From Hyphomicrobiales bacterium (GTDB taxonomy: Bacteria > Pseudomonadota > Alphaproteobacteria > Rhizobiales > Xanthobacteraceae): a DNA stretch of 64,000 nucleotides. The notes under the pieces are model-generated. The model did no database searches. It had not been told where the DNA came from and saw nothing but the letters and a program-made list of their open reading frames with translations. The translations under genes and the position numbers were made by a program. Shown here piece after piece: positions 1 through 64,000 of the stretch; within the stretch, counting starts at the first letter, position 1; each line of letters begins with the position of its first letter. The stretch lies in contig JAFKKG010000024.1 of NCBI GenBank assembly GCA_017305715.1, positions 62,001 to 126,000 of the forward strand. The letters are read 5' to 3'.

Positions 1-1590
1 GATGTGGCGCAGAAAGAACACCGAACTCCACTGGTCCTGCTGATCCCCGCCGGGAGTTCCAAAACTCGTATACGGCTCCCCGTCCCGGTAGACCAGCGAG
101 ACGGAGAGGGTGGTGCGCGGACGCTTGCCGGGCGATAGCGAAGAGGGAAGTCCGGGCTTGAGCCAGAACATCTGCGCGCGGGTTCCGAGCGCGAAGCCCA
201 GTCCCGGCAAGACGGGAGAACTCTGCAACCAGCCGCCGCTCGGCGTGGCCGAAACCATGTTGCCGTATTTATCGATGACATCGAGATGCACCGTGTCGCC
301 GCGCACCGATCCGAGACGACCGATCCGCGGCTCACCCGAATCGGTGGCGCGCGCGACGGTGGGCTCGCCGGCTCCGAGGGCCGCGTTGCCGTCCTCGTCG
401 CCGCCGATCAGATACGGTACCGCGTGATCGAAGCCCGCGATCGCGCCGGGACGGAATTCGACCGAAGCGGTTTCAGCCACCAGCTTGCGCCGTGTGGCCG
501 AATAATCTTCGCTCAACAGCCGATCCATCGGAACGTTCACGAAGTTCGGATCGCCGTAGTATTTCTCGCGGTCGGCAAAGGCCAGTTTCGAGCACTCCGT
601 GACCGTGTGCACGAATTCCGCACCGCAGGGATCCATCGATTTCAGATCGAACCCGCTGAGCAGCGCCAATTGCTGGAGGAAAACGGGCCCCTGGGTCCAC
701 GGTCCCGGCTTCAGCACGCGGTAATTGCCGTAGGTCAGCGACAGCGGCTCTTCGTACGTTTCCTTCCAGACGGAAAGGTCCTGGCCGGACAGGACGCCGG
801 CGTGACGCTCTCCGGACGTATCCATCACGGGGGTGCGCACGAACTTGTCGATCGCCTCGGCGACAAAGCCTTCGTAAAACGCTTTGCGCGCCGCCTCGAT
901 CTTTTTCTCACGCGATCCGCCGGCCGCTTCGGAGATGCGCACCATCCGTTCGTACGTTGCCGCCAGCTCCGGATTGACGAACAAAGTGCCGGCCTCGGGC
1001 ACTCCGTCCTTCAGGTAGATGGCCGCAGATGTCGGCCACTCGCTCTCGAACAGGGGCGCCACGGTCCGGATCGCCGCTGCGATCCGGGGAAGCATGACAT
1101 AACCGTCGCGAGCATACGTTATGGCGGCTTCCAGGACATCGGCGAGACCCATGGTTCCGTAGTCGCTCAACAGCCGCATCCAGGCGCCGAAGGATCCGGG
1201 AACACAGGCCGGCAGGAAGCCGCTGCCGGGAATGATGTCGAGGCCAAGGTCCTCGAAACCGGCAATGGTCGCGTTGGCCGGCGCCACGCCCTGACCGCAA
1301 AGCACGCGCGCGCGGCCCGACTTGGCGTCGTGAAATATGATCGGAACCTCGCCTCCGAAGCCGTTCAGGTGGGGCTCCACGACCTGCAACGCGAAACCGA
1401 TCGCTACCGCCGCATCGAACGCGTTTCCGCCCTTTTCCAGGATTCTCATTCCCGCGGCGGTGCCCAACCAGTGGGTGGAGGCGACCACGCCAAACGCGCC
1501 CACGATCTCCGGCCGCGTCGTAAACCCGCCCTCTCCAGCATCCGGCCCATAGCTCAGTCGAAAATTACCAAGCGCCAGATTTGTCGACAT
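1..1590 (-). CDS. Gamma-glutamyltransferase family protein, 3' end cut by window edge
   Basis: The visible 530 codons read as a gamma-glutamyltranspeptidase / cephalosporin acylase family Ntn-hydrolase, which transfers or hydrolyses gamma-glutamyl groups and matures by self-cleavage before a Thr. The N-terminal part has the family pattern with AGMRILEKGGNAFDAAVAIG near residues 46-65. The probable nucleophile is Thr433 in RGDTVHLDVID, seven residues before the conserved Asp. The C terminus lies beyond position 1. No signal peptide is obvious after the chosen ATG at 1590, so a cytoplasmic enzyme is likely, unlike classical periplasmic GGT. It follows the folB-like gene by 62 bases on the same strand, so it may be the last gene of the sarcosine/serine operon. 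Family call is firm; substrate unknown. Confidence 0.88.
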   Translation of the reverse strand, partial: MSTNLALGNFRLSYGPDAGEGGFTTRPEIVGAFGVVASTHWLGTAAGMRILEKGGNAFDAAVAIGFALQVVEPHLNGFGGEVPIIFHDAKSGRARVLCGQGVAPANATIAGFEDLGLDIIPGSGFLPACVPGSFGAWMRLLSDYGTMGLADVLEAAITYARDGYVMLPRIAAAIRTVAPLFESEWPTSAAIYLKDGVPEAGTLFVNPELAATYERMVRISEAAGGSREKKIEAARKAFYEGFVAEAIDKFVRTPVMDTSGERHAGVLSGQDLSVWKETYEEPLSLTYGNYRVLKPGPWTQGPVFLQQLALLSGFDLKSMDPCGAEFVHTVTECSKLAFADREKYYGDPNFVNVPMDRLLSEDYSATRRKLVAETASVEFRPGAIAGFDHAVPYLIGGDEDGNAALGAGEPTVARATDSGEPRIGRLGSVRGDTVHLDVIDKYGNMVSATPSGGWLQSSPVLPGLGFALGTRAQMFWLKPGLPSSLSPGKRPRTTLSVSLVYRDGEPYTSFGTPGGDQQDQWSSVFFLRHI

Positions 1591-1652
1591 TGTTGCCTCG
1601 GTTCTGCTGTCGTGAGCTTTTCAGGTTGAATAGCAAAGGTTCGAATGCAGTC

Positions 1653-2075
1653 CTAGATCGCTTCCGCCCGGCGTCGATCGTCGGCCAGCTCGAGCACCGG
1701 GCGCTGTTTCCTCGTCACCGAAATCCCCAGTTCGCCGATCGAGCCGTCGATGGCGGGCCGCAAGTTGCGTATCGTCAGCGATAACTCCCGGATCGTCGCC
1801 TCGACCGAGAGCACCGCATCGGCGGCCGCCGTCGCGACCGCTGCCAGATTATCGAACCGCGGGGCTTCCAGGGCGCTCAAAATCTTCCCCGCGATGTCCG
1901 CATAGTTGACGGTATCGGAAAGACAGTCCGTGGAGGCGGCTCGACGCAGATCGATGAATAACTCCAAATCCACCTCCAGCGCAGTTGAGCCGCGTTCCGG
2001 GCCGACGTGGGCACGAACCGCCAATCCGCGCAGGAATATCCTGTCTGAGAGCGATCCTGCCTTCGGCCATTTCAT
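1653..2075 (-). CDS. FolB-like (dihydroneopterin aldolase family) protein
   Basis: This 140-residue protein has the tunnelling-fold pattern of dihydroneopterin aldolase: DRIFLRGLAVRAHVG near residues 11-25, then a strand with DVDLELFID-like spacing, then SDTVNYADIAGKI near 53-65. These match the 'D-x-I-x-L-x-G-x-x-x-x-x-x-G' start and the 'D-x-x-x-Y' segment of FolB. The active-site Glu after the first strand, usually in a G-V-x-x-x-E arrangement, appears as GPERG. It starts 8 bases after glyA and is probably translated with it. Its place in an operon consuming methylene-THF suggests work on a pterin or folate, but it could be a paralog with another role rather than the housekeeping FolB. Confidence 0.72.
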   Translation of the reverse strand: MKWPKAGSLSDRIFLRGLAVRAHVGPERGSTALEVDLELFIDLRRAASTDCLSDTVNYADIAGKILSALEAPRFDNLAAVATAAADAVLSVEATIRELSLTIRNLRPAIDGSIGELGISVTRKQRPVLELADDRRRAEAI

Positions 2076-2083
2076 CGCTCACA

Positions 2084-3394
2084 TCATGCGAGCGGGTAGA
2101 TCGGAAACGCCCGGGTTAGTTCGCCGACCTGCTGCCGAACGCGCTCTTCGACCGCGGGAGCCGCATCGGTGTTCGCGATCGACACGGCGTCGAGGACATC
2201 CGCGATCAACCCGCCGATCGTTCTGAACTCCGTAGCTCCGAATCCCCTCGTCGTGGTAGCTGCGCTTCCGAGCCTGATCCCGGACGTGATCGTCGGCTTC
2301 TCGGGGTCGAAAGGAATTCCGTTCTTGTTGCAGGTGATGTTCGCCCTTCCAAGCGCCGCCTCGGCGGTCTTGCCGTTCAGATTCTTGGCTCGCAGATCCA
2401 CCAGGAACAAGTGGTTATCGGTTCCTCCGGAGACGACCGCATAGCCCCGGTCCACGAGGACGCCGGCCAATGTCCTGGCATTCTCCACGACGTCCCGGGC
2501 ATAGTTCCGAAACTCAGGGGAAAGAGCCTCTCCGAAGGCGACGGCCTTGGCCGCGATCACATGCATCAATGGGCCGCCTTGCAGCCCGGGAAAGATCGCA
2601 GAATCGATCTTCTTCGCGAGTTCGGCATCGTTGCAGAGGATCAGACCGCCGCGCGGGCCCCGCAGCGTCTTGTGCGTCGTCGAGGTCACGACATGGGCGT
2701 GCGGGAACGGCGACGGATGCACGCCGCCTGCGACCAGGCCCGCGAAGTGCGCCATGTCCACCATGAGGTGCGCGCCGACATCATCAGCGATCCGGCGAAA
2801 CGCGGCGAAGTCCCAGAAGCGGGAATAGGCGGACCCACCAGCCACGATAACCTTGGGCTTGTGCGCGTGCGCAAGGCGCTCGAGCGACTCCATGTCGATC
2901 CTCTGATCGTCCGGACGCACGCCGTAGCTGACGACGTTGAACCACTTGCCCGACATGTTTGGCTTCGCGCCATGGGTGAGATGCCCGCCCGCCGCAAGGT
3001 CCAATCCCATGAACGTATCGCCGGGCTTCATCAACGCCATGAAGGCGGCCTGGTTTGCCTGACTGCCGGAATTCGGCTGCACATTGGCGAAGGCGCAGCC
3101 GAACAACTGCTTGGCGCGCTCTCTTGCGAGTTCCTCGGCCACGTCGACATACGCGCATCCGCCGTAATAGCGACGCCCCGGATATCCTTCCGCGTATTTG
3201 TTCGTGAGGACGGACCCCTGCGCCTGCAGCACCGCCCGCGAAACGATGTTTTCGGAAGCGATCAGCTCTATCTCGTCCTGCTGCCGTCGCAGCTCGTCGC
3301 CGATCGCCCCGGCCACCAGCGGATCCAGCACCGAAATATCGGTCGTGAAGAACTTGTTTGACGCCTGTTGACCCATTCTCACATCTCTCAGCAT
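2084..3394 (-). CDS. glyA: Serine hydroxymethyltransferase
   Basis: PLP enzyme interconverting glycine plus 5,10-methylene-THF with serine plus THF. The 436-residue product has family landmarks throughout: [11 protein letters not shown] near residue 41, [16 protein letters not shown] near 64-79, and the PLP-lysine region [13 protein letters not shown] near 238-250. Length matches the family (about 420-435). The start is either the ATG at 3394, which overlaps the end of sdaA by 7 bases, or the ATG at 3376, preceded by a purine-rich GAGAGA; I kept the longer form. Here it would capture the glycine and methylene-THF made by sarcosine oxidase and hand serine to SdaA. It is probably a second, catabolic glyA beside a housekeeping copy elsewhere (inference). 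Confidence 0.96.
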
Positions 3395-4761
3395 TCAGCC
3401 AGGTTGACAGCGAGCCCTCCGAGCGAGGTCTCCTTGTACTTGGATTGCATGTCCCTGCCGGTTTCCCGCATCGTCGCGATGACCTTATCGAGCGACACGA
3501 CGTGCTTCCCATCGCCCTGAAGCGCGAGCGAAGCGGCGCTGATCGCCTTGATCGCCCCGAACGCATTGCGCTCGATGCACGGAATTTGAACCAGCCCTCC
3601 GATCGGATCGCAGGTCATGCCGAGGTGATGTTCCATGCCGATCTCGGCCGCATTCTCGATCTGCTCGTTGGTTCCGCCCAGGACGGCGGCGAGGCCCGCC
3701 GCGGCCATCGAACAGGCAACCCCTACTTCGCCCTGACATCCGACCTCGGCGCCGGAGATCGACGCATTCATTTTGAAAAGCGCACCGATGGCCGAAGCCG
3801 TCAGAAGAAGCCGGCGCATCCCTTCCCGGTCCGAATCTTGGCAATGGTCGCGGTAGTAACGCAGGGTCGCCGGGATGATGCCCGCGGCGCCGTTGGTCGG
3901 CGCAGTCACGACGCGGCTGCCCGCCGCATTCTCTTCGTTGACCGCAATCGCGTACAGGCTGACCCAATCCATGATGGCGTGCTGCGCCTGATTATTCGAA
4001 CCCGCCGCCTCCTTGAGCCGGCGATGGAGCGATGGCGCCCGTCTGCGGACTTCGAGCCCTCCCGGAAGGTTGCCGTCGGTGACCATGCCGCGATCGATGC
4101 AAGACATCATCACTTCGATGATGCGATCCAGCTTCTCCTCCACCGCCTCGCGCGACAACCGTGACGTCTCGTTTTCCATCACGATGTCGGCGATCGGCTT
4201 GTGCAATGACGCGCCTATCTCGAGGAGATCGCGCCCGGATCTGAAAGGATGCGGAACGCCGCGCTCGGAAGCGTCAGCGGACTTTCCGACCTCTTCCTCC
4301 GGAACGACGAACCCGCCGCCGACAGAACACCAACGCTGCGTTAACAGGACTTCGCCATCAGAGCCGAACACCGTCAGCGCCAACGTGTTCGGATGCTGCT
4401 TTGCCGCCGTGGTCCCGTCGAAGACGATGTCCGTCTCGGGATCGAAGCGGATCGTCCGATCGCCCCCGAGGCCGAGCAGGCGCATTTCTCGCGCCGAATG
4501 GACGATCTTGTCGGCGTTATCGGGATCGACCGTGTCGGGGAATTCGCCGGAAAGGCCCAGGATGACGGCCTTGTCCGTGCCGTGACCCTTGCCGGTCCAG
4601 GCCAACGATCCAAAGAGATCGACTTTCGCCCGCTCCACGCGCGGCAGCAGGCCGGCGCGCCTGACGCTGTCCACAAACTGGGCGGCAGCCTTCATGGGAC
4701 CGACCGTATGTGACGATGACGGCCCGATACCGATCTTGAAGAGTTCGAATACGCCGATCAT
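3388..4761 (-). CDS. sdaA: L-serine dehydratase (iron-sulfur type)
   Basis: Single-chain L-serine ammonia-lyase that converts serine to pyruvate and ammonia using a [4Fe-4S] cluster. The N-terminal beta domain opens with [16 protein letters not shown] near residues 8-23. The catalytic alpha domain carries the cysteines expected for cluster binding, in [16 protein letters not shown] and [14 protein letters not shown]. The 457-residue length is normal for the fused form. It begins 12 bases after soxG and overlaps the longer glyA start by 7 bases, so it sits inside the operon. With soxBDAG and glyA it gives a complete route from sarcosine to pyruvate. No missing residues were noticed. Confidence 0.96.
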
Positions 4762-4773
4762 GGATCTTCGCGA

Positions 4774-5361
4774 TCACATCTGGCGTGAGCGGGACGGAAA
4801 TTCGCGGCGCACCTCGTCCAGCAGGCCCCAGACGTAGCTCGAGAATGACCGCCAAACGTCAATTTGAAAAACAGCGCGTTCCGTCCGCGACAGGATGACG
4901 GGAGATTTTCCGATGAGGGTGCGCGTACACATCCCAACGGGAAATTGTTGTTCCGACAGGTCGAGTGGACAGCCGTGGCTCAGAACATATTCGCTGCGGG
5001 TTCCGCCGATCTCGAAAGTATCAGACCGATGGCTGACGTCGACAAGCGAACACGAATGTGACGCCAGACTCTCCGACAGCTTGTGGAAGATTTCGCCGGG
5101 ATCTTCCCCGACCGCCTCCAGCAACCACTCGTCCGGCCCGACGCAATACGCCTTGCGGCCTCCTTTTACGCTGAAGCGATTGACCGCCTGGGGCAATTCC
5201 ACGCCGAACGCCTCGGCGGCGACCGGCCACGAGGATGGCCGCCCGCGAAACACGAATTTGGCTGCGTCGGGGAGGACGGAAAGCGAGGCCTCGGCCACTT
5301 CCGGGCCGCCCCGGCTGATCTGAGCCAACGAATTCACGCGTGCGACAGCTGTCCTACCCAT
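4774..5361 (-). CDS. soxG: Sarcosine oxidase gamma subunit
   Basis: Small structural subunit of the cytoplasmic heterotetrameric sarcosine oxidase; it has the GcvT-like C-terminal-type fold but no known catalytic role. The 195-residue reading from ATG 5361 starts MGRTAVARVNSLAQISRG and contains CSLVDVSHRSDTFEI and a late FQIDVWRSFSSYVWGLL segment, both typical of SoxG. The reading frame is open further upstream to 5532, but that stretch lies within soxA. The chosen start overlaps the soxA stop by 8 bases, the usual arrangement in sox operons. Assignment rests on sequence pattern plus position after soxA. Confidence 0.9.
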   Translation of the reverse strand: MGRTAVARVNSLAQISRGGPEVAEASLSVLPDAAKFVFRGRPSSWPVAAEAFGVELPQAVNRFSVKGGRKAYCVGPDEWLLEAVGEDPGEIFHKLSESLASHSCSLVDVSHRSDTFEIGGTRSEYVLSHGCPLDLSEQQFPVGMCTRTLIGKSPVILSRTERAVFQIDVWRSFSSYVWGLLDEVRREFPSRSRQM

Positions 5362-8332
5362 CGAGACGCTTCCCTTCCGTATCGTAAAAGACAGGTGTGA
5401 CAACTTCGACCTCGATATTGCCGGCCGCCATCGGAACATGCAGACGCTTTCCGATGCGCGCGCGACCGCCACGGACCAGGGCCAGAGCGACGGAGCGGCC
5501 CAGCGCCGCGCTCCAGTATGACGAAGTGACATGGCCGATCATCGTCATCGGCACGGGCTCGCGCGGATCGACCACGATCTGCGCGCCCTCTTCCAGCACG
5601 ACCTTGGGATCCACGGTAAGCAGGCCGACAAGTTGCTTGCGGTCGTCTCTGGTCATGGCGGGTCGGGCAAGCGAACGCTTGCCGACGAAATCCTTCTTGG
5701 TTTTTCCGACGGCCCAGGCAAGACCGACATCGTCCGGCGTCACGGTACCGTCCGTCTCCTGGCCGACGATGATGTAGCCCTTCTCGGCGCGAAGGACGTG
5801 CATCGTTTCCGTGCCATACGGTGTGATGTCGAACGGCTTTCCGGCGGCATAAATCGCTTCCCAAACGCCGCGCCCATATCCCATGGGGACATTGATCTCG
5901 AAGCCAAGCTCTCCGGTGAAGGACACCCTGAAGAGGCGGGTCGGAACGCCGCAGATGCGGCCTTCCCGAACGCTCATATGCGGCATTGCCTCTCGCGAGA
6001 GGTCGATCCCCTCCACCAGCGGCTCGAGCACCTTGCGCGCGTTCGGACCTTGAAGCGCGATAACCGCCCACTGCTCCGTCGTCGACGTCAACCAGACGTC
6101 CAGATCGGACCATTCGGTCTGCAGATAGTCCTCCATGAGGGCGAGAACGCGGGCGGCTCCGCCCGTCGTCGTGGTCACATGGAAGCGATCGGTCGCCATC
6201 CTTCCGACGACGCCGTCGTCCGTAATGAAGCCGTCTTCGCGAAGCATGAGCCCGTAGCGCAGGCGCCCGGGCTCGAGCTTGGTCCAGGCGTTGGTGTACA
6301 TCCGGTTCATGAACTCGGCGGCGTCCTTCCCCACCACCTCGATCTTGCCGAGGGTCGTCGCATCGAAGATGCCGACCGAATTCCTGACGGCGGCGCATTC
6401 GCGCCTGACCGCGGCGTGCATGTCTTCGCCTTGGCGCGGGAAGTAATGGGCCCGCTTCCACAGACTGACGTCCTCGAAAACGGCGCCATGTTCGGCGGCC
6501 CAGTCGTGAATGGAGGTCTGCCGAACCGGATCGAACAGCTTGCCCCTGGACTGGCCGGCGAAGCTGCCGAAGGTGACGGGGGTGTAGGGCGGACGGAACG
6601 TCGTCAAGCCGACCTTGGGAACCGGAAGATCGAGCGCGTGCGAGACGATCCCCAGCGCGTTCATGTTGGAGGTCTTGCCCTGGTCCGTCGCCATGCCGGT
6701 GGTCGTATAGCGCTTGACATGTTCGATGGAGCGGAAGCCCTCGCGGGTCGCAAGCTCGATGTCCTTGACGGTGACGTCATTCTGGAAGTCGACCCAGGCG
6801 CGGCGCCGCGACTTGCCGTTCAGGGCGCCGATGAAGCCATCCTGACCGAATGACTGAACGAAGACCGGTATCTTTTGCTCGGTGACCGGGGTTCCTCCGG
6901 CACCTCTGACCGCACCCAGGCCGCCGCCAAATCCATCCGCTATCGACGCACCCAGATCGAACAAGCCGCGACAGCCGCCGACCGACCGCTCATTCTCGAC
7001 CGACTTCTGGGGGATGTAGGATTTCAGCGCCTCGTCGTAACCAAGCTTGCCGCGAGACTGAGAGAAGAGATGAACGCTCGGCGTGAATCCCCCCGACATC
7101 AGAAGCAGATCGCAGGGGACTGTTTCCGATGAGCTGGCGCCCTCGCTGGCAAGATCGGCATGCGAAATGTGCAGCCGGCCGTGCGTCGCGGTGACGAGCG
7201 TCGAGGGCCGCACGTCGATGCCGGCAGCGCGTGCGCGCTCGACCCATGGCCCCTCCGGAGCGGGCCGAACGTCGGCGATGGCGGCAATGTGAACGCCGGC
7301 GCCCTTGAGTTCGAGCGCCGCGCGATACGCGCTGTCGCATGCCGTGAATACGACGGCTCTGGACCCCGGCACGGCGCCATACCGATTGAGATAGGTGCGC
7401 GCGGCCTCCGCCATCATGATGCCGGGGCGATCATTATCGGGAAACACCAGCGGCCTCTCGATCGCGCCGGTGGCCAGAACGACTTCCTTTGCCCGGACTT
7501 GCCACATCCGCTCACGCGGAAGATTGCCTTCCTTCCGGCCCAAATGATCGGTGACGCGTTCGGAAAGACCCAGAAAATTGTGCGGGTACCATCCAAACGC
7601 AGTGGTCCTCGGCAGCAGGGTCACGTTCGAAAGAGAGCCGAGTTCCTGCAACGTTCGCGCCAGCCAATCGGCTGCCGGCAGGCCATCGATGATCGCTTCG
7701 CGCTCCGAAAGAAGCGTGCCGCCCATTCTGTCCTGTTCATCGCAGACGATGGTCTTGGCACCGGAACGGCCGGCAGCCAGCGCAGCTGCAAGGCCCGCGG
7801 GGCCGGCACCGACGATCAGGACATCGCAATGGCTGTATAGCTGCGTATACCGATCCGCATCGGCAGCGGTGGGCGCCCTCCCCAGGCCTGCGGCCCTTCG
7901 GATCATTGGCTCATACAAGCGCTTCCACGCGGCGGCCGGCCACATGAATGTCTTGTAGTAAAATCCGGCGGTCAGAAAGCGCGAGAGCGCATCGTTTGCG
8001 CCGCCGAAATCCAGCGACAAAGAAGGCCACCGGTTCTGGCTTTCCGCCACGAGGCCGTCGAACAACTCGACCTGCGTGGCGCGCAAATTGGGGGTGTATC
8101 GCGCCTCGTCGTCACCAACGCCGACGAGGGCATTCGGTTCGTCGGAACCTGCCGACATGAATCCGCGGGGACGATGATACTTGAAGGACCGGCCAACCAG
8201 ATGGACGCCGTTCGCGATCAGGGCCGAGGCGAGCGTATCGCCGGCGAAACCCGAATACCCCTTGCCGTCGAATGAGAAGCGGAGCGGCTTGCTGCGATCG
8301 ACCTGTCCGCCCGACGAGAGCCGATACTTCAT
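5354..8332 (-). CDS. soxA: Sarcosine oxidase alpha subunit
   Basis: Large subunit of tetrameric sarcosine oxidase; it binds NAD and tetrahydrofolate and helps convert sarcosine, THF and oxygen to glycine, methylene-THF and hydrogen peroxide. From ATG 8332 the product is 992 residues, the usual size. It starts with a 2Fe-2S-like fold region (SFDGKGYSGFAGDTLASALI), then a dinucleotide-binding site (CDVLIVGAGPAGLAAALAAG), and ends with a GcvT/aminomethyltransferase-like domain holding GELGFEINVP. The start overlaps the soxD stop as ATGA at 8329-8332, so translation is likely coupled. The frame stays open upstream through soxD, but the internal ATG begins exactly at the conserved SoxA N terminus (MKYRLSSGGQVDRSK). 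Confidence 0.96.
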   Translation of the reverse strand: MKYRLSSGGQVDRSKPLRFSFDGKGYSGFAGDTLASALIANGVHLVGRSFKYHRPRGFMSAGSDEPNALVGVGDDEARYTPNLRATQVELFDGLVAESQNRWPSLSLDFGGANDALSRFLTAGFYYKTFMWPAAAWKRLYEPMIRRAAGLGRAPTAADADRYTQLYSHCDVLIVGAGPAGLAAALAAGRSGAKTIVCDEQDRMGGTLLSEREAIIDGLPAADWLARTLQELGSLSNVTLLPRTTAFGWYPHNFLGLSERVTDHLGRKEGNLPRERMWQVRAKEVVLATGAIERPLVFPDNDRPGIMMAEAARTYLNRYGAVPGSRAVVFTACDSAYRAALELKGAGVHIAAIADVRPAPEGPWVERARAAGIDVRPSTLVTATHGRLHISHADLASEGASSSETVPCDLLLMSGGFTPSVHLFSQSRGKLGYDEALKSYIPQKSVENERSVGGCRGLFDLGASIADGFGGGLGAVRGAGGTPVTEQKIPVFVQSFGQDGFIGALNGKSRRRAWVDFQNDVTVKDIELATREGFRSIEHVKRYTTTGMATDQGKTSNMNALGIVSHALDLPVPKVGLTTFRPPYTPVTFGSFAGQSRGKLFDPVRQTSIHDWAAEHGAVFEDVSLWKRAHYFPRQGEDMHAAVRRECAAVRNSVGIFDATTLGKIEVVGKDAAEFMNRMYTNAWTKLEPGRLRYGLMLREDGFITDDGVVGRMATDRFHVTTTTGGAARVLALMEDYLQTEWSDLDVWLTSTTEQWAVIALQGPNARKVLEPLVEGIDLSREAMPHMSVREGRICGVPTRLFRVSFTGELGFEINVPMGYGRGVWEAIYAAGKPFDITPYGTETMHVLRAEKGYIIVGQETDGTVTPDDVGLAWAVGKTKKDFVGKRSLARPAMTRDDRKQLVGLLTVDPKVVLEEGAQIVVDPREPVPMTMIGHVTSSYWSAALGRSVALALVRGGRARIGKRLHVPMAAGNIEVEVVTPVFYDTEGKRLDG

Positions 8333-8643
8333 CGTACGGCTCCCCCCTTGGTCGGTCGATCCTTCTCCGGCACGGCGTCGGGCGCTTCGCCAACCTTGTA
8401 GGTTACGAGGATCTCGTCGGATATGGTGTCGCGCCGCACATTGAAGAAGCGCGCGCAACCGTTGATGTGCCGCCATCGTTCCGAATGAACGCCTCTCGTG
8501 TTGTTGCGAATGTAGAGATATTCGGCCCACGCTTCGTCATCGAGCGACATGGGATCTTTCGGTCGTTCGATGTGGGCTTGCCCGCCATAGGCGAATTCGA
8601 TCTCGGGACGCGGACCACAGAAGGGGCACTTGATCAGCAGCAT
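8329..8643 (-). CDS. soxD: Sarcosine oxidase delta subunit
   Basis: Small zinc-binding subunit of tetrameric sarcosine oxidase. Starting at ATG 8643, Cys6, Cys9, His59 and Cys63 fall exactly at the zinc-ligand positions known for the family (MLLIKCPFCGPR and HINGCARFF), which supports this start over an in-frame TTG at 8655. The 104-residue length is typical. It lies 17 bases after soxB and overlaps soxA by ATGA, so it is translated within the soxBDAG operon. No oddities were seen. Confidence 0.95.
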   Translation of the reverse strand: MLLIKCPFCGPRPEIEFAYGGQAHIERPKDPMSLDDEAWAEYLYIRNNTRGVHSERWRHINGCARFFNVRRDTISDEILVTYKVGEAPDAVPEKDRPTKGGAVR

Positions 8644-8660
8644 GCGAAAATCCAATGATA

Positions 8661-9914
8661 TTAGTGCGCGACAGCCGCGGCAGCGGCCTCATCGATCATC
8701 ACGCCTTCACGGAAGCGTTCGATCGTGAACGGGGCGTTGATCGGATGGGCCTCGTCTTTCGCGATCGTAAAGGCAAACAGGTCGCCGGAGCCCGGCGTCG
8801 CCTTGAAGCCGCCTGTGCCCCAGCCGCAATTCAGATAGAGTCCGGGCACCGACGTCTTGGCCACGATCGGCGAGCGATCCGGCGTGACGTCGACCACGCC
8901 GCCCCAGTTGCGCAGCATTCGAAGCCTCCTGAACATGGGTGCGAGCTCGCAAATGGCGTCGAGCGTATGGTTGGCGATATGAAGCGCCCCCCGCTGCGAG
9001 TAGGAAGTGTAGGCGTCGGTCCCGGCGCCGATGACCATTTCACCCTTGTCGGACTGCGAGATGTAGGCGTGTATGGTGTTGGACATCACCACGCAGGGAA
9101 AGGCGGGCTTCACCGGCTCAGACACCAGAGCCTGCAGCGGAAAGCTCTCCAACGGCAGGCGAACCCCCGCCATGTTCATGACGACGCTGGTGTTCCCCGC
9201 CGCGACGACGCCGACTTTGCCGGCGCGAATAAATCCCCTCGTGGTTTCCAGTCCTTCGACCCCGCCCGACACGGCGCGCCGAATACCGGTCACCTCGCAG
9301 TTCTCGATGATGTCGACGCCGAGCGCATCCGCGGCCCGCGCGTATCCCCACGCGACCGCATCGTGCCGGGCTGTACCGCCGCGGCGCTGCAACGCCCCGC
9401 CCAGAATCGGATACCGCATCTCGCCGCCGACATTCAGCGGAGGGCAATATTCCTTGCACTCCTGCGGCGAGAGCCATTCATTGTCGATGCCATTGAGCCT
9501 GTTGGCGTGAACGTGGCGTTTGAAGCTCTGCACGTCGTGAATGTTGTGGGCGAGCATCAATACCCCCCGCGCGGAATACATCACGTTGTAATTCAATTGC
9601 CGGGACAGGCCTTCCCAGAGCTTCAACGCATGTTCGTACATGCGGGCGCTTTCATCGAACAAATAGTTCGAGCGGATGATCGTCGTGTTGCGACCGGTAT
9701 TGCCCCCACCGATCCAGCCCTTCTCCAGGACGGCGACATTCCTGACGCCATATCGGTCCGCCAGATAGAAGGCGGTGGCCAGGCCATGTCCGCCGCCACC
9801 CACAATGACGACGTCGTAGCGGGGCTTTGGCTCCGGCGAGCGCCATTGCCGTGGCCAGGCCGAATTGCCTCTCAGAGCCTCGCGTACCACTGATATTGCT
9901 GAGAACCGTTTCAT
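8661..9914 (-). CDS. soxB: Sarcosine oxidase beta subunit
   Basis: Catalytic flavoprotein subunit carrying FAD at the active site and covalent FMN. The N terminus has the Rossmann motif VVIVGGGGHGLATAFYLA near residues 35-52, followed by NTGRNTTIIRSNYL, a SoxB signature. The segment RRGGTARHDAVAWGYA near 180 contains the His expected to link FMN. The 417-residue size is standard. It is the first gene of the soxBDAG-sdaA-glyA run; 185 bases separate it from the upstream CobW-like gene, room for a promoter, although no clear -35/-10 was recognised. The GATase1-like AraC protein at 15670 is a candidate activator (inference). Confidence 0.96.
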   Translation of the reverse strand: MKRFSAISVVREALRGNSAWPRQWRSPEPKPRYDVVIVGGGGHGLATAFYLADRYGVRNVAVLEKGWIGGGNTGRNTTIIRSNYLFDESARMYEHALKLWEGLSRQLNYNVMYSARGVLMLAHNIHDVQSFKRHVHANRLNGIDNEWLSPQECKEYCPPLNVGGEMRYPILGGALQRRGGTARHDAVAWGYARAADALGVDIIENCEVTGIRRAVSGGVEGLETTRGFIRAGKVGVVAAGNTSVVMNMAGVRLPLESFPLQALVSEPVKPAFPCVVMSNTIHAYISQSDKGEMVIGAGTDAYTSYSQRGALHIANHTLDAICELAPMFRRLRMLRNWGGVVDVTPDRSPIVAKTSVPGLYLNCGWGTGGFKATPGSGDLFAFTIAKDEAHPINAPFTIERFREGVMIDEAAAAAVAH

Positions 9915-10099
9915 CGAAACCCGCTATGGAATGCCCGTGGATTAGTACCGCTCCGGTACCCTTTCGTGCCAGCACCGGGCCGCCACCGATGTGGGACGGA
10001 AGCGACATTGCAGCCCGGCTGTTCGGCATCGCATCCAGTCCGGGCCGGTCGGCCGGATCGAACTTCGCGTTGCCGGAACATCCAAATGCTCGATTCTTG

Positions 10100-11134
10100 C
10101 TACGAAATCAGCGCCGCCAATTCAGGCTCATTCCAATGATCCGCGTAGCCGATCAGCACCAACTCCGATCCGGCGTGCGGCGCGGACGAGCCCTGCAGCG
10201 CGTCGAGATACTCGCGCGTCCCGACCCGTTGGTAGACATATCTTGTGTCTTGCTCGCCCTCGAAGGAAAAAATTCCCTTCGCCCTGATCACGTAAGGTGG
10301 CAGCCGGCGCAACGCCTGCAACATTGCCTCCCTGTGCAGGGGATGCTGCCATGACCTCGTCGTCGAGGAGAATCCGCCAACGTGGTCGGCCGGCGCGCAC
10401 ATGAAGGTCGACGACGCCCGGCCTGTCGCGCCCAGAACGACCTCTGCCGGAATGTTGCTATGGCTCGTTTCGACCAATGTGCGCCCGGGCGCGGACGCTT
10501 CGATCAGACCAAGTATTTCGCTGCGTTGCCGCTTCCCTGCCAGATCCATCTTGTTGATCGCCACGATGTCGGCGGCGGTCAACTGCGACACCACGGTAGA
10601 CCGCGTGCGGTCGTCCCGCAGTCTCTCCGGAAATGTCTCCGCATCGACCAGCGTGACGATGGAATCCAGCCTCATCGCAGGATTCGCCAGCGCGACCTGG
10701 GCAATCCCGCGCGGATCGGCCACCCCGCTCGCCTCGAGAACAACGGCATCCGGCGGTTCATCCCTGTCGACCAGCCGCTGGATGGCGTTGACGAGATCTC
10801 CGTTGATCGAACAGCACGCGCATCCGTTGGTCAAGCCGATAGTATCCCCGCTTTGAAAGCGGATCAGCTCCTCGTCGATGTTCACGGCGGCGAAATCGTT
10901 GACCAGCACGGCGATCCTTCGTCCTCCGGGGTCGGACAGAAGCCGGTTCACTAAAGTGGTCTTTCCGGCGCCGAGGAACCCGCTGATGATCGTGAGCGGA
11001 AGGACCAGCGACGGCGCCGTCCGCGGCACGACCCGGGCAGCCTCGAAGATGCCCATCAGCATCGACAAGGTCTCCTTGCCGGCGAGCGGATTTACCTTGC
11101 GGGCCTCTTCAGTCTCGCTCCGATCCGTGATCAT
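10100..11134 (-). CDS. CobW/G3E-family GTPase (putative metal chaperone)
   Basis: P-loop GTPase of the G3E/COG0523 group, members of which insert or allocate metals. The 344-residue product shows Walker A as GFLGAGKTTLVNRLL near residues 51-65, the metal-binding CxCC-type motif in TNGCACCSINGDL, the switch EASGVADP, and the base-specific NKMD in VAINKMDLAG. A C-terminal CobW_C-like region follows. The ATG at 11134 overlaps the amidohydrolase stop as ATGA, so the two are likely translated together. The neighbour is itself a metal-dependent hydrolase, so metal supply to it is a reasonable inference. The exact metal is not readable from sequence. Confidence 0.88.
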   Translation of the reverse strand: MITDRSETEEARKVNPLAGKETLSMLMGIFEAARVVPRTAPSLVLPLTIISGFLGAGKTTLVNRLLSDPGGRRIAVLVNDFAAVNIDEELIRFQSGDTIGLTNGCACCSINGDLVNAIQRLVDRDEPPDAVVLEASGVADPRGIAQVALANPAMRLDSIVTLVDAETFPERLRDDRTRSTVVSQLTAADIVAINKMDLAGKRQRSEILGLIEASAPGRTLVETSHSNIPAEVVLGATGRASSTFMCAPADHVGGFSSTTRSWQHPLHREAMLQALRRLPPYVIRAKGIFSFEGEQDTRYVYQRVGTREYLDALQGSSAPHAGSELVLIGYADHWNEPELAALIS

Positions 11135-12789
11135 GCCGGCTGCGGCTTGCCGCCCAGGACCGTACCCCAGATCTTGATGTCTCTCAGGGCCATCGGATCG
11201 ACCTCGAACGGATCCTCTTCGAGGATGGTGAAGTCCGCGAGCTTGCCCGGCTCCAGGCTCCCGAGCTTCCGGTCGGCGCCCAGCACATAGGCCGCATCGA
11301 TCGTGATCGCGCGCAGGGCACGCTCCACGCCGATCCGCTCGCCAGGCGCCATGACCGTCTTGCCATCGAGCGCGACGCGGTTCACGGCGGCCCAGGCCGC
11401 GGTCAACGGATGCAGGGGGACGAGCACCAGCGAGTAGTCGGAATGCAGGGCGAAGACGACGCCCTCCCGCTCCAGCGAGCCGAGCCGGGCGACGGCTTCC
11501 GATCGATCCGGGCCAAAGCCTTCGTTGCTGTGAAGCTGGCTGCGGTAGTGGACGAAATAATTGTTCACGCTCGCGCAACCGCCCAGCGCCTTCAAGCGGC
11601 GCGCCTGGTCGGGCGTGCTGATGCAATAGTGCTCGATCGTGAAGCGATGATCGAAGGCGGGCTGCAATTTCTGCAGCCTGGCCAGCGCGTCCAGCGTTGC
11701 GTCGACGGCCTCGTCGCCGTTCGCGTGACAGTGGATCTGGATGCCGGCCTTCCAGTAGGGCAGCATGCGTTCATGAAGCTCGTCCCAGGGGATGTCGTTG
11801 CGGATACCGTTGCTGCCATCCAGATATCCCGGGAAGTTCAACCGCAAGGACATCGCCGGGAACGATCCGTCGGAGAGGAACTTGACGCCATGGAAGAACA
11901 GCTTGTCGCTGCTCCGCTTCATGGCCTTGAGAAGGAAATCGGCGCCGCCGGCGCCATGATCGGCATGCAGCCCGAGTTCGAGCGAAACCAGGCCCATACG
12001 GAGCGGAAAATCATCTGCCGGCACGATCTGCGAGTAGAGCTTCCATTCGTTTTCGAAGTTGCCCTTTCCGAAGATCATTTCGGCGGTCGTCGTGACGCCT
12101 GCCTGTCTGGCGATGTCAGCCATCCGCTTGATGCCGTCGGCCCCGCCCCGAACGGCGATCGCTTCGCGCATCGCGCCCAAGGCCAGGCGTCCGGCCTCGA
12201 GCTCCACGAACTGGCCATTGAGCCTGCCATCCGGGTAGCGCATCACGCCGTGGACGTTGGTGTTGTCCGGAATCTTCGCCTTCTCCAGCGCCACGCTGTT
12301 GAGATAGATGAAGTGAGGCGCGTAGGAAATGACCCAGATCGGTCGCTTCGTCTTGATCGTATCCAGCTCGTCGCGGTGCAGGTTGCCGCCCTGCGATGCG
12401 GGATCGAGGCCCCACACGATGACCGGTGCATTCGGATCGGGATCCGAGTCGGCGGCCTCCTGAAGCTTGGCCATCACTTCCCCACGGGTGAGGAGGCCCT
12501 TGTTGATGCCCTGCGGCCCCGGCGAATCGATCGGGCCGACATAGTGCATCGTCAAATAGCTCGATGAGAAGGCGAAGTGTGTATGGGGGTCGATGAACCC
12601 GGGCATGATGATCTTGCCGGCGAAGGTATCGTCGATCTCGTGGGAATATCGCGTCAGCCAGGGCTGCATGCTCTCAATGGTGCCTGTCGAGACGATGCGA
12701 CCGTCCCTGACCGCCACGCATTCGGCGAACGGGCGGCCCGGATCCATCGTAATGACTTTCCGCGCCCGATAGACCGTCATATCCGCCAT
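11131..12789 (-). CDS. Amidohydrolase family 3 protein (YtcJ-like)
   Basis: Metal-dependent hydrolase of the amidohydrolase superfamily. The 552-residue reading from ATG 12789 begins with the beta-sandwich part (MADMTVYRARKVITMDPG) and has the metal-site segment MPGFIDPHTHFAFSS near residues 59-73, then IQIHCHANGDEAVDATLDAL, then HRFTIEHYCIS and a late ALHSDYSL. This set is typical of the YtcJ-like group, whose substrates are mostly unknown N-acyl or cyclic amides. It is followed by a coupled CobW-like GTPase and is divergent from the CocE-like gene, with about 230 bases between. Substrate cannot be predicted, though the neighbourhood suggests a methylated amino compound. Confidence 0.9.
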   Translation of the reverse strand: MADMTVYRARKVITMDPGRPFAECVAVRDGRIVSTGTIESMQPWLTRYSHEIDDTFAGKIIMPGFIDPHTHFAFSSSYLTMHYVGPIDSPGPQGINKGLLTRGEVMAKLQEAADSDPDPNAPVIVWGLDPASQGGNLHRDELDTIKTKRPIWVISYAPHFIYLNSVALEKAKIPDNTNVHGVMRYPDGRLNGQFVELEAGRLALGAMREAIAVRGGADGIKRMADIARQAGVTTTAEMIFGKGNFENEWKLYSQIVPADDFPLRMGLVSLELGLHADHGAGGADFLLKAMKRSSDKLFFHGVKFLSDGSFPAMSLRLNFPGYLDGSNGIRNDIPWDELHERMLPYWKAGIQIHCHANGDEAVDATLDALARLQKLQPAFDHRFTIEHYCISTPDQARRLKALGGCASVNNYFVHYRSQLHSNEGFGPDRSEAVARLGSLEREGVVFALHSDYSLVLVPLHPLTAAWAAVNRVALDGKTVMAPGERIGVERALRAITIDAAYVLGADRKLGSLEPGKLADFTILEEDPFEVDPMALRDIKIWGTVLGGKPQPA

Positions 12790-13021
12790 CACTCTTCCTC
12801 TTTGCTGACCGTGTTGCGCCTGGCCATCTGCGGCTCGAAGGATCATCAATGTGCAATGTTCGCTCCCCTTTCCGGTTGGAAGGTTGCGACATCGTCTCCG
12901 TAAGCAAGCGACACAAGCGGCGTCTTGCCTTGCATCGACGGGCGGACGAAGGTGATCATCGGCCAATATGCGTGAACCGCCCTGCGGGCCGGCAACGCTG
13001 TGATTCCGGGACCGGAAACGA

Positions 13022-14848
13022 ATGGCCGACAACGATCTGCGCGGAAATGCCTGGGTTCTTCCGCCCAGCCAATACATCTGCAAGCGTCCGCCGGCCGGCG
13101 ATGTGCCCGTTCCGAAGTCGTTCTATCTGAAGATGAAGGATGGCTGCCGGTTGGCCGTCGATCTGTACCTTCCCGGCTCGTCGCCATCGGACGGGCCGTG
13201 GCCGACCATTCTCGTTCAGACCCCCTATTATCGGCGGTTTGCGGTTGACCCTTCGGCCGGACGTGTCGAGGCATCGCCCAACGTGGCCAAGTACCGCGAC
13301 CTGTTCGTGCCCCGGGGGTATGCGCTCGTCGTGGTCGACGTGCGGGGAACCGGTGCCAGCTTCGGCACACGGGACATCTTTCGATCTCCCAAGGAACGGG
13401 GAGACGCCTGCGAGATCGTCGAATGGATCATCACCCAGGACTGGTCGAATGGCGCGATCGGAGCAACAGGCATCTCCTACCTTGGGGCGGCCAGCGACTT
13501 TCTGGCCTCGACATCGCATCCGGCGGTGAAGGCGATCGCCCCTCTGTTCTCCGTCTGGGACACCTATCTGGACAACTATTATCCCGGCGGAATCCTGCTC
13601 ACCAACCTGGCCGACGTCTACGATCGCATGATGGCGGGCCTCGACCAGGATAAGCGCCATTTCCTGAAGGATTTCGTCTACTACTCCGATCCATCGTTCA
13701 GAGGCCCGCAACCCGTCGACGAGGACCATGATGGATCGCAATGTGCGGCAGCCATCAGGGAGCACGACGGCAATTTCCGGATGCCGGACTTGATGCGCGA
13801 GATGGAATATCGAAGCGACCCCTTGCGCGACGGGACGGGATATTCGTCTGATTCAATAAGTCCCTCGACCTATTGGGAGGGAATCCGAAAGGACGTCGCC
13901 ATCTACTCGGTTTCCGGCTGGATGGACGGAGCCGGTTATGCCAACGGCGCCATCAGCCGATTTCTGACATTGCCGAACGAGAACAAGTTCCTGTTGCTCG
14001 GCCCGTGGGATCACGGCGCGCGCATCAATTGCTCACGCTGGCGCGCGGACGAACTGCCGGAATTCAACATATTTGCCGAAATACTGCGCTTTTTCGACGA
14101 ACATCTCGGCGGCCGCGATACCGGGCTAGCGGCCGAGAAGCCGGTGCATTATTTCTCGGTTCATGAAGAGAAGTGGCGAAGCGCCGACACATGGCCTCCT
14201 TACGAGGCGAGCCGAACGCTTTTCCTGGGCAAGGACAAGGAGCTCGGCGCCAGCGCCGGCAGCGCGGGAGCCGATCACCATCAGGTGAACTTCGCGTCGG
14301 GAACCGGCAAATTCACCCGGCACGAGCGGATCGCCGCGATCGACAGCCGCGAATACTACACGGACTGGAACGGTCGCGACCGTTCCATGCTGAACTACAC
14401 CAGTGCAGAACTTCCGCGCGACGGGGAATTGACCGGCCATTGCCTGGTGAATCTATGGATAACCGCACCGAGCCCGGATTTTGCGATTCACGCCTACCTG
14501 TCGGAGGTGCTTCCTGACGGCGAAACCTTCTACGTGACGGAGGGCTCCCTTCGGGCCATCCATCGAAGCGAGACGCCCCCGCCTCGCAACTATCAGACAC
14601 CAGCCGTGTTCCATCCGTGCACCCGAAGCCAGGCCAGCAACGTCGCGCCGGGTCAGCCGCATTTGTTTCGATTTTCGCTGCTTCCGATCTCGTGGACCTT
14701 CCTGGCAAGGAGCAGGATCAGACTATCCCTTGAAGGAGCGGACGCGGATCACTTCCAACGGATACCGGCCACAGGCGCTTTGGGCATCGAGGTCTTGCGC
14801 GGAGGCGGCAACGCGTCACACATAATGCTGCCGTTGCGCATGGCATGA
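13022..14848 (+). CDS. CocE/NonD family hydrolase (X-Pro dipeptidyl-peptidase S15-like)
   Basis: Alpha/beta-hydrolase of the CocE / Xaa-Pro dipeptidyl-peptidase family, 608 residues. The N-terminal catalytic domain contains MKDGCRLAVDLYLPG near 39-53 and the nucleophile elbow GATGISYLGAASDF near 150, where Ser is in G-x-S-Y-x-G as in CocE. A second landmark is GPWDHGARI near 332, where the His is the expected catalytic base region. The C-terminal jelly-roll begins around GELTGHCLVNLWI. No signal peptide is seen, so it is probably cytoplasmic. It heads a plus-strand run with the YbaK-like gene 24 bases downstream. Ester or amide substrate unknown. Confidence 0.9.
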   Translation: MADNDLRGNAWVLPPSQYICKRPPAGDVPVPKSFYLKMKDGCRLAVDLYLPGSSPSDGPWPTILVQTPYYRRFAVDPSAGRVEASPNVAKYRDLFVPRGYALVVVDVRGTGASFGTRDIFRSPKERGDACEIVEWIITQDWSNGAIGATGISYLGAASDFLASTSHPAVKAIAPLFSVWDTYLDNYYPGGILLTNLADVYDRMMAGLDQDKRHFLKDFVYYSDPSFRGPQPVDEDHDGSQCAAAIREHDGNFRMPDLMREMEYRSDPLRDGTGYSSDSISPSTYWEGIRKDVAIYSVSGWMDGAGYANGAISRFLTLPNENKFLLLGPWDHGARINCSRWRADELPEFNIFAEILRFFDEHLGGRDTGLAAEKPVHYFSVHEEKWRSADTWPPYEASRTLFLGKDKELGASAGSAGADHHQVNFASGTGKFTRHERIAAIDSREYYTDWNGRDRSMLNYTSAELPRDGELTGHCLVNLWITAPSPDFAIHAYLSEVLPDGETFYVTEGSLRAIHRSETPPPRNYQTPAVFHPCTRSQASNVAPGQPHLFRFSLLPISWTFLARSRIRLSLEGADADHFQRIPATGALGIEVLRGGGNASHIMLPLRMA

Positions 14849-14872
14849 CCCGATTCGCGAAGGAAGGAAATT

Positions 14873-15382
14873 ATGGACGACAGTGACGCACTTCTCGAGC
14901 ATCTCAAGAAGGTCGGCGTGGACGCCCGCACATACGAGCACCCTCCCGTTCACACCGTCGAAGAGTCGAAGGCTCTTCGGGGCGATATCCCGGGCCTGCA
15001 TACCAAGAATCTGTTCCTTCGCGACGGGAAGAAGAATTACTTCCTCTTCGTCACGGATGAGGACGCCGCTATCAATCTCAAGCAGCTGTCCAAGAAGATC
15101 GGCGCCAAGGGTGGTCTCTCGTTCGGATCGCCCGACGCGTTGATGGAAATGCTCGGCATACGCCCTGGAGCGGTTTCAGTCCTTGCTGTCGTCAACGACG
15201 CGGAGGGCAGAGTTCGGCTCATGCTCGACCGCAGGCTGGAGAATGCAACGGCGATCAACTGCCATCCTCTCAACAACGCGCGAACGACGTCGCTTTCGCG
15301 GGAAGCGTTCGCGAAGTTCCTGGCCTCGACCGGTCGCGTGGCCACCTACGTCGACATGGATGAAGAGGCGCCGCCCGCCTAG
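14873..15382 (+). CDS. YbaK/ProX-type prolyl-tRNA editing protein
   Basis: A 169-residue stand-alone trans-editing domain of the YbaK/ProRS-INS superfamily, which deacylates mischarged tRNAs such as Ala-tRNA(Pro). Diagnostic stretches are FVTDEDAAINLKQLSKK near 60-76 with the conserved Lys, GSPDALMEMLGIRPGAVSVL near 84-103 with the G-x-x-PG turn, and INCHPLNNARTTSLS. The HTVEESKALRGDIPGLHTKN start is typical of the ProXp-ala/PrdX branch. A purine-rich GAAGGA lies 9 bases ahead of the ATG. It shares a strand and a short gap with the CocE-like gene; why it sits beside catabolic genes is unclear. Confidence 0.88.
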   Translation: MDDSDALLEHLKKVGVDARTYEHPPVHTVEESKALRGDIPGLHTKNLFLRDGKKNYFLFVTDEDAAINLKQLSKKIGAKGGLSFGSPDALMEMLGIRPGAVSVLAVVNDAEGRVRLMLDRRLENATAINCHPLNNARTTSLSREAFAKFLASTGRVATYVDMDEEAPPA

Positions 15383-15414
15383 AGAAGACGTATAGCCCAG
15401 AAGACGTATAGCCC
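15383..15414. repeat. Two-copy 16-bp tandem repeat
   Basis: The 16-mer AGAAGACGTATAGCCC occurs twice head to tail directly after the stop codon of the YbaK-like gene. It is probably a recent slippage duplication; no function is apparent. Confidence 0.8.
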
Positions 15415-15669
15415 ATCGGCCGTTGAGCCGGCTGGAACTGGAGCGCGACACGCACACATCTCGTCTGATAGGAGCGCGACCTATGGTCGCGAATCCAACG
15501 CCGCTTCATGAAGCGTCGCAGGATTCGGACTGCGCAGGAGCCTTTCGGCCGCTTGGTAACGCCTGGCATCAGCGACTTCACCTGCTTCCCGCACACCGTT
15601 CCGCGCCGGCGCACAATATTGGCCTTGTTTTTGCTTGGCCAGTAGCGCCATTATGGTTGAAACGCTGGG

Positions 15670-16725
15670 GTGAATGCGTTGCTTAGTCGGGAGGCAGGTG
15701 TGGAGAGAACGGTACGCCCGTTGCGCGTTGGCTTCATCCTGGCCAACAATTTCACACTCATGGCATTTTCCAACTTCCTGGACGTGCTCCGCTTGGCTGC
15801 GGACGAGGGCGATCATAGCCGTCAGATCCGCTGCCAATGGCATATCATGTCGGCAAAAGGCGAGGCGATCCGGGCGAGCAGCGGCATCATGGTCACGCCA
15901 ACGTCGAAGTTCATCGAACCGCGCGAATTGGACTATATCGTCGTGGTAGGCGGGCTGCTTCATGAAGGCCCGCAGATCGACGAGCAAACCAGCAAGTATC
16001 TGTTGGCCGCGGCCAGTTCCAACGTCTCGATCGTCGGCGTATGCACCGGCAGCTTCATTCTCTGGCGACTGGGTCTCCTTCAGCAAAAGAAATGCTGCAT
16101 CAGCTGGTACCATTATCGCGATTTTCTGGAGGAATTTGGCGACACGCTGCCGATCGCCGATCAACTTTATGTGGTCGACGGCCGTCGCATCACCTGCTCG
16201 GGCGGGATCGGCGCGGCCTACCTTGCTGCCTATCTCGTTGAACTGCGGGTCGGTCGATCTAATGCGCAGAAGGCGCTGCATATCATGCAGATCGACCAGA
16301 TGCGGCCGGGCTCGTCGGCTCAGTCGGCGCCGCCTACCGAATTTACGGGAAATGACGAGCGGATATCCAGGGCGCTGCTGATCATGGAGCAAAACCTTTC
16401 TTCACCGTTACCGATTTCGAAACTCGCCGCCAAGGTGCATCTCAGCACGCGGCAACTGGAGCGACTGTTCAAGGACGAGACCGGTCAATCACCGCAAAAT
16501 GCCTATCTGCGCCTGCGATTGAAGCACGCCCGCTGGATGATGAAGACGGAGATGACGATCGCCGCCATTGCCGCGGAAACCGGATTCGTGGACGGCTCGC
16601 ACCTCAGCAAGGCCTTCAAGAGCATTTTCGGGACGAACCCGTCGGAGGAGCGACGGAAGTTGATCGGGAATGCATTGGAATTCGAGACGAGCGCAGAGGG
16701 ACGCCGCGTTTACGACTACGCTTAG
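15670..16725 (+). CDS. GATase1-like AraC-family transcriptional regulator (GlxA/GbdR type)
   Basis: A 351-residue regulator with an N-terminal DJ-1/PfpI (class I glutamine amidotransferase-like) sensor domain (about residues 18-200) and a C-terminal AraC double helix-turn-helix (about 235-335). The sensor contains the nucleophile-elbow region IVGVCTGSFILWRLG; the DNA-binding part has LAAKVHLSTRQLERLFKDET and the family hallmark IAAIAAETGFVDGSHLSKAF. In pseudomonads, this architecture includes GbdR and SouR, which respond to glycine betaine, dimethylglycine or sarcosine. Its location in a sarcosine-oxidation cluster makes control of the sox operon likely, but that is inference. The start is a GTG at 15670; no strong ribosome site was seen. 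Confidence 0.9.
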   Translation: MNALLSREAGVERTVRPLRVGFILANNFTLMAFSNFLDVLRLAADEGDHSRQIRCQWHIMSAKGEAIRASSGIMVTPTSKFIEPRELDYIVVVGGLLHEGPQIDEQTSKYLLAAASSNVSIVGVCTGSFILWRLGLLQQKKCCISWYHYRDFLEEFGDTLPIADQLYVVDGRRITCSGGIGAAYLAAYLVELRVGRSNAQKALHIMQIDQMRPGSSAQSAPPTEFTGNDERISRALLIMEQNLSSPLPISKLAAKVHLSTRQLERLFKDETGQSPQNAYLRLRLKHARWMMKTEMTIAAIAAETGFVDGSHLSKAFKSIFGTNPSEERRKLIGNALEFETSAEGRRVYDYA

Positions 16726-16806
16726 GATGCCGCGACGACGTCGATGCAAACGCCGGAGCGCAAGCTGCGCGGGATCCATTGAAATGCTTGTTTCGCTCGT
16801 CAGAGA

Positions 16807-18186
16807 CTACGAAACGGCGCGCTGAACATGTGGGAATGTCATTCTCAAGCACGCCCCTCCGGACGGCCCATCGACCACTTCAGCGCGGCCGCCGTGCAGA
16901 TACACGATCCTCTGCACGAGATCGAGACCGAGGCCCGCGCCTCGTCCACCTTGTTGCAGGCGGTAGAACGGTTCAAATATTTGCTCACGCTCAGCGACCG
17001 GAATGCCGCCTCCGTCATCGCAGACTTCGATCCATCCGGCACGCGCCACGCGAACCATGATGGTGCCACGACGGCCGCCGTGGTCGATGGCGTTTTGCAC
17101 GAGGTTGGTCAATGCCCGCTCGAGCGAGGTCTGATCGCCGTTTACCACGATGTCTTCATCTTCTGGTTCGAAGGACATTTCGTAGCCTGCGGCAAACGCG
17201 AGCGGCGCCAGATCGAGGACAACGCGCCGGGCGATGCCGACCAGATCGACCGGGACAAACCGGTCGCCTTGTTGATCCAGCCGTTGCAGGTCAAGCAGCT
17301 GCCCGGTCAGCACCGTCAGGCGGGTGGCGTCTTCAAGCAGCCGCGTTTTCTCCGGTCCTGTCGGAAGCGAAGAGACCCGCGTCGTCAGGATGGCAATCGG
17401 GGTTCGCAGCTCATGCGCCGCATCCGCCAGAAAGCGCTTGTGACGCTCGTAGCCCTTGTCGAGGCGGCCGAGGGCGTCATTGACCGCCCTGACCAGCGGA
17501 ATGATCTCGGTTGGGACTTCCTCCACGGACAATTGTACACCGCGGCGGTCGATGTCGATCCGTTCCGCCTGCGCGGCCGCTTGCCCCAGTCCCGCCATGG
17601 CTCGGCGAACCACGAACGGCGTCGCAACGAGCGTTGCAAACGCCATCAGCCCGATAATCGGCAGCATGAAGTTCAGGAGCAAAGGCGGCGCGACCGCGAT
17701 GATCCTGCCAACCGAGATATGCCCCTGCGTTCCCGTCAGGATTTGAACGCTCCCGGCCCGGGTATCAACCCATTTGACCAGCCCCGCCAGCGGCGACGCT
17801 GGTCCTGCCGTCCATGAGAGCCGCGCCTCCCTGACGTGGTCAAGCGCACCGGCGATCGATCCAAAGTCCGGCGGCACGGCGCCCTCCGAGAGGCGATGCC
17901 CCTGCGCATCCCGGACGACAAACCACAAGCCGGAAATTTCCGATCGCAGATTTGCGAGTTCCGGCGTCGGACGCAGCGTCAATCCGCCGCCAGCATCGCG
18001 TTCCACCGCCTCCCTGAGCACATCGAGGGTGCTGCCCTCATAGTCTTCGCCCAGAACGCCGTTCCACCACAATGCCGCGACGACCAGCAGGACGAGCACG
18101 GTCAGCGCGCTCAGCACCGTCGCCTGCAACAGCACCAGGCGCCCGACGAGGCGCCACCTGAGGGATCGCGGCCGCAGCAAGGTCAT
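16807..18186 (-). CDS. Membrane sensor histidine kinase
   Basis: A 459-residue HisKA/HATPase sensor. A first membrane segment lies near residues 16-39 and a second near 172-195, enclosing a periplasmic domain of about 130 residues. A HAMP-like linker follows, then the H-box DAAHELRTPIAIL, N-box NLVQNAIDHGG, G1 DDGGGIP and G2 GRGAGLGLDLV. The start overlaps the stop of the upstream response regulator as ATGA (18183-18186). The pair resembles QseBC/PmrAB-type systems. It is divergent from an envelope gene set (methyltransferase-like, DedA, phosphoesterase, glycosyltransferase), which it may control (inference). Signal unknown. Confidence 0.93.
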   Translation of the reverse strand: MTLLRPRSLRWRLVGRLVLLQATVLSALTVLVLLVVAALWWNGVLGEDYEGSTLDVLREAVERDAGGGLTLRPTPELANLRSEISGLWFVVRDAQGHRLSEGAVPPDFGSIAGALDHVREARLSWTAGPASPLAGLVKWVDTRAGSVQILTGTQGHISVGRIIAVAPPLLLNFMLPIIGLMAFATLVATPFVVRRAMAGLGQAAAQAERIDIDRRGVQLSVEEVPTEIIPLVRAVNDALGRLDKGYERHKRFLADAAHELRTPIAILTTRVSSLPTGPEKTRLLEDATRLTVLTGQLLDLQRLDQQGDRFVPVDLVGIARRVVLDLAPLAFAAGYEMSFEPEDEDIVVNGDQTSLERALTNLVQNAIDHGGRRGTIMVRVARAGWIEVCDDGGGIPVAEREQIFEPFYRLQQGGRGAGLGLDLVQRIVYLHGGRAEVVDGPSGGACLRMTFPHVQRAVS

Positions 18187-18857
18187 GGCGTATCACGCAG
18201 CAGGTATCCGACGCCACGGATGCCGTTGATCGTTACACCGGCATCTGCATCTGCGAGCTTGCGGCGCAGCCGCGAGATGTGGGTGTCGAGCGCATTGGGC
18301 TGAACCTCGTCGTCAAGCCCAAAGACCGCTTCCATCAGCGAAGCCCGTTGCACCATTCGTCCCATGCGGCGCACCAAGGCTTCCAGCACCAGCAACTCGC
18401 GGCGCGGCATTTCCAGCGCCTTTCCCTCGATACTCGCCTCGCGATGCGTAAAGTCGAACGAGATGCGCCCGACCTGCACAATATCGGATTGCACACCAGC
18501 CGGCCGACGCAAGAGAGCCCGCAACCGGGCCAGCAGTTCCTCGAAGGCAAACGGCTTGGCGAGATAATCATCGGCGCCATTGTCGAGGCCGGCAACCCGA
18601 TCGGCGAGATCACCGCGGGCGGTCAGCACGAGCACCGGCACGACATTGCCGCTGGCGCGCAGTTTCGGAATGAGAGACAGACCATCGCCGTCCGGCAATT
18701 GACGATCCAGCACCACGGCATCGTAGTTGCCATCCGCGGCGATGACTTCAGCCTCGGACAGGTTGAATGCGTGATCGACGATCATGTCGTGCCGCGTCAG
18801 GGCAGCACGCAGGGCAGCGACCATTTCCTGGTGGTCTTCCACCAACAATACGCGCAT
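18183..18857 (-). CDS. OmpR-family response regulator
   Basis: A 224-residue two-domain regulator. The receiver has the acidic pair in LLVEDH (residues 7-8), the phospho-acceptor Asp51 in VVLDRQLPDGDG, and the conserved Lys in DYLAKPF. The C-terminal winged helix includes REASIEGKALEMPRRELLVL and ends HISRLRRKLADADAG...GIRGVGYLL, typical of OmpR/PhoB DNA binding. It is the first gene of the operon with the histidine kinase that it overlaps. The divergent intergenic region 18858-19204 may carry its operator, but I could not define tandem half-sites by eye. Confidence 0.95.
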   Translation of the reverse strand: MRVLLVEDHQEMVAALRAALTRHDMIVDHAFNLSEAEVIAADGNYDAVVLDRQLPDGDGLSLIPKLRASGNVVPVLVLTARGDLADRVAGLDNGADDYLAKPFAFEELLARLRALLRRPAGVQSDIVQVGRISFDFTHREASIEGKALEMPRRELLVLEALVRRMGRMVQRASLMEAVFGLDDEVQPNALDTHISRLRRKLADADAGVTINGIRGVGYLLRDTP

Positions 18858-19204
18858 CAGCTAGATTCCTCCGCCTCGCCACACCGGCCATTCCGTCTTA
18901 CGCCATCCATTCTATCGCCCTTCCATTGCAGCAACCTTGCACCGGAACGCCGCGGACGCCGTGCCGATTATTTTCTTCAAAGCGCATGCGCGACAGGTTC
19001 CTGCAATCTGGCCATGAGACACAGCGCCCCGTCGGTCAGACCGGGCGATTTCCACCCTGTCACCGATCGATATCGCTCCACGGCTCGGCTGTATGCCCCG
19101 TTCCCGCAGCAACTGTGAATGCGCCACCTCAAGGAAACACATGATTTCGAGATCGAACAACGACCCTGAACCCGGCCGAGCTCTCATGACGATGAGTAAC
19201 CGAT
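18858..19204. other. Divergent intergenic region between the two-component system and methyltransferase gene
   Basis: No convincing gene is seen on either strand. The region must hold the promoter of the response-regulator/kinase operon on the minus strand, and probably one for the plus-strand envelope genes. No promoter boxes or operator repeats could be assigned with confidence. Confidence 0.5.
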
Positions 19205-19786
19205 ATGCCGGCCGCTGACATTCTGCCGTTCTTGCTTTCCTGGATTCGCAATCCGTTGCGGGTCGCCGCGGTGGCGCCATCGGGCACCGCCGTCGCCTCA
19301 CTCATGACGCAGGAAATCACGGCGAAAACGGGACCCGTCATCGAACTTGGCCCAGGCACCGGTCCCTTCACCTATGCGCTGCTGGAGCGCGGTGTGCGGG
19401 AGCAGGATTTGACGCTGGTTGAATATGCCTCCGATTTCGTTCGGCTATTGCACGCACGCTTCCCGCACGCCCGCGTGTTCTGGATGGATGCCGCCTGGCT
19501 GGAGAAATACCGGCTGTTCGAGAATGCCCCGGCCGGCGCTGTCGTCAGCGGCCTCGGGCTGCTCACGATGCCGCCTCACAAGGTTGTCGCCATCCTGAAC
19601 GGCGCGTTCGGCTACCTGCGTCCGGAAGGCGCCTTCTATCAGGTCACCTACGGTCCGCGCTGCCCGATCGCAGACAGCATTCTCGATGACCTCGATCTCC
19701 AGGCAACCTGCATCGGCCACACGATGCTCAATGTGCCTCCGGCCTCCGTGTACCGCATCACCAGGCGCAAGCCGACCGCAACCTGA
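19205..19786 (+). CDS. Phospholipid N-methyltransferase-like SAM-dependent methyltransferase
   Basis: A 193-residue Rossmann-fold methyltransferase. The SAM-binding motif I is VIELGPGTGPFTYALLERG near residues 45-63, a pattern shared by rhizobial PmtA phosphatidylethanolamine methyltransferases and rRNA dimethylase-like enzymes. The N-terminal WIRNPLRVAAVAPSGTAVA also fits the PmtA group (the 'P-S-S/G' segment). Length is close to short PmtA proteins. The next gene, a DedA family membrane protein, begins 7 bases downstream, so a membrane-lipid role is plausible. Conserved motifs point to the family, not to the substrate; a non-lipid small molecule is possible. Confidence 0.78.
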   Translation: MPAADILPFLLSWIRNPLRVAAVAPSGTAVASLMTQEITAKTGPVIELGPGTGPFTYALLERGVREQDLTLVEYASDFVRLLHARFPHARVFWMDAAWLEKYRLFENAPAGAVVSGLGLLTMPPHKVVAILNGAFGYLRPEGAFYQVTYGPRCPIADSILDDLDLQATCIGHTMLNVPPASVYRITRRKPTAT

Positions 19787-19793
19787 GGCAATC

Positions 19794-20435
19794 ATGGAAA
19801 ATTCGAGCACCATCGCAACACTGCTGAGCTTCGGCCTCGCGGGAATCGGCTGCCTGGCGATCATCGAGAAATTCGTTCCGCTGTTCCCGTCTTATGTCCT
19901 GCTGATGTTTCTCGGAATGACCGTCTCCGACAGCACAATGCTCACCATGACGATCATGGTGACCACGGTCGGATCAGTCATCGGGGCCGTCGGCTGGTAC
20001 GGACTTGGCAGGGCCCTGGGATCACAGCGAATCGAGAATTTGGTCGCCTGCTACGGGAAATTTATTTTTCTCCGACCCTCGCTCTATGGACAACTAACGA
20101 ACGCCTACCGCAGCAACCACTTTTGGGTAACGCTGATCGGCCAGACCCTTCCGACCGTGCGGATCTATTTGGCCCTGCCGGCTGGCGTGCTCAAGCTCGA
20201 GCCTCGGACATTTCTCGCCGCCACGTCGCTCGGCACGCTGATCTGGAACATGCCGTTCCTAAGCCTCGGATACGCATTGCGCGGCAGTAGTCACGATGCG
20301 GTCAGCATCGGCTTTTGGGTGGCGGTGGCCCTCATTGCGGCAGAATTCGCCATCCTCCTGGGATTTCGCTTTTGCAAAAGGCTCGCCGCGGTTCCTTCCG
20401 GGACAGCCGCGGGCGAACGCAAGAGCGGCATCTGA
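19794..20435 (+). CDS. DedA/SNARE-associated family membrane protein
   Basis: A 213-residue polytopic inner-membrane protein of the DedA (VTT) superfamily, whose members act as lipid scramblases or flippases. Seen are several hydrophobic segments (about 8-40, 44-75, 137-170, 178-205) and the DedA pattern with FVPLFPSYVLLMFLG near the N terminus, GSVIGAVGWYGLGRALG in the first loop, and QTLPTVRIYLALPAGVLKL near 120-138, containing the conserved R and the PAG motif. The ATG at 19794 sits 7 bases after the methyltransferase stop. Context suggests lipid or lipid-linked glycan handling at the envelope. Confidence 0.88.
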   Translation: MENSSTIATLLSFGLAGIGCLAIIEKFVPLFPSYVLLMFLGMTVSDSTMLTMTIMVTTVGSVIGAVGWYGLGRALGSQRIENLVACYGKFIFLRPSLYGQLTNAYRSNHFWVTLIGQTLPTVRIYLALPAGVLKLEPRTFLAATSLGTLIWNMPFLSLGYALRGSSHDAVSIGFWVAVALIAAEFAILLGFRFCKRLAAVPSGTAAGERKSGI

Positions 20436-20753
20436 ACGTCACTGAGTTGATCGGGCCCGGCATCGCATGCCCGATCGCACCGATCCCGCCCCAGCCGAGT
20501 AGATTGCATGAAAGCTTCGCTATCCCGCTTGAGGCCCAGCGCTGACGCTCTTGAGCGCACGGCGGCCACGGCTATGGTTCTTTTTTCGAGCTACAAGCTC
20601 GCGCCGTTTCTCGCTGATGACCAGCGCCGGGGAGCCGGTTTCACATTCGTACTCTTGATCGCGAGTATTTGCTGGCTGCGCTCGACTCTCAGGAGGCAAG
20701 CCAGCCGCGACGCAAGCAAGGCCATTATCAGCTTCGCAGCATTGATCGCGACG

Positions 20754-21629
20754 ATGGTCCGGCGCGACAGGGTTGGTGAGGAACACCCCGGCAGTGCAGG
20801 CACAGCGCCGCCATCAAACACCGCACGATCCCGGGCCGTCACCAAAATCAGGACTCTTTTCATCTCCGACCTGCATCTCGGCACCAAAGGATGCCAGGCC
20901 GACGAGCTGATCGAATTTCTCGGCAGCTACGATGCCGCCACCATATTTCTCGTCGGCGACATCGTCGATGGCTGGCACCTGAAGTCGAACTGGTACTGGC
21001 CGGAGGTGCACAACGATGTCGTGCAGAAGCTGTTGCGCATGGCGAATGAAGGAACGCGCCTCGTCTACATTCCCGGCAACCATGATGAATTCCTGCGCAA
21101 TCATGTCGGTTCAGCGTTCGGCGGCATCGAAATAGCCGCGCACGCGATCCACAAGGGCGCCGACGGCCGGAACTATCTGGTCACGCATGGCGATCAGTTT
21201 GATCTCGTCGTCAACCACGCGCGCTGGCTCGCCGTTCTCGGGGATTGGGCTTATCGAGCCGCGCTGACCTTTAATAAGTATCTCAATTTGGTGCGCCGCA
21301 GCCTCGGCTTCACCTATTGGTCGCTGTCTGCCTGGGCGAAGCTGAACGTCAAGAACGCTGTCAACTATATCGGCCGTTTCGAGGAGATGCTGTCAGCCGA
21401 GGCGCGGCGGCATGATGCCCAGGGGGTGATCTGCGGTCATATCCACCATGCCGTCATGCACGACGACTTCGGCGTGCGCTATATCAACGCGGGGGACTGG
21501 GTGGAGTCCTGCTCGGCCGTGGTCGAGCATTGCGACGGCCGCTTCGAGATCCTGCGATGGGCCGGACCGCGGTTGCATCCCCTGGCAATCGAGACACCAT
21601 CGAGCCCACCGGCAAAGGTCGCGGCGTAA
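20754..21629 (+). CDS. LpxH-like UDP-2,3-diacylglucosamine diphosphatase family phosphoesterase
   Basis: Calcineurin-like metallophosphoesterase of the LpxH/YbbF-like branch. The five metal-binding blocks are visible: FISDLHLG, FLVGDIVDGW, IPGNHDEFL, LVTHGDQFD and ICGHIHHAV. From ATG 20754 it has 291 residues. The frame is open further up, to 20508, which would add about 80 residues with a weakly hydrophobic segment; the family start lies near KIRTLFISDLH, so the shorter form is preferred. The TAA stop overlaps the next gene's ATG by one base (TAATG). Because LpxH itself is housekeeping, this paralog may act on another nucleotide-lipid in the same envelope module (inference). Confidence 0.85.
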   Translation: MVRRDRVGEEHPGSAGTAPPSNTARSRAVTKIRTLFISDLHLGTKGCQADELIEFLGSYDAATIFLVGDIVDGWHLKSNWYWPEVHNDVVQKLLRMANEGTRLVYIPGNHDEFLRNHVGSAFGGIEIAAHAIHKGADGRNYLVTHGDQFDLVVNHARWLAVLGDWAYRAALTFNKYLNLVRRSLGFTYWSLSAWAKLNVKNAVNYIGRFEEMLSAEARRHDAQGVICGHIHHAVMHDDFGVRYINAGDWVESCSAVVEHCDGRFEILRWAGPRLHPLAIETPSSPPAKVAA

Positions 21630-22633
21630 TGCGCGTGCTGATCGCGACCGATGCCTGGCGTCCTCAGATAAACGGGGTCGTTCGCACGCTGGAAAATCTG
21701 GCGGCTGAGGCGCCTTCATTCGGCGCCGATATCACCTTCCTGACACCCCAGGATTTTCCAACGGTGCCGTTGCCCGGCTATCGCGAAATACAGCTTGCGT
21801 TGCCGTCGCCCGGCGCCGTCAAACGCGCCATCGCCGCGGCGCGCCCCGATTCGGTGCACATCGCGACCGAAGGTCCGATTGGTTGGGTCACCCGGTCCGT
21901 GTGCCAGAGGGAAGGCTATCCCTTCACGACAAGCTACCACACCCGCTTTCCGGAATACCTTGCAGCTCGGCTGCCCGTGCCGCTGGCCTGGAGCTACTCG
22001 GCACTGCGACGGTTTCACAACAGCGGCGCCGGCATCATGGTCGGCACGCCAACGCTTGAGCGCGACCTGAAGGCTCAGGGATTCTGCAGGCTCATGCGGT
22101 GGTCGCCGGGCGTCGACGCCGACGTTTTCCGCCCGCGCCCTGAGCGTCCGCTCGCATTTCCCAGGCCGGTTTTTCTGTTTGTCGGCCGCGTTTCCATTGA
22201 GAAAAACATCGCGGCCTTTCTGGCGCTGGATCTGCCCGGCTCGATGGTCGTTGTTGGCGACGGGCCGTCACGCGCGAAACTGGAAACAGAGTTTCCGAAC
22301 GCCCATTTTCTCGGCGTCCGGCGTGGGGAAGCGCTTGCCGAAGTTTATGCATCCGCCGATGTCTTCGTCTTTCCAAGCCTTACCGATACGTTCGGTATCG
22401 TCCTGCTCGAAGCTTTGGCCTGCGGCGTGCCGGTTGCGGCATTTCCGGTCATGGGACCGCTCGACGTGATCGGCCGGTCAGGATGCGGCCGCCTCGACAT
22501 GAATCTGCAACGCGCCGCTATCGGCGCATTGGATATCTCGCGTCAACAGTGCCGCGCCTATGCGATGAATTTTACGTGGCGGGAAAGCGCCCGCCGGTTT
22601 CTGGATAACATCCGGCACGCGCATGGCATGTGA
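21629..22633 (+). CDS. GT4-family glycosyltransferase (mannosyltransferase-like)
   Basis: A 334-residue GT-B fold glycosyltransferase. It starts MRVLIATDAWRPQINGVVRT, the hallmark of the GDP-mannose-dependent MgtA/PimB-like group, and ends with the donor-binding segment SLTDTFGIVLLEALACGVP, containing the E-x7-E motif. FLFVGRVSIEKNI marks the second Rossmann domain. No signal peptide or membrane span is seen; it probably works on the cytoplasmic face with lipid acceptors. Its start codon overlaps the phosphoesterase stop by one base, so translation is coupled. The acceptor is unknown; a glycolipid is likely given its neighbours. Confidence 0.9.
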   Translation: MRVLIATDAWRPQINGVVRTLENLAAEAPSFGADITFLTPQDFPTVPLPGYREIQLALPSPGAVKRAIAAARPDSVHIATEGPIGWVTRSVCQREGYPFTTSYHTRFPEYLAARLPVPLAWSYSALRRFHNSGAGIMVGTPTLERDLKAQGFCRLMRWSPGVDADVFRPRPERPLAFPRPVFLFVGRVSIEKNIAAFLALDLPGSMVVVGDGPSRAKLETEFPNAHFLGVRRGEALAEVYASADVFVFPSLTDTFGIVLLEALACGVPVAAFPVMGPLDVIGRSGCGRLDMNLQRAAIGALDISRQQCRAYAMNFTWRESARRFLDNIRHAHGM

Positions 22634-22762
22634 TCGCTCGCCTCCTTCCGTGCCCGTATTTGGATTTTTCGTAAACAGCGGCCACGCCGCCACATCATAC
22701 CGTTGCTCCTGAAACGTGGCCGGCAACGGCCCATTTTATGCAACGTTTCGAGGTTTGGTAAC

Positions 22763-22839
22763 TGGCGATCCCGGCATGACTCGAACATGCGACCTACGGT
22801 TTAGGAAACCGTCGCTCTATCCGGCTGAGCTACGGGACC
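22763..22839 (-). tRNA. tRNA-Arg (anticodon CCT)
   Basis: The minus strand folds into a 77-nt cloverleaf with CCA encoded. The acceptor pairs GGTCCCG with CGGGATC (one G-U), the D stem is GCTC/GAGC, the anticodon arm is ACGGT-TTCCTAA-ACCGT with anticodon CCT, and the T arm is GCATG-TTCGAGT-CATGC. It reads the rare Arg codon AGG. Confidence 0.97.
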
Positions 22840-22879
22840 GCGAACCCGCGGAACAATGCGGGCGTCGCGATTCCATACC

Positions 22880-22902
22880 AGAGCGGAAGCCTGATCGCCA
22901 GC
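22880..22902. repeat. 23-bp direct repeat, copy 1
   Basis: The 23-mer starting CAGAGCGGAAGCCTGATCGC is repeated exactly at 25050-25072, with partial similarity extending about 10 bases to the left. This copy lies 40 bases from the 5' end of tRNA-Arg. The two copies bracket the TctC, cupin and RraA-like genes. Confidence 0.85.
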
Positions 22903-22916
22903 CCGTCGAGCCTGCC

Positions 22917-23879
22917 CTACGCCTTGATATTGTTCTCGCGCACGACCTGGCCCCAGAAGCCGACCTGCCGGGCGAAGAACGTGCCGAAGTCCTTGGCGTC
23001 GGCGAGCAGCAGCGTCATCTGCTGGGTTTCGCGCAGCTGCGCCGCGACCGCAGGGTCGGTCAGTATCTCGCGAACCGGGTTTGCGATGCCTTCGATGATC
23101 TCCGGCGGCGTGCCCTTGGGCGCGAAGATGCCCCACCAGGCCAGCGTCTCGGAATCGGGGTAGCCGGCTTCGATTCCGGTCTGCGTATCCGGCAGGGAGG
23201 GCAACCGCTCGCGCCCGAGCTGCAGGATGGGGCGAAGCGTGTTGGTTCCGAGCTGCGCCATCACCAGCGCCGCCGATCCCGCGATCAGATCGACGTGGCC
23301 GCCGAGCACGTCATTCATGGCCGGCCCGCCGCCGCGGTAGGGCACATGAATCAGTTCAACACCGGCCTGCTTGGCGAGCATGGTCATCGACAGATGGCCG
23401 AGCGTGCCGATGCCGACCGACGCGTATTTGATCGAGCCGGGCTCCTTCTTCGATGCCGCGACGATATCGGCGAATGTCTTGAACGGCCGGCCGGCATTGG
23501 CCGCGATCACATAAGGCGCGGTGCCGACCAGGAACACCGGCATCAGATCCTGCTCGACGTCGAGCTGCGGCTTTTCGAGGATGGCGGGGATCACCGCATG
23601 CGAGTCGAACGTCACCAGGAATGACGAGCCATCCGGCGGGCTTTTCGCGACCTGCGCCGCGCCGAGCGAACCGGCCGCGCCCGACTTGTTCTCCACCAGC
23701 ACGACGCGCGCAAGCTTGGTTTGCAGATGTGATTGCAGCAGCCGGGCCAGCGCGTCGGTCGAACCGCCGGGTGGGAATGGCACCACCAGCGTCAAATTCT
23801 TCGCCGTTTGCGCCAGTGCGGGCGCGGCGACGAAAGCGGCTGATGCTGCCAATAGGGTCCGTCTCGTGATCTTCTTCAT
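22917..23879 (-). CDS. Bug/TctC-family solute-binding protein
   Basis: A 320-residue periplasmic binding protein of the tripartite tricarboxylate transporter (Bug) family, which captures carboxylates or related small molecules. The signal peptide is clear: MKKITRRTLLAASAAFVAAP followed by ALA-QT. Family marks are LTLVVPFPPGGSTDALAR near 28-45, ENKSGAAGSLGAAQVAKS near 62-79 and HVPYRGGGPAMNDVLGG near 175-191. No TctA/TctB membrane genes are in the window, as is common for the many orphan Bug proteins in this group. The cupin and RraA-like genes upstream on the same strand suggest a shared carboxylic-acid pathway (inference). Confidence 0.93.
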   Translation of the reverse strand: MKKITRRTLLAASAAFVAAPALAQTAKNLTLVVPFPPGGSTDALARLLQSHLQTKLARVVLVENKSGAAGSLGAAQVAKSPPDGSSFLVTFDSHAVIPAILEKPQLDVEQDLMPVFLVGTAPYVIAANAGRPFKTFADIVAASKKEPGSIKYASVGIGTLGHLSMTMLAKQAGVELIHVPYRGGGPAMNDVLGGHVDLIAGSAALVMAQLGTNTLRPILQLGRERLPSLPDTQTGIEAGYPDSETLAWWGIFAPKGTPPEIIEGIANPVREILTDPAVAAQLRETQQMTLLLADAKDFGTFFARQVGFWGQVVRENNIKA

Positions 23880-23921
23880 TTCTCTCCCCCTGATGTTGCT
23901 GCTTTTTTTTGTTTCGCAGCT

Positions 23922-24293
23922 TTATTGATTACCGAAGCCCGATCCGGGCTTTTTGTATTCCGGCCGCGGCGGACTGAAGATATCGAGCACGCGCGCGCCC
24001 TCCGGCCCGGCGCGCATGGTGTGCGGCACGTTGCCCGGCGTGCGCCAGAAGTCGCCCTTCTTCACTGCAATCTCCTCACTGCCCTGCACCCGCACCGCCG
24101 AGCCGTCGAGCAGCACGCCCCATTGTTCCTCGGGATGATGGTGCAGCGTGCCTTGCGCATGCGGCGCCAGCGTCACCACCGACAGCATCGCCTGCTCGCC
24201 GGCGAAGATGCGCGTCGTCACGCCGGCCGCGAGATCGCGAAACAGGCCGTCATGCGGGTTGTCCAGATTGTGAAACTCGTCCTTCTGACTCAT
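23922..24293 (-). CDS. Cupin-domain protein
   Basis: A 123-residue single-domain cupin. The two cupin motifs are visible: HAQGTLHHHPEEQWGVLLDG near 46-65, with the metal-binding His/Glu set, and PGNVPHTMRAGPEGARVLDI near 86-105. It could be a small dioxygenase, isomerase or binding protein. It lies between the RraA-like gene (30 bases away) and the Bug-family binding protein (42 bases away) on one strand, consistent with an operon for an organic acid. Substrate not predictable. Confidence 0.85.
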   Translation of the reverse strand: MSQKDEFHNLDNPHDGLFRDLAAGVTTRIFAGEQAMLSVVTLAPHAQGTLHHHPEEQWGVLLDGSAVRVQGSEEIAVKKGDFWRTPGNVPHTMRAGPEGARVLDIFSPPRPEYKKPGSGFGNQ

Positions 24294-24323
24294 CGTCGCG
24301 TCCTCAATTCCGATATGTATCGA

Positions 24324-24962
24324 TCATGATTTTCCGTAAGAGCCCTGGTAACGGCCCTCGCGGATCGCAATCAGCGTTTGCTCTTCCCGCGCAGTCTGGG
24401 CGCGGACCGCCTCGAGCAATGACGGCGCGATCGCGGCCGGAAACGACACCACGCCGTCCTCGTCGCCGACCACGATATCGCCCGGCGAAATCACCGAGCC
24501 GCCGATCGAGACCGGCACGTTGATTTCACCGGGGCCGCTCTTGTAGGGCCCGCGGTGAATCACCGCGCGCGCAAAGCACGGGAAATCGGAGGCGGCGAAC
24601 GAGGCAACGTCGCGGATCGCGCCATCGATCACGTAGCCGGCAGCGCCGCGATATTCCGCGATGGTCTTCATGATTTCGCCGACCAGCGCCCTCGACTCGT
24701 CGCCGCCGCCGTCGACCACGATCACATCGCCCGGCCCGACCAGTTCGAGCGCCTTGTGAATCGCAAGATTGTCGCCCGGCCGGGTGCGGACGGTGAAGGC
24801 CACGCCCACCAGTCTGCTGCCGCGATGAAACGGCCGCAGCCCGACAGCGCCGGGCAGCCGGGCAAGGTTGTCAGAGATGATCGAGGTCGACGCGCCCCTG
24901 AACGCCTCGATCAGGTCGGGCGCCGGCTTCGGCACATTTTCCATGGCAGTGGTGATGCTCAT
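24324..24962 (-). CDS. RraA-like / CHA-HMG aldolase family protein
   Basis: A 212-residue member of the RraA-like superfamily, which includes 4-carboxy-4-hydroxy-2-oxoadipate aldolase / oxaloacetate decarboxylase. Motifs include SIISDNLARLPG near residue 27, GDVIVVDGGGDESRALVGE near 79-97 (the G-x-x-x-x-x-G loop) and VIDGAIRDV near 112-120 with the catalytic Arg-Asp region. The start at 24962 follows a strong AGGGGAG ribosome site about 11 bases upstream; a longer frame to 25181 lacks this. Given the catabolic neighbours, aldolase or decarboxylase is more likely than an RNase E inhibitor. Confidence 0.87.
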   Translation of the reverse strand: MSITTAMENVPKPAPDLIEAFRGASTSIISDNLARLPGAVGLRPFHRGSRLVGVAFTVRTRPGDNLAIHKALELVGPGDVIVVDGGGDESRALVGEIMKTIAEYRGAAGYVIDGAIRDVASFAASDFPCFARAVIHRGPYKSGPGEINVPVSIGGSVISPGDIVVGDEDGVVSFPAAIAPSLLEAVRAQTAREEQTLIAIREGRYQGSYGKS

Positions 24963-25049
24963 GTTGGACGGCTCCCCTTTACGGCTTCGGCATACATGCA
25001 AATGTGCGCCATGCGCCCTGCTGAAACTGCGGGCTTGGCCATCCCTTAT

Positions 25050-25072
25050 CAGAGCGGAAGCCTGATCGCCAG
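25050..25072. repeat. 23-bp direct repeat, copy 2
   Basis: Exact copy of the 23-mer at 22880-22902, in the same orientation, upstream of the RraA-like gene. Around 2.2 kb separate the copies. Confidence 0.85.
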
Positions 25073-25232
25073 ACTCGCAGCCGAATCGATTCGGCATGCC
25101 ATACCTTGGCGCATGGGGACTGCTGGTTGCGTCCGGGGCGTCCTGGACCGAGGATTTTTCCTGCCGGCATGCTTGCCGCACCCCGGTGCGGTATCAAGGA
25201 ACGTCGCAGTGCGGCGCGGCCGTCGCGGACGT

Positions 25233-27221
25233 TCAGGCCGCTGCGCGACTGCCGGTCACCCGCGCAAGCCAACTCACGTATTGTTCGCGAAGTTCGCCCT
25301 CGGCCTGGACCTCGAGGCTGGCGCTACTCTGCGTTCCGCCCCGAACGATGAAGGCCAGCGGTCGGGACATACCTTCAATTTGAATTTTGCCGACTGCATC
25401 CAGCTTCAAGCCGGGAATGCAGGTGATCTTAGCCCCGCCTTCGGAGATATCAAGGATTCGAGATTCGACCTTCTTGCCTGCGCTCTCGACGATCGCCGGA
25501 ATATCCACGTCGTATCGCGCGGAGGAACGCCGGTCAGTATCCTCGGAAGAATTTCTTACAACCCGCACCAATATTGTCCGCAAGGCAGCAACGGAATCTG
25601 CCGCCCCAGAGATGGTCTCCTTGACCTCCGCCGCCCGTTCGTTCAATTCCGCCGCATCCTCGCTGACGTTTGCAATCTTTGAAGATACTTCCCGGTTCGA
25701 CTGTGCAGACTGCTCGATGCTTCTGGCGATCTCCTGGGTAGCCATTTGTTGCTGCTCGATAGCCGCCGCGATGGCGGTGGCGACCTGATCGACCTCGTTT
25801 ATTTCACTTCCGATGTGACCCACCGCATCAACAGCCGCTTGCGTGGCGACCTGAATTTCGGCAACCAGGCGGTTGATCTCCTCGGTCGATTTCGCCGTCT
25901 GGTGAGAAAGCGATTTGACCTCAGAAGCGACGACTGCGAATCCTCTGCCAGCTTCTCCGGCCCGTGCAGCTTCAATAGTGGCGTTCAATGCCAGCAGATT
26001 GGTCTGGCTCGCGATTGAACCGATATTCCCGCTCATTTCAGCCACTTTGGACACGACCAGCGACAGCGACTGTATGGTGCCCTGAGCCTTCATGCTGCTT
26101 TGAACGGCATGACCGGTAACCGAACTCGCGCGTTGAATCTGACTGCCGATTTCTCTGATCGAGGCTGACAATTCTTCCGCCGCCGCCGAAACCGTCTGGG
26201 AATTGGCCAGCGCCTGTACCGAGGCGGCGGCAACAGCTTCAGAATTCATGGATAGATGGCTCGCCAGTTCCGTCAGCCCCGCCGCAACGTTTGCGACTTC
26301 TCTTGTGGCAGCACCTACAGAATCGACGGAACTGCCGGTTTCGCGTTCGACCGTTTCGGCCATCCCGAGAAGCGCGGTTCGTTTAAGGATGGAAGCCTCT
26401 TGGGCCGCCTTCCCCTGCTCGTCCTGAAGACGACGATTTTCGACCGCCGCCCGTTTGAAGACCTCCACCGCCTGGGCCATGGAACCAACCTCGTCCCCTC
26501 TTTCGACGGAGGGAACGTCGATATTCAAATCTCCAGCCGCGAGCCGCTTCATTACTTCCGTCATCCGCACCACCGGGCGAATGACACCAAATGCAATTCC
26601 AAAAATGCCAAGCGCGAGAACCAACAGCACGGTCCCGGAAACTGACCAAACCATCGCGGTGAACTTCGCATCCATCTTGACTGCTGTGGCCTCGAGCATC
26701 GTGTTATCATCTGTCGCTTTCTTCACGATAGCGTCGATGATCGCGCGATGAGCAGCGTAAGCCGTTTGCACCTTCTTATAAATTTCGGTGGCGGAGGACT
26801 TCTTCGCGGCAATTGCCGGAAGGAGCTCGTTGTTTGTTATCTCCCAGAATTTTGCAACTTCGGCGTGGGATTCCTTTACCAATAGAGACTTCACCGCAGG
26901 ATCAAGATCGGACTTGCCCCAGAACTCGCGACGCTCATCATAGTCCTTGCGCAACTGGGTCAAACGTTCGATTCTTGCAGGCAATGTATCAGGCTCCTGC
27001 AAGGCCAGCGTAGCCTCAAGATAGGCTTCCAGCACGTAAGCCGGGGGCGGCAGAATGTCTGCAATCAGATCGTTGCCGAGCTTGATGTGGCTATAGAGCG
27101 GTCCGCCCACGCGAAGCTGTTCCAGCGCATAGCCGCTCGTGAAGAACAATGCGGCAAAGCCAATTGCACTGACCAAACCGAACAGCGAGATTGCGGTTGA
27201 AACGGAGAATCGAAATTTCAT
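25233..27221 (-). CDS. Methyl-accepting chemotaxis protein with C-terminal PilZ domain
   Basis: A 662-residue chemoreceptor. It has an N-terminal membrane segment (about 8-30), a roughly 160-residue periplasmic helical sensor, a second membrane segment (about 193-213), HAMP (about 214-268), and a signalling domain with the hairpin-tip sequence [20 protein letters not shown]. Unusually, a PilZ domain follows (about 560-655) with both c-di-GMP signatures: RSSAR (RxxxR) and DISEGG (D-x-S-x-x-G). So it could tie chemotaxis output or methylation state to c-di-GMP. No che genes are adjacent. The sequence is somewhat AT-richer than its neighbours. Confidence 0.94.
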
Positions 27222-27819
27222 GAGAATATGATCCAGCAGCGGGGTAGCCGACGATACGGGAGTACACTCGCAAGATTACAAGACGGTCGTTGCCGGGGTT
27301 CTAACATCTGGCTCCGTACAAACACGTAGCTGTTCGCCCTCGAAGCCAGCCGGCTTGCGTCCGGCATGAACATTCCAGGCTCGGCATATCTGCAACCGCA
27401 GCACCGTTCGAATCGTTCAGGCGGAAGATCGTGCCGCCGACAGGATCTCAATTCGGTTGTGGCGACTTGAATGCTTCGCGCGCGTGAAGATGTATTACGC
27501 GCATTAAGGCAGCGCCGAAAATGTGCCCAAACTGAGCGCGGCCTCCTAATGTCACGTTGAGATCGAGGCCCGTACGACCACGGGGACGCCTCGCCAAGCG
27601 TGACTCAGCAATGATGGCCATTCGTCTGGGCACGTTGGATTGAATGGCTGCGCCAGACCGCCTTGTCCTGATGGTCCGCCAAGTCCGAGCCCCGTATGAT
27701 TACGGGCCCGCGCAATCGCGCGAAGTAGGACGCTACTTCTCTGATAGGTTGCGCCAGATCAATTGCCGGAAGCCGGTTTCTGCCACTATCCGGAGATTGA
27801 CGACAATGGATTGGACCCA
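27222..27819. other. Long intergenic region without a convincing gene
   Basis: Short frames on both strands show no family pattern, no good ribosome site and no codon bias. The region presumably contains divergent promoters for the PilZ chemoreceptor and the NarL-type regulator. Nothing else was recognised. Confidence 0.5.
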
Positions 27820-28431
27820 ATGCGTCCTGAAAGCCCGGAACGGGAAATCTTCATACTTGATGATGAAGCCGATGTTCGTGAAGCCTTGCGGACGATCCTC
27901 CAGTCCGGCGGCTACAAGCCAGTCTGCTTTGCGGACGACGTTGGATTGCTGGAAACCGTGCGGCGACGCTGTCCAGTCGCCATACTTCTCGACGTCAACC
28001 TTCCGGGAAGATCGGGCCTCGAAATCCTGAAAGATCTGGCCGATTGTCCAGCCCCGGTCGTTATCATCTCCGGACGAGGCGACATCCCGACGGCGGTGAC
28101 GGCCATCAAGGAAGGCGCCCAGGATTTCATACAAAAGCCGTTCAGGGGCGGGGAGTTGCTGGGGCTGCTTGAAAAACTTCTTGCGGCCTCGTCGACCAGG
28201 TGCCACGAGGCACTCGGGAAAAAAATATCATCAGTGAACTTTCCCGGCCGCGAGCCTCTCACACGGCGCGAGCGCGACGTGCTTCGGCAGGTCGTAATCG
28301 GTGCATCCAATAAGGAGATCGCCACCGCGCTCGGAATCAGCTTTCGGACAGTCGAGGAGCACCGATCGAATATCATGCGGAAGCTGGGAGTGAAGAATGC
28401 GGCTGAACTAATCATCGCCGTTCTGAAATAG
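27820..28431 (+). CDS. NarL/FixJ-type response regulator (orphan)
   Basis: A 203-residue regulator with a receiver domain (IFILDDEADVREAL at the start, phospho-acceptor Asp in AILLDVNLPGRSG, VVIISGRGD, and the conserved Lys in FIQKPF) and a LuxR-type helix-turn-helix near the C terminus (LTRRERDVLRQVVIGASNKE then IATALGISFRTVEEHRSNIM). This is the FixJ/StyR arrangement. I chose the ATG at 27820 because it sits just ahead of the receiver; a TTG at 27763 would add 19 poorly conserved residues. No partner kinase is adjacent. It lies between two chemoreceptor genes and might regulate one of them (inference). Confidence 0.9.
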   Translation: MRPESPEREIFILDDEADVREALRTILQSGGYKPVCFADDVGLLETVRRRCPVAILLDVNLPGRSGLEILKDLADCPAPVVIISGRGDIPTAVTAIKEGAQDFIQKPFRGGELLGLLEKLLAASSTRCHEALGKKISSVNFPGREPLTRRERDVLRQVVIGASNKEIATALGISFRTVEEHRSNIMRKLGVKNAAELIIAVLK

Positions 28432-29015
28432 CATCCCTGCCCCGACGCGACCCGCTTGGCTCGATCGTGACGAAGCGATCCACCGGAAGACAAGCAGCCT
28501 GCAACGAGTTCGCAAAGTTACAGCAAACACCGACGCTTGAACGGCGGCTCGTCGCGGCGGCGCACCATTTCGCCGGCATCGATCTGATCTCCGAGCTTCG
28601 ATCCCGGGAAGACCCGTAGTCCAAAATTAACCGATCCATTGATCGAATCGCCTAGAACTTTGTTCGCAGTGGGGAGAACATTCGCAATGGGCAAATCACA
28701 CGACATGATCGTGCGCCTGGATCTGGACGAATAAAGATTCCGTACGGTCATAATCTGAACTGCCTGGTCCAGAACGACATGGCGAAGAAAATCGTGCTCA
28801 CATTTTCCGTATCCCATCAAGATTCCGATCGAGTTCGTGAGTCCGACGAAAGGTCTCACCGTTGCGCAGTCGTGTTGCGCAAAACGAGGTGCTTTCGCGT
28901 TGCTTTCGTGTGGCTGCAGAAATCGGTTGTTCAGTCTGGCTTCGCATGGATTCCGGAGCAGCCCCTGTCGAAACTTGCCAGATGAACCGCAGGAAAATTC
29001 AAACGGAGAACGTAC
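28432..29015. other. Intergenic region, possible 50-residue ORF at 28467-28619
   Basis: A small plus-strand frame from GTG 28467 to TAG 28619 reads as a helical, protein-like sequence (NEFAKLQQTPTLERRLVAAA inside it), but it has no clear ribosome site or family match. A long minus-strand frame across 28518-29303 overlaps the next gene and looks like an antisense shadow. Otherwise nothing was recognised apart from the leader of the globin-coupled receptor. Confidence 0.3.
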
Positions 29016-30365
29016 ATGGGAAATTCCAGCACCCTCGCCACCCGCCTCACCTTCAACCGCATCGACGACCACACCGCAACGCTGCTGCGAGAGGCCCGCG
29101 AACTGGTGACGGAAGCGATGCCGCCGATCCTCGACAAATTTTACGATCATATCAGCCGGTTCTCGGAGACCTCGGCGTTTTTCCGCAACCGCGAGCACAT
29201 GATGCATGCCAAGGCGATGCAGCTGAAGCACTGGGCCATTATCCTGGAAGGCCGCTTCGACGCGGACTACGAGGCGTCCGTCACCCGCATCGGCGAAATC
29301 CATAACAAGCTCGGGCTGGAGCCGCGCTGGTATATCGGGGGCTACAATGCCCTGCTCTCCGATCTCGTGAACGAGATTGCGACCCGCATGCCGGCGCGTC
29401 TGCTACACCCGGGCGCCGCGACGAAATGCGCTGCGATGCAGCGTGCGATCATCAATGCCGCCATGCTCGACATGGATATCGCCATATCGGTCTATATCGA
29501 TGCCGGCCACCGCGACCGCCGGCAGACGCTGGACCGCCTGGCGTCGAATTTTGAGAGCACCGTCGGTGGCGTCGTCGATATCGTTGCTTCCGCGGCGACA
29601 GAGCTTCAAGCGGCCGCGCAATCGCTGCAGGCGGCGACCGCCCGCACGTCGACGCAATCGGGCCTCGTCACGAACGCCTCGCGGGAGGCCACGGCGAATG
29701 TCAACGCCGTGGCCGCCGCCGTCGAGCAATTGACAAACTCCATCGGGGAAATCAGCCAGCGCGTCAGCGACTCCGCCCGGATCGCCGCGGAAGCGACCGA
29801 AGGTATCAACGCCGCCGGCGAGAAGATGCAGCAGCTGTCGGTTGCCGCGCAACAGATCGGCGCCATCGTCGACCTGATCACCAGCATTGCCGGGCAGACC
29901 AATCTTCTGGCGCTGAACGCCACCATCGAAGCTGCAAGGGCAGGCGACGCCGGGCGCGGATTTGCGGTGGTCGCCCAGGAAGTCAAATCGCTGGCCGAAC
30001 AAACCGCAAAGGCTACCGCGGAGATCGCCTCGCAGATCGGGAACATCCAGAAATCGACCACGGACTCGACCACGGCCATCACCGATATCGTGGGTGTCAT
30101 CAGGTCGATGGGCGAGGTATCGACCGCTATCGCGTCCGCGGTAGAGCAGCAGGGCGCGGCGACCAACGAAATCTCGCGCAATGTCCAGCAGGCTGCAGTC
30201 GGCACCACCGATGTCTCGCGTAATATTGAGGATGTACGCCACGCTGCGGAGGAATCCGGCGCCACCGCGTCCAACGTGCTAGATGCCGCAGGTGAGTTGT
30301 CGAAACAATCCGAAACCCTTCGCAACGAGGTCTCGAAGTTCCTGGACACGGTGAAGGCGGCCTGA
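29016..30365 (+). CDS. Globin-coupled chemoreceptor (HemAT-like)
   Basis: A 449-residue soluble chemoreceptor with an N-terminal protoglobin domain (about 1-165) and a C-terminal MCP signalling domain (about 190-449) with the tip [20 protein letters not shown]. The haem-ligand His96 lies in [20 protein letters not shown], the pattern typical of HemAT-type sensors. No membrane segments are seen, so it senses oxygen (or another haem ligand) in the cytoplasm and would signal to CheA for aerotaxis. Its ATG is preceded by CGGAGAAC, a fair ribosome site. It is probably monocistronic; no che genes are close. Confidence 0.94.
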
Positions 30366-30655
30366 ACGGGGACGCTGGACGCCGCCCCGAATACAGAATC
30401 TGGCCACAATGTTGCGGAACTCCGGCGACCTCCGATGCGCCGATGATCGGCAGCAATATTGTGCGCCTTCATCCTGCATCCTGCCGTTGAATTTACTCGT
30501 TAATTCGCGACGATCCGCCTCTGTGCTCGATCGGTCACAGGCACCCACCTGCCGCGAAAAATTTGACCGGTTTCGGGGTGACAAGGCCTGTCAAAATGGC
30601 GACAATCGGATTAATCCGTGTCTGCAAATCAGCTTTGGAACTCGCGTTGAGGAAA

Positions 30656-31261
30656 ATGCCGTCCGTGATCGCGTCACGATCATCGTTGTTGGCTGCTGCC
30701 GCCGGCCTCCTCGTGCTGAGCCCGGTGCACGCGCATGCGCAGTGGTGGCGCAGCGCGCCGGTCGATTTCGAATCCTGTGCGGACACCGCCGAAAAGGCCA
30801 AGAGCAAGGAAGAGAAGACCTCAGCGCTTGCCGAATGCAACGCGAAGTTCGCCGGCCGCCGCAAACCGGGCGGCGGTTACACCTATTACGACTTCATGCA
30901 GGACCGCACCTTCGATATCGCGGGGCCCAATCCGACGGCGGAAGAGCAGAAGCATATCGACCATCAATACACCGCCTATCTCGAGAACCAGCGGCGCAAC
31001 ACCATCGCCGCGGCGTTCACGGCCAGGCAGCAGCAACAACAGGAAGCGCAGCAGCGCGTGCAGCAGGTATCGCTGCGAACCGAGCCCGAAAAAATCCCGG
31101 TGCCGGTGGCGAGCCCGGTCAAGCAGGCCGCCCGCATCAAGGCCTCCAACTGCGCCAAGAATGCCTTCTCCTGTGAATGGCCGCGCTTGTCGCAAGGCAT
31201 CGACGATCTGAAGAAGCTGTTCGGCGCAACGCCGGCGCCGAGCAAGCCGAAGCGAGGCTGA
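30656..31261 (+). CDS. Secreted hypothetical protein, Gln-rich middle
   Basis: A 201-residue protein with a good signal peptide: start MPSVIASRSSLLAAAAGLLV, then cleavage after AHA, leaving QWW. The ATG at 30656 is preceded by GAGGA; frames opening further upstream lack this. The mature part has four Cys (SCADTAEK, AECNAKF, SNCAKNAFSCEW), possibly two disulfides, and a Q-rich stretch near residues 124-140 that looks like a coiled or flexible linker. No domain was recognised. Probably a periplasmic protein specific to this lineage. Confidence 0.7.
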   Translation: MPSVIASRSSLLAAAAGLLVLSPVHAHAQWWRSAPVDFESCADTAEKAKSKEEKTSALAECNAKFAGRRKPGGGYTYYDFMQDRTFDIAGPNPTAEEQKHIDHQYTAYLENQRRNTIAAAFTARQQQQQEAQQRVQQVSLRTEPEKIPVPVASPVKQAARIKASNCAKNAFSCEWPRLSQGIDDLKKLFGATPAPSKPKRG

Positions 31262-31264
31262 CTT

Positions 31265-31300
31265 CTTCCGCCGTCCCGGCCTGAGCCGGGACGATGACGT
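31265..31300. repeat. Short palindrome 'GTCCCGGCCTGAGCCGGGAC'
   Basis: A near-perfect hairpin with GTCCCGGC/GCCGGGAC arms directly after the secreted-protein gene. A similar element occurs at 48604-48630. It may act as a terminator-like structure or dispersed repeat. Confidence 0.55.
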
Positions 31301-31343
31301 CACTCCACAATCACCGTCGCCCGGAACACCCGCATCAACGGGA

Positions 31344-31556
31344 TCAATGCGTGCGTGCACGCCTGGTTCGGCGCGGCGTGACTGGCCTCGTGACCGGCGA
31401 CGGCTCATAGGCCCGCCTCGCCGCACGCTGCTCTTGCAGCCGCGCGTCATAGCCCGGCGATGGCGTCGCCGTCGGCGGCGCGGCGTGAGCCGGGATCAGG
31501 GATGCCGCGCCAAGAAATGCGACAATCGCCAGAGCTGCCGCGCGCGTTGGTTTCAT
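31344..31556 (-). CDS. Small exported Arg-rich hypothetical protein
   Basis: A 70-residue product with a signal peptide (MKPTRAAALAIVAFLGAASL, then cleavage after AHA) and a short mature tail rich in Arg, Pro and Thr. A ribosome site GGGAGAAG is 7 bases before the ATG. The mature part of under 50 residues shows no domain. It is convergent with the secreted protein gene at 30656. The export signal and ribosome site make it likely real, although short. Confidence 0.55.
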   Translation of the reverse strand: MKPTRAAALAIVAFLGAASLIPAHAAPPTATPSPGYDARLQEQRAARRAYEPSPVTRPVTPRRTRRARTH

Positions 31557-31615
31557 GTCGCTTCTCCCGCTCAAGCCCGATGGGACTAGGTTCAATCGTT
31601 CGCTCCGGACTCTGT

Positions 31616-31740
31616 TCACCTCTCCCAGCGGGGAGAGGTCGATCTGCGCAGCAAATCGGGTGAGGGCGCGCTGCTCCAACGACGGACCGTAAACCCTCAC
31701 CCGGCGCTTCGCGCCGACCTCTCCCGACGGGAGAGGTCGA
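31616..31740. repeat. Dispersed intergenic palindromic repeat, family A
   Basis: Paired inverted units rich in CTCTCCC...GGGAGAGG with an inner CGCTTCGCG-type hairpin. The same family recurs at 37572, 38539, 40868, 54571, 56132, 62322 and 63019. Always intergenic in this window. Confidence 0.85.
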
Positions 31741-31798
31741 ATTCCCGATGCCGGTCGAGCTCAACCTAATCTCATCCCGCTTTAGTCGCTCTAACGCA

Positions 31799-31925
31799 GT
31801 TCAGCGGCTTTATCCTTCGGGACGAGGCCGTTCCTCGGGATGAGGCCCGGCAGCTCAGGATGAACTCTCAGACCCTCATGGTGAGGAGCGCGGCAACGCC
31901 GCGCGTCTCGAACCACGAGGCCATT
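31799..31925. repeat. Dispersed intergenic repeat with CTCATGGTGAGGAGCGCGGC core
   Basis: The segment includes CCTCATGGTGAGGAGCG and a matching CGCGTCTCGAACCACGAGG, which form a hairpin. This resembles a frequent Bradyrhizobium-type intergenic element (recalled, not searched). No gene is seen here. Confidence 0.6.
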
Positions 31926-31981
31926 AGCGCATACCAAAGCCAAAACCCACGCGCCATCATTGCCATTTCAAGACAACGGCA

Positions 31982-32983
31982 TCAGCCGCGGATCTGTTCC
32001 GGCGTCAATCCCGGCGAGCCCTTGGCCTCGGCCTCGGCCTTGCGGATCAGCTCGACGACCCGTCGCGACAATGGCGCGTCCAGCCCGCGCCGGTCGGCAA
32101 TCCCGGTGATGACGCCCTGCAGATAGTCGATCTCGGTGCGGCGGCCGCGCTGCAAATCCTCCCACATCGAAGACCGCGCCTCGGGATCGATCTTCATCGT
32201 CCGTCCCAGCATGGCCTCGAAGATCATGTCCGGCAGCCGCAGCAAGCGCGGCATCCAGGCGGCCGGAATCGGCGTCGACGACACCGGAATGATGCCCTCG
32301 GCGCGGATCGCCACCAGGCCTTCCGCCATCTGGTCGGCGAATAATCTCCGCCACGGCCGCTGCGCGAGTTGCCGGCGCAGCGGCAGGTCGCCCAGCGCAT
32401 TGAGCGCGTTGTTGAGATTGACGAGCAGCTTGCCCCATTGCACGCCGTCGATGTTGTCGGTCGGGCGCATCTTCAGGCCGGGCACCGAAAGCTTTTCAGC
32501 GGTATCGCCATCGTCCTGTTCGATCACGATGTCGCCGGAGGTGGCGCGATGAAATCGCCCCTCGCCCGCCGAGATCACGTTGAACGGCACCATACCGCCG
32601 AGCACGCGCCTTCCGGGCAGGCGGTTGCGCAGCACCGTGACATTGCCGACGCCGTTCTGCAGGCTCACGACGACGACATCGGGCGGTGCATTCCTGGCGA
32701 TGATATCGGCGATGTCGGCGGTATCGGCGCTTTTGACCGTGACCAGCACGACGCCGGCATCCCCGAAGATCGACGGATCGTCCGACAGCGCCAGCGCCTG
32801 TGCATCGATCGTCCGATCAACCCCTTCAAAGCTCGTCGCCCGCAGGCCCCTGGCCTCGATCTCGGCGATCACCCGTGGGCGGGCCAGCAGCGCGACACGG
32901 CGGCCGCCGGCCGCCAGCATGCCGCCGACGAAGCAGCCGATGCTGCCCGCCCCCGCCACGCCAATCGTTCGGCCTGCGTTCAT
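31982..32983 (-). CDS. Ketopantoate reductase-family protein
   Basis: A 333-residue NADPH-dependent 2-dehydropantoate 2-reductase family enzyme. The N-terminal Rossmann motif is IGVAGAGSIGCFVGGML near residues 7-23. Family landmarks follow: VVVSLQNGVGN near 100, and the Lys of VQWGKLLVNLNNALNALG near 178-195, where K and N are the catalytic and substrate-binding residues of PanE. The ATG at 32983 is chosen over an in-frame TTG two codons earlier. With no pantothenate genes nearby, it may reduce another 2-keto acid; the family holds many such paralogs. Confidence 0.87.
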   Translation of the reverse strand: MNAGRTIGVAGAGSIGCFVGGMLAAGGRRVALLARPRVIAEIEARGLRATSFEGVDRTIDAQALALSDDPSIFGDAGVVLVTVKSADTADIADIIARNAPPDVVVVSLQNGVGNVTVLRNRLPGRRVLGGMVPFNVISAGEGRFHRATSGDIVIEQDDGDTAEKLSVPGLKMRPTDNIDGVQWGKLLVNLNNALNALGDLPLRRQLAQRPWRRLFADQMAEGLVAIRAEGIIPVSSTPIPAAWMPRLLRLPDMIFEAMLGRTMKIDPEARSSMWEDLQRGRRTEIDYLQGVITGIADRRGLDAPLSRRVVELIRKAEAEAKGSPGLTPEQIRG

Positions 32984-33131
32984 ATTCAATTGTCTCTATT
33001 GCCGGCCCTTCGATAGCAGAACCGCCTGGTGGTGCCTATCGAAGGCGCATCCCGTCAGCCGGGCGCGCCTTGTAACCGTCATGGGCCACCGCTATGTTTC
33101 GCCGGGGGCTGACACGCTGCAGGAGAAGACC

Positions 33132-33734
33132 ATGGGTTTACTCGACATACTCAACGGCATGCAGAACGGCCCCCGCGGCCCGAGCGCCCCGAGCGCACCA
33201 TCGGATGGCAAGGAGGGCATGTCCCCGATGACAATGGCGATCCTGGCCCTGCTGGCCTGGAAAGCCGTGAAGCATTTCGGTGGCAGCCAGCCCGGAGCAG
33301 CGCCCTCGACGCCGTCTGCGCCCCCCAAACTTCCCGGCAACGTGACCGCGAGCCTGCCCGGCGGGCTGGGCGGTGCGTTGGGCGGCGGCGGTCTCAGTGA
33401 CCTGATGAAGGGCGGCCTCGGCGGTTTGCTCGCGGGCGGCGCCGCCGGCAGCATTTTGAGCGGCGGCCTCGGCGACCTGCTCAAGCAGTTTCAGGAAAAG
33501 GGCCAGGGTGACGCGGCCAATTCATGGGTCAGCAACGGTCCTAACAAAGAAATCGCGCCCGGCGATCTCGCCAGCGCCCTCGGCGCCGACCAGATCAATT
33601 CGCTGGCCGCGCAAAGCGGGCTGTCCAGCGATGAATTGCTGAAAGGCCTCAGCCAGTATCTACCCGATGTGATCAATCATTTGACGCCGGACGGCAGGCT
33701 GCCGAACGAGCACGAAATCTCAAGCCGGCTCTGA
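33132..33734 (+). CDS. YidB-like (DUF937) protein
   Basis: A 200-residue protein starting MGLLDILNGMQNG, with a single hydrophobic stretch (MAILALLAWKAVKHFG, about 36-51), a Gly-rich middle (GGLGGALGGGGLSDLMKGGL) and a conserved C-terminal domain (WVSNGPNKEIAPGDLASALG ... LPDVINHLTPDGRLP) characteristic of YidB/DUF937. AGGAGAAG precedes the ATG. Function of the family is poorly known. The next gene downstream encodes a small GlsB/YeaQ-type membrane protein, a common stress-related neighbour. Confidence 0.85.
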   Translation: MGLLDILNGMQNGPRGPSAPSAPSDGKEGMSPMTMAILALLAWKAVKHFGGSQPGAAPSTPSAPPKLPGNVTASLPGGLGGALGGGGLSDLMKGGLGGLLAGGAAGSILSGGLGDLLKQFQEKGQGDAANSWVSNGPNKEIAPGDLASALGADQINSLAAQSGLSSDELLKGLSQYLPDVINHLTPDGRLPNEHEISSRL

Positions 33735-33822
33735 TACTGCGATAACGCGGCGCGTTCGCGCGCCGCATTCTCTCTCACAGAACCTTGCTCTCTCACAGAA
33801 CCTTGCAAGAAGGACCACAGTC

Positions 33823-34098
33823 ATGGGTGGCATTATCTGGGTCGTCGTCGTCGGCTTCGTCGCCGGAATCATCGCGCGCCTGCTTTCGCCCGGCCCGAAC
33901 AACCCGAGCGGGTTCATCCTGACCACGGTGCTCGGCATCGCTGGTGCGTTTCTGGCCACCTTTATCGGCCAGGCCATCGGCCATTACGGTCCCGATCAGG
34001 GCGCCGGCTTCATCACCGCCACCATCGGCGCATTGATCGTGCTGTTCATCTGGAACCGGCTGGTCGCCCGCGGCACGATTTCCGACATGAATAAGTGA
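33823..34098 (+). CDS. GlsB/YeaQ/YmgE family small membrane protein
   Basis: A 91-residue protein with three hydrophobic segments (about 3-20, 32-52, 62-80), matching the transglycosylase-associated / GlsB-YeaQ-YmgE family of stress-induced membrane proteins. Typical sequence features are GFVAGIIARLLSPGPN and a final IWNRLVARG. AGAAGGA lies about 12 bases ahead of the ATG. Function is not established. Just upstream, at 33775-33805, a short repeated CTCTCACAGAACCTTG occurs twice. Confidence 0.88.
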   Translation: MGGIIWVVVVGFVAGIIARLLSPGPNNPSGFILTTVLGIAGAFLATFIGQAIGHYGPDQGAGFITATIGALIVLFIWNRLVARGTISDMNK

Positions 34099-34108
34099 CG
34101 GCGTAGCT

Positions 34109-34209
34109 GTCATCCCGGGGCGATGCGTAGCATCGAACCCGGGATCTCGAGATTCACCGGTGCGCAATTGCGCACCTGCGGTCTGGTGCTGGCGCACCAT
34201 CCCGGAATG
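34109..34209. repeat. Dispersed intergenic repeat, family B
   Basis: Begins TCATCCCGGGGCGATGCGTA and ends ATCCCGGAATGACG, with an internal GGTGCGCAATTGCGCACC palindrome. Related copies are at 42594-42693 (reverse orientation) and 47289-47365. Confidence 0.8.
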
Positions 34210-34231
34210 ACGAATCTAATTTTCTCAGCCC

Positions 34232-35014
34232 TCACAAAATCAAATGCATGCCCGCATCCATGCGGATGAACTCACCGGTCATCTGTCCTGACGCCGGCGA
34301 GGCGAGGAATGTGACGAGCTGCGCAATATCGTCGGCCGTTGAGGCCGTCTTCAGCGGGACCTTGGCGATCACGGAATCGCGCACCGCCTTGGCTCCGGCC
34401 TCGCCGCGGCCCTTGGTGAACCAGGGCGTATCGATATAGCCCGGGCATACCGTGTTGACGCGGATCAGGGGCGCGAGCGCCCGCGCCAGCGATTGCGTCA
34501 TGGTGTTGAGCGCGCCCTTGCTCGCGGCATAGGCCACCGAAGAACCGCCGCCGGAAATGCCGGCTACCGACGACACGTTGACCACGGCGGTGGCCCGGCC
34601 GGATGCTTTTGCACCGGCCTCGAGCTGCGCCCGCGCGGCACGGATCATCTGGAACGGGCCGATGGTGTTGACGGCATAGATGCGCTGGAAATCTTCCGCG
34701 GTGAGGCCATCCATATTGTCATGCGGCACATGCTTGGTGGTGCCGGCATTGTTGACCAGGATATCGAGCCGTCCCCAGGACGCCGCAGCCGCCGCGATCT
34801 TCTTGCAATCCTCGTCGCGCGAGACATCGCCCTGCACCACCACGACTTCGGCGCCCGCCGTGCGGCAGAGGTCCGCGGTCGCTTCGGCCTCGGCCTTGCT
34901 GTTGGAGTAATTGACGACGATACGCGCACCGCCCTTGGCCAGAATGGCCGCCGTCGCAGCCCCAAGGCCGGATGCCGAACCCGTTACGATCGCGTACAAA
35001 CCATCCTTCGACAT
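34232..35014 (-). CDS. SDR-family oxidoreductase
   Basis: A 260-residue short-chain dehydrogenase. The cofactor motif is VTGSASGLGAATAAIL near residues 9-24, NNAG is at about 88-91, and the catalytic Ser-Tyr-Lys set is seen in VNVSSVAG and YAASKGALN. VCPGYIDTPWF gives the C-terminal cofactor segment. Two ATGs are 6 bases apart; AAGAGGA abuts the first and is 7 bases from the second, so 35014 is preferred. It is divergent from the acyl-CoA dehydrogenase genes and may perform the 3-hydroxyacyl step of the same pathway (inference). Confidence 0.9.
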   Translation of the reverse strand: MSKDGLYAIVTGSASGLGAATAAILAKGGARIVVNYSNSKAEAEATADLCRTAGAEVVVVQGDVSRDEDCKKIAAAAASWGRLDILVNNAGTTKHVPHDNMDGLTAEDFQRIYAVNTIGPFQMIRAARAQLEAGAKASGRATAVVNVSSVAGISGGGSSVAYAASKGALNTMTQSLARALAPLIRVNTVCPGYIDTPWFTKGRGEAGAKAVRDSVIAKVPLKTASTADDIAQLVTFLASPASGQMTGEFIRMDAGMHLIL

Positions 35015-35298
35015 CCGCATTCCTCTTGTTGTTTTGAGCCGAACTTTCCCCGCGGTGGCATACCATATCGCGCCATAAAGTCCCTGCAAATCCGCACCTT
35101 CCGCTAGGCGGAATTCATTCATCGCCTGATGGGCCTCATGCTGCCCCCGCAAGCGGCCCTGCGGGCAGCGCTTGTCAGGCCTATGGCTTTTCCTCATCAT
35201 AAAGCGCAAGAAAAGGTCGAGAACAGAGCGCACCCGAAGCTCGGCGAAACAGCCGGGCCCGGTGCCAATCGTCTGTGCCAATCAAGATGAGGAACGCT

Positions 35299-36363
35299 GT
35301 GGCGGAGAGTGAGAACATTGTTGCCGAGACCGCGGAGAAAATCTTCGCCGATCTTGCGGACGCCCAAACCATCAATCGCGACAAGGAAGGCGCCTGGAAA
35401 GCCCCGCTCTGGCAGGCGCTGACGGAGTCCGGCCTGCCGCTGTCCTGGGTGCCGGAGGATTGCAACGGTTCGGGCGCGAGCCTCGCCGAAGGCTTTTCCG
35501 TTCTCAGCGCCGCCGGGCGCCATGCCGTCGCTGTCCCGCTGGCCGAAACCATGCTCGCCGGCTGGCTGCTGGCACAGGCGAAGATCTCTTCGCCCGACGG
35601 CGAAATGACCGTCGCGCCCGCAAGCCCGAAGGATCGCATCACGCTCAATGCCGATGGCAGCCTGTCGGGAAAAGCCCGCGGCGTGCCGTTCGCCAAAGCC
35701 GCGAGGCACATCGCGGTCCTCGCCGGCGATGCCAAGGGGCTGTCGATCGCGCTCGTCGATGCCAGCAAATGCCGGATCGAGGCCGGCCTCGGCCTCGGCG
35801 GAGATCACAGCGACACGGTGATCTTCGACAAGGTGCAGCCGGTCACGACCAGGCCGGCGCCAAAGGGTTTTGAGCAGACCCACCTGATGCTGATGGGGGG
35901 CGTCGCCCGCTCGCTGCAAATCGCCGGCGCGCTGGAATCGATGCTGGAAATCTCCGTCGGCTATTCCAACGAGCGCGTCGCCTTCGAAAAGAAAATTTCG
36001 AAGTTCCAGGCGGTGCAGCACAACCTCGCACGCCTGGCCGGCGAATCGGCGGCCGCCCTTGCCGCGGCAACATCGGCGGCCGATGCCATCGCCAACGCAA
36101 AATCCTTCAATGACGAGGTGTTCCTCGAGGCCGTCGCGGCAAAAATCCGCTGCTCGGAAGCGGCTGAAAAGGGCGGCGGCATCGCCCATCAGGTCCATGG
36201 CGCGATCGGCTTCACCATCGAGCACATCCTGCACCGCTATTCGCTGCGCGCGCTCGGATGGCGCGACGATTTCGGCTCCGAAAGCTACTGGGCGGTCGAA
36301 CTCGGCAAGCTCGTGGCGAACCGCGGCGCCGATGAATTGTGGCCGCTGGTGGCCTCGCGCTGA
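35299..36363 (+). CDS. Acyl-CoA dehydrogenase, small-subunit type
   Basis: A 354-residue acyl-CoA dehydrogenase family protein. The C-terminal helical domain is recognisable (FEKKISKFQAVQHNLARLAG, then AHQVHGAIGFTIEHILHRYS and LRALGWRDDFG), while the N-terminal half is divergent. The usual catalytic Glu position is not obvious, as in the smaller subunit of heteromeric ACADs such as the FadE28/FadE29 or PimC/PimD pairs. The start is probably the GTG at 35299 after GAGGA; upstream ATG 35287 or GTG 35275 are alternatives. The next gene, 34 bases on, is the full-length partner. Confidence 0.85.
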   Translation: MAESENIVAETAEKIFADLADAQTINRDKEGAWKAPLWQALTESGLPLSWVPEDCNGSGASLAEGFSVLSAAGRHAVAVPLAETMLAGWLLAQAKISSPDGEMTVAPASPKDRITLNADGSLSGKARGVPFAKAARHIAVLAGDAKGLSIALVDASKCRIEAGLGLGGDHSDTVIFDKVQPVTTRPAPKGFEQTHLMLMGGVARSLQIAGALESMLEISVGYSNERVAFEKKISKFQAVQHNLARLAGESAAALAAATSAADAIANAKSFNDEVFLEAVAAKIRCSEAAEKGGGIAHQVHGAIGFTIEHILHRYSLRALGWRDDFGSESYWAVELGKLVANRGADELWPLVASR

Positions 36364-36397
36364 TTTTTGTAACCGTTTGCCTGCATAGAGACGCCCC

Positions 36398-37558
36398 ATG
36401 ACCGCAGCCCTCCGTTTCGATCCGATCCGCCTGCCGCCCGAATGCGAACAGCTTCGTAAGGAAGTGCGCGCTTTCCTTGCCGAGGAAATCGCCGCCGGCA
36501 CCTTCGATCCGCACAAGCCCAACCGCGAAGACACCGACGCGCCGGAATTTTCCCGAAGGGTCGGCGCCAAGGGCTGGCTCGGCATGACCTGGCCGAAGAA
36601 ATATGGCGGCCATGAGCGCTCGTTCCTCGAGCGCTATGTCGTGACCGAGGAGATGCGCGTCGCCAACGCGCCGACGCGGCGCTTCTTCGTCGCCGACCGC
36701 CAGAGCGGGCCGGTGCTGCTGAAATACGCGCCGGAGAATATCAAGATGGACATCCTGCCGCGCATCTGCCGCGGCGAGGTCTGTTTTGCGATCGGCATGA
36801 GCGAGCCGAACTCCGGCTCCGACCTGTTTGCGGCCAAGACCCGCGCCACCAAGACCGACGGCGGCTATCTGATCAACGGCACCAAGATCTGGACCTCGTC
36901 GGCCCACATCGCCGACTACATGATCGCGATCTTCCGCACCTCGCCGCCGACCAAGGAAAATCGCCGCCACGGCCTGACCCAGTTCCTGGTCAAGATGAAG
37001 CAGCCGGGCATCCAGGTGAACCCGATCGGCCAGATCACCGGCCAGTACGAGTTCAACGAGGTGGTCTTCACCGATTTCTTCGTACCCGACGATCACGTGC
37101 TCGGCGAAGTCGACGGCGCCTGGAAGCAGGCGACGTCAGAACTCGCCTATGAGCGCTCCGGCCCGGAGCGTTTTCTCGAAACCTATTACGTGCTGACCGA
37201 ACTGGTCCGCGCCGTCGGCAAGAACCCGGATACCCGCAGCGCCGAAGGCATCGGCCGTCTGGTGGCGCAGTTGCACACCATGCGGCGCATGTCGGTCTCG
37301 GTGGCGGGCATGCTGCAGGCCGGCAAGGAGCCGGTGGTGGAGGCTTCGATCGTCAAGGACATCGGCACGGTGTGGGAGCAGGCGCTGCCGCACCGGGTGC
37401 GCGACCTTGCGGCATTCGTCGAGGAAACCGCCACCAACCGCGAGACGCTGGAGAACCAGCTTTCATTCGCGATCAAGACTGCGCCGAAACTGACCATCCA
37501 GGGCGGCACCACCGAAGTGCTGCGCGGCATCATCGCCCGCGGGCTCGGTCTGCGCTGA
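36398..37558 (+). CDS. Acyl-CoA dehydrogenase
   Basis: A 386-residue FAD enzyme introducing a 2,3-double bond into an acyl-CoA. Landmarks are GWLGMTWPKKYGGHERSFLE near 58-77, AIGMSEPNSGSDLFAAKTRA near 130-149 (the FAD/substrate loop), GTKIWTSSAHIADYM near 163-177, and the C-terminal IQGGTTEVLRGIIARGLGL. It probably forms a heteromer with the preceding smaller ACAD. The downstream enoyl-CoA hydratase supplies the next step. The chain type of the substrate (straight, dicarboxylic, branched) cannot be read from the sequence. Confidence 0.93.
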   Translation: MTAALRFDPIRLPPECEQLRKEVRAFLAEEIAAGTFDPHKPNREDTDAPEFSRRVGAKGWLGMTWPKKYGGHERSFLERYVVTEEMRVANAPTRRFFVADRQSGPVLLKYAPENIKMDILPRICRGEVCFAIGMSEPNSGSDLFAAKTRATKTDGGYLINGTKIWTSSAHIADYMIAIFRTSPPTKENRRHGLTQFLVKMKQPGIQVNPIGQITGQYEFNEVVFTDFFVPDDHVLGEVDGAWKQATSELAYERSGPERFLETYYVLTELVRAVGKNPDTRSAEGIGRLVAQLHTMRRMSVSVAGMLQAGKEPVVEASIVKDIGTVWEQALPHRVRDLAAFVEETATNRETLENQLSFAIKTAPKLTIQGGTTEVLRGIIARGLGLR

Positions 37559-37571
37559 CGCATTCTCTTCT

Positions 37572-37684
37572 AACCTCTCCCTCTGGGAGAGGTCGGATCG
37601 CCCTGGCGATCCGGGTGAGGGGTTACGGCCTATCGATAGACCGCACCCCCTCACCCCAACCCTCTCCCCATGGGAGAGGGAGCA
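37572..37684. repeat. Dispersed intergenic palindromic repeat, family A
   Basis: Inverted units CCTCTCCCTCTGGGAGAGG and CCCTCTCCCCATGGGAGAGG with an inner GGCGATCC hairpin, between the ACAD and enoyl-CoA hydratase genes. Confidence 0.85.
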
Positions 37685-37727
37685 CACTTTCGCCGTAGCA
37701 ACACCTTGATCAATCGGAGACAACACC

Positions 37728-38528
37728 ATGAGCAAATACACTGTTATCGGCGTCGAGAAGCACGGCCATGTCGGCCTGATCGAGATCCGCAAACCGCCGC
37801 TGAATTTCTTCGACGTGGCGCTGATCAATCAGATCGCGGACGCGCTGGAAGAATTCGACAAGGATGTCGAAATCCGCGCCTCGGTGCTCGCTGCGCAAGG
37901 CAAGGCATTCTGCGCAGGCGCCGATTTCTCCGACCCGCAGCGGCAGGAGCAGGAAGCCAGCGCGCAGAAGGATCCGGCCGCCAATTTGCCGATCAACCAT
38001 CTCTACGTTCAGGCCGTGCGCATCTTCCGCAACAAGAAGCCGATCGTCGCGGCAGTGCATGGCGCGGCCATCGGCGGCGGTCTCGGCCTTGCGGTGTCGG
38101 CGGATTTCCGCGTCACCTGCCCCGAAGCCCGCTTTGCCGCGAACTTCACCAAGCTCGGCTTCCATCCGGGCTTCGGCCTCACCACGACGCTGCCCGAACT
38201 GGTCGGCAAGAACAATGCGGAGCTGATTTTCTACACCAGCCGCCGCGTCACCGGCGAGGAAGCCACCCGCATGGGCCTTGCCAATATCTGCGTGCCGCAG
38301 GATCAGGTTCGCGCCGAGGCCATGAAGCTCGCGGCGGAAATCGCCGAATGCTCGCCGCTCGGCCTGGTCTCGACCCGCGCCACCATGCGCGCCGGCCTCG
38401 CCGACCGCGTCCTTGCCGCCACCAACCATGAACTGATCGAGCAGACCAAGCTCCGCGCCACCGAAGACTTCAAGGAAGGCGTCAAGGCGACGGCCGAGCG
38501 AAGGGTCGCGAACTTCAAGGGGCGGTGA
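37728..38528 (+). CDS. Enoyl-CoA hydratase/isomerase family protein
   Basis: A 266-residue crotonase-fold protein. The oxyanion-hole segments are visible as AFCAGADFSDP near residues 63-73 and HGAAIGGGLGLAVSADFRV near 112-130, and the trimer-interface region FTKLGFHPGFGLTTTLP follows. The catalytic Glu pair of classic hydratases is partly replaced (HPGFG where hydratases often carry E), so isomerase or another crotonase activity is possible. It follows the ACAD pair across a family A repeat, and a GGAGA ribosome site precedes the ATG. Confidence 0.9.
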   Translation: MSKYTVIGVEKHGHVGLIEIRKPPLNFFDVALINQIADALEEFDKDVEIRASVLAAQGKAFCAGADFSDPQRQEQEASAQKDPAANLPINHLYVQAVRIFRNKKPIVAAVHGAAIGGGLGLAVSADFRVTCPEARFAANFTKLGFHPGFGLTTTLPELVGKNNAELIFYTSRRVTGEEATRMGLANICVPQDQVRAEAMKLAAEIAECSPLGLVSTRATMRAGLADRVLAATNHELIEQTKLRATEDFKEGVKATAERRVANFKGR

Positions 38529-38538
38529 GGTTTTTCTT

Positions 38539-38682
38539 CCCTTCTCCCCTTGTGGGAGAAGGTGGCGCGAAGCGCCGGATGAGGGGTCTCTATCCTCCTC
38601 GAGTCTTACCGTGAGGAGAGAACCCCTCACCCGTCTTCGCTTCGCGAAGCCACCCTCTCCCACAAGGGGAGAGGGGAAGTAA
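38539..38682. repeat. Dispersed intergenic palindromic repeat, family A
   Basis: Large inverted pair with TTCTCCCCTTGTGGGAGAAG at one end and CCCTCTCCCACAAGGGGAG at the other; inner GCGCGAAGCGC hairpin. It lies between two convergent genes and may serve as a transcription barrier. Confidence 0.85.
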
Positions 38683-38696
38683 GCGTGCCGGAGCGG

Positions 38697-40811
38697 CTAG
38701 CTCCTCCCCACCACCAGCGCATCCACGATCGTCACGCCCTGCCCCTCCGGATGCACCAGCACCGGATTGATCTCGATCTCCGAGATAATTTTCGCATGGT
38801 GCGCGGCCAGCACCGAGACCTCTGAAATCAACCGCGACAGCGCCGCGACGTCGGCCTTTGCCGCGCCACGAAATCCATTGAGTAGCGGCGCCGCTTTCAA
38901 CGCGGCCAGCATCGCGGAAGCTTCCTCGGCACTGACAGGCGCCGGGCGGTAGGTCACGTCTCGAAACAGCTCCGTGGTGATGCCGCCGAAGCCGACCATG
39001 ACCATCGGCCCAAAAATCCTGTCCGTCAGCGTGCCGATGATGATCTCGACGCCCTTTTTGGCCATCGGTCCGACCAGCACGCCCTGGATGACCGCATCCG
39101 GCCGATGCTTGCGCGCGTTGTCGAGCAGCGCGCCGTAGGCCATGAACGCTTCGCCCTTGGCCGTGATGTTGACGCGGACGCCGCCGGCCTCGCTCTTGTG
39201 CGGGATGTCGCGCGACTGGATTTTCATCACCAGCGGAAAGCCCGCGCGTACGATCGCGGCATCGAGTCCATCGCGCGCCGTCACCAGCGTCTCATCCGGC
39301 ACCGCGATCCCGGCGTCGCGCAGCAGCGACTTGCTGTCGAATTCCGACAGCGTTGGCGCGCTCAGATGCGCCGTGATATCTCGCGCTGGCAGGCCCCGTA
39401 CATCGGACTGCGGTGCGAGCCTGAAATTCGCATACTCAACAAGCCGCCGCATCGCGACGCCGACATGCGTCAGGCCCGACAATACGACCACGCCGGATTT
39501 CGCCAGTTCCCGCCGTGCGAAGTCGGACGGCAGCGTGTAGGAATAGAACACGACAGGCTTGCTCTGCCGCGCGATCACCGGCTTCAGCTCGGCTTCCTTG
39601 AACGGCTGACGCGTTTCGCTGGCGAACGACATGATGACCAGGGTCGCATCGACTTCGTCCGAAGCGCCAAATAGCTCGATGCTTTTCTGCAGACCGCCGC
39701 TGCTGACGCCTTGCGCCGTGACGTCGACGGGATTGCCCGCCGCGCCATAGGACGGCATCCACTGCTTGATCTGATTCTGGACCGGCTGCGACAGTTCCGG
39801 AACCTTGAGCCCCTGCAGCGAGACGGTATCCGCGCCCCAGATGCCGGCGCCGCCGGACACGGTGAGCACCGCGACGCGGTCGCCCTTCGGCAGCGGGTTC
39901 GTCGTCAGCACCGCCGCGATCGTCACCGCCTCGTCGAGGTCGTTGGAGACGATGAAGCCGTATTTGGCGAATACCGCGTCATAGGCTGCCGACCATCCCG
40001 CCATGCTGGCGGTGTGCGAGGCCGCCGCGCGCTCGCCGGCGCCGGAGCGGCCGACTTTGGTCACGATGACGGGTTTTCGCATTTCCGCGGCGCGGCGCGC
40101 GGCGACCAGAAATTTGTCGACGTCGCGGATGCCCTCGATGAACAGCAGGATCACATCGGTGGAGGCGTCCTGCACCATGTAGTCCAGGAACTCGCCGGCG
40201 CCGAGATCGCTTTCATTGCCGGCGCTGACGCAATAGCTGATCGCAACGCCGAGCGCCTTGGCGCGATGCTTGATGGCAAAGCCGATGCCGCCGGATTGCG
40301 CGACGATGGCGATCCGGCGGGTGGTCGCGACCAATGGAATATGGCCTGGCTTGACGTCGACCGTCGGGCTGAAAGTGGCCGCGACCTTCTGCACTTCGCT
40401 GAGAAAGCCCTCCGCATTGGGACCGGAAATCCGCATGCCCGTGCGCTTTGCGATCGCGACGATCTCATCCTGCATCGCGGCGCTGTCGCCGCCTTCCTCG
40501 GCAAAGCCGGAGGAGATGATCACGGCATTTTTCACGCCGGCCGCGGCGCACTGCTCCAGCGCACCGACCACGGCGCGGGCCGGAATGATGATGATGGCAA
40601 GATCGATCGGCGCCCCGACCTCGGCGATCGACGTGTAGCATGTCAGCCCGTCGATATCGCCATAGTTCGGATTGATCGGATAAATCTTGCCCGGATATTC
40701 GTTCTTGCGCAGCATCGACAGCAGCCGCCCCGGAATCTTCTCCTGATCGCGCGATGCGCCGATCAGCGCGATGCTGTCGGGCGCGAAGAAGCTGTCGAGC
40801 GGATGCGGCAT
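38697..40811 (-). CDS. ADP-forming acyl-CoA synthetase (acetate--CoA ligase family)
   Basis: A 704-residue NDP-forming CoA ligase that activates a carboxylic acid through a phospho-enzyme intermediate. Domain order is: CoA-binding Rossmann (residues about 6-130; SIALIGASRDQEKIPGRLLS), succinyl-CoA-ligase-like flavodoxin domains (about 145-450, with VIVTKVGRSGAGERAAASHT; its His is a candidate phosphorylation site), and a C-terminal ATP-grasp domain (about 480-700; KIQSRDIPHKSEAGGVRVNI). The start ATG 40811 begins MPHPLDSFFAPDSIALIGAS, the family N terminus. With the adjacent hydratase and ACADs it probably starts breakdown of an imported acid. Confidence 0.92.
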   Translation of the reverse strand: MPHPLDSFFAPDSIALIGASRDQEKIPGRLLSMLRKNEYPGKIYPINPNYGDIDGLTCYTSIAEVGAPIDLAIIIIPARAVVGALEQCAAAGVKNAVIISSGFAEEGGDSAAMQDEIVAIAKRTGMRISGPNAEGFLSEVQKVAATFSPTVDVKPGHIPLVATTRRIAIVAQSGGIGFAIKHRAKALGVAISYCVSAGNESDLGAGEFLDYMVQDASTDVILLFIEGIRDVDKFLVAARRAAEMRKPVIVTKVGRSGAGERAAASHTASMAGWSAAYDAVFAKYGFIVSNDLDEAVTIAAVLTTNPLPKGDRVAVLTVSGGAGIWGADTVSLQGLKVPELSQPVQNQIKQWMPSYGAAGNPVDVTAQGVSSGGLQKSIELFGASDEVDATLVIMSFASETRQPFKEAELKPVIARQSKPVVFYSYTLPSDFARRELAKSGVVVLSGLTHVGVAMRRLVEYANFRLAPQSDVRGLPARDITAHLSAPTLSEFDSKSLLRDAGIAVPDETLVTARDGLDAAIVRAGFPLVMKIQSRDIPHKSEAGGVRVNITAKGEAFMAYGALLDNARKHRPDAVIQGVLVGPMAKKGVEIIIGTLTDRIFGPMVMVGFGGITTELFRDVTYRPAPVSAEEASAMLAALKAAPLLNGFRGAAKADVAALSRLISEVSVLAAHHAKIISEIEINPVLVHPEGQGVTIVDALVVGRS

Positions 40812-40867
40812 GGGGATCGTCTCTTGTCTTGTTGTTGTGATTGAAACGTCAATGGCCCCGCGATGGC

Positions 40868-40978
40868 GGTGAGCTCCCTCTCCCCTTGCGGGAGAGGGTC
40901 GGGGAGAGGGGTCCACACGGGCAGTGCCGATGCCGCCACCCCTCTCCCTGGCCCTCCCCCGCAAAGGGGGGGAGGGAA
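40868..40978. repeat. Dispersed intergenic palindromic repeat, family A
   Basis: Units CCCTCTCCCCTTGCGGGAG and a trailing CCTCCCCCGCAAAGGGGGGG flank a GGGGAGAGGGGT core, between the ligase and the VOC-family gene. Confidence 0.85.
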
Positions 40979-40989
40979 CAGACCGCGCC

Positions 40990-41754
40990 TCACGCTACCA
41001 GGCTAAACCTGACCCCGCACAGATCAAACCCGTCCCCCACCACCTTGCAACCCCTGGCCTTGGCGGCATCCAGCACCTTCGCAACATTGGCGACCCTGAA
41101 TGTCAGCCCGCTCATCAGATCGGCAGGCCCGCTGACAAAGCGGAAGCTGGCATTGGGCAGCTTCAGCACCGGCTCGCCGCTTGCGCCGGTGCTGACGCTG
41201 ACCCCGATGATCTTGCCCCAATGCGCGGCGAGCACCTCCGGGTCAGGGCTTTCCATCTCGACATCCGTCAGCGCCAGCGTCACGTCCTTGCGGATCGACT
41301 TCTGCCAGTCGGGACCGGCCGGCGGATAGGTACCCAGCACATCGTCGCTGCCATCGGTGTGGTTGAACTCGATGAAGGCGGCGCGGCAGTCGCGCGGGTG
41401 CAACTGCACGCCGTGATAGGGCGCGTGCGTGATCACGTTCGCGGTGCGCACGCCCATGTCGTTGGCGCGCTTGCCCCAGGCATCGGGATCGTCGCAGCAG
41501 AAGATCGCCATATAGCCGCCGCGGCCGCCGTTCTTGTCGATGAAGCGGCCCGCCGCGGTGCCGGGCTGGAACGGCGCCACCACTTCCAGCAGGATCGTAT
41601 CGACCGGCAGCAGCGCGTTCACCAGACCGTATTTGGCGACGTTACCGTCGCGGTAACATTCGTTCAGCCCCATGATCCCGGCAATATCCGAGATCACGGG
41701 TTCCAGCTGCGGCGCCACCAGGCAGATCTGCCGCAGCCTCATATAACCGGCCAT
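40990..41754 (-). CDS. VOC/glyoxalase-like protein
   Basis: A 254-residue protein of the vicinal-oxygen-chelate group with two beta-alpha-beta-beta-beta modules. The start, MAGYMRLRQICLVAPQLEPV, and the repeat DVTLALTDVEMESPDPEVLA near 165-184 mark the two halves. It reads like the 'VOC family' proteins often found with acyl-CoA catabolic genes. The metal ligands are not clear enough to call an activity. It begins 9 bases after the adjacent enoyl-CoA hydratase stop and is likely co-transcribed with it. Confidence 0.78.
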   Translation of the reverse strand: MAGYMRLRQICLVAPQLEPVISDIAGIMGLNECYRDGNVAKYGLVNALLPVDTILLEVVAPFQPGTAAGRFIDKNGGRGGYMAIFCCDDPDAWGKRANDMGVRTANVITHAPYHGVQLHPRDCRAAFIEFNHTDGSDDVLGTYPPAGPDWQKSIRKDVTLALTDVEMESPDPEVLAAHWGKIIGVSVSTGASGEPVLKLPNASFRFVSGPADLMSGLTFRVANVAKVLDAAKARGCKVVGDGFDLCGVRFSLVA

Positions 41755-41763
41755 GTCACCCTC

Positions 41764-42558
41764 TCAATGGTTCTGGAACACGGGCTTGCGCTTCTCGACA
41801 AACGCCTTCGCCGCTTCCTTGTGGTCGAGGGTTTCGCCCGAACGCGAATGGTGGATCGCCTCGGCGTCAAAGCATTCTTCCAGCGACATCGTCTCGGCGT
41901 TGTTGATGTTGCGCTTGATGTAGCCCAGCGTGATCGACGGGCCCTGCGCCAGCGACATCGCCAGATCGTGCGCGACCGCCTCGACTTCGGCGTCCGGCAC
42001 CACCTTGGTCACCATGCCGAGGTTGTAGGCCTCCTGGGCGCTGAGCACCGGCGAGGTCAGATACAGTTCGCGCGCCTTGGCGCTGCCGAGCATCTGCGTG
42101 AGGAAATAGGTGCCGCCGTAATCGCCGGACAGCCCGACCTTTGCAAAGGCGGTGGTGATCTTGCAGGACGCGCCGGCGACGCGCAGGTCGCAGGCGAGCG
42201 CGATGGAAAGTCCCGCGCCGGCCGCAGCGCCGTCGACCTGCGCGACCACGGGCTTTTGCATCTGGTGCAGGATGCGCGAGACTTCCATGCCGCGGCGCAG
42301 GTTGACCATCTTGGCTTCGAACGACAGCGGCGCCCTTCCCTCTGCCATCGATTTGACGTCGCCGCCGACGCAGAACGTACCGCCGGCGCCTTTCAACAGC
42401 ACCGCGCGCACCTCGTGATCCTCGGCCGCGCGCCGCGCCGCCTCGACGAGCCCCCGCGTCATGTCCGGATTGAGCGCATTGCGCCGGTCGGGGCGGTTCA
42501 TGGTGATGGTGAGCAAGCCCTTGTCGAGCTGCTGGAGGACCATTTCGTTCTGGCTCAT
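41764..42558 (-). CDS. Enoyl-CoA hydratase/isomerase family protein
   Basis: A 264-residue crotonase-superfamily protein. It contains TFCVGGDVKSMAEG near residues 60-73 (first oxyanion-hole strand), AQVDGAAAGAGLSIALACDL near 104-123, and GLSGDYGGTYFLTQMLG near 143-159. The pattern at DYGG differs from the canonical catalytic Glu positions, so an isomerase-like or hydrolase activity is possible. It lies in a minus-strand set with the VOC protein and CoA ligase, and downstream of the LivK-type binding protein, suggesting uptake and activation of one compound. Confidence 0.9.
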   Translation of the reverse strand: MSQNEMVLQQLDKGLLTITMNRPDRRNALNPDMTRGLVEAARRAAEDHEVRAVLLKGAGGTFCVGGDVKSMAEGRAPLSFEAKMVNLRRGMEVSRILHQMQKPVVAQVDGAAAGAGLSIALACDLRVAGASCKITTAFAKVGLSGDYGGTYFLTQMLGSAKARELYLTSPVLSAQEAYNLGMVTKVVPDAEVEAVAHDLAMSLAQGPSITLGYIKRNINNAETMSLEECFDAEAIHHSRSGETLDHKEAAKAFVEKRKPVFQNH

Positions 42559-42593
42559 CTGCGGGTTCTTTCCTTGTTGTTGGTTGTGTTCGT

Positions 42594-42693
42594 CATTCCG
42601 GGATGGTCCGAAGGACCAGACCCGGAATCTCGCGATTCCCCGGGGCGCAATTGCGCCCCTGAGGTTCGATGCTACGCATCGCCCCGGAATGAC
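42594..42693. repeat. Dispersed intergenic repeat, family B
   Basis: Related to 34109-34209 in reverse orientation: begins CATTCCGGGATGGTCCGAAG, has a GGGGCGCAATTGCGCCCC palindrome, and ends CGCCCCGGAATGAC. Confidence 0.8.
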
Positions 42694-42729
42694 AGCTAGT
42701 TAAATCTCTCGCGCCTCGCACCACATGCG

Positions 42730-43935
42730 TCACTTCTTCACCAGCGGGCAGCGCGACAGTTCCAGCGACTGGAATGCCTCGTTGCCGGGAATGGTGGCAA
42801 GCAGCTTGTAATCGTCCCAGCGCGCCTTGGATTCGGAGGGCTTCTTGACCTCGAACAGATACATGTCGTGGACCATGCGGCCGTCCTCGCGGATTTTCCC
42901 GTTCTTGGCAAACATGTCGTTGATCGGGGTCTCCTTCATGATCTTCATGACGGCCGCCGAATCGGTGGTGCCCGCCGCCTTTACCGCTTTCAGGTAATGC
43001 GTGACGGAGGAGTAGACGCCGGCCTGGGCCGAGGTCGGCACGCGCTTGATACGCTCCATGAAGCGCTTCGAGAAGGCGCGGGTGTCGTCGTTGAGATCCC
43101 AGTAAAAGGCTTCCGCGAGCAGCAGACCCTGCGCGGTCTCCAGCCCGATGCTGTCGATGTCGGTGACAAAAGCCAGCAGCGGCGCGACCTTCTGGCCGCT
43201 CTTCATCAACCCGAATTCGGCCGCCTGCTTGATGGCGTTGATGGTGTCGCCGCCGGCGTTTGCCAACCCGATGACCTTGGCCTTGGAAGACTGCGCCTGC
43301 AGCAGGAAGGAGGAGAAGTCGGAGGTGTTGAGCGGATGCCGCACGCTGCCGAGCACCTTGCCGCCGGACTTCGTCACGACATTGGCGGTGTCCTTTTCCA
43401 GATCATGTCCGAACGCATAGTCCGCGGTCAGGAAGTACCAGCTGTCGAGGCCTTGCTTGACCGAGGCGAGCCCGGTGACGTTGGCCTGCCCGTACGTGTC
43501 GAACACATAGTGGACCGTATAGGGACCGCAGGCTTCGTTGCTGAGCCGGATCGAACCGGGCCCGTTGAACATGATGATCTTGTTGCGCGCCTTGGCGATC
43601 TCGCCGGCGGAGAGCGCGGTCGCGGACGCCGCGACATCGAAAATCATTTCGACGCCCTGATTGTCCAGCATGTCGCGGGCGATGTTGGCGGAAAGGTCAG
43701 CCTTGTTCTGGTGATCGGCCGCGATGATCTCGATCTTGCGGCCGAGCACCTCGCCGCCGAAATCCTCCGCCGCCATCTTCGCCGCGGTTTCGCTGCCGGG
43801 CCCGGTGATGTCGGCATACAGGCTCGACATGTCGAGGATGCCGCCGAGCTTGAGCGGCGGTTTTGCTTGTGCCAGTGCCGCCGTGCTCGACATCGCCAAC
43901 GCCATGGCGAAAATGCCCGCAACGATCCGTTTCAT
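42730..43935 (-). CDS. LivK-type ABC transporter substrate-binding protein
   Basis: A 401-residue periplasmic binding protein of the branched-chain amino acid type (HAAT family). It has a signal peptide (MKRIVAGIFAMALAMSSTAA then LAQA) and family landmarks such as LGGILDMSSLYADITGPGSE near 30-49 and YFLTADYAFGHDLEKDTANV near 170-189. In rhizobia such proteins often bind aromatic or aliphatic acids rather than amino acids. No permease or ATPase genes are in the window. GGGAGGG precedes the ATG at 43935. It is probably the sensor of the substrate for the downstream CoA ligase cluster (inference). Confidence 0.92.
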   Translation of the reverse strand: MKRIVAGIFAMALAMSSTAALAQAKPPLKLGGILDMSSLYADITGPGSETAAKMAAEDFGGEVLGRKIEIIAADHQNKADLSANIARDMLDNQGVEMIFDVAASATALSAGEIAKARNKIIMFNGPGSIRLSNEACGPYTVHYVFDTYGQANVTGLASVKQGLDSWYFLTADYAFGHDLEKDTANVVTKSGGKVLGSVRHPLNTSDFSSFLLQAQSSKAKVIGLANAGGDTINAIKQAAEFGLMKSGQKVAPLLAFVTDIDSIGLETAQGLLLAEAFYWDLNDDTRAFSKRFMERIKRVPTSAQAGVYSSVTHYLKAVKAAGTTDSAAVMKIMKETPINDMFAKNGKIREDGRMVHDMYLFEVKKPSESKARWDDYKLLATIPGNEAFQSLELSRCPLVKK

Positions 43936-44097
43936 GCCGCCCTCCCATTTTTTCATCCGCATTTGCCTGCGGCTTTGAAGCGCGATCATGCCGCATGCCA
44001 CCCACAGCGGCAAGGCACGGAAGCCGAGCGCTTTTGCAAGTGTTTTTCCGCTAAGCGGAATGGTGCGAACCAGATCGGAATATGCTACATTCGATTC

Positions 44098-44301
44098 ATG
44101 CCAAAAACGACGCCATCAGGGACCAAGGCCAGGAAAAAGAGCGGCTTTGTCATTGGCCGCGACGGCTTCGGCAAGATCAGCGCCGTTGAGGGCATCCGGC
44201 TGACCGCGGCCATGAAGAAGCGTGCCAGTGACGCGGAGCGCAAGGGGCTGTCGCCGGAGGAGTTTCGCGAGTCAATTATGCGTTCGTATCGCAAGGGCTG
44301 A
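44098..44301 (+). CDS. Fic-associated antitoxin-like small protein
   Basis: A 67-residue protein with GFVIGRDGFGKISAVEGIRL near residues 16-35, followed by a short helical tail ending SPEEFRESIMRSYRKG. This matches the small proteins that precede Fic toxins in alphaproteobacteria (VbhA/FicA-like), where a Glu in an S/T-xxx-E-G/N helix blocks the Fic ATP site. Here the helix reads SAVEG; the Ser is three, not four, residues before the Glu, so the fit to the textbook motif is approximate. It is 11 bases upstream of the broken fic gene. The antitoxin frame itself is intact. Confidence 0.75.
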   Translation: MPKTTPSGTKARKKSGFVIGRDGFGKISAVEGIRLTAAMKKRASDAERKGLSPEEFRESIMRSYRKG

Positions 44302-44312
44302 GCGCCTGCGGC

Positions 44313-44884
44313 ATGTATGATGCGATCGATGATCCCTATACCTACGAGAACTCAACGGTTCTCGTAAACAAGCTGGATCTGCGCGATCAGAAAGAACTGG
44401 ACGATTACGAGGCCGAAATCTCCAACGCCCGCTCGGAAGAGCCTCTGCCCGAAGGCAATCTGGATTTTGCGCATTATTGCGCCATCCACCATCACCTGTT
44501 TCAGGATGTGTACGATTGGGCGGGAAAGCACCGCACGGTACGCATATCGAAGCAGGGAAATCCATTCTGTTTTCCGGAACACATCGAATCTCAGGCATGC
44601 AGCTCTTCGTTGCGCTAAAAACTAGCAACTTTCTTGAAGGTCTTAAGCCCGATGATTTCTCAACTCGGGCTGCGCATTTTCTGTCTGAATTGAACGCGAT
44701 CCATGCGTTTCGAGAAGGGAACGGCCGCACCCAGCTGACTTTTTTTGCTTTGCTGGCCAACAACGCCGGTCATCCACTCGACCTCGCAAAGCTTGACCCT
44801 GACTTGATGCTCAAGGCCATGATCGAGAGCTTCGAAGGCGACGAAACCGAACCGGCTCGCGTGATCAAAGGTCTCATCACATGA
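44313..44884 (+). pseudogene. Fic-domain toxin, frameshifted
   Basis: The first frame (ATG 44313) reads a normal Fic N-terminal part (YDWAGKHRTVRISKQGNPFC) and stops at 44618. The rest, including the Fic core HAFREGNGRTQL, continues in another frame from about 44597 to 44884. Loss of one base near 44595-44596 would explain this. The core also deviates from HxFx(D/E)GNGRxxR: the last Arg is Leu, a residue normally needed for ATP handling. AMPylation activity is therefore doubtful even if the frameshift were a sequencing error. The end overlaps the next gene as ATGA. Confidence 0.85.
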
Positions 44885-45669
44885 GACATCGAGACCGTCG
44901 CAGCCCGAGCATCACGGCCATGCTGACATGTGGCTTGGTCGTTATGACCGCCGCCCCGGCAAACGCCGCCGGCTGCGCGTTTGAGCCGCAAGGCGAAGGC
45001 CGCGTCGCCGCGGTGATCGATGCGCGCACGTTTCGGCTCGATGATGGCCGCGAAGTCCGTCTCGCCGGCATCGTGCCGGCCCATCCGGACAAGACCAAAG
45101 CGGCGCTGGCGGCTGTTGTCACCGGGCGCGACGTGGCGCTGCGAGGCGCCGACGATGCGCCGGACCGTTACGGCCGCCAGCCTGCCTTTGTCTTTCTCGC
45201 AGGTTCCGAGGCGCCGGTGCAAAGCGAGTTGCTGCGGCGAGGTGAGGCGCTGGTTTCGACCGAGGTGGCGAGCAAGGACTGCGCCACTGAGCTGGCTGCC
45301 GCCGAGGCCGAGGCGCGGCAGGCCCGCAAGGGAACCTGGGCCGATCCGGCGGCCATAAAAAACGCGGAAAGTCCCGGCGATATTTTGGCCGGGATCGGGC
45401 GCTTTACGGTGGTCGAAGGCAGGGTTTTGTCCGTGCGGCAGGCGGGGGCAACGACCTATCTGAATTTTGGCCGGAACTGGACACGGGACTTTGCTGTGAC
45501 TATTTCAAGGCGCATGATACCGGCGTTCGAGGCCGCCGGACTTGTGCCTAAGTCCCTCGAAAATCGACGGATTCGTGTCCGCGGCTTTGTCGAGGCGCGG
45601 GGTGGGCCACGGATCGAGGTGCTCCGGGTGGGGCAGATTGAAGTGCTGGGTGCGGAATTAGCTCGCTAG
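44881..45669 (+). CDS. SNase-like exported protein
   Basis: A 262-residue protein with a signal-like hydrophobic segment near residues 13-29 ending ANA-AG. The middle (about 40-155) resembles the staphylococcal-nuclease (OB) fold: VIDARTFRLDDGREVRLAGI, then APDRYGRQPAFVFL and ELLRRGEALVST. Catalytic Arg/Glu residues of true nucleases are only partly matched, so activity is uncertain. A C-terminal OB-like extension (about 165-262) is specific to this group. Its ATG overlaps the fic remnant (ATGA), though it may have its own promoter. Confidence 0.8.
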   Translation: MRHRDRRSPSITAMLTCGLVVMTAAPANAAGCAFEPQGEGRVAAVIDARTFRLDDGREVRLAGIVPAHPDKTKAALAAVVTGRDVALRGADDAPDRYGRQPAFVFLAGSEAPVQSELLRRGEALVSTEVASKDCATELAAAEAEARQARKGTWADPAAIKNAESPGDILAGIGRFTVVEGRVLSVRQAGATTYLNFGRNWTRDFAVTISRRMIPAFEAAGLVPKSLENRRIRVRGFVEARGGPRIEVLRVGQIEVLGAELAR

Positions 45670-45770
45670 AGCGTTTTCAAGCGAAGTGGGTACCGTTCGC
45701 GTGAAGAAAACGCGTCAAAACAAAAGGATAGAGCCCCATTCCGGTTCGATCGGAACGGAAAAGGCTCTAG
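45667..45770. repeat. Dispersed intergenic repeat with GAGCGTTTTCAAGCGAAGTG unit
   Basis: Starts AGAGCGTTTTCAAGCGAAGT and ends with a hairpin TTCCGGTTCGATCGGAA and GGCTCTAG. It matches a well-known short repeat spread through Bradyrhizobium/Rhodopseudomonas genomes (recalled, not searched). It fills the gap ahead of the M48 protease gene. Confidence 0.75.
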
Positions 45771-45776
45771 ACAAGA

Positions 45777-47276
45777 GTGGCTGACGTGACAGGGCGTTCG
45801 GGACAGCACGCAGGGAGTACAGGCCGCTGCCTCTTGGCTGTGCCGGCCGTGCTGTGCGCGGCCTTGACGCTGTCGGCGTGCGGCAGTGCGGGCCGGTTCG
45901 AGACCGCGGCCCCGACCACGGCCGCACCGGCGAAACCGATCCGTACGGTGGCGCAGACGCCGGCCAGCGAGCGCGAGCACGAGCGCATCCTCTCCTCCTA
46001 TGGCGGCGCTTACGACGATCCGAAACTGGAAGCGCTGATCAGCAAGACCGTCGAGCGGCTGGTTGCGGCCTCGGATCGCCCCGACCAGGCCTATCGCGTC
46101 ACCATCCTCAATTCCGGCGCGGTCAACGCGTTCGCGCTGCCGACCGGCCAGCTCTATGTGACGCGCGGCCTGATCGCGCTCGCCAGCGATACCTCGGAAT
46201 TGTCCTCGGTGCTGAGCCACGAGATGGCGCATGTGCTCGCAAAACACGCCTCGATCCGCGAGGACCAGGCGCGGCAGGCCGCCGTCGTCACCCGCGTCGT
46301 CACCGACATGAGCAACGACCCGGATCTCACCGCGCTGGCGCTCGCCAAGACGAAACTGACGATGGCGAGCTTCTCCCGCCAGCAGGAGTTCGAGGCCGAC
46401 GGCATCGGCGTCGGCATTGCGGCGCGCGCGCATTTCGATCCCTATGGCGCCTCGCGCTTCCTGAACGCGATGGAGCGCAACGCGGCGCTGAAGGCCGGCA
46501 AGACCTCGCTCGACCCCCGCGCGCAGGATTTCCTGTCGTCGCATCCGGCCACCCCGGAGCGCGTGCAGAATGCGCAGAATTCGGCGCGGCAATATTCCTC
46601 GCCCGAAGGCGGCGAGCGCGACCGCGAGGCGTATCTCGCCGCGATCGACAACATCGTCTATGGCGAGGACCCCAGTGAAGGCTTTGTGCGCGGACGGCGC
46701 TTCCTGCATCCGAAGCTCGGCTTCACCTTCGCCGCCCCCGATACGTTCACGCTGGATAACACCGCGCAGGCCGTGATCGGCGTCCGCGAAGGCGGCACCC
46801 AGGCGATGCGCTTCGACGTGGTGCGGGTGCCGGCGGAGCAGTCGCTCGGCGACTATCTCAATTCCGGCTGGATGGAAGGCGTCGAGAAGGCGACGACCGA
46901 GGACCTCACCATCAACGGTTTCCCGGCCGCGTCGGCGTCAGCCCATGGCGACCAGTGGCAGTTCAAGGTCTACGCGCTGCGCTTCGGCACCGACGTCTAC
47001 CGCTTCATTTTCGCGGCGAGGCAGAAGAGCACCGAGAGCGAGCGCAATGCGCGCGAGACCGTCAACTCGTTCCGCCGCCTGACGCTCGAGGAAATTCAGG
47101 CGGCACGTCCGCTGCGCATCAAGATCATCACCGTGCAGCCCGGCGACACCGTGGAATCGCTCTCCCACCGCATGGCCGGCGTCGACCGCCCGGCCCAACG
47201 CTTCCGCATCCTCAACGGCCTCGACGCCAACGCCCAGGTCAAGACCCGCGACCGCGTCAAGATCGTGGTGGATTGA
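45777..47276 (+). CDS. M48-family metalloprotease lipoprotein with LysM-like tail
   Basis: A 499-residue putative BepA/LoiP-like protease. A lipobox LSAC places the lipidated Cys at residue 35. The zinc site is HEMAH (148-152), with a third ligand Glu in QQEFEADGIG near 203. The C-terminal 50 residues look like LysM (ITVQPGDTVESLSHRMAGVD ... RVKIVVD), which could anchor it to peptidoglycan. Members degrade misfolded outer-membrane proteins in the periplasm. Start is the GTG at 45777; a GTG at 45786 is also possible. Probably monocistronic. Confidence 0.9.
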   Translation: MADVTGRSGQHAGSTGRCLLAVPAVLCAALTLSACGSAGRFETAAPTTAAPAKPIRTVAQTPASEREHERILSSYGGAYDDPKLEALISKTVERLVAASDRPDQAYRVTILNSGAVNAFALPTGQLYVTRGLIALASDTSELSSVLSHEMAHVLAKHASIREDQARQAAVVTRVVTDMSNDPDLTALALAKTKLTMASFSRQQEFEADGIGVGIAARAHFDPYGASRFLNAMERNAALKAGKTSLDPRAQDFLSSHPATPERVQNAQNSARQYSSPEGGERDREAYLAAIDNIVYGEDPSEGFVRGRRFLHPKLGFTFAAPDTFTLDNTAQAVIGVREGGTQAMRFDVVRVPAEQSLGDYLNSGWMEGVEKATTEDLTINGFPAASASAHGDQWQFKVYALRFGTDVYRFIFAARQKSTESERNARETVNSFRRLTLEEIQAARPLRIKIITVQPGDTVESLSHRMAGVDRPAQRFRILNGLDANAQVKTRDRVKIVVD

Positions 47277-47288
47277 CGCGAAGCGCAT

Positions 47289-47365
47289 CATCCCGGGTCG
47301 CGAAGCGAACCCGGGATCTCGCGATTCCGGTCTGGACCCTCGGTCCATCGCCGCATGACGGGCTC
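47289..47365. repeat. Dispersed intergenic repeat, family B
   Basis: Contains ATCCCGGGTCGCGAAGCGAA and CCCGGGATCTCGCGATTCCG, related to the copies at 34109 and 42594 but shorter. Confidence 0.75.
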
Positions 47366-47382
47366 AAAAGGGGCGGGTCACC

Positions 47383-47673
47383 TCAATGCATGGACTCGAG
47401 CACCACGACCACACCCGTCGGCTCGGGCTCATGCGGCCTCAAGCTGGTGAGCGTCGCATCGCTCCAGTCCGCCAGACTGACAATTTCGCCGCTTTGGGCT
47501 TCCGCCTCCGGCAGGGTCGCTGGCTCCAGCACCTTGAGGCCGCCTGCATCGAGAAAGAATGTGTGATTCCCGAACAGGTCGTTCAATTCGGGAAACGCGG
47601 GATGATTTTCGGGAAGGACCTCAGCCTCGAATTGGCTCAGGGTCTGTTTCAACTGGGTCGAGCTTAGCTTCAT
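47383..47673 (-). CDS. Small hypothetical protein
   Basis: A 96-residue acidic protein starting MKLSSTQLKQTLSQFEAEVL and ending in a Thr/Val-rich tail. ATG 47673 follows GGAG by about 6 bases; a longer frame to 47742 lacks a ribosome site. No membrane segment or known domain is seen. It is the first of two small genes in this orientation with no clear function, and is likely conserved in the genus (inference). Confidence 0.6.
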   Translation of the reverse strand: MKLSSTQLKQTLSQFEAEVLPENHPAFPELNDLFGNHTFFLDAGGLKVLEPATLPEAEAQSGEIVSLADWSDATLTSLRPHEPEPTGVVVVLESMH

Positions 47674-47787
47674 GATCTGCTCCGTCTGGTATGTGCCGGT
47701 CTTCTCTGGACGTGTTCCCCTCCAGTCTGTTGCCGTGTTCATCAGACAAGCCGCAACGCTCGCTTGCTCGGATATCGAGCAAGTCGC

Positions 47788-48243
47788 TCAGGCGGCAATA
47801 AGCCGCTCGATCTCGGCAACCGGATGCGAGGTCAGTTCCTTCGGAATTTCTCCGGTCACGCGCGCGATGACCTCGGCGTGGAGGGACTTGCGCAGATTGC
47901 CGAGGACCTTCGGCGGAGCGATGAGTACGAGTTTCTCGAACAGATTGGCGTGGTTGTAACGATACAGCGCCTCGGCCAGCTCGCCGGCAAACCGCTCCTC
48001 GGCAATATCGTGCCAGTCGGTTTCCTCCATGGCACTTCGGGCGGCACCAACGCTTGCGCTGGATCGCCCGGGACGATCGGAACCCTGCTCGCGTGTCGGC
48101 GGATTGTCGCGTTCCAGGACGTGCTCGACGGCCAGCTTGACCTGATGCGCCGTGCCCTTGTTGCGCAGGAAGAGCGCCTTTTGACCGTCGCCGACGAGGA
48201 CGAGCGCGTTGTGGTGAACGTAGGTTGCGGGTTCCATGGCCAT
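47788..48243 (-). CDS. Host-attachment family protein
   Basis: A 151-residue protein of the 'host attachment' (AtsE-like) family, related to eRF1/baeRF-like folds. Signature segments are NALVLVGDGQKALFLRNKG near residues 12-30, EERFAGELAEALYRYNHANL near 82-101 and VLIAPPKVLGNLRKSLH near 106-122. Originally described in rhizobia/agrobacteria as needed for attachment; biochemical role unresolved. It stands alone, with a small hypothetical gene downstream. Confidence 0.83.
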   Translation of the reverse strand: MAMEPATYVHHNALVLVGDGQKALFLRNKGTAHQVKLAVEHVLERDNPPTREQGSDRPGRSSASVGAARSAMEETDWHDIAEERFAGELAEALYRYNHANLFEKLVLIAPPKVLGNLRKSLHAEVIARVTGEIPKELTSHPVAEIERLIAA

Positions 48244-48417
48244 TCTTGCTCCAGATCAGTTGCGTTGATTGACAACGCCGGAGCCGTCACCCGGTTTCCG
48301 CAACGTGACGCCGACGCCGACGATGACATCGCGTCAAATGCGCACGGCATATTCGTCCCTGCATCGTCGTTCCTGCGAAGACAGGTAGCCGCGATGGATG
48401 GCGGACTCACCGGCCCT

Positions 48418-48590
48418 TCGCGCGGATGGCAACAGGCTCCGCATCCGGAGCGCCCCACTGCTGCTCCAGGCCGACGCCGGAAATTACCACCAGCGTCTGG
48501 CCGAGCGGATGGGTATGCCATGCCGATCGCGCTCCGGGCTCGAACGTCACGTTGCCCGCGGAGGTGCGCGACGAGCCGAGCCAACAATAT
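48418..48590 (-). pseudogene. Cupin-protein remnant
   Basis: On the minus strand one frame reads [20 protein letters not shown] followed by [15 protein letters not shown], a clear cupin motif 1 with its HxH metal ligands. It has no start codon, no second cupin motif and no C terminus. It is flanked by dispersed repeats on both sides. This is best explained as the remains of a small quercetin-dioxygenase-like cupin gene. Confidence 0.7.
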
Positions 48591-48603
48591 GCTTTTGTGG
48601 CAA

Positions 48604-48630
48604 AGATCCCGGCTCAAGGCCGGGACGACG
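48604..48630. repeat. Short palindrome with CCCGGCTCAAGGCCGGG
   Basis: Near-perfect inverted repeat similar to that at 31265-31300, next to the carD terminator. Confidence 0.6.
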
Positions 48631-48636
48631 CACAAC

Positions 48637-48668
48637 AAAAAGCCCGGTCTCTCGGCCGGGCTTTTCGC
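48637..48668 (-). terminator. Rho-independent terminator of carD
   Basis: On the minus strand, stem AGCCCGG/CCGGGCT with an 8-nt loop is followed by a T run, about 25 bases after the carD stop. An A/T run on both sides makes it potentially bidirectional. Confidence 0.85.
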
Positions 48669-48692
48669 AATTCAATCGTGCAGTAAGCTGGC

Positions 48693-49649
48693 TTACGCCG
48701 CTTCATCCGCGACGGCCGTGTCGTCTCCGTCGGCATCGGCCTCGTCACCTTCACCGTCGGCTTCCGCGTTGCCTTCGGTCTTGGCGCCGCGGCGCGGGCT
48801 CTTGGCGAGCTGGCTCTCGATTTCCTTGACCGCTTCGGTCTCGGTCGAATGCTGGACGACGGCGATTTCGCGCGACAGGCGATCGAGCGCGGCTTCATAA
48901 AGCTGGCGTTCGCTGTAAGACTGTTCGGGCTGCGATTCCGAGCGATAGAGATCGCGAACCACTTCGGCGATCGCAACGATGTCGCCGGAATTGATCTTGG
49001 CTTCGTATTCCTGCGCCCGGCGCGACCACATCGTGCGCTTGACGCGCGCGCGGCCCTTCAGGGTCTCGAGGGCCTTCTTGACCAGCGCCGGATCGGACAG
49101 CTTGCGCATGCCGACATTGGCGACCTTGGCGGTCGGCACCCGCAGCGTCATCTTGTCCTTCATGAAATTGATCACGAACAGCTCAAGCTTGGCGCCCGCG
49201 ATCTCCTGCTCCTCGATCGCCAGGATCTGGCCGACACCGTGAGCGGGATAGACCACGAATTCATTGGCCTTGAAGCCCTGACGCTGGGTCACGACCTTCT
49301 TCGGCTCCTCGACGCGAGGGGCAGCGGCCTTCGGGGCCGCCACGGCAGCCTTCGGCGCCACGACGGCGGCCTTGGGCGCAACAATGGGGGCCTTGGAAGC
49401 AACAGCGGCTTTGGGGGCAGTTTTCGGAGCGACCTTCGGAGCAGTGGCCTTCGAACCCGTCGCTTTCGCGGCAGTTTTTGCAGTCTTATCTGGCATTGAG
49501 CTTCTTTTGTTTTTCGAGGACTTTGTGGCCGCAACCTTCCTGGCTTCCTTTACGGACGCCTTGGCACGGCCCTTGGTTGCGCTGCGGCTGGCCGCGGCGG
49601 CTTTTTTCGAAGTCTTTGAAACACTCTTTTTACGCGTTTTCTGTGACAC
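48693..49649 (-). CDS. CarD-family transcriptional regulator
   Basis: RNA-polymerase-binding regulator that stabilises open complexes. The CarD N-terminal RNAP-interaction domain spans about 125-185 (GFKANEFVVYPAHGVGQILA), followed by the helical DNA-binding part (NVGMRKLSDPALVKKALETL ... RTMWSRRAQEYEAKINSGDI). Ahead of it is a 120-residue Lys/Ala/Pro-rich tail with APKAAVVAPKAAVAAPKAAA repeats, resembling histone H1 tails; the C-terminal end is acidic (DGEGDEADADGDDTAVADEA). The frame opens at GTG 49649; ATG 49497 (MPDKTAK) is an alternative that keeps most of the tail. A hairpin terminator follows. Confidence 0.9.
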   Translation of the reverse strand: MSQKTRKKSVSKTSKKAAAASRSATKGRAKASVKEARKVAATKSSKNKRSSMPDKTAKTAAKATGSKATAPKVAPKTAPKAAVASKAPIVAPKAAVVAPKAAVAAPKAAAPRVEEPKKVVTQRQGFKANEFVVYPAHGVGQILAIEEQEIAGAKLELFVINFMKDKMTLRVPTAKVANVGMRKLSDPALVKKALETLKGRARVKRTMWSRRAQEYEAKINSGDIVAIAEVVRDLYRSESQPEQSYSERQLYEAALDRLSREIAVVQHSTETEAVKEIESQLAKSPRRGAKTEGNAEADGEGDEADADGDDTAVADEAA

Positions 49650-49933
49650 AGCCTGCGCGCGGAACTGCCACGCCCCTGTTCGAAGTTTTTACGGGACCAC
49701 CGGGAGGGCCGAAGTTACGCACGGCTGAATCCGGCTTGTAATGTGCCCAATATAGCACATTTTCCGCAAAAATCAATGATTTACGCCCCGTTCCGGACCT
49801 TTGCAGGGACCTTTCGGTCATAAGTCCGTCAACAAGGTTAAATCAGCAGGCTCTCTCGCGTCCGGAGGTGTCGGATAGGGCTCAGATTAGGTCCGGATCG
49901 GTCTTAACCTGCCCGGGAAGGCGATGGGGCGAA

Positions 49934-50272
49934 TCAGTCTCCGCTGCCGGGTTCCTTGGAAAAATATTTCTCGAACTTGCCTTCCATCCCCTCGAAATCT
50001 TTCGCGTCCGGCGGCTGCTCCTTCTTCTGGGTGATGTTGGGCCAGCTCTTGGCGTATTCGGTGTTGACCTCCAGCCACTTTTCCAGCCCCGGCTCGGTGT
50101 CCGGTTTGATGGCGTCGGCGGGACATTCGGGCTCGCAAACGCCGCAGTCGATGCACTCGTCGGGGTGGATGACCAGCATGTTCTCGCCCTCGTAGAAGCA
50201 GTCGACGGGGCAGACTTCAACGCAGTCGGTATATTTGCATTTGATGCAGGCATCAGTGACGACGTAAGTCAT
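49934..50272 (-). CDS. fdxA: Seven-iron ferredoxin (3Fe-4S/4Fe-4S)
   Basis: A 112-residue ferredoxin of the FdxA type. The N-terminal cluster residues are seen in [14 protein letters not shown] (residues 9-22) and the second set in [12 protein letters not shown] (40-51); the spacing fits a [3Fe-4S] plus [4Fe-4S] protein. A characteristic C-terminal extension ([20 protein letters not shown]) follows. Electron carrier in the cytoplasm. The order CarD, FdxA, S4 protein, helicase is common in this group. Confidence 0.96.
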
Positions 50273-50454
50273 CCAGGACTCCGAAAGGTGGCTCCGAAAC
50301 GGTCAAGATTTCCGGGGTTTGCGTAGCGCATGAACTGCGCAGCCGCAAGGGAAGTGGCAAGGGAAGTATGAGGGATGTAGGCGGGATCTGGAAACGGAAT
50401 GGGGCCACTGAAAGCGCGGTTTTTCAAGCGCCCGACAGGGCTGCTTGCAGATAA

Positions 50455-50724
50455 TCATTCCGCGCGGCTCTGCAAATCCTCGAACAGCACGCGGGCGGCC
50501 GTCGCATCGCCCCGCCGCTCGGAAAACCCGGTGACCTTCAGCACCCGCACCGAATGGTCGAGCCCGACGGTGACGACGTCGCCGAGCTTCACCACATGTC
50601 CCGGCGATTTTTCGCGCACACCGTTGATGCGGACATGGCCGCGTTCGACGAGCTCGGCAGCCGAGGTGCGCGCCTTCACCACCCGCGCGTGCCACAGCCA
50701 TTTATCGAGACGCTGTCGATCCAA
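50455..50724 (-). CDS. S4-domain RNA-binding protein (HslR-like)
   Basis: An 89-residue protein made almost entirely of an S4 RNA-binding domain: RLDKWLWHARVVKARTSAAE near residues 5-24, then LVERGHVRINGVREKSPGHV. This is the Hsp15/HslR arrangement, which in E. coli recycles 50S subunits with nascent chains. It starts 21 bases after the helicase gene's stop and is probably co-transcribed with it. Confidence 0.92.
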   Translation of the reverse strand: MDRQRLDKWLWHARVVKARTSAAELVERGHVRINGVREKSPGHVVKLGDVVTVGLDHSVRVLKVTGFSERRGDATAARVLFEDLQSRAE

Positions 50725-50745
50725 TCAGACCCACTCAAAAAAAAA

Positions 50746-53700
50746 TCAGCGATCCTTGTTGCCGGCGAGTTGTTCCTTCAGCGCCGCGAGTTTTGCGAAC
50801 GGTGAATTCGGATCGATCGGCCGGTCGCGCTCGCGCGGGTTGGCGCTGGTCGCGTATTGGCGATGCGACGGGCCGGAGTCGCGCTTGTCGCGGCCACCCT
50901 TGTCACGCCCGCCGAAATCACGGCCGCCCTTGTCGCGCCCGCCACGGTCACCCTTGTTGCGATCGCCCTTGTTGCGGTCGCCCTTGTTGCGGTCGCCGCC
51001 GAATTTTTCCGGACGGCCACCCGCTTTATCGCGATCGCGGCGGTTGTCATTGCCCTTGCCTTCAAAGCGTTCGCGCGGCGGACGGTTGTCGGCACGCGCC
51101 TGCTGATGGGCTTCTTGCGGCGCGCCCTCGGCCGGCGTCGCATTGGCGTCGACCGGCGCGCCCTCGCGGGGCTTTCTGAACTCGTTGTGACGGCGGCCGC
51201 GGCGATGCCGCTGCTCGCGTCCGGCAGCCGCCTCGCCGCCTTCGCCGGCAGCGGGCGCGGCACCGTCGGCGCTGCGCTCCTGCGGACGGCCGTGGTGGCG
51301 CTGGCGGTTGCGGTCATGGTGCGGGCGGCGTTCTTCCGAACGGCCGCCGGGGCGCCAGACTTCCACCATTTCGGGGACAACAGGCGCTTCGGGTTTGGCT
51401 TCGGCTTCCGCGGCAGCGGCGTCGCTGGCGACGGCCTCGCTCGCAGCTTCCGCGACAGGGGCCGCATCGGCGGCGGGCGCTTCCGCTGTTTCGGCCACCG
51501 GCGTTTCCGCCGGCGCAGGCTCCGCGGGCGCTTCCATGACCGGTGCGGCTTCCACCACCACCGCTTCGACCGGCGGCGGAGCAAGCACGACGGCAGGCAG
51601 CAAGGCGGCCGACGGCGCGGGATCGCCGGAGATCGGCTGGACCAGGTTCTCGTCGGCGGCGGACACGGGTGCTTCCGCAACGGTCGCAACCGCCGCCTCC
51701 GCCGTGTCGGCCGGCGCGGCTTCCGCAACCACGACCGGCTCGGTCGCCGCCACCGGCTTCGGCGGCAGCGGCGCGCGCTTTTCCGAGCGGTAGCCGAGCG
51801 CGCGCAGGATCGAAGCAAAGTCCTCGCCGGCCGATCCGGTCAGCGAGGTCATCGCCTGCGTGACGACAAAACTGCGGCCGTCGAACGCGCCGGCGGGCTT
51901 TTCGCCGGGCGACGATTCGCGCCACGCCAGAGCGGGACGAATGAGATCGGCAAGCCGCTCCAGGATATCGACGCGCACCGCGCGCTCGCCGCACTGGCGA
52001 TAGCCGAGCACGCGATAGGCATCGCGCGGCAGCGCCTTGTCGACCGCGAACGAGGTGCGGCCGGACGAGGCCAGATGCTGCGCGCCCGACAGCGCGGCCA
52101 TGTCGACATTGTCCTGCTTCTCGGCCCACAGCAGCATCGCCAGCGAGCGCGCCGCGGGCTTGAGCAGGCCGGGGAAATAGATGTGATAGGCGCCGAACCG
52201 CACGCCGTATTTGCGCAAGAGCGCGCGCGAGGGCTGGTCGAGATCCTTCATCTCGGCGGTGATCTTGGCGCGCTCCAGCACGCCGAGCGCCTCGATCAAT
52301 TGAAACGCGATGCCGCGCGCAATGCCGGTGATGTCCTCGGCCTTGGCCAGGCCGAACAGCGGGCCGAGCAGCTTCTCGACATGCGTCTTGAGCCACAGAT
52401 CGAGCCGCGTCTGCACCGCTTCGCGCGCCGCGCCGTTGAGGCGGTCGTCGGAGATGATGCGCAGCCGCGGATGCAGCGCGTCGTCGGCGGCCACGAGTTT
52501 GGCGACCGCGTCGCCGGTCCAGCGGATGGTGCCGTCCGAGGTCAGCACGAACGCATCATCGGGCGCGCTCGCGAGTTTCTCGGCGCGCGCGTCGATCTCG
52601 CCGGCCAGCACCTGCTGTGCCGCCGCCTGCAATGCCTTGGCGTCGCTTCCGGCCTGCGCCGCATCTGGTGCAAAGGTGAATCCGTCGAGGCGGCCGATCA
52701 CATGGCCTTCAACGATCACTTCGCCGGTCTTGCCGATTTCCGTATTCAAAACACTGTTCTCCCGCAGGCGGCGCATCAATACACTGGTACGGCGGTCAAC
52801 GAAACGCTCCGTTAGCCGTTCATGCAGCGCATCGGACAATTTATTTTCGACCTCGCGCGTGATCCCCTGCCAGTGATCGGGGTCGGATAGCCAGTCCGGA
52901 CGGTTGGCGACGAAGGTCCAGGTGCGGATTTGCGCGATCCGGCCCGACAGCGTGTCGATATCGCCGGTGACGCGGTCGGCCTGGTCGACCTGGGCGGCGA
53001 ACCATGCGTCGGGGATTGCGCCCTTTTTCATCAGGAATCCGTACAGCGTGGTCACCAGTTCGGCATGGGCGGCCGGCGCCAGGCGGCGGTAATCCGGGAT
53101 CTGGCAGGCGTCCCACAGCCGCTCCACGGCGGCCGGGCCATGCGCCATATCGCGCACCTCGGCGTCGCGTGCCGTATGATCGAGCACGCGCAGATCCTCG
53201 GCGATCGGCGCGCGGGTCAGGACCTCGTGCTGCGGCGACAGCGCCAGCGAGACCTGCAACGCGGCGAGCGAGGCGAAATCCAGCTTCGAATTGCGCCATT
53301 GCAGCATTTTGACGCTGTCGAACGTGTGGTTCTGCAGCGCATTGACCAGTTCCGGCTCGAACGGCGCGCAGCGGCCCGTGGTCCCGAAGGTGCCGTTGCG
53401 CGTGGCGCGGCCGGCGCGGCCGGCAATCTGTGCAAACTCCGACGGGTTCAGGCGGCGGAACTGGTAGCCGTCATATTTGCGGTCGGAGGCGAAGGCGACG
53501 TGATCGACGTCGAGATTGAGGCCCATGCCGACGGCGTCGGTGGCGACGAGATAATCGACGTCGCCGTTCTGGAACATCGCCACCTGCGCATTGCGGGTGC
53601 GCGGCGACAGCGAGCCCAGCACCACCGCGGCACCACCATGCTGGCGGCGGATCAGTTCGGCGATGGCGTAGACCTCATCGGCCGAGAACGCGACGATCGC

Positions 53701-54234
53701 GGTCCTTCTCGGCTGGCGCGTGATCTTGCGGTCGCCGGCGAATTCGAGCTGCGACAATCTGGGCCGGGTGACGATGGACGCGCCCGGCAGCAGCCGCTCG
53801 ATGATGGGACGCATCGTCGCAGCCCCGAGCAGCAGCGTCTCGTCGCGGCCGCGCCGGTGCAGGATGCGATCGGTGAAGACATGCCCGCGTTCGAGATCGG
53901 AGGCGATCTGGATTTCATCGACCGCGAGGAACGAGACGTCGATGTCGCGCGGCATCGCTTCCACCGTCGACACCCAGTAGCGCGGGTTCTTCGGCTTGAT
54001 CTTCTCCTCGCCGGTGATCAGCGCGACGCTCTCACTTCCCGCGCGATCGGCGATCTTGTTGTAGACCTCGCGCGCGAGCAGCCGCAGCGGCAGGCCGATG
54101 ATCCCCGACGAATGCGCCAGCATGCGCTCGATCGCCAGATGGGTCTTGCCGGTGTTGGTCGGCCCCAGCACCGCGGTGACGCCGGCGCCGGGAGCCCGTT
54201 CATGTCCGAACGTGGACGAATAGGAGAAAGCCAT
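50746..54234 (-). CDS. Suv3-like DEAD/DEAH RNA helicase with long disordered tail
   Basis: A 1162-residue helicase related to mitochondrial SUV3. Domain 1 has Walker A GPTNTGKT (24-31) and LAVDEIQ as the DExx-like box; helicase domain 2 contains VLGSLSPRTRNAQVAMF, YLVATDAVGMGLNLD and QIAGRAGRATRNG. SUV3-type C-terminal helical domains run to about residue 800. The last 330 residues are low-complexity: Ala/Glu/Pro-rich (EAPVVPEMVEVW region), then Arg/Gly/Lys-rich with three KGDRN repeats and GGRDKGGRD units, like RNA-binding tails. Likely acts in RNA decay or ribosome-linked processes. Confidence 0.93.
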   Translation of the reverse strand: MAFSYSSTFGHERAPGAGVTAVLGPTNTGKTHLAIERMLAHSSGIIGLPLRLLAREVYNKIADRAGSESVALITGEEKIKPKNPRYWVSTVEAMPRDIDVSFLAVDEIQIASDLERGHVFTDRILHRRGRDETLLLGAATMRPIIERLLPGASIVTRPRLSQLEFAGDRKITRQPRRTAIVAFSADEVYAIAELIRRQHGGAAVVLGSLSPRTRNAQVAMFQNGDVDYLVATDAVGMGLNLDVDHVAFASDRKYDGYQFRRLNPSEFAQIAGRAGRATRNGTFGTTGRCAPFEPELVNALQNHTFDSVKMLQWRNSKLDFASLAALQVSLALSPQHEVLTRAPIAEDLRVLDHTARDAEVRDMAHGPAAVERLWDACQIPDYRRLAPAAHAELVTTLYGFLMKKGAIPDAWFAAQVDQADRVTGDIDTLSGRIAQIRTWTFVANRPDWLSDPDHWQGITREVENKLSDALHERLTERFVDRRTSVLMRRLRENSVLNTEIGKTGEVIVEGHVIGRLDGFTFAPDAAQAGSDAKALQAAAQQVLAGEIDARAEKLASAPDDAFVLTSDGTIRWTGDAVAKLVAADDALHPRLRIISDDRLNGAAREAVQTRLDLWLKTHVEKLLGPLFGLAKAEDITGIARGIAFQLIEALGVLERAKITAEMKDLDQPSRALLRKYGVRFGAYHIYFPGLLKPAARSLAMLLWAEKQDNVDMAALSGAQHLASSGRTSFAVDKALPRDAYRVLGYRQCGERAVRVDILERLADLIRPALAWRESSPGEKPAGAFDGRSFVVTQAMTSLTGSAGEDFASILRALGYRSEKRAPLPPKPVAATEPVVVAEAAPADTAEAAVATVAEAPVSAADENLVQPISGDPAPSAALLPAVVLAPPPVEAVVVEAAPVMEAPAEPAPAETPVAETAEAPAADAAPVAEAASEAVASDAAAAEAEAKPEAPVVPEMVEVWRPGGRSEERRPHHDRNRQRHHGRPQERSADGAAPAAGEGGEAAAGREQRHRRGRRHNEFRKPREGAPVDANATPAEGAPQEAHQQARADNRPPRERFEGKGNDNRRDRDKAGGRPEKFGGDRNKGDRNKGDRNKGDRGGRDKGGRDFGGRDKGGRDKRDSGPSHRQYATSANPRERDRPIDPNSPFAKLAALKEQLAGNKDR

Positions 54235-54570
54235 AATTTGCAGGTGTTTCTTTGATTCTCGGCGGCGCCGCGCGGCTTGCTATGTGTGTCGTTTTGCGAC
54301 GGTGATGCGGTCGCGGCTTAAGCTCTGGAACGAGCCCGGAACGAATCGCGCCCGAATCGCTGACTCCCACTCAAACCGGCTTCGTTCACCGCAACATCCA
54401 GCGTTAGCGCTCATGATGCGGCACTAGATCAAGTTTGACGGGGCTCCACAAGGCGGGTTTTCCGGATCAATTTCCTTAAAATCGAATGCAGTCGGAGTCG
54501 AATCAGAAGAGGTGAAGAGTCAATGGGATTCCGCTTCGTGAGTTGCAACGATGTCTCCCTGCGCGAAGCT
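54235..54570. other. Intergenic region upstream of the helicase gene
   Basis: No convincing gene. It must hold the promoter for the helicase operon on the minus strand. Adjacent at 54571 is a family A repeat. Confidence 0.5.
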
Positions 54571-54602
54571 CTGCTCCCTCCCCCGCAAGGGGGGAGGGAG
54601 CG
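54571..54602. repeat. Dispersed palindromic repeat, family A (short)
   Basis: Single hairpin unit GCTCCCTCCCCCGCAAGGGG with the matching GGAGGGAGC arm, just after the DUF3108 gene's stop, so it may also terminate that gene. Confidence 0.75.
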
Positions 54603-54627
54603 ATAGAGTTCGCCTCGTTACGGCGTA

Positions 54628-55476
54628 TTACTGCGTCTTCGCCACCCGCGGCGGCGCGGCCGTGGTGACAAAACTCGTCGCCTCCAGCGCGGCCGGGCCG
54701 AACGGGGTCGGGATCGTCATGCGGAATGGAACCAGGATGCGCGTGCCGGCGATCGGCACGAAGGCGATCTCGATGTTGCGCTGGCTGGCGAGATATTTGA
54801 TCACGGGCCGGTCCGGGATATAGCCCGCCACCGGCGTGAAATAGACCGCGCACACCAGCGCCGGGCCATGATAGCCGCGCTCGGCCTTGACGTTTTCCAT
54901 GCGCTTGTAATCGAGCTTGAGGTCGTAGCGCAGCCGCCCGTCGAAGATGCCGGTGCCGACGCGGCAGGCCTCCGGCGTCAGCAGATCGCCGGTGCCTGGC
55001 ACGCGGATCATGGTGCCGGTCATCGGATCGAGCACGTTCTTGCGATGCGCTTCGGTGACCACGATGCGGTCCGGATCGACCGGCGGTTCCGGTTCGATCG
55101 AAAAATCCTTGATGCCGCCATTGGCGATCACGAGGCGGACGGTCTCGGATTTCTTCGAGGTCGTGGTGGTCGCGGTATAGGCGTTGGCGATCAGCCCGCC
55201 ATTGACGACGCGGCCCTGCGACGCGCCAGACCCCTTGCCGCCGGAGAACGCCTGCAGCAGCCCGGAGGAACCGCCCTGGGCGGAGGCGGAAAACGCGTCA
55301 TCGCCGATTTCGATGGTCCAGGAGCCCTTGCCCACGGGAATACCCGACAGCGTCGCCTCATAATGGGCATCGAGCCGGCCCTGCGCGGACGCCTCCAGCG
55401 GCGCCAGCCACAGCAGCACGCCGGCCGCAAAGCCGCCCAATAGGCCTATCCGAGACGAAACGGCGCGTGTGGTCAC
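54628..55476 (-). CDS. DUF3108-domain exported protein
   Basis: A 282-residue protein with a signal peptide (hydrophobic GLLGGFAAGVLLWLAPLEAS near 12-31, cleavage after ASA). The mature part matches DUF3108: DAHYEATLSGIPVGKGSWTI near 36-55, then a long beta-rich domain ending in IEIAFVPIAGTRILVPFRMT. Function is unknown; some relatives have roles in envelope or polysaccharide deposition. It is divergent from rpmB with about 340 bases between them. Confidence 0.85.
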   Translation of the reverse strand: MTTRAVSSRIGLLGGFAAGVLLWLAPLEASAQGRLDAHYEATLSGIPVGKGSWTIEIGDDAFSASAQGGSSGLLQAFSGGKGSGASQGRVVNGGLIANAYTATTTTSKKSETVRLVIANGGIKDFSIEPEPPVDPDRIVVTEAHRKNVLDPMTGTMIRVPGTGDLLTPEACRVGTGIFDGRLRYDLKLDYKRMENVKAERGYHGPALVCAVYFTPVAGYIPDRPVIKYLASQRNIEIAFVPIAGTRILVPFRMTIPTPFGPAALEATSFVTTAAPPRVAKTQ

Positions 55477-55817
55477 CTGGATGACGGTCCTGCTGGCGCG
55501 AGCTCTTGTTTATTTAAGACGAAATATCCGGCAAACAACGCGTCGCCGCACCCGGCGGTGGCTCAATCCGCCGAGGCTATAGATGTCGGCGGGGATTGCG
55601 GCCTTTATAGGGTGCTAACGCCTTGGAAAGCCTTCCAAACCGCCAATTCCGCGGGTCCGGGCTTGCGCAAAATTGCGCGCAAAACCCCGCAAAACCTTGA
55701 CGCAACAGGCCCATCGCCCTATACGTCCGCGGTTCCTGGAAATGGACATGATTTTGGACCCCCGCGCGGCGCCATGATGCGCTGCCTGGTTGCGGGGATG
55801 GAAGAGGATTTTTTGCG
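55477..55817. other. Divergent intergenic region DUF3108 / rpmB
   Basis: No gene recognised. The part nearer 55818 should hold the rpmB promoter and leader; an AGAGGAT ribosome site precedes its ATG. No conserved leader structure was identified. Confidence 0.5.
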
Positions 55818-56126
55818 ATGTCTCGGCGCTGCGAACTGACGGCCAAGGGCCCCCAGGTGGGCCACAAGGTGAGCCACTCGAACATCAAGACCAAGCGGCG
55901 CTTCCTGCCGAACCTGGTCAACGTCACCTTCATCTCGGACGCGCTCGGCCGCAACGTGCGCCTGCGCGTCTCGACCAATGCGCTGAAGAGCGTCGACCAC
56001 AATGGCGGCCTCGACGGCTATCTCCTCAAGGCCAAGGCCGACGTGCTGTCGCCCCGCGCCCTCGACCTGAAGCGCGCGATCCAGAAGAAGGTCGGCAAGC
56101 CGGTGTACGAGAAGAAGGCGAGCTGA
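55818..56126 (+). CDS. rpmB: 50S ribosomal protein L28
   Basis: A 102-residue L28. It begins [20 protein letters not shown] and continues with [18 protein letters not shown] and the conserved C-terminal [20 protein letters not shown]. Length and motifs match alphaproteobacterial L28 with its C-terminal extension. A component of the large ribosomal subunit. It is followed by a repeat and a clear terminator, and marks the left flank of the AT-rich island. Confidence 0.97.
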
Positions 56127-56131
56127 GATTG

Positions 56132-56178
56132 AATCTCCCTCCCCCCGCTGTTGCGGGGAGAGGGTCGGGGTGAGGGGC
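56132..56178. repeat. Dispersed palindromic repeat, family A
   Basis: CTCCCTCCCCCCGCTGTTGC with a GCGGGGAGAGGG arm, between the rpmB stop and its terminator. Confidence 0.75.
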
Positions 56179-56214
56179 CTCTCTCCGAGCAAAGACTGCC
56201 AAAGAGTTTTGAAC

Positions 56215-56247
56215 GGCTGGGTCGAAGGACCCGGCCATTTTTGTTTG
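56215..56247 (+). terminator. Rho-independent terminator after rpmB
   Basis: A 9-bp stem GGCTGGGTC/GACCCGGCC with a GAAG loop, followed by a T-rich tract (ATTTTTGTTT). It closes the rpmB unit just ahead of the island. Confidence 0.9.
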
Positions 56248-56376
56248 GTGGGAACCTTGATTGTTGGCGAACCCAAGAGAAGCAAATCTTCTCAATAGCT
56301 TAAGGCCAAATCTCGCGACACCATGTACCTCACTCATGGTACCTGCGCGGGATTTCTCTACCGAAAGTTTAGCAAA

Positions 56377-56412
56377 TCAGCGATACTAGTACGCTAATTA
56401 GCTGATACGCTT
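56377..56412. promoter_or_regulatory. Operator-like repeats upstream of the XRE gene
   Basis: The element TCAGCGATACTAGTACGCT (a near palindrome centred on CTAG) is followed by GCTGATACGCTT. It ends 16 bases before the XRE start codon. Similar TCAGCG-led repeats occur before the ubiquitin-like gene and before the minus-strand operon of the island. Confidence 0.6.
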
Positions 56413-56427
56413 ACAAAAGGATATCCA

Positions 56428-56757
56428 ATGAGTCTTGATCTGTCGTCCTTCGGCCGGACGATTTCGTCCGCACGTAAAGCGATTGGCCTAAGTCAGAAGG
56501 AATTGGCAGCAAAAATAAAAAAGGAAGACGGAGAACCTATTACTCCGCAGTACTTGAATGACATTGAGCATGATCGGCGAAGCCCGCAGTCCGATCATCT
56601 CGTTAGTGAATTTGCGAAGGTGTTAAAGATAGACACATATTCCCTTTACGCGGCGGCTGGGATGCTTCCTGAGCAAGACAGAAAGCTACTGAAGAAAGCC
56701 AGTCCAGCCGAAGCAAAGGATGCATTTGTCGCGTTTAGACGGAAACTCACAGGATAA
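56428..56757 (+). CDS. XRE-family helix-turn-helix regulator
   Basis: A 109-residue DNA-binding protein. The HTH covers about residues 7-68: RKAIGLSQKELAAKI (helices 1-2), then ITPQYLNDIEHDRRSPQSDH (recognition helix and wing-side loop). The C-terminal part is helical and charged. AAAGGATA precedes the ATG. Its stop overlaps the ImmA/IrrE-type gene by 38 bases, so the two form a coupled pair like ImmR-ImmA, where the protease inactivates the repressor. Operator-like repeats lie immediately upstream, suggesting autoregulation. Confidence 0.9.
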   Translation: MSLDLSSFGRTISSARKAIGLSQKELAAKIKKEDGEPITPQYLNDIEHDRRSPQSDHLVSEFAKVLKIDTYSLYAAAGMLPEQDRKLLKKASPAEAKDAFVAFRRKLTG

Positions 56758-57469
56758 GCGCTTGGTCAAATACATTCGAGACGATTTTCACGGCTTTCCT
56801 GAACGACCGCACTACGAGCCCAAAGAACTCGAAATGCAGTTTGAGCGGCTCGTGATAGATTTTCTTAGAACGAAGTATGGGAAAGTTGAGTTTCCTTTCA
56901 AAACAGACGACATCACACTGTTGATCGAACGAGACGTATTGGACCTTGACCAATATGCTGATTTGACACCGTACGGTGATGACGTCGAAGGCATGACGCA
57001 ATTTAAGCGCGACGCAAAACCCGACGTCTTTATTTCTAAGAACGTTCATCGACACGAAAATCGACTTCGAACGACCCTAGCTCACGAATATGGACACGTC
57101 ATTCTGCATAGTTATTTGTTTAAGCTTGGACAACGAAGACTTCGATTAGGACTGAATCAGTCAGCGAGCGCGATCTACTGCAAACGCGGCACCATGCTTG
57201 GCGCAAAGAAGGTAGATTGGATGGAATGGCAAGCAGGTTTTGCCTCGGGCGTAGTATTGATGCCCAAAACTTACGTTCACACTGTAGTGGCACCGATTCG
57301 CCAGCGGTTGGGAGTGTTTGGCGCCGCCGAACAGGGCACGGATGCCGGGCATCTGATGATTCGCGCAGTGATGAATTCATTTATGGTCTCGCGTGAAGCC
57401 GCCATCGTGCGGCTCAAGGTGCTGAATATGCTGGGTTCGATGCCAGAACAGCGCTCTCTCTTTAGCTAA
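56720..57469 (+). CDS. ImmA/IrrE-family metallopeptidase
   Basis: A 249-residue zinc peptidase-like protein. The HExxH motif is HEYGH near residue 116 in TTLAHEYGHVILHSYLFKLG, and a later QAGFASGVVLMP is the third-ligand region seen in ImmA/IrrE proteins, though the usual EANxFA Glu reads differently (EWQAGFAS). The start at 56720 overlaps the XRE gene by 38 bases; later ATGs would shorten the protein. It probably cleaves or otherwise relieves the neighbouring XRE repressor on a stress or infection signal (family-based inference). Confidence 0.87.
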   Translation: MHLSRLDGNSQDKRLVKYIRDDFHGFPERPHYEPKELEMQFERLVIDFLRTKYGKVEFPFKTDDITLLIERDVLDLDQYADLTPYGDDVEGMTQFKRDAKPDVFISKNVHRHENRLRTTLAHEYGHVILHSYLFKLGQRRLRLGLNQSASAIYCKRGTMLGAKKVDWMEWQAGFASGVVLMPKTYVHTVVAPIRQRLGVFGAAEQGTDAGHLMIRAVMNSFMVSREAAIVRLKVLNMLGSMPEQRSLFS

Positions 57470-57517
57470 AAATTTTTCGCTTGACTAAGTTCGGTTTGCG
57501 ATCGCATGATACGTCAA

Positions 57518-57551
57518 TCAGCGTATCGGCGTATTAGCAGATCGGCATATC
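57518..57551. promoter_or_regulatory. Operator-like repeats upstream of the ubiquitin-like/E2 gene
   Basis: TCAGCGTATCGGCGTATT is followed by a second ATCGGCATAT. The decamer ATCGGCRTAT appears at 57525-57534 and 57541-57550, 16 bases apart. The element ends 17 bases before the start codon and resembles the one at 60755-60780. Confidence 0.65.
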
Positions 57552-57567
57552 AACGGAGATTGTGACT

Positions 57568-58416
57568 ATGAGCGTCGAATGGAACGAAGATAGAGGCGAA
57601 TCGCGCCAATCGGGTCCGGGGCTTTGCGGCTGTGGATCCGACAGCGAGCAGGCTGCAAAGACAGAAATTGAAAAAGCTCAGAGAGAAATTGGCCGAGCTG
57701 AAAAAGAGATCGAGCACGGTATTCGTGACCTCAACGAAGCTCGCATTCACCTCGACAAGGCAGAGAGAGACCTCGAAAGGGAACACCACGAAGAAGGTGT
57801 TCATTTCACCGTCGATGGTGAGCCGTTCGAAACCCGTCATCCCGAGCAAACACCAAATTTCATAATCAAAGAATACAGCGATCGCGACCCAGCAACTAAC
57901 TATCTCGTAAAAATCCAGGGTCACGGCAAAGACGTGAGTTACAAGGATAAAGGCAATACCCAGATCACGATTGAAGACTGCGATGCCTTCCAGATTATCT
58001 CTGTCGGCCCTGCGCCCGTATCAGATGGTCGCAGCAAGACCGGGGTCGATGCGTTTATCGCCGGACTGCAGGATGTCGGTTGCAAGCCGGAGATCGTTCC
58101 CAACAAGTCCGACCATGTTGCATTTACCTACGAAGTGCCTACAGGCAAATACGCGGGCCAATCGATCAACATTGGCCTTGTCGTCCCCCCGGATTTTCCA
58201 CTTACCCCGCCGGGGGGCGTGCACATTTCGTCCTTAATTCATCCGAACAAGCCCGGCGGCAGTCATCCGACCGGGGGCGTTCATGATAGTTCCTTCCAGG
58301 GCTACCTCGGCCATTCGTGGCAATACTGGTCTCGCCCCTTCAACGAGTGGAGTAAGACCAAAAGGACAATCACCGCTTATTTTGGTCATCTCTGGAAGCT
58401 GTGGGACACGCAATGA
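57568..58416 (+). CDS. Coiled-coil + ubiquitin-like domain + E2-like domain fusion
   Basis: A 282-residue three-part protein. Residues 27-75 form a charged coiled coil. Residues 77-148 match the bacterial multiubiquitin fold (FTVDGEPFETRHPEQTPNFI ... NYLVKIQGHG ... FQIISVGP). Residues 157-282 match the prokaryotic E2 family E (GLVVPPDFPLTPPGGVHISS, then HPTGGVHDSS, YWSRPFNEW and RTITAYFGHLWKLW). HPN is at 225-227, but no Cys follows; Cys172 is the only Cys in this domain. The ATG at 57568 is 9 bases after GGAG (a GTG at 57562 is possible). Its end overlaps the next gene as ATGA. Likely acts with that E1/JAB protein to attach or process a ubiquitin-like tag, perhaps against phages. Confidence 0.85.
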   Translation: MSVEWNEDRGESRQSGPGLCGCGSDSEQAAKTEIEKAQREIGRAEKEIEHGIRDLNEARIHLDKAERDLEREHHEEGVHFTVDGEPFETRHPEQTPNFIIKEYSDRDPATNYLVKIQGHGKDVSYKDKGNTQITIEDCDAFQIISVGPAPVSDGRSKTGVDAFIAGLQDVGCKPEIVPNKSDHVAFTYEVPTGKYAGQSINIGLVVPPDFPLTPPGGVHISSLIHPNKPGGSHPTGGVHDSSFQGYLGHSWQYWSRPFNEWSKTKRTITAYFGHLWKLWDTQ

Positions 58417-59825
58417 CCCGTGCCGCCCTCAGTGTCGCCATGACTGAAACGCTTGGCGCGTCGGCGCAGCAGCATCTGTTACGTACCGACCGCCAAGAGG
58501 ATTTGTGTTTCGCCCTGTGGCGTCCGAGCACCGGGCAGACGCGCACCACTGCATTGATTTATCGCCTCCTTGTACCATTTTCTGGCGAGCGCAGCGTGCA
58601 CGGCAATGCAAGTTTTGAATCGCGGTATTTTCAACGGGCGCTCTCCGAAGCAGTCACTGATGGCGCGGGTATCGCGCTGATGCATAGTCATCCGCATGGC
58701 TGTCAGTGGCAAGGTATGAGCCCCGACGACGTCGACACCGAAAGCGGTCATGCGCCGGCCGTTTATGGTGCAACGCGGTTGCCGTTCATTGGGTTGACCA
58801 TCTCGGGTGACCGCGCATGGTCTGGTCGATTCTGGACGCGAACGGGTCCAAGAAAGTACGAACGACAAGATTGTGCGACAGTGCGGGTGGTGGGTGAACG
58901 CCTAAAAATCACATACATGGACCGGCTCGCTCCACCACCGACGGAAACCCTCGCTCAGATCAGAACTGTTTCTGCTTGGGGCTCACAGAAGCAGGCCGAC
59001 CTGACCCGATTGCGCGTTGGCTTGGTGGGCGCCGGAAGCGTTGGTGGATTTGTCGCTGAGGCTGCTGCGCGCACTGGTTTTGAAGATATCACCGGCATCG
59101 ACTTCGACGTCGTCGAAGAGAAAAATCTCGATCGTCTCCTGTTCGCGACACGGCGCGATATCGGGCTTCCAAAAATTAACGCTTTGGAACGACATCTGCT
59201 GGACCGAGCGACAGCACAAAGTTTTCGATTCTTGTCTATTCCCTGTGCTGTGTATGAGAAGGAGGCTCTTCTCGCCGCGCTCGATTGTGACCTGATCGTC
59301 TCTTGTGTCGATCGTCCATGGGCGCGTCACGTTTTAAATCTCATCGCTTATGCGCATCTAATCCCTGTCGTCGACGGGGGAATCGCGGTAAGACGCAATC
59401 GCCAGGGTGAATTTGCCGCAGCTGATTGGCGCGCCCACACGATCGGCCCCGGCCGTCGTTGCTTAGAATGCATCGGGCAGTACGATTCTGGTCACGTGCA
59501 GATCGAACGCGATGGTTATCTTGAGGATCCAACGTACATTGAACACTTGTCGGCCGGCCACCCTCTCAAAGCGCGCGAAAACGTGTTCGCTTTCTCGATG
59601 AGTTGTGCCAGCTTGCAGTTCAATCAGATGCTAAATTTTGCTCTCGATCCATTAGGTCAAGCTAACTCCGGTGAACAGCTTTATCATTTTGTCGGTGCCC
59701 GCATGGAACCCGCGCTGTTCGAACATTGTCAGGCCGACTGCATGTTCCCCAAGATCGTCGCTGCAGGCGACGAATGTCCCTACATTTTGGCTAGTAAACG
59801 TCCCGTCGGCTCGGCAACGAGGTAA
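58413..59825 (+). CDS. JAB/JAMM isopeptidase + ThiF/E1-like adenylyltransferase fusion
   Basis: A 470-residue protein. The N-terminal JAB domain (about 20-170) has the JAMM metal set HSH (His91, His93) and SPDD (Ser103, Asp106), with a likely Glu59 in SGER. The C-terminal ThiF/E1 domain (about 198-470) has GLVGAGSVGG (203-212), GIDFD near 228-232, RRDIG (247-251) and Asp300 in SCVDRPWAR. CxxC at 350/353 with C439, C443 probably binds zinc. Start ATG 58413 overlaps the upstream stop. It should adenylate a ubiquitin-like C terminus and cleave conjugates or precursors, combining the E1 and deconjugase roles of BilC and BilD in one chain. Confidence 0.88.
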   Translation: MTRAALSVAMTETLGASAQQHLLRTDRQEDLCFALWRPSTGQTRTTALIYRLLVPFSGERSVHGNASFESRYFQRALSEAVTDGAGIALMHSHPHGCQWQGMSPDDVDTESGHAPAVYGATRLPFIGLTISGDRAWSGRFWTRTGPRKYERQDCATVRVVGERLKITYMDRLAPPPTETLAQIRTVSAWGSQKQADLTRLRVGLVGAGSVGGFVAEAAARTGFEDITGIDFDVVEEKNLDRLLFATRRDIGLPKINALERHLLDRATAQSFRFLSIPCAVYEKEALLAALDCDLIVSCVDRPWARHVLNLIAYAHLIPVVDGGIAVRRNRQGEFAAADWRAHTIGPGRRCLECIGQYDSGHVQIERDGYLEDPTYIEHLSAGHPLKARENVFAFSMSCASLQFNQMLNFALDPLGQANSGEQLYHFVGARMEPALFEHCQADCMFPKIVAAGDECPYILASKRPVGSATR

Positions 59826-59869
59826 GCTGTAAGAGTTACACCGTCACGAAAAGCGTTCACCGACCATCG

Positions 59870-60436
59870 TCATTTTTTATGTTTTAATGGATGCTTCTGG
59901 TCTTTGTAGCGATCGGTCTTGCGTGAACCATAAGCCATAGAATTCGGGACAGGAGATTTCAATTCAAGAAAAGTTAGTTGGCATGGTCTATCTATGAGAG
60001 GCGTAAGCTTGATCGGTATTTGACCGTGGTTGGCGATTTCGAGGACTATTGGACCGCTCCATCCAGGCTGAATCCACGGCGCTGTTTGGTGCATACTGAG
60101 ACCTACGCGCGCGTATGTGCTTCTACCTTCAACAAGTCCAATGAGCGATTTAGGAATAGTGATTGACTCATGAGTTAGCGCGAGAACCAACTCACCGGGA
60201 ACTAGATCGAAATAGTCTCGCTCTTCTGTATTCCAAAGGTTTAGATCGCCCAACGATCCCAAACCGCCAGCAACGGAAAGAGTAATCCCGGTAATATCTT
60301 TTCTATAGGTGGTGAACTGACGGCCTAATCGTAAGTCAATCGAGGCTTCACCCCACTGAGTTTCCTCCAGCGCAGGGGAGAACTGTATTTTCCCATTCTC
60401 CACCTGTCGGCGAAGATCCTTTTGGGAGAGGATCAT
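59870..60436 (-). CDS. dCTP deaminase-like protein
   Basis: A 188-residue member of the dCTP deaminase/dUTPase superfamily. The fold markers are GEASIDLRLGRQFTTYR near 29-45 and EGRSTYARVGLSMHQTAPWI near 103-122. Ser106, Arg110 and Glu133 sit in the same spacing as the E. coli Dcd catalytic residues Ser111, Arg115 and Glu138, so deamination of dCTP is plausible. Dcd homologs can defend against phages by draining dCTP, which fits the island. It is the second gene of a minus-strand pair (ATGA overlap at 60433-60436) and convergent with the E1/JAB gene. A duplicate housekeeping Dcd cannot be excluded. Confidence 0.85.
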   Translation of the reverse strand: MILSQKDLRRQVENGKIQFSPALEETQWGEASIDLRLGRQFTTYRKDITGITLSVAGGLGSLGDLNLWNTEERDYFDLVPGELVLALTHESITIPKSLIGLVEGRSTYARVGLSMHQTAPWIQPGWSGPIVLEIANHGQIPIKLTPLIDRPCQLTFLELKSPVPNSMAYGSRKTDRYKDQKHPLKHKK

Positions 60437-60711
60437 CCAGTAGCCTTTCGGACTAACGAGCTTGCAATGTCGGCTAAGCCCGTTGTCGTGAAAAACGATC
60501 CAGCAAGTTTTACGGTCAAGTATGTAGGCGAAACGTTTTTAACTTCGGCAAAAATGTATTGGTCGCTGCCCTGCTGAACTATTGAGTCGGTCTTGGCAAA
60601 GCCTGACACAATTCCACCCTCGGTAGTTACGGTTACCAGCTTTTCCCCCGGAAATGCCCCCGCTTTTACATTGGTCGGAACGAGAACCATTTCGCCAGGA
60701 CGTGGGGCCAT
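60433..60711 (-). CDS. Small beta-rich hypothetical protein in the dcd-like operon
   Basis: A 92-residue protein starting MAPRPGEMVLVPTNVKAGAF. It looks beta-rich (EKLVTVTTEGGIVSGFAKTD, then SPTYLTVKLAG) with a short C-terminal helix, and has no signal peptide or membrane span. No family was recognised. A GGGAGAA ribosome site precedes the ATG, and its end overlaps the dCTP deaminase-like gene by 4 bases, so they are co-translated. It may sense or modulate its partner (inference). Confidence 0.7.
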   Translation of the reverse strand: MAPRPGEMVLVPTNVKAGAFPGEKLVTVTTEGGIVSGFAKTDSIVQQGSDQYIFAEVKNVSPTYLTVKLAGSFFTTTGLADIASSLVRKATG

Positions 60712-60754
60712 GCTTTTCTCCCTGAGGTAGAGGACGAGGACATTACGGAGTGAT

Positions 60755-60780
60755 TCAGCGAATCGGCGATTCGTGAATCG
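60755..60780. promoter_or_regulatory. Operator-like repeats upstream of the dcd-like operon
   Basis: TCAGCGAATCGGCGATTC followed by GTGAATCG, 44 bases ahead of the minus-strand start at 60711. Its first 16 bases closely match the element at 57518 (TCAGCG-ATCGGCG core). Two copies of CCCCGCTGT follow at 60785-60803. Confidence 0.6.
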
Positions 60781-61003
60781 TTTTCCCCGCTGTCCCCGCT
60801 GTTTTGACGGGAAAAGTCAGTTTATATGCGAAAATTTCGCCCCACAAGAACAAACATAGAACATGATTTATAGAGAATTAGCCGTCGAATAGACTGGGAG
60901 GCAAGCGCAATACGCGCACACGATATATGGCTCTCCCTTGCCTGCCCTACCGTAACTGAACATCCTGTGATTGAGACGGTATCCCATCGACGCGGAGGGA
61001 TTG

Positions 61004-62287
61004 GTGAGCAGAAACATCGTCATCTGCTGCGACGGCACCGGCAATGAAATCTCCGAAAACATCTCCAACGTCCTGAAGCTCTATCGCTGCCTGCGCAAAA
61101 CCGAAAAGACCGAGCCGCGGCAACTGGTGTTTTACGATCCCGGCGTCGGCACGCTGTCGCGGCCGGACCCGTGGCACAAGCTCGCGCAGGATTTTTCCGC
61201 CATCTGGGGGCTCGCCACCGGCTATGGGCTCGATGACAATGTGCTCGCGGCCTACGCCTTCCTGGTGCAGAACTGGCGCGAGGGCGACCAGATCTATCTG
61301 TTCGGCTTTTCGCGCGGCGCCTACACGGTCAGGGTGCTGGCGGGGCTGATCCACAAGATCGGGCTGATTTCCCCCGAGCAGGCCAATCTCGCAGGAAGCG
61401 GACTGATCGCCTACAAGGCGTTCTCCAGCGACGAGGCGCCGCGCTTGCGCGAGAAATTCCGCGGGCTCACGGATGCCGGCGCCGCCGAGGAGGCCGAGCC
61501 GCCCTCGCCGTTCGACAACGCCGCGCAGTTCGCGCGCATCACCTCGTCGCGCTGGCCCGTCATCCGCTTCGTCGGCGTCTGGGATACGGTGGCGAGCGTG
61601 ATCGTGCCGCGGGCCGACCGGTTCTATCTCCCGAGCCTGGAAGAACTGGCCTGGACGCTGCAGAACCCGAGCGTGCAGACATTCCGGCAGGCGATCTCGA
61701 TCGACGAGCGGCGCTGCATGTTCCGCCTCAAGAAGTGGGACGACCCGCAGACCTACAAGCCGGTCCGCTTCAACGACATCAACAACACGCCGCAGGACAT
61801 CTTGCAGGTGTGGTTTTCAGGCGTGCATTCCGATATCGGCGGCGGCTATCCCGAAAAGCAATCCGGCTTGTCGAAATATCCGCTGCTCTGGATGATCGAC
61901 GAGGCCGAAAAATCCGGTCTCAAATTCAACCACGCCAATGTCAACCAGCTCGCCTGGGGCGTGCCCCGCAAGGGCAGCCCGTTCTCCTACGTCGCGCCGG
62001 ATGTCGCCGCGCCGCTGCACCAGTCGCTGACCGGTGCGTGGTGGCTGCTCGAATTTTTGCCGAAGCTCGCGACGTACAAGGAGTGGCCGCAGCGGCAGGT
62101 GGCTTTCGGAGTCTACATCCCCGACGGCGAACCGCGCCTGATCCCGGAGGGCGCCGTGATCCATGAATCCGTGGTGAAGCGGATGGCGGAGATCAGCGAT
62201 TACCGCCCGGTGAATCTGCCGGCGACATACGAGACGTGGCCGATGCCGGTGAAGCCGGAGCATGTGGAGATGCCGGCGGAGGTGTGA
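61004..62287 (+). CDS. DUF2235 alpha/beta-hydrolase (Tle1-like)
   Basis: A 427-residue protein of the DUF2235 family, which includes type VI secretion phospholipase effectors of the Tle1 group. It begins SRNIVICCDGTGNEISENIS and carries the nucleophile elbow FGFSRGAYTVR near residue 103, then DIGGGYPE (His/Asp loop) near 275. No signal peptide or T6SS adaptor is seen, and no immunity gene is next to it, so a housekeeping lipase-like role is possible. GGAGGGA sits 5 bases ahead of GTG 61004, which fixes the start. It is GC-rich, unlike the island to its left. Confidence 0.87.
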   Translation: MSRNIVICCDGTGNEISENISNVLKLYRCLRKTEKTEPRQLVFYDPGVGTLSRPDPWHKLAQDFSAIWGLATGYGLDDNVLAAYAFLVQNWREGDQIYLFGFSRGAYTVRVLAGLIHKIGLISPEQANLAGSGLIAYKAFSSDEAPRLREKFRGLTDAGAAEEAEPPSPFDNAAQFARITSSRWPVIRFVGVWDTVASVIVPRADRFYLPSLEELAWTLQNPSVQTFRQAISIDERRCMFRLKKWDDPQTYKPVRFNDINNTPQDILQVWFSGVHSDIGGGYPEKQSGLSKYPLLWMIDEAEKSGLKFNHANVNQLAWGVPRKGSPFSYVAPDVAAPLHQSLTGAWWLLEFLPKLATYKEWPQRQVAFGVYIPDGEPRLIPEGAVIHESVVKRMAEISDYRPVNLPATYETWPMPVKPEHVEMPAEV

Positions 62288-62321
62288 GGGCCGAGCAGCG
62301 AACCACGCGAACAGTATGTTC

Positions 62322-62451
62322 CCTCCCCCCTTGCGGGGGAGGGCTAGGGAGAGGGGTTCTCACGGGCAGTCTCGCTTGGAGCCACCCCTCTCCCCCACCT
62401 CGAGAGCGAGCTTCGCTCGCCTCGGACCCCCGCAAGGGGGGAGGGAGCAGA
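62322..62451. repeat. Dispersed palindromic repeat, family A
   Basis: Begins CCCTCCCCCCTTGCGGGGGA and ends CCCCGCAAGGGGGGAGGGAG, with inner GAGCGAGCTTCGCTCGC hairpin. Nearly the same inner hairpin recurs at 63019-63142. Confidence 0.85.
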
Positions 62452-62544
62452 CCGTTTGCGCGGCTCACCTCTCAGTTCTGATTTACAGAATCAATGTCAA
62501 GCCCCAAAATAAAAAATATTTCGCTTTTCCGCAATGGCAAATCA

Positions 62545-62960
62545 GGGCTAGGACCTTGCCCATCCCGTCCTGGTCAGAAGGGCGTCGGCCGTCGTCACGG
62601 ACGTTGGGCGGGGAGCGGTGGACGCTGAGGTTGTCGCCTGACGCGCGCAGCTGAAGCGTACGGCAAAGACGTGTGGTCCTGACGCCGCGTTGCTGGCGTC
62701 CATGCACCTGGGGGCATCTGACTTCCCAGGGCGCGACGGAGGCAAAAGAGCCGTTCTCCGGGGAGAGCACGTTATAAGCCGTAAAGCCATCGCGCAGGGA
62801 ATGTCGGATGTTCTCCGCTGCCCTGTATGCTCGTGTGCAGCTTTCTTAGCACAAACCGCACACGAGACCGCGGGTGCAGCGCGCATCCGGCATTCCCTGC
62901 GCCCTCGATTTGGAGAGGGCGGAACGAAATTGAAAACCTCGGGCGAAACATGCCGCGGGA
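62545..62960. repeat. Non-coding long repeat of Bradyrhizobium type
   Basis: Short frames here read as peptides such as LCRTLQLRASGDNLSVHRSP and AHEHTGQRRTSDIPCAM, which I recognise as translated pieces frequently mis-annotated as hypothetical proteins in Bradyrhizobium genomes. No true coding pattern is seen. I regard it as a dispersed repeat; the limits are approximate. Confidence 0.5.
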
Positions 62961-63018
62961 ACGCGGAGGTGTGTGCGTCGATGATGAGCACCATGCGTGC
63001 CGCACGAATAGTCGGCTC

Positions 63019-63142
63019 CCTCCCCCCTTGCGGGTGAGGGCTGGGGAGAGGGGTGAGCCACGCCCACCGCCGTTGCCGCCACCCCTCTCCCTAAACCTCA
63101 AGAGCGAGCTTCGCTCGCCTCGGACCCCCGCAAGGGGGGAGG
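63019..63142. repeat. Dispersed palindromic repeat, family A
   Basis: TCCCTCCCCCCTTGCGGGTG start and CCCCGCAAGGGGGGAGGG end, with the same GAGCGAGCTTCGCTCGC hairpin as at 62322-62451. Confidence 0.85.
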
Positions 63143-63182
63143 GAACGCAGTTGGGCTCACAATGACAGCCGTGCAATCACGA

Positions 63183-64000
63183 CTACCCCTTCCCCAATCT
63201 CCCCGCCTCGATCGCCGCGATCTGCAACGCGATGAAGCGGCTGTAGATGCGGGCCTGCGAGAAGGCGCCGGCGGTGAACCACAGGCCGGGCTGCGGCGTG
63301 CGGGTCCACATGTTGCGCAGTTCCTGCGTGGCATCGTCAAAGCCCCAGACGCGGCCGACGCGGTTCGCAACCTCGGGGCCAAACAACTGGTGCAGCAGAT
63401 GATCCGGCCCCTTGTAGCCGGTCGCAAGCACGAACAGTTCGGCAGCAAGATGCCCGCCGTCCCTCAGCCGCAAACCGTCCGCCGCAAAGCCCTCGATATC
63501 GTCGGCCTGAATCAAGCGAATCTTGCCGTCCGCGATCAGCTCGGAACAGCCGACATTGAAATAATAGCCGCCGCCGCGGGTGCGGAATTTCAGCGGCCAG
63601 CCGGTGCCGTCCTCGCCGAATTCGAGCCGGAAGCCAACGCGCTCCAGCCGCTGCAAGAGCGGCGCGTCGAGCCGCTTCACCTCGTCGGTGACGAGCTTGT
63701 GCGCGAGCTTCATCACCGGCAGCGGCACATTGGTGTTGAGGATGTCGCGCACCTCGATCGGCGGGCCGTCGCCGAGATAGAGCCTGTCGTAAAGCTGCGC
63801 CGGCTCGACATTGACGATCATGGTCGGCGAGCGCTGCACCATGGTCACCTCGGCGCCCGCGGCGTGCAGCTCCTGGCAGATGTCATGCGCGCTGGTGCCG
63901 GTGCCGAACACAGCTACCGAACGCCCGGCCCATTGCCTGCCGGCCGCGAAACGGCTGGAATGCAGCACCTCACCGGCAAAATTCTCGATGCCTTCGATGC
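63183..64000 (-). CDS. Flavin-containing monooxygenase-like protein, 5' end beyond window
   Basis: The visible 272 codons are the C-terminal part of an FAD/NADPH monooxygenase. They contain the NADPH-binding motif SVAVFGTGTSAHDICQEL, then a typical ELFVLATGYKGPDHLLHQL segment with the conserved ATGY, and a late GLWFTAGAFSQARIYSRFIA. The frame continues open to the right edge with no start codon of its own, so the FAD-binding N terminus lies outside. Substrate unknown; such enzymes hydroxylate N/S compounds or do Baeyer-Villiger reactions. Confidence 0.88.
   Translation of the reverse strand, partial: IEGIENFAGEVLHSSRFAAGRQWAGRSVAVFGTGTSAHDICQELHAAGAEVTMVQRSPTMIVNVEPAQLYDRLYLGDGPPIEVRDILNTNVPLPVMKLAHKLVTDEVKRLDAPLLQRLERVGFRLEFGEDGTGWPLKFRTRGGGYYFNVGCSELIADGKIRLIQADDIEGFAADGLRLRDGGHLAAELFVLATGYKGPDHLLHQLFGPEVANRVGRVWGFDDATQELRNMWTRTPQPGLWFTAGAFSQARIYSRFIALQIAAIEAGRLGKG

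What the first reader, a model, noticed from the sequence alone, without database searches (positions are those of the whole stretch)
57568..59825. Compact two-protein bacterial ubiquitin-like conjugation cassette
Seen: one gene fuses a coiled coil, a ubiquitin-like domain and an E2-like domain; the next fuses a JAB/JAMM isopeptidase and a ThiF/E1 domain, with an ATGA overlap between genes. Known: Bil-type systems (BilA Ubl, BilB E2, BilC E1, BilD deubiquitinase) and related multiubiquitin/E2/JAB-E1 operons use separate or partly fused parts and can act against phages. Inference: all four functions are carried here by two polypeptides in an island setting, a possibly little-described variant.
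Basis: partly seen in the sequence, partly recalled or inferred. Interest (0 to 1): 0.92.

Follow-up and report, generated by a model that had tools for sequence, protein, structure and literature searches.

The report
Two-protein bacterial ubiquitin-like conjugation operon
A soil bacterium carries a two-gene, ubiquitin-like protein-tagging system of the recently characterised "Bub" kind, set in a spot where some of its relatives keep known anti-virus systems; the compact layout is already known, but many related systems encode a tag that ends in serine instead of the usual glycine, which deserves a test.

Summary
In detail: 57568-58416 encodes coiled coil, ubiquitin-like (Ubl) and E2-like domains; 58413-59825 encodes JAMM peptidase and E1, with an ATGA overlap. 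The system is Bub (bacterial ubiquitination-like), not Bil: Citrobacter BubCD and BubB are the nearest solved relatives by sequence. The two-polypeptide layout is known: a Citrobacter plasmid encodes BubA and BubB in one ORF before BubCD, and Iyer et al. 2006 listed Ubl-E2 fusions. The E2-like domain lacks the catalytic cysteine; a serine (S255) is invariant in 54 of 54 aligned rows, suggesting serine chemistry. Upstream lie CapH/CapP-like genes and operator-like repeats. In relatives the same site (rpmB-DUF2235) holds Gabija, Hachiman, DRT8 or IetAS genes. Differences from Citrobacter: one Ubl, not three; no DUF6527 gene found; and 37 of 41 standalone Ubls of related operons end in serine. 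The window's own Ubl end is unresolved (Ser152 or Gly154). Conjugation, targets and anti-phage function are untested.

The parts
55818..56126 (+). rpmB (ribosomal protein L28): conserved left flank of the insertion site
   Evidence: present in 40 of 40 same-genus genomes searched, own included; aligned in 12 of 12 fetched loci; gene name from sequence and recall
56393..56411 (.). operator-like repeat before the XRE gene; inverted copy of the one at 57520-57538 (16 of 19 positions)
   Evidence: I6; at 3 mismatches 0 of 200 dinucleotide shuffles as long
56428..56757 (+). XRE/HTH repressor, CapH-like
   Evidence: Pfam HTH_3 7.3e-8; PADLOC HTH_VI 3.9e-9, capH 1.9e-4
56720..57469 (+). M78 (ImmA/IrrE-type) metalloprotease with HEYGH motif, CapP-like
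   Evidence: Pfam Peptidase_M78 3.9e-7; PADLOC capP 1.2e-10, profile positions 32-150 of 242 only; motif read
57513..57538 (.). operator-like repeats before bubAB, shared with 56393-56411 (inverted) and 60750-60768 (direct)
   Evidence: (I6, D7)
57568..58416 (+). bubAB: coiled coil + Ubl + E2-like (282 aa)
57637..57786 (+). N-terminal long helix (aa 24-73)
   Evidence: model m143bda9edf1f
57796..58023 (+). Ubl (beta-grasp) domain, aa 77-152
58015..58029 (+). junction PVSDG (aa 150-154): predicted JAMM cut, S152|D153 or G154|R155
   Evidence: pLDDT under 50 at 150-153; standalone relatives mostly stop at ...VS; Citrobacter chains end at VNNG229 and begin at about 230
58042..58413 (+). E2-like (BubB) domain, aa 159-282
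58330..58332 (+). codon of S255 (WQYWSRP), candidate active-site serine
   Evidence: S in 54 of 54 E2 rows, window included; kept in Citrobacter, Roseomonas, L066, L067, L068
58413..59825 (+). bubCD: JAMM peptidase + ThiF/E1 (470 aa)
58413..58922 (+). JAMM domain (about aa 1-170; E29, H91, H93, S103, D106)
   Evidence: domain bounds approximate
58944..59762 (+). E1 domain (about aa 178-450): GxGxxG, R241, K254, D300, four Zn-type cysteines 350/353/439/443
   Evidence: domain bounds approximate
59535..59537 (+). codon of Y375, candidate E1 acceptor equivalent to Citrobacter Y370
   Evidence: Y in 54 of 54; aligned to Y370 by L-INS-i; a HMMER alignment put Y370 on H383 instead
59870..60436 (-). 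dCTP deaminase-like gene, accessory cargo
   Evidence: TIGR02274 2.7e-41; a relative lies near only L018 and L065 among L013-L065
60433..60711 (-). 92-aa protein of unknown family upstream of the deaminase
   Evidence: no Pfam or PADLOC match up to E 1; NCBIfam only a weak dUTP diphosphatase match, 0.039
60750..60768 (.). operator-like repeat before the 92-aa gene, copy of 57513-57531
   Evidence: D7; 0 of 200 shuffles as long
60971..62287 (+). DUF2235 / Tle1-like hydrolase: right flank of the insertion site
   Evidence: Pfam PF09994 2.8e-84; in 9 of 12 fetched 9.3-9.5 kb loci that start at rpmB's left side

Best explanation
It is a Bub (bacterial ubiquitination-like) operon: bubAB (57568-58416) and bubCD (58413-59825), with a CapH/CapP-like repressor-protease pair upstream, set as cargo in a defence hotspot between rpmB and a DUF2235 gene. 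Likely working: (1) DNA damage or infection activates the M78 protease, which removes the XRE repressor from operators before its own gene, bubAB and the deaminase pair [inferred]. (2) The BubAB precursor is cut by the JAMM domain between Ubl and E2, freeing a coiled-coil-Ubl and the E2 [inferred from Citrobacter]. (3) The E1 domain adenylates the Ubl C-terminus [motifs shown, activity inferred]. (4) The Ubl passes to Tyr375 of the E1 and then to Ser255 of the E2 as oxyesters instead of cysteine thioesters [residue conservation shown; chemistry inferred and partly recalled]. (5) It is attached to an unknown target and removed again by the JAMM domain [inferred]. The purpose is probably anti-phage or stress defence [inferred].
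Against: No phage, conjugation or cleavage experiment exists here, and PMC13373217 says Bub operons have not been shown to protect against phage (passages). The key Bub papers (Ye 2026, Gong 2025) could not be opened. Two alignments disagree on which residue matches Citrobacter Y370. Iyer et al. 2006 called this E2-like domain inactive. CapP is matched over part of its profile only, and HTH_VI beats capH for the repressor. The XRE-bubAB operator match is not significant at 2 mismatches (38 of 200 shuffles as long), only at 3. G229/E230 in Citrobacter is a construct boundary in the PDB; that it is the natural cut is my inference.
Confidence: 0.78

Rival explanations
1. It is a Bil (BilABCD) defence system in compact form, with a cysteine-based E2.
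For: Same four functions. The Ubl profile's best sequence hit is a chain named Ubl-BilA (8u38, E 0.0035), although searches list its entry as a bacterial multi-ubiquitin domain protein.
Against: No cysteine at the E2 site: S in 54 of 54 rows. BubCD and BubB are the best solved sequence matches of gene 2 and of the E2 domain. JAMM and E1 are fused here, whereas Bil has separate BilC and BilD (PMC11354881, passages).
Confidence: 0.04
2. The E2-like domain is a dead scaffold (RWD/UEV-like) that only holds the Ubl; the E1 transfers the Ubl straight to targets.
For: No active-site cysteine; Iyer et al. 2006 read the family so.
Against: The serine is invariant in 54 of 54 rows and kept in the Citrobacter-, Roseomonas- and L066/L067/L068-type E2s; a mere scaffold need not keep it. 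Ungapped back-counting from aligned ends, with recalled cysteine numbers of human E2s, puts the canonical cysteine within about one residue of S255 (my count, not a printed alignment).
Confidence: 0.2
3. The pair is a stress or toxin-like module or a regulated modification pathway unrelated to phage.
For: Bub has no demonstrated phage protection, and the authors consider a global stress role (PMC13373217, passages); control by DNA damage would fit both.
Against: Same integration site as Gabija, Hachiman, DRT8 and IetAS genes in relatives; patchy presence, 6 of 197 genomes of kin, own included.
Confidence: 0.25
4. Metabolic sulfur-carrier system (ThiF/MoeB with ThiS/MoaD).
For: The E1 domain is of the ThiF/MoeB superfamily and keeps four Zn-type cysteines.
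Against: All 25 NCBIfam models listed for gene 2 score below their cut-offs (for example ThiF 58.3 against 275.25 bits). JAMM fusion, E2 partner and island setting do not fit.
Confidence: 0.01

Closest known systems
Citrobacter Bub operon (solved: BubCD 9ea4/9ea5, BubB 9eae, BubA 9ea8/9eav; plasmid homologue L105)
   Same: Ubl and E2 in one ORF (L105), JAMM and E1 in the next with a 4-base overlap; E2 with W-S-R serine; JAMM HSHP and downstream Asp; E1 Tyr (Y370 ~ Y375); regulator-type genes upstream.
   Different: L105 matches a chain with three beta-grasp stretches, Ubl chains end in Gly229, and there is a DUF6527 gene; the window has one Ubl behind a long helix, PVSDG at the junction, CapH/CapP-like genes, no DUF6527 found, and the first pair of E1 Zn-type cysteines (350/353), which Citrobacter lacks. 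That the two genes upstream in L105 are CapK/CapS is my inference.
Operon type 6e of Iyer et al. 2006 (polyUbl / inactive E2 / JAB-E1)
   Same: JAB fused N-terminally to E1; one to three Ubl; E2-like domain without cysteine, sometimes fused to the Ubl.
   Different: They list a Zn-finger partner (not found here, as far as the DUF6527 search covers it) and call the E2 inactive.
Roseomonas mucosa plasmid locus (L102)
   Same: Two genes, Ubl-E2 then JAB-E1, with divergent HTH and ImmA/IrrE genes.
   Different: Another Bub subfamily: VQDG at the junction, no cysteines at the 350/353 positions.
Bil (BilABCD)
   Same: Ubl, E2, E1, JAMM deconjugase.
   Different: Separate genes and a cysteine E2 (PMC11354881, passages).

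Membership tests
Bub (bacterial ubiquitination-like) | JAMM-E1 fusion homologous to BubCD | tested here: met
   E 2.8e-41 by profile; fold E 8.5e-34, TM 0.79
Bub (bacterial ubiquitination-like) | BubB-type E2-like domain with serine instead of cysteine | tested here: met
Bub (bacterial ubiquitination-like) | BubA-type beta-grasp Ubl | tested here: met
Bub (bacterial ubiquitination-like) | DUF6527 partner gene (seen in Citrobacter L105, L066, L067, L068); whether it defines Bub is not known to me | tested here: inconclusive
   two-sequence profile: no hit in window 55001-63000 up to E 1 nor in the ORFs of L013-L065 up to E 0.1, some of which are short contigs
Bub (bacterial ubiquitination-like) | oxyester-mediated conjugation | not testable with these tools
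   needs biochemistry; the oxyester statement is recalled from an abstract I could not open
Bil | catalytic cysteine (CEHH) in the E2 | tested here: not met
   0 of 54 rows have C at the S255 column; 3 of 54 (L050, L052, L054) have a cysteine elsewhere in the stretch from 35 columns before to 7 after it
CapH/CapP regulator | HTH repressor next to M78 protease with HExxH | tested here: met
   HEYGH read
CapH/CapP regulator | ssDNA sensor part of CapP and cleavage of CapH | tested here: inconclusive
   capP profile matched at 32-150 of 242 only
Anti-phage defence system | protection against phage | not testable with these tools
   only the setting is shown

The most novel reading that the evidence does not exclude
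The window belongs to a Bub clade, spread over many phyla, whose beta-grasp modifier is activated and conjugated through a C-terminal serine (...T/P-V-S) rather than glycine, using tyrosine (E1) and serine (E2) carriers and no DUF6527 partner: a ubiquitin-like pathway without a glycine tail and without a cysteine carrier.
Probability: 0.35. Interest if true: 0.65.

Novelty: new member of a known kind. Interest (0 to 1): 0.4.

Why it matters
The gene pair itself is a well-formed member of a recently characterised pathway and gives a simple two-polypeptide, single-Ubl version to study. Its clade raises a sharper question: can a ubiquitin-like modifier work with a serine C-terminus? Among the beta-grasp modifiers known to me (recalled) the conjugated end is glycine. 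The rpmB-DUF2235 site is also a ready place to look for further defence systems in this genus.

Tried and rejected
Bil membership: rejected (no E2 cysteine; nearest solved sequences are Bub). Metabolic ThiF/MoeB role: rejected (cut-offs). D240-S241 (HDS in the window) as the E2 nucleophile: conserved in six close sequences but not in the wider set; replaced by S255. E1 acceptor: a HMMER alignment put Citrobacter Y370 on window H383 (His in 41 of 54), which would have meant a lost Tyr; an L-INS-i alignment with Citrobacter, Roseomonas, L066 and L067 put it on invariant Y375, and I prefer the latter. S395 as acceptor: 52 of 54, but Asn or Thr in other subfamilies, so dropped. A serine end for the window's own Ubl stays uncertain: the six Bradyrhizobium BubAB read VSDG, and G154 lines up with Citrobacter G229 by sequence, whereas the structural alignment ends at S152. 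Viral contigs: 67 stretches matched a pattern, none encoded a relative. Phages: 2 records matched, on the E1 part only and weakly. PDB search with the own-genome second Ubl: no hit up to E 10. PADLOC: for gene 1 only a chance-like DndD match (0.022), for gene 2 only E1-E2 models over the E1 part, so that library does not name the system.

The dCTP deaminase pair as a fixed part of the system: rejected, since only L018 and L065 among L013-L065 have a deaminase relative nearby.

Full report
What is there. The window lies in a 7.45 Mb genome. Its genus is Bradyrhizobium, because two unnamed same-genus contigs (122483 and 192300 bases) have the lengths of named Bradyrhizobium records that gave the same loci. 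Gene 1 (57568-58416) carries a long helix (aa 24-73), a beta-grasp Ubl (about 76-152) and an E2-like fold (159-282). Gene 2 (58413-59825) carries a JAMM peptidase and a ThiF/E1 domain. The genes overlap by ATGA.

The fusion is known. A Citrobacter braakii plasmid encodes a 362-aa protein: residues 2-229 match the solved Citrobacter multi-ubiquitin chain, 153-229 the BubA chain and 228-362 the BubB chain. It is followed by BubCD and a gene annotated DUF6527. The BubB chain in the PDB is numbered 240-359 where aligned, as expected if BubA and BubB come from one precursor. So the characterised system very likely has Ubl-E2 plus JAMM-E1 too; the 229/230 border is that of the crystallised constructs. 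Iyer et al. 2006 (PMC1779556: section 14 read in full; passages) described JAB-E1 operons with one to three Ubls and noted that in some species the polyUbl is fused to an inactive E2-like domain. A Roseomonas plasmid has another two-gene version.

Wider set. A scan of genome contigs with the gene 2 alignment gave 53 loci in many phyla; the scan used two short patterns from six close sequences, so it samples one clade. In 7 of 53 the Ubl and E2 share an ORF; in 41 they are in separate ORFs before JAMM-E1; in 5 (L041, L055, L058, L061, L064) no Ubl was found or the locus is cut. On a tree of 49 rows (the window, 46 loci and 2 outgroups) the 8 fused rows fall in one 9-row clade (96/96) together with unfused L016; the label needs 2 changes, and 0 of 500 shuffles were as low. 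One fusion and one later split, or two fusions, would do.

Active sites. Of 54 aligned JAMM-E1 rows (the window, L003-L007 and 48 loci; L013 and L014 repeat L006 and L004 and were left out, as were broken or short L018, L062, L064 and the distant L066-L068), E29, H91, H93 and D106 are in 54, S103 in 52; R241, K254 and D300 in 54; Y375 in 54; cysteines 350/353/439/443 in 53-54. Of 54 E2 rows, window included, 54 have S at S255 and none C; 3 (L050, L052, L054) have a cysteine elsewhere nearby. Some rows are near-copies of each other (for example L048 and L060). In a 28-row alignment that includes the own-genome second copy only one glycine and this serine are invariant. PDB titles name a Citrobacter BubCD(D104A/Y370F)-BubB-BubA(155-229) complex. 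By an L-INS-i alignment with other Bub sequences Y370 falls on Y375; a HMMER alignment had put it on H383. I recall, but could not open, an abstract by Ye et al. stating that Bub works through oxyester intermediates. The best mechanism is: JAMM cut of BubAB, adenylation, Tyr375 oxyester, Ser255 oxyester, target. All chemical steps are inferred.

The end of the Ubl. Of 41 standalone Ubl ORFs in the set, 37 end in serine (35 ...VS, 2 ...TS); the other 4 end ...VG...VA...VSGR and one doubtful ORF. All 7 fused ORFs and the window and its five close relatives continue ...VSD. Citrobacter BubA chains end at ...VNNG229. For the window the structural alignment pairs residues 77-152 with BubA 155-229, so that S152 meets G229 (the confidence of 150-153 is below 50), while a sequence alignment pairs G154 with G229. 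G154 is in all six Bradyrhizobium proteins but not in L015, L017, L018, L019 or L022. So the mature end in the window is Ser152 or Gly154, unresolved; in most standalone relatives it is serine as encoded.

Regulation. The upstream XRE and M78 genes resemble CapH/CapP. Operator-like repeats stand before the XRE gene, bubAB and the 92-aa/deaminase pair. Shuffles as long, out of 200: XRE-bubAB 38 at 2 mismatches, 0 at 3; bubAB-92-aa 0 and 0; XRE-92-aa 21 and 5. These regions were picked after the repeats had been seen, without correction for that. Similar stretches occur at the XRE and bubAB promoters of L013 and L014 (no shuffle control). A member of the blastp cluster that holds the M78 protease of L013 lies near 28 of 51 loci examined (single linkage, identity of the other members not profiled; L036 and L060 left out). 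PMC13373217 (passages) reports 219 of 544 Bub operons next to CapW or CapH+CapP, and that Bub has not been shown to protect against phage; a SUMO review (PMC12687455, passages) counts Bub among systems that appear to act in phage defence.

Setting. The island has GC 0.52 against 0.64-0.66 in the flanks. I fetched 12 same-genus loci around rpmB, chosen among the better rpmB matches, not at random. None has an alignment over 100 bases to the island (shorter ones were not printed); 9 of 12 have the DUF2235 flank within the fetched stretch. Ten cargo proteins from 6 of the 12 loci, picked by eye as likely defence genes, were scanned: GajA+GajB (L095), HamA+HamB (L096), Drt8 and PDC-M55C (L091), IetA+IetS (L094), IetS (L100) and a type II helicase (L090); 10 of 10 had a PADLOC match. 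The cargo of the other six loci was not scanned. This points to a defence hotspot and is the best, though indirect, support for a defence role. One paper search with hotspot, rpmB and Bradyrhizobium terms showed no paper on this site by title or abstract start among the 10 listed of 44.

Distribution. A gene 1 relative is in 6 of 197 genomes of kin, own included, the other five 49-51% identical; PF14462 at E 0.001 in 4 of 385 genomes of the class, own included, 3 over the cut-off; relatives of gene 2 on 157 plasmid records, all under 60% identity.

Verdict. A complete Bub operon in its already known two-polypeptide form, with clade-level differences (single Ubl behind a long helix, no DUF6527 found, serine-ended Ubls in most unfused relatives). 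The Bub papers of Gong 2025 and Ye 2026 could not be opened, so I do not claim that these differences are unreported.

Noticed in passing
G000:C2:82000-93000 (L066:4853-8242): The same genome carries a second Bub operon: separate Multi_ubiq Ubl ending ...INPGRD, Prok-E2_E (E 3.6e-32), an E1 frame, a DUF6527-like gene, then a ClpP-like SDH-type serine protease gene; a Fic gene lies upstream.
   Followed up: partly
55818-56126 to 60971-62287: The rpmB-DUF2235 interval is variable in the genus and holds genes of Gabija, Hachiman, DRT8, IetAS or a helicase type in the six loci scanned.
   Followed up: partly
L090:1994-4956: In this relative the DUF2235 gene is split, its 5' part inverted, around a type II helicase cargo gene.
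   Followed up: no
59870-60711, - strand: dCTP deaminase-like gene with a 92-aa partner of unknown family; its promoter shares the operator-like repeat with bubAB, so it may be in the same regulon.
   Followed up: partly
C-terminus of bubCD (window aa 453-470): Five Bradyrhizobium relatives are about 25-30 residues longer at the C-terminus, several with an amphipathic-looking end (...FQRISRALKRLFIG-like), which the window protein lacks.
   Followed up: no
L018:5989-7488 and L062:5998-7553: bubCD is broken into two ORFs in these two loci; both pieces match the profile. Described only.
   Followed up: no
L030, L033, L044, L051, L054, next to the Ubl gene: Five loci share a gene that looks sigma-factor-like by eye next to the Ubl gene.
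   Followed up: no
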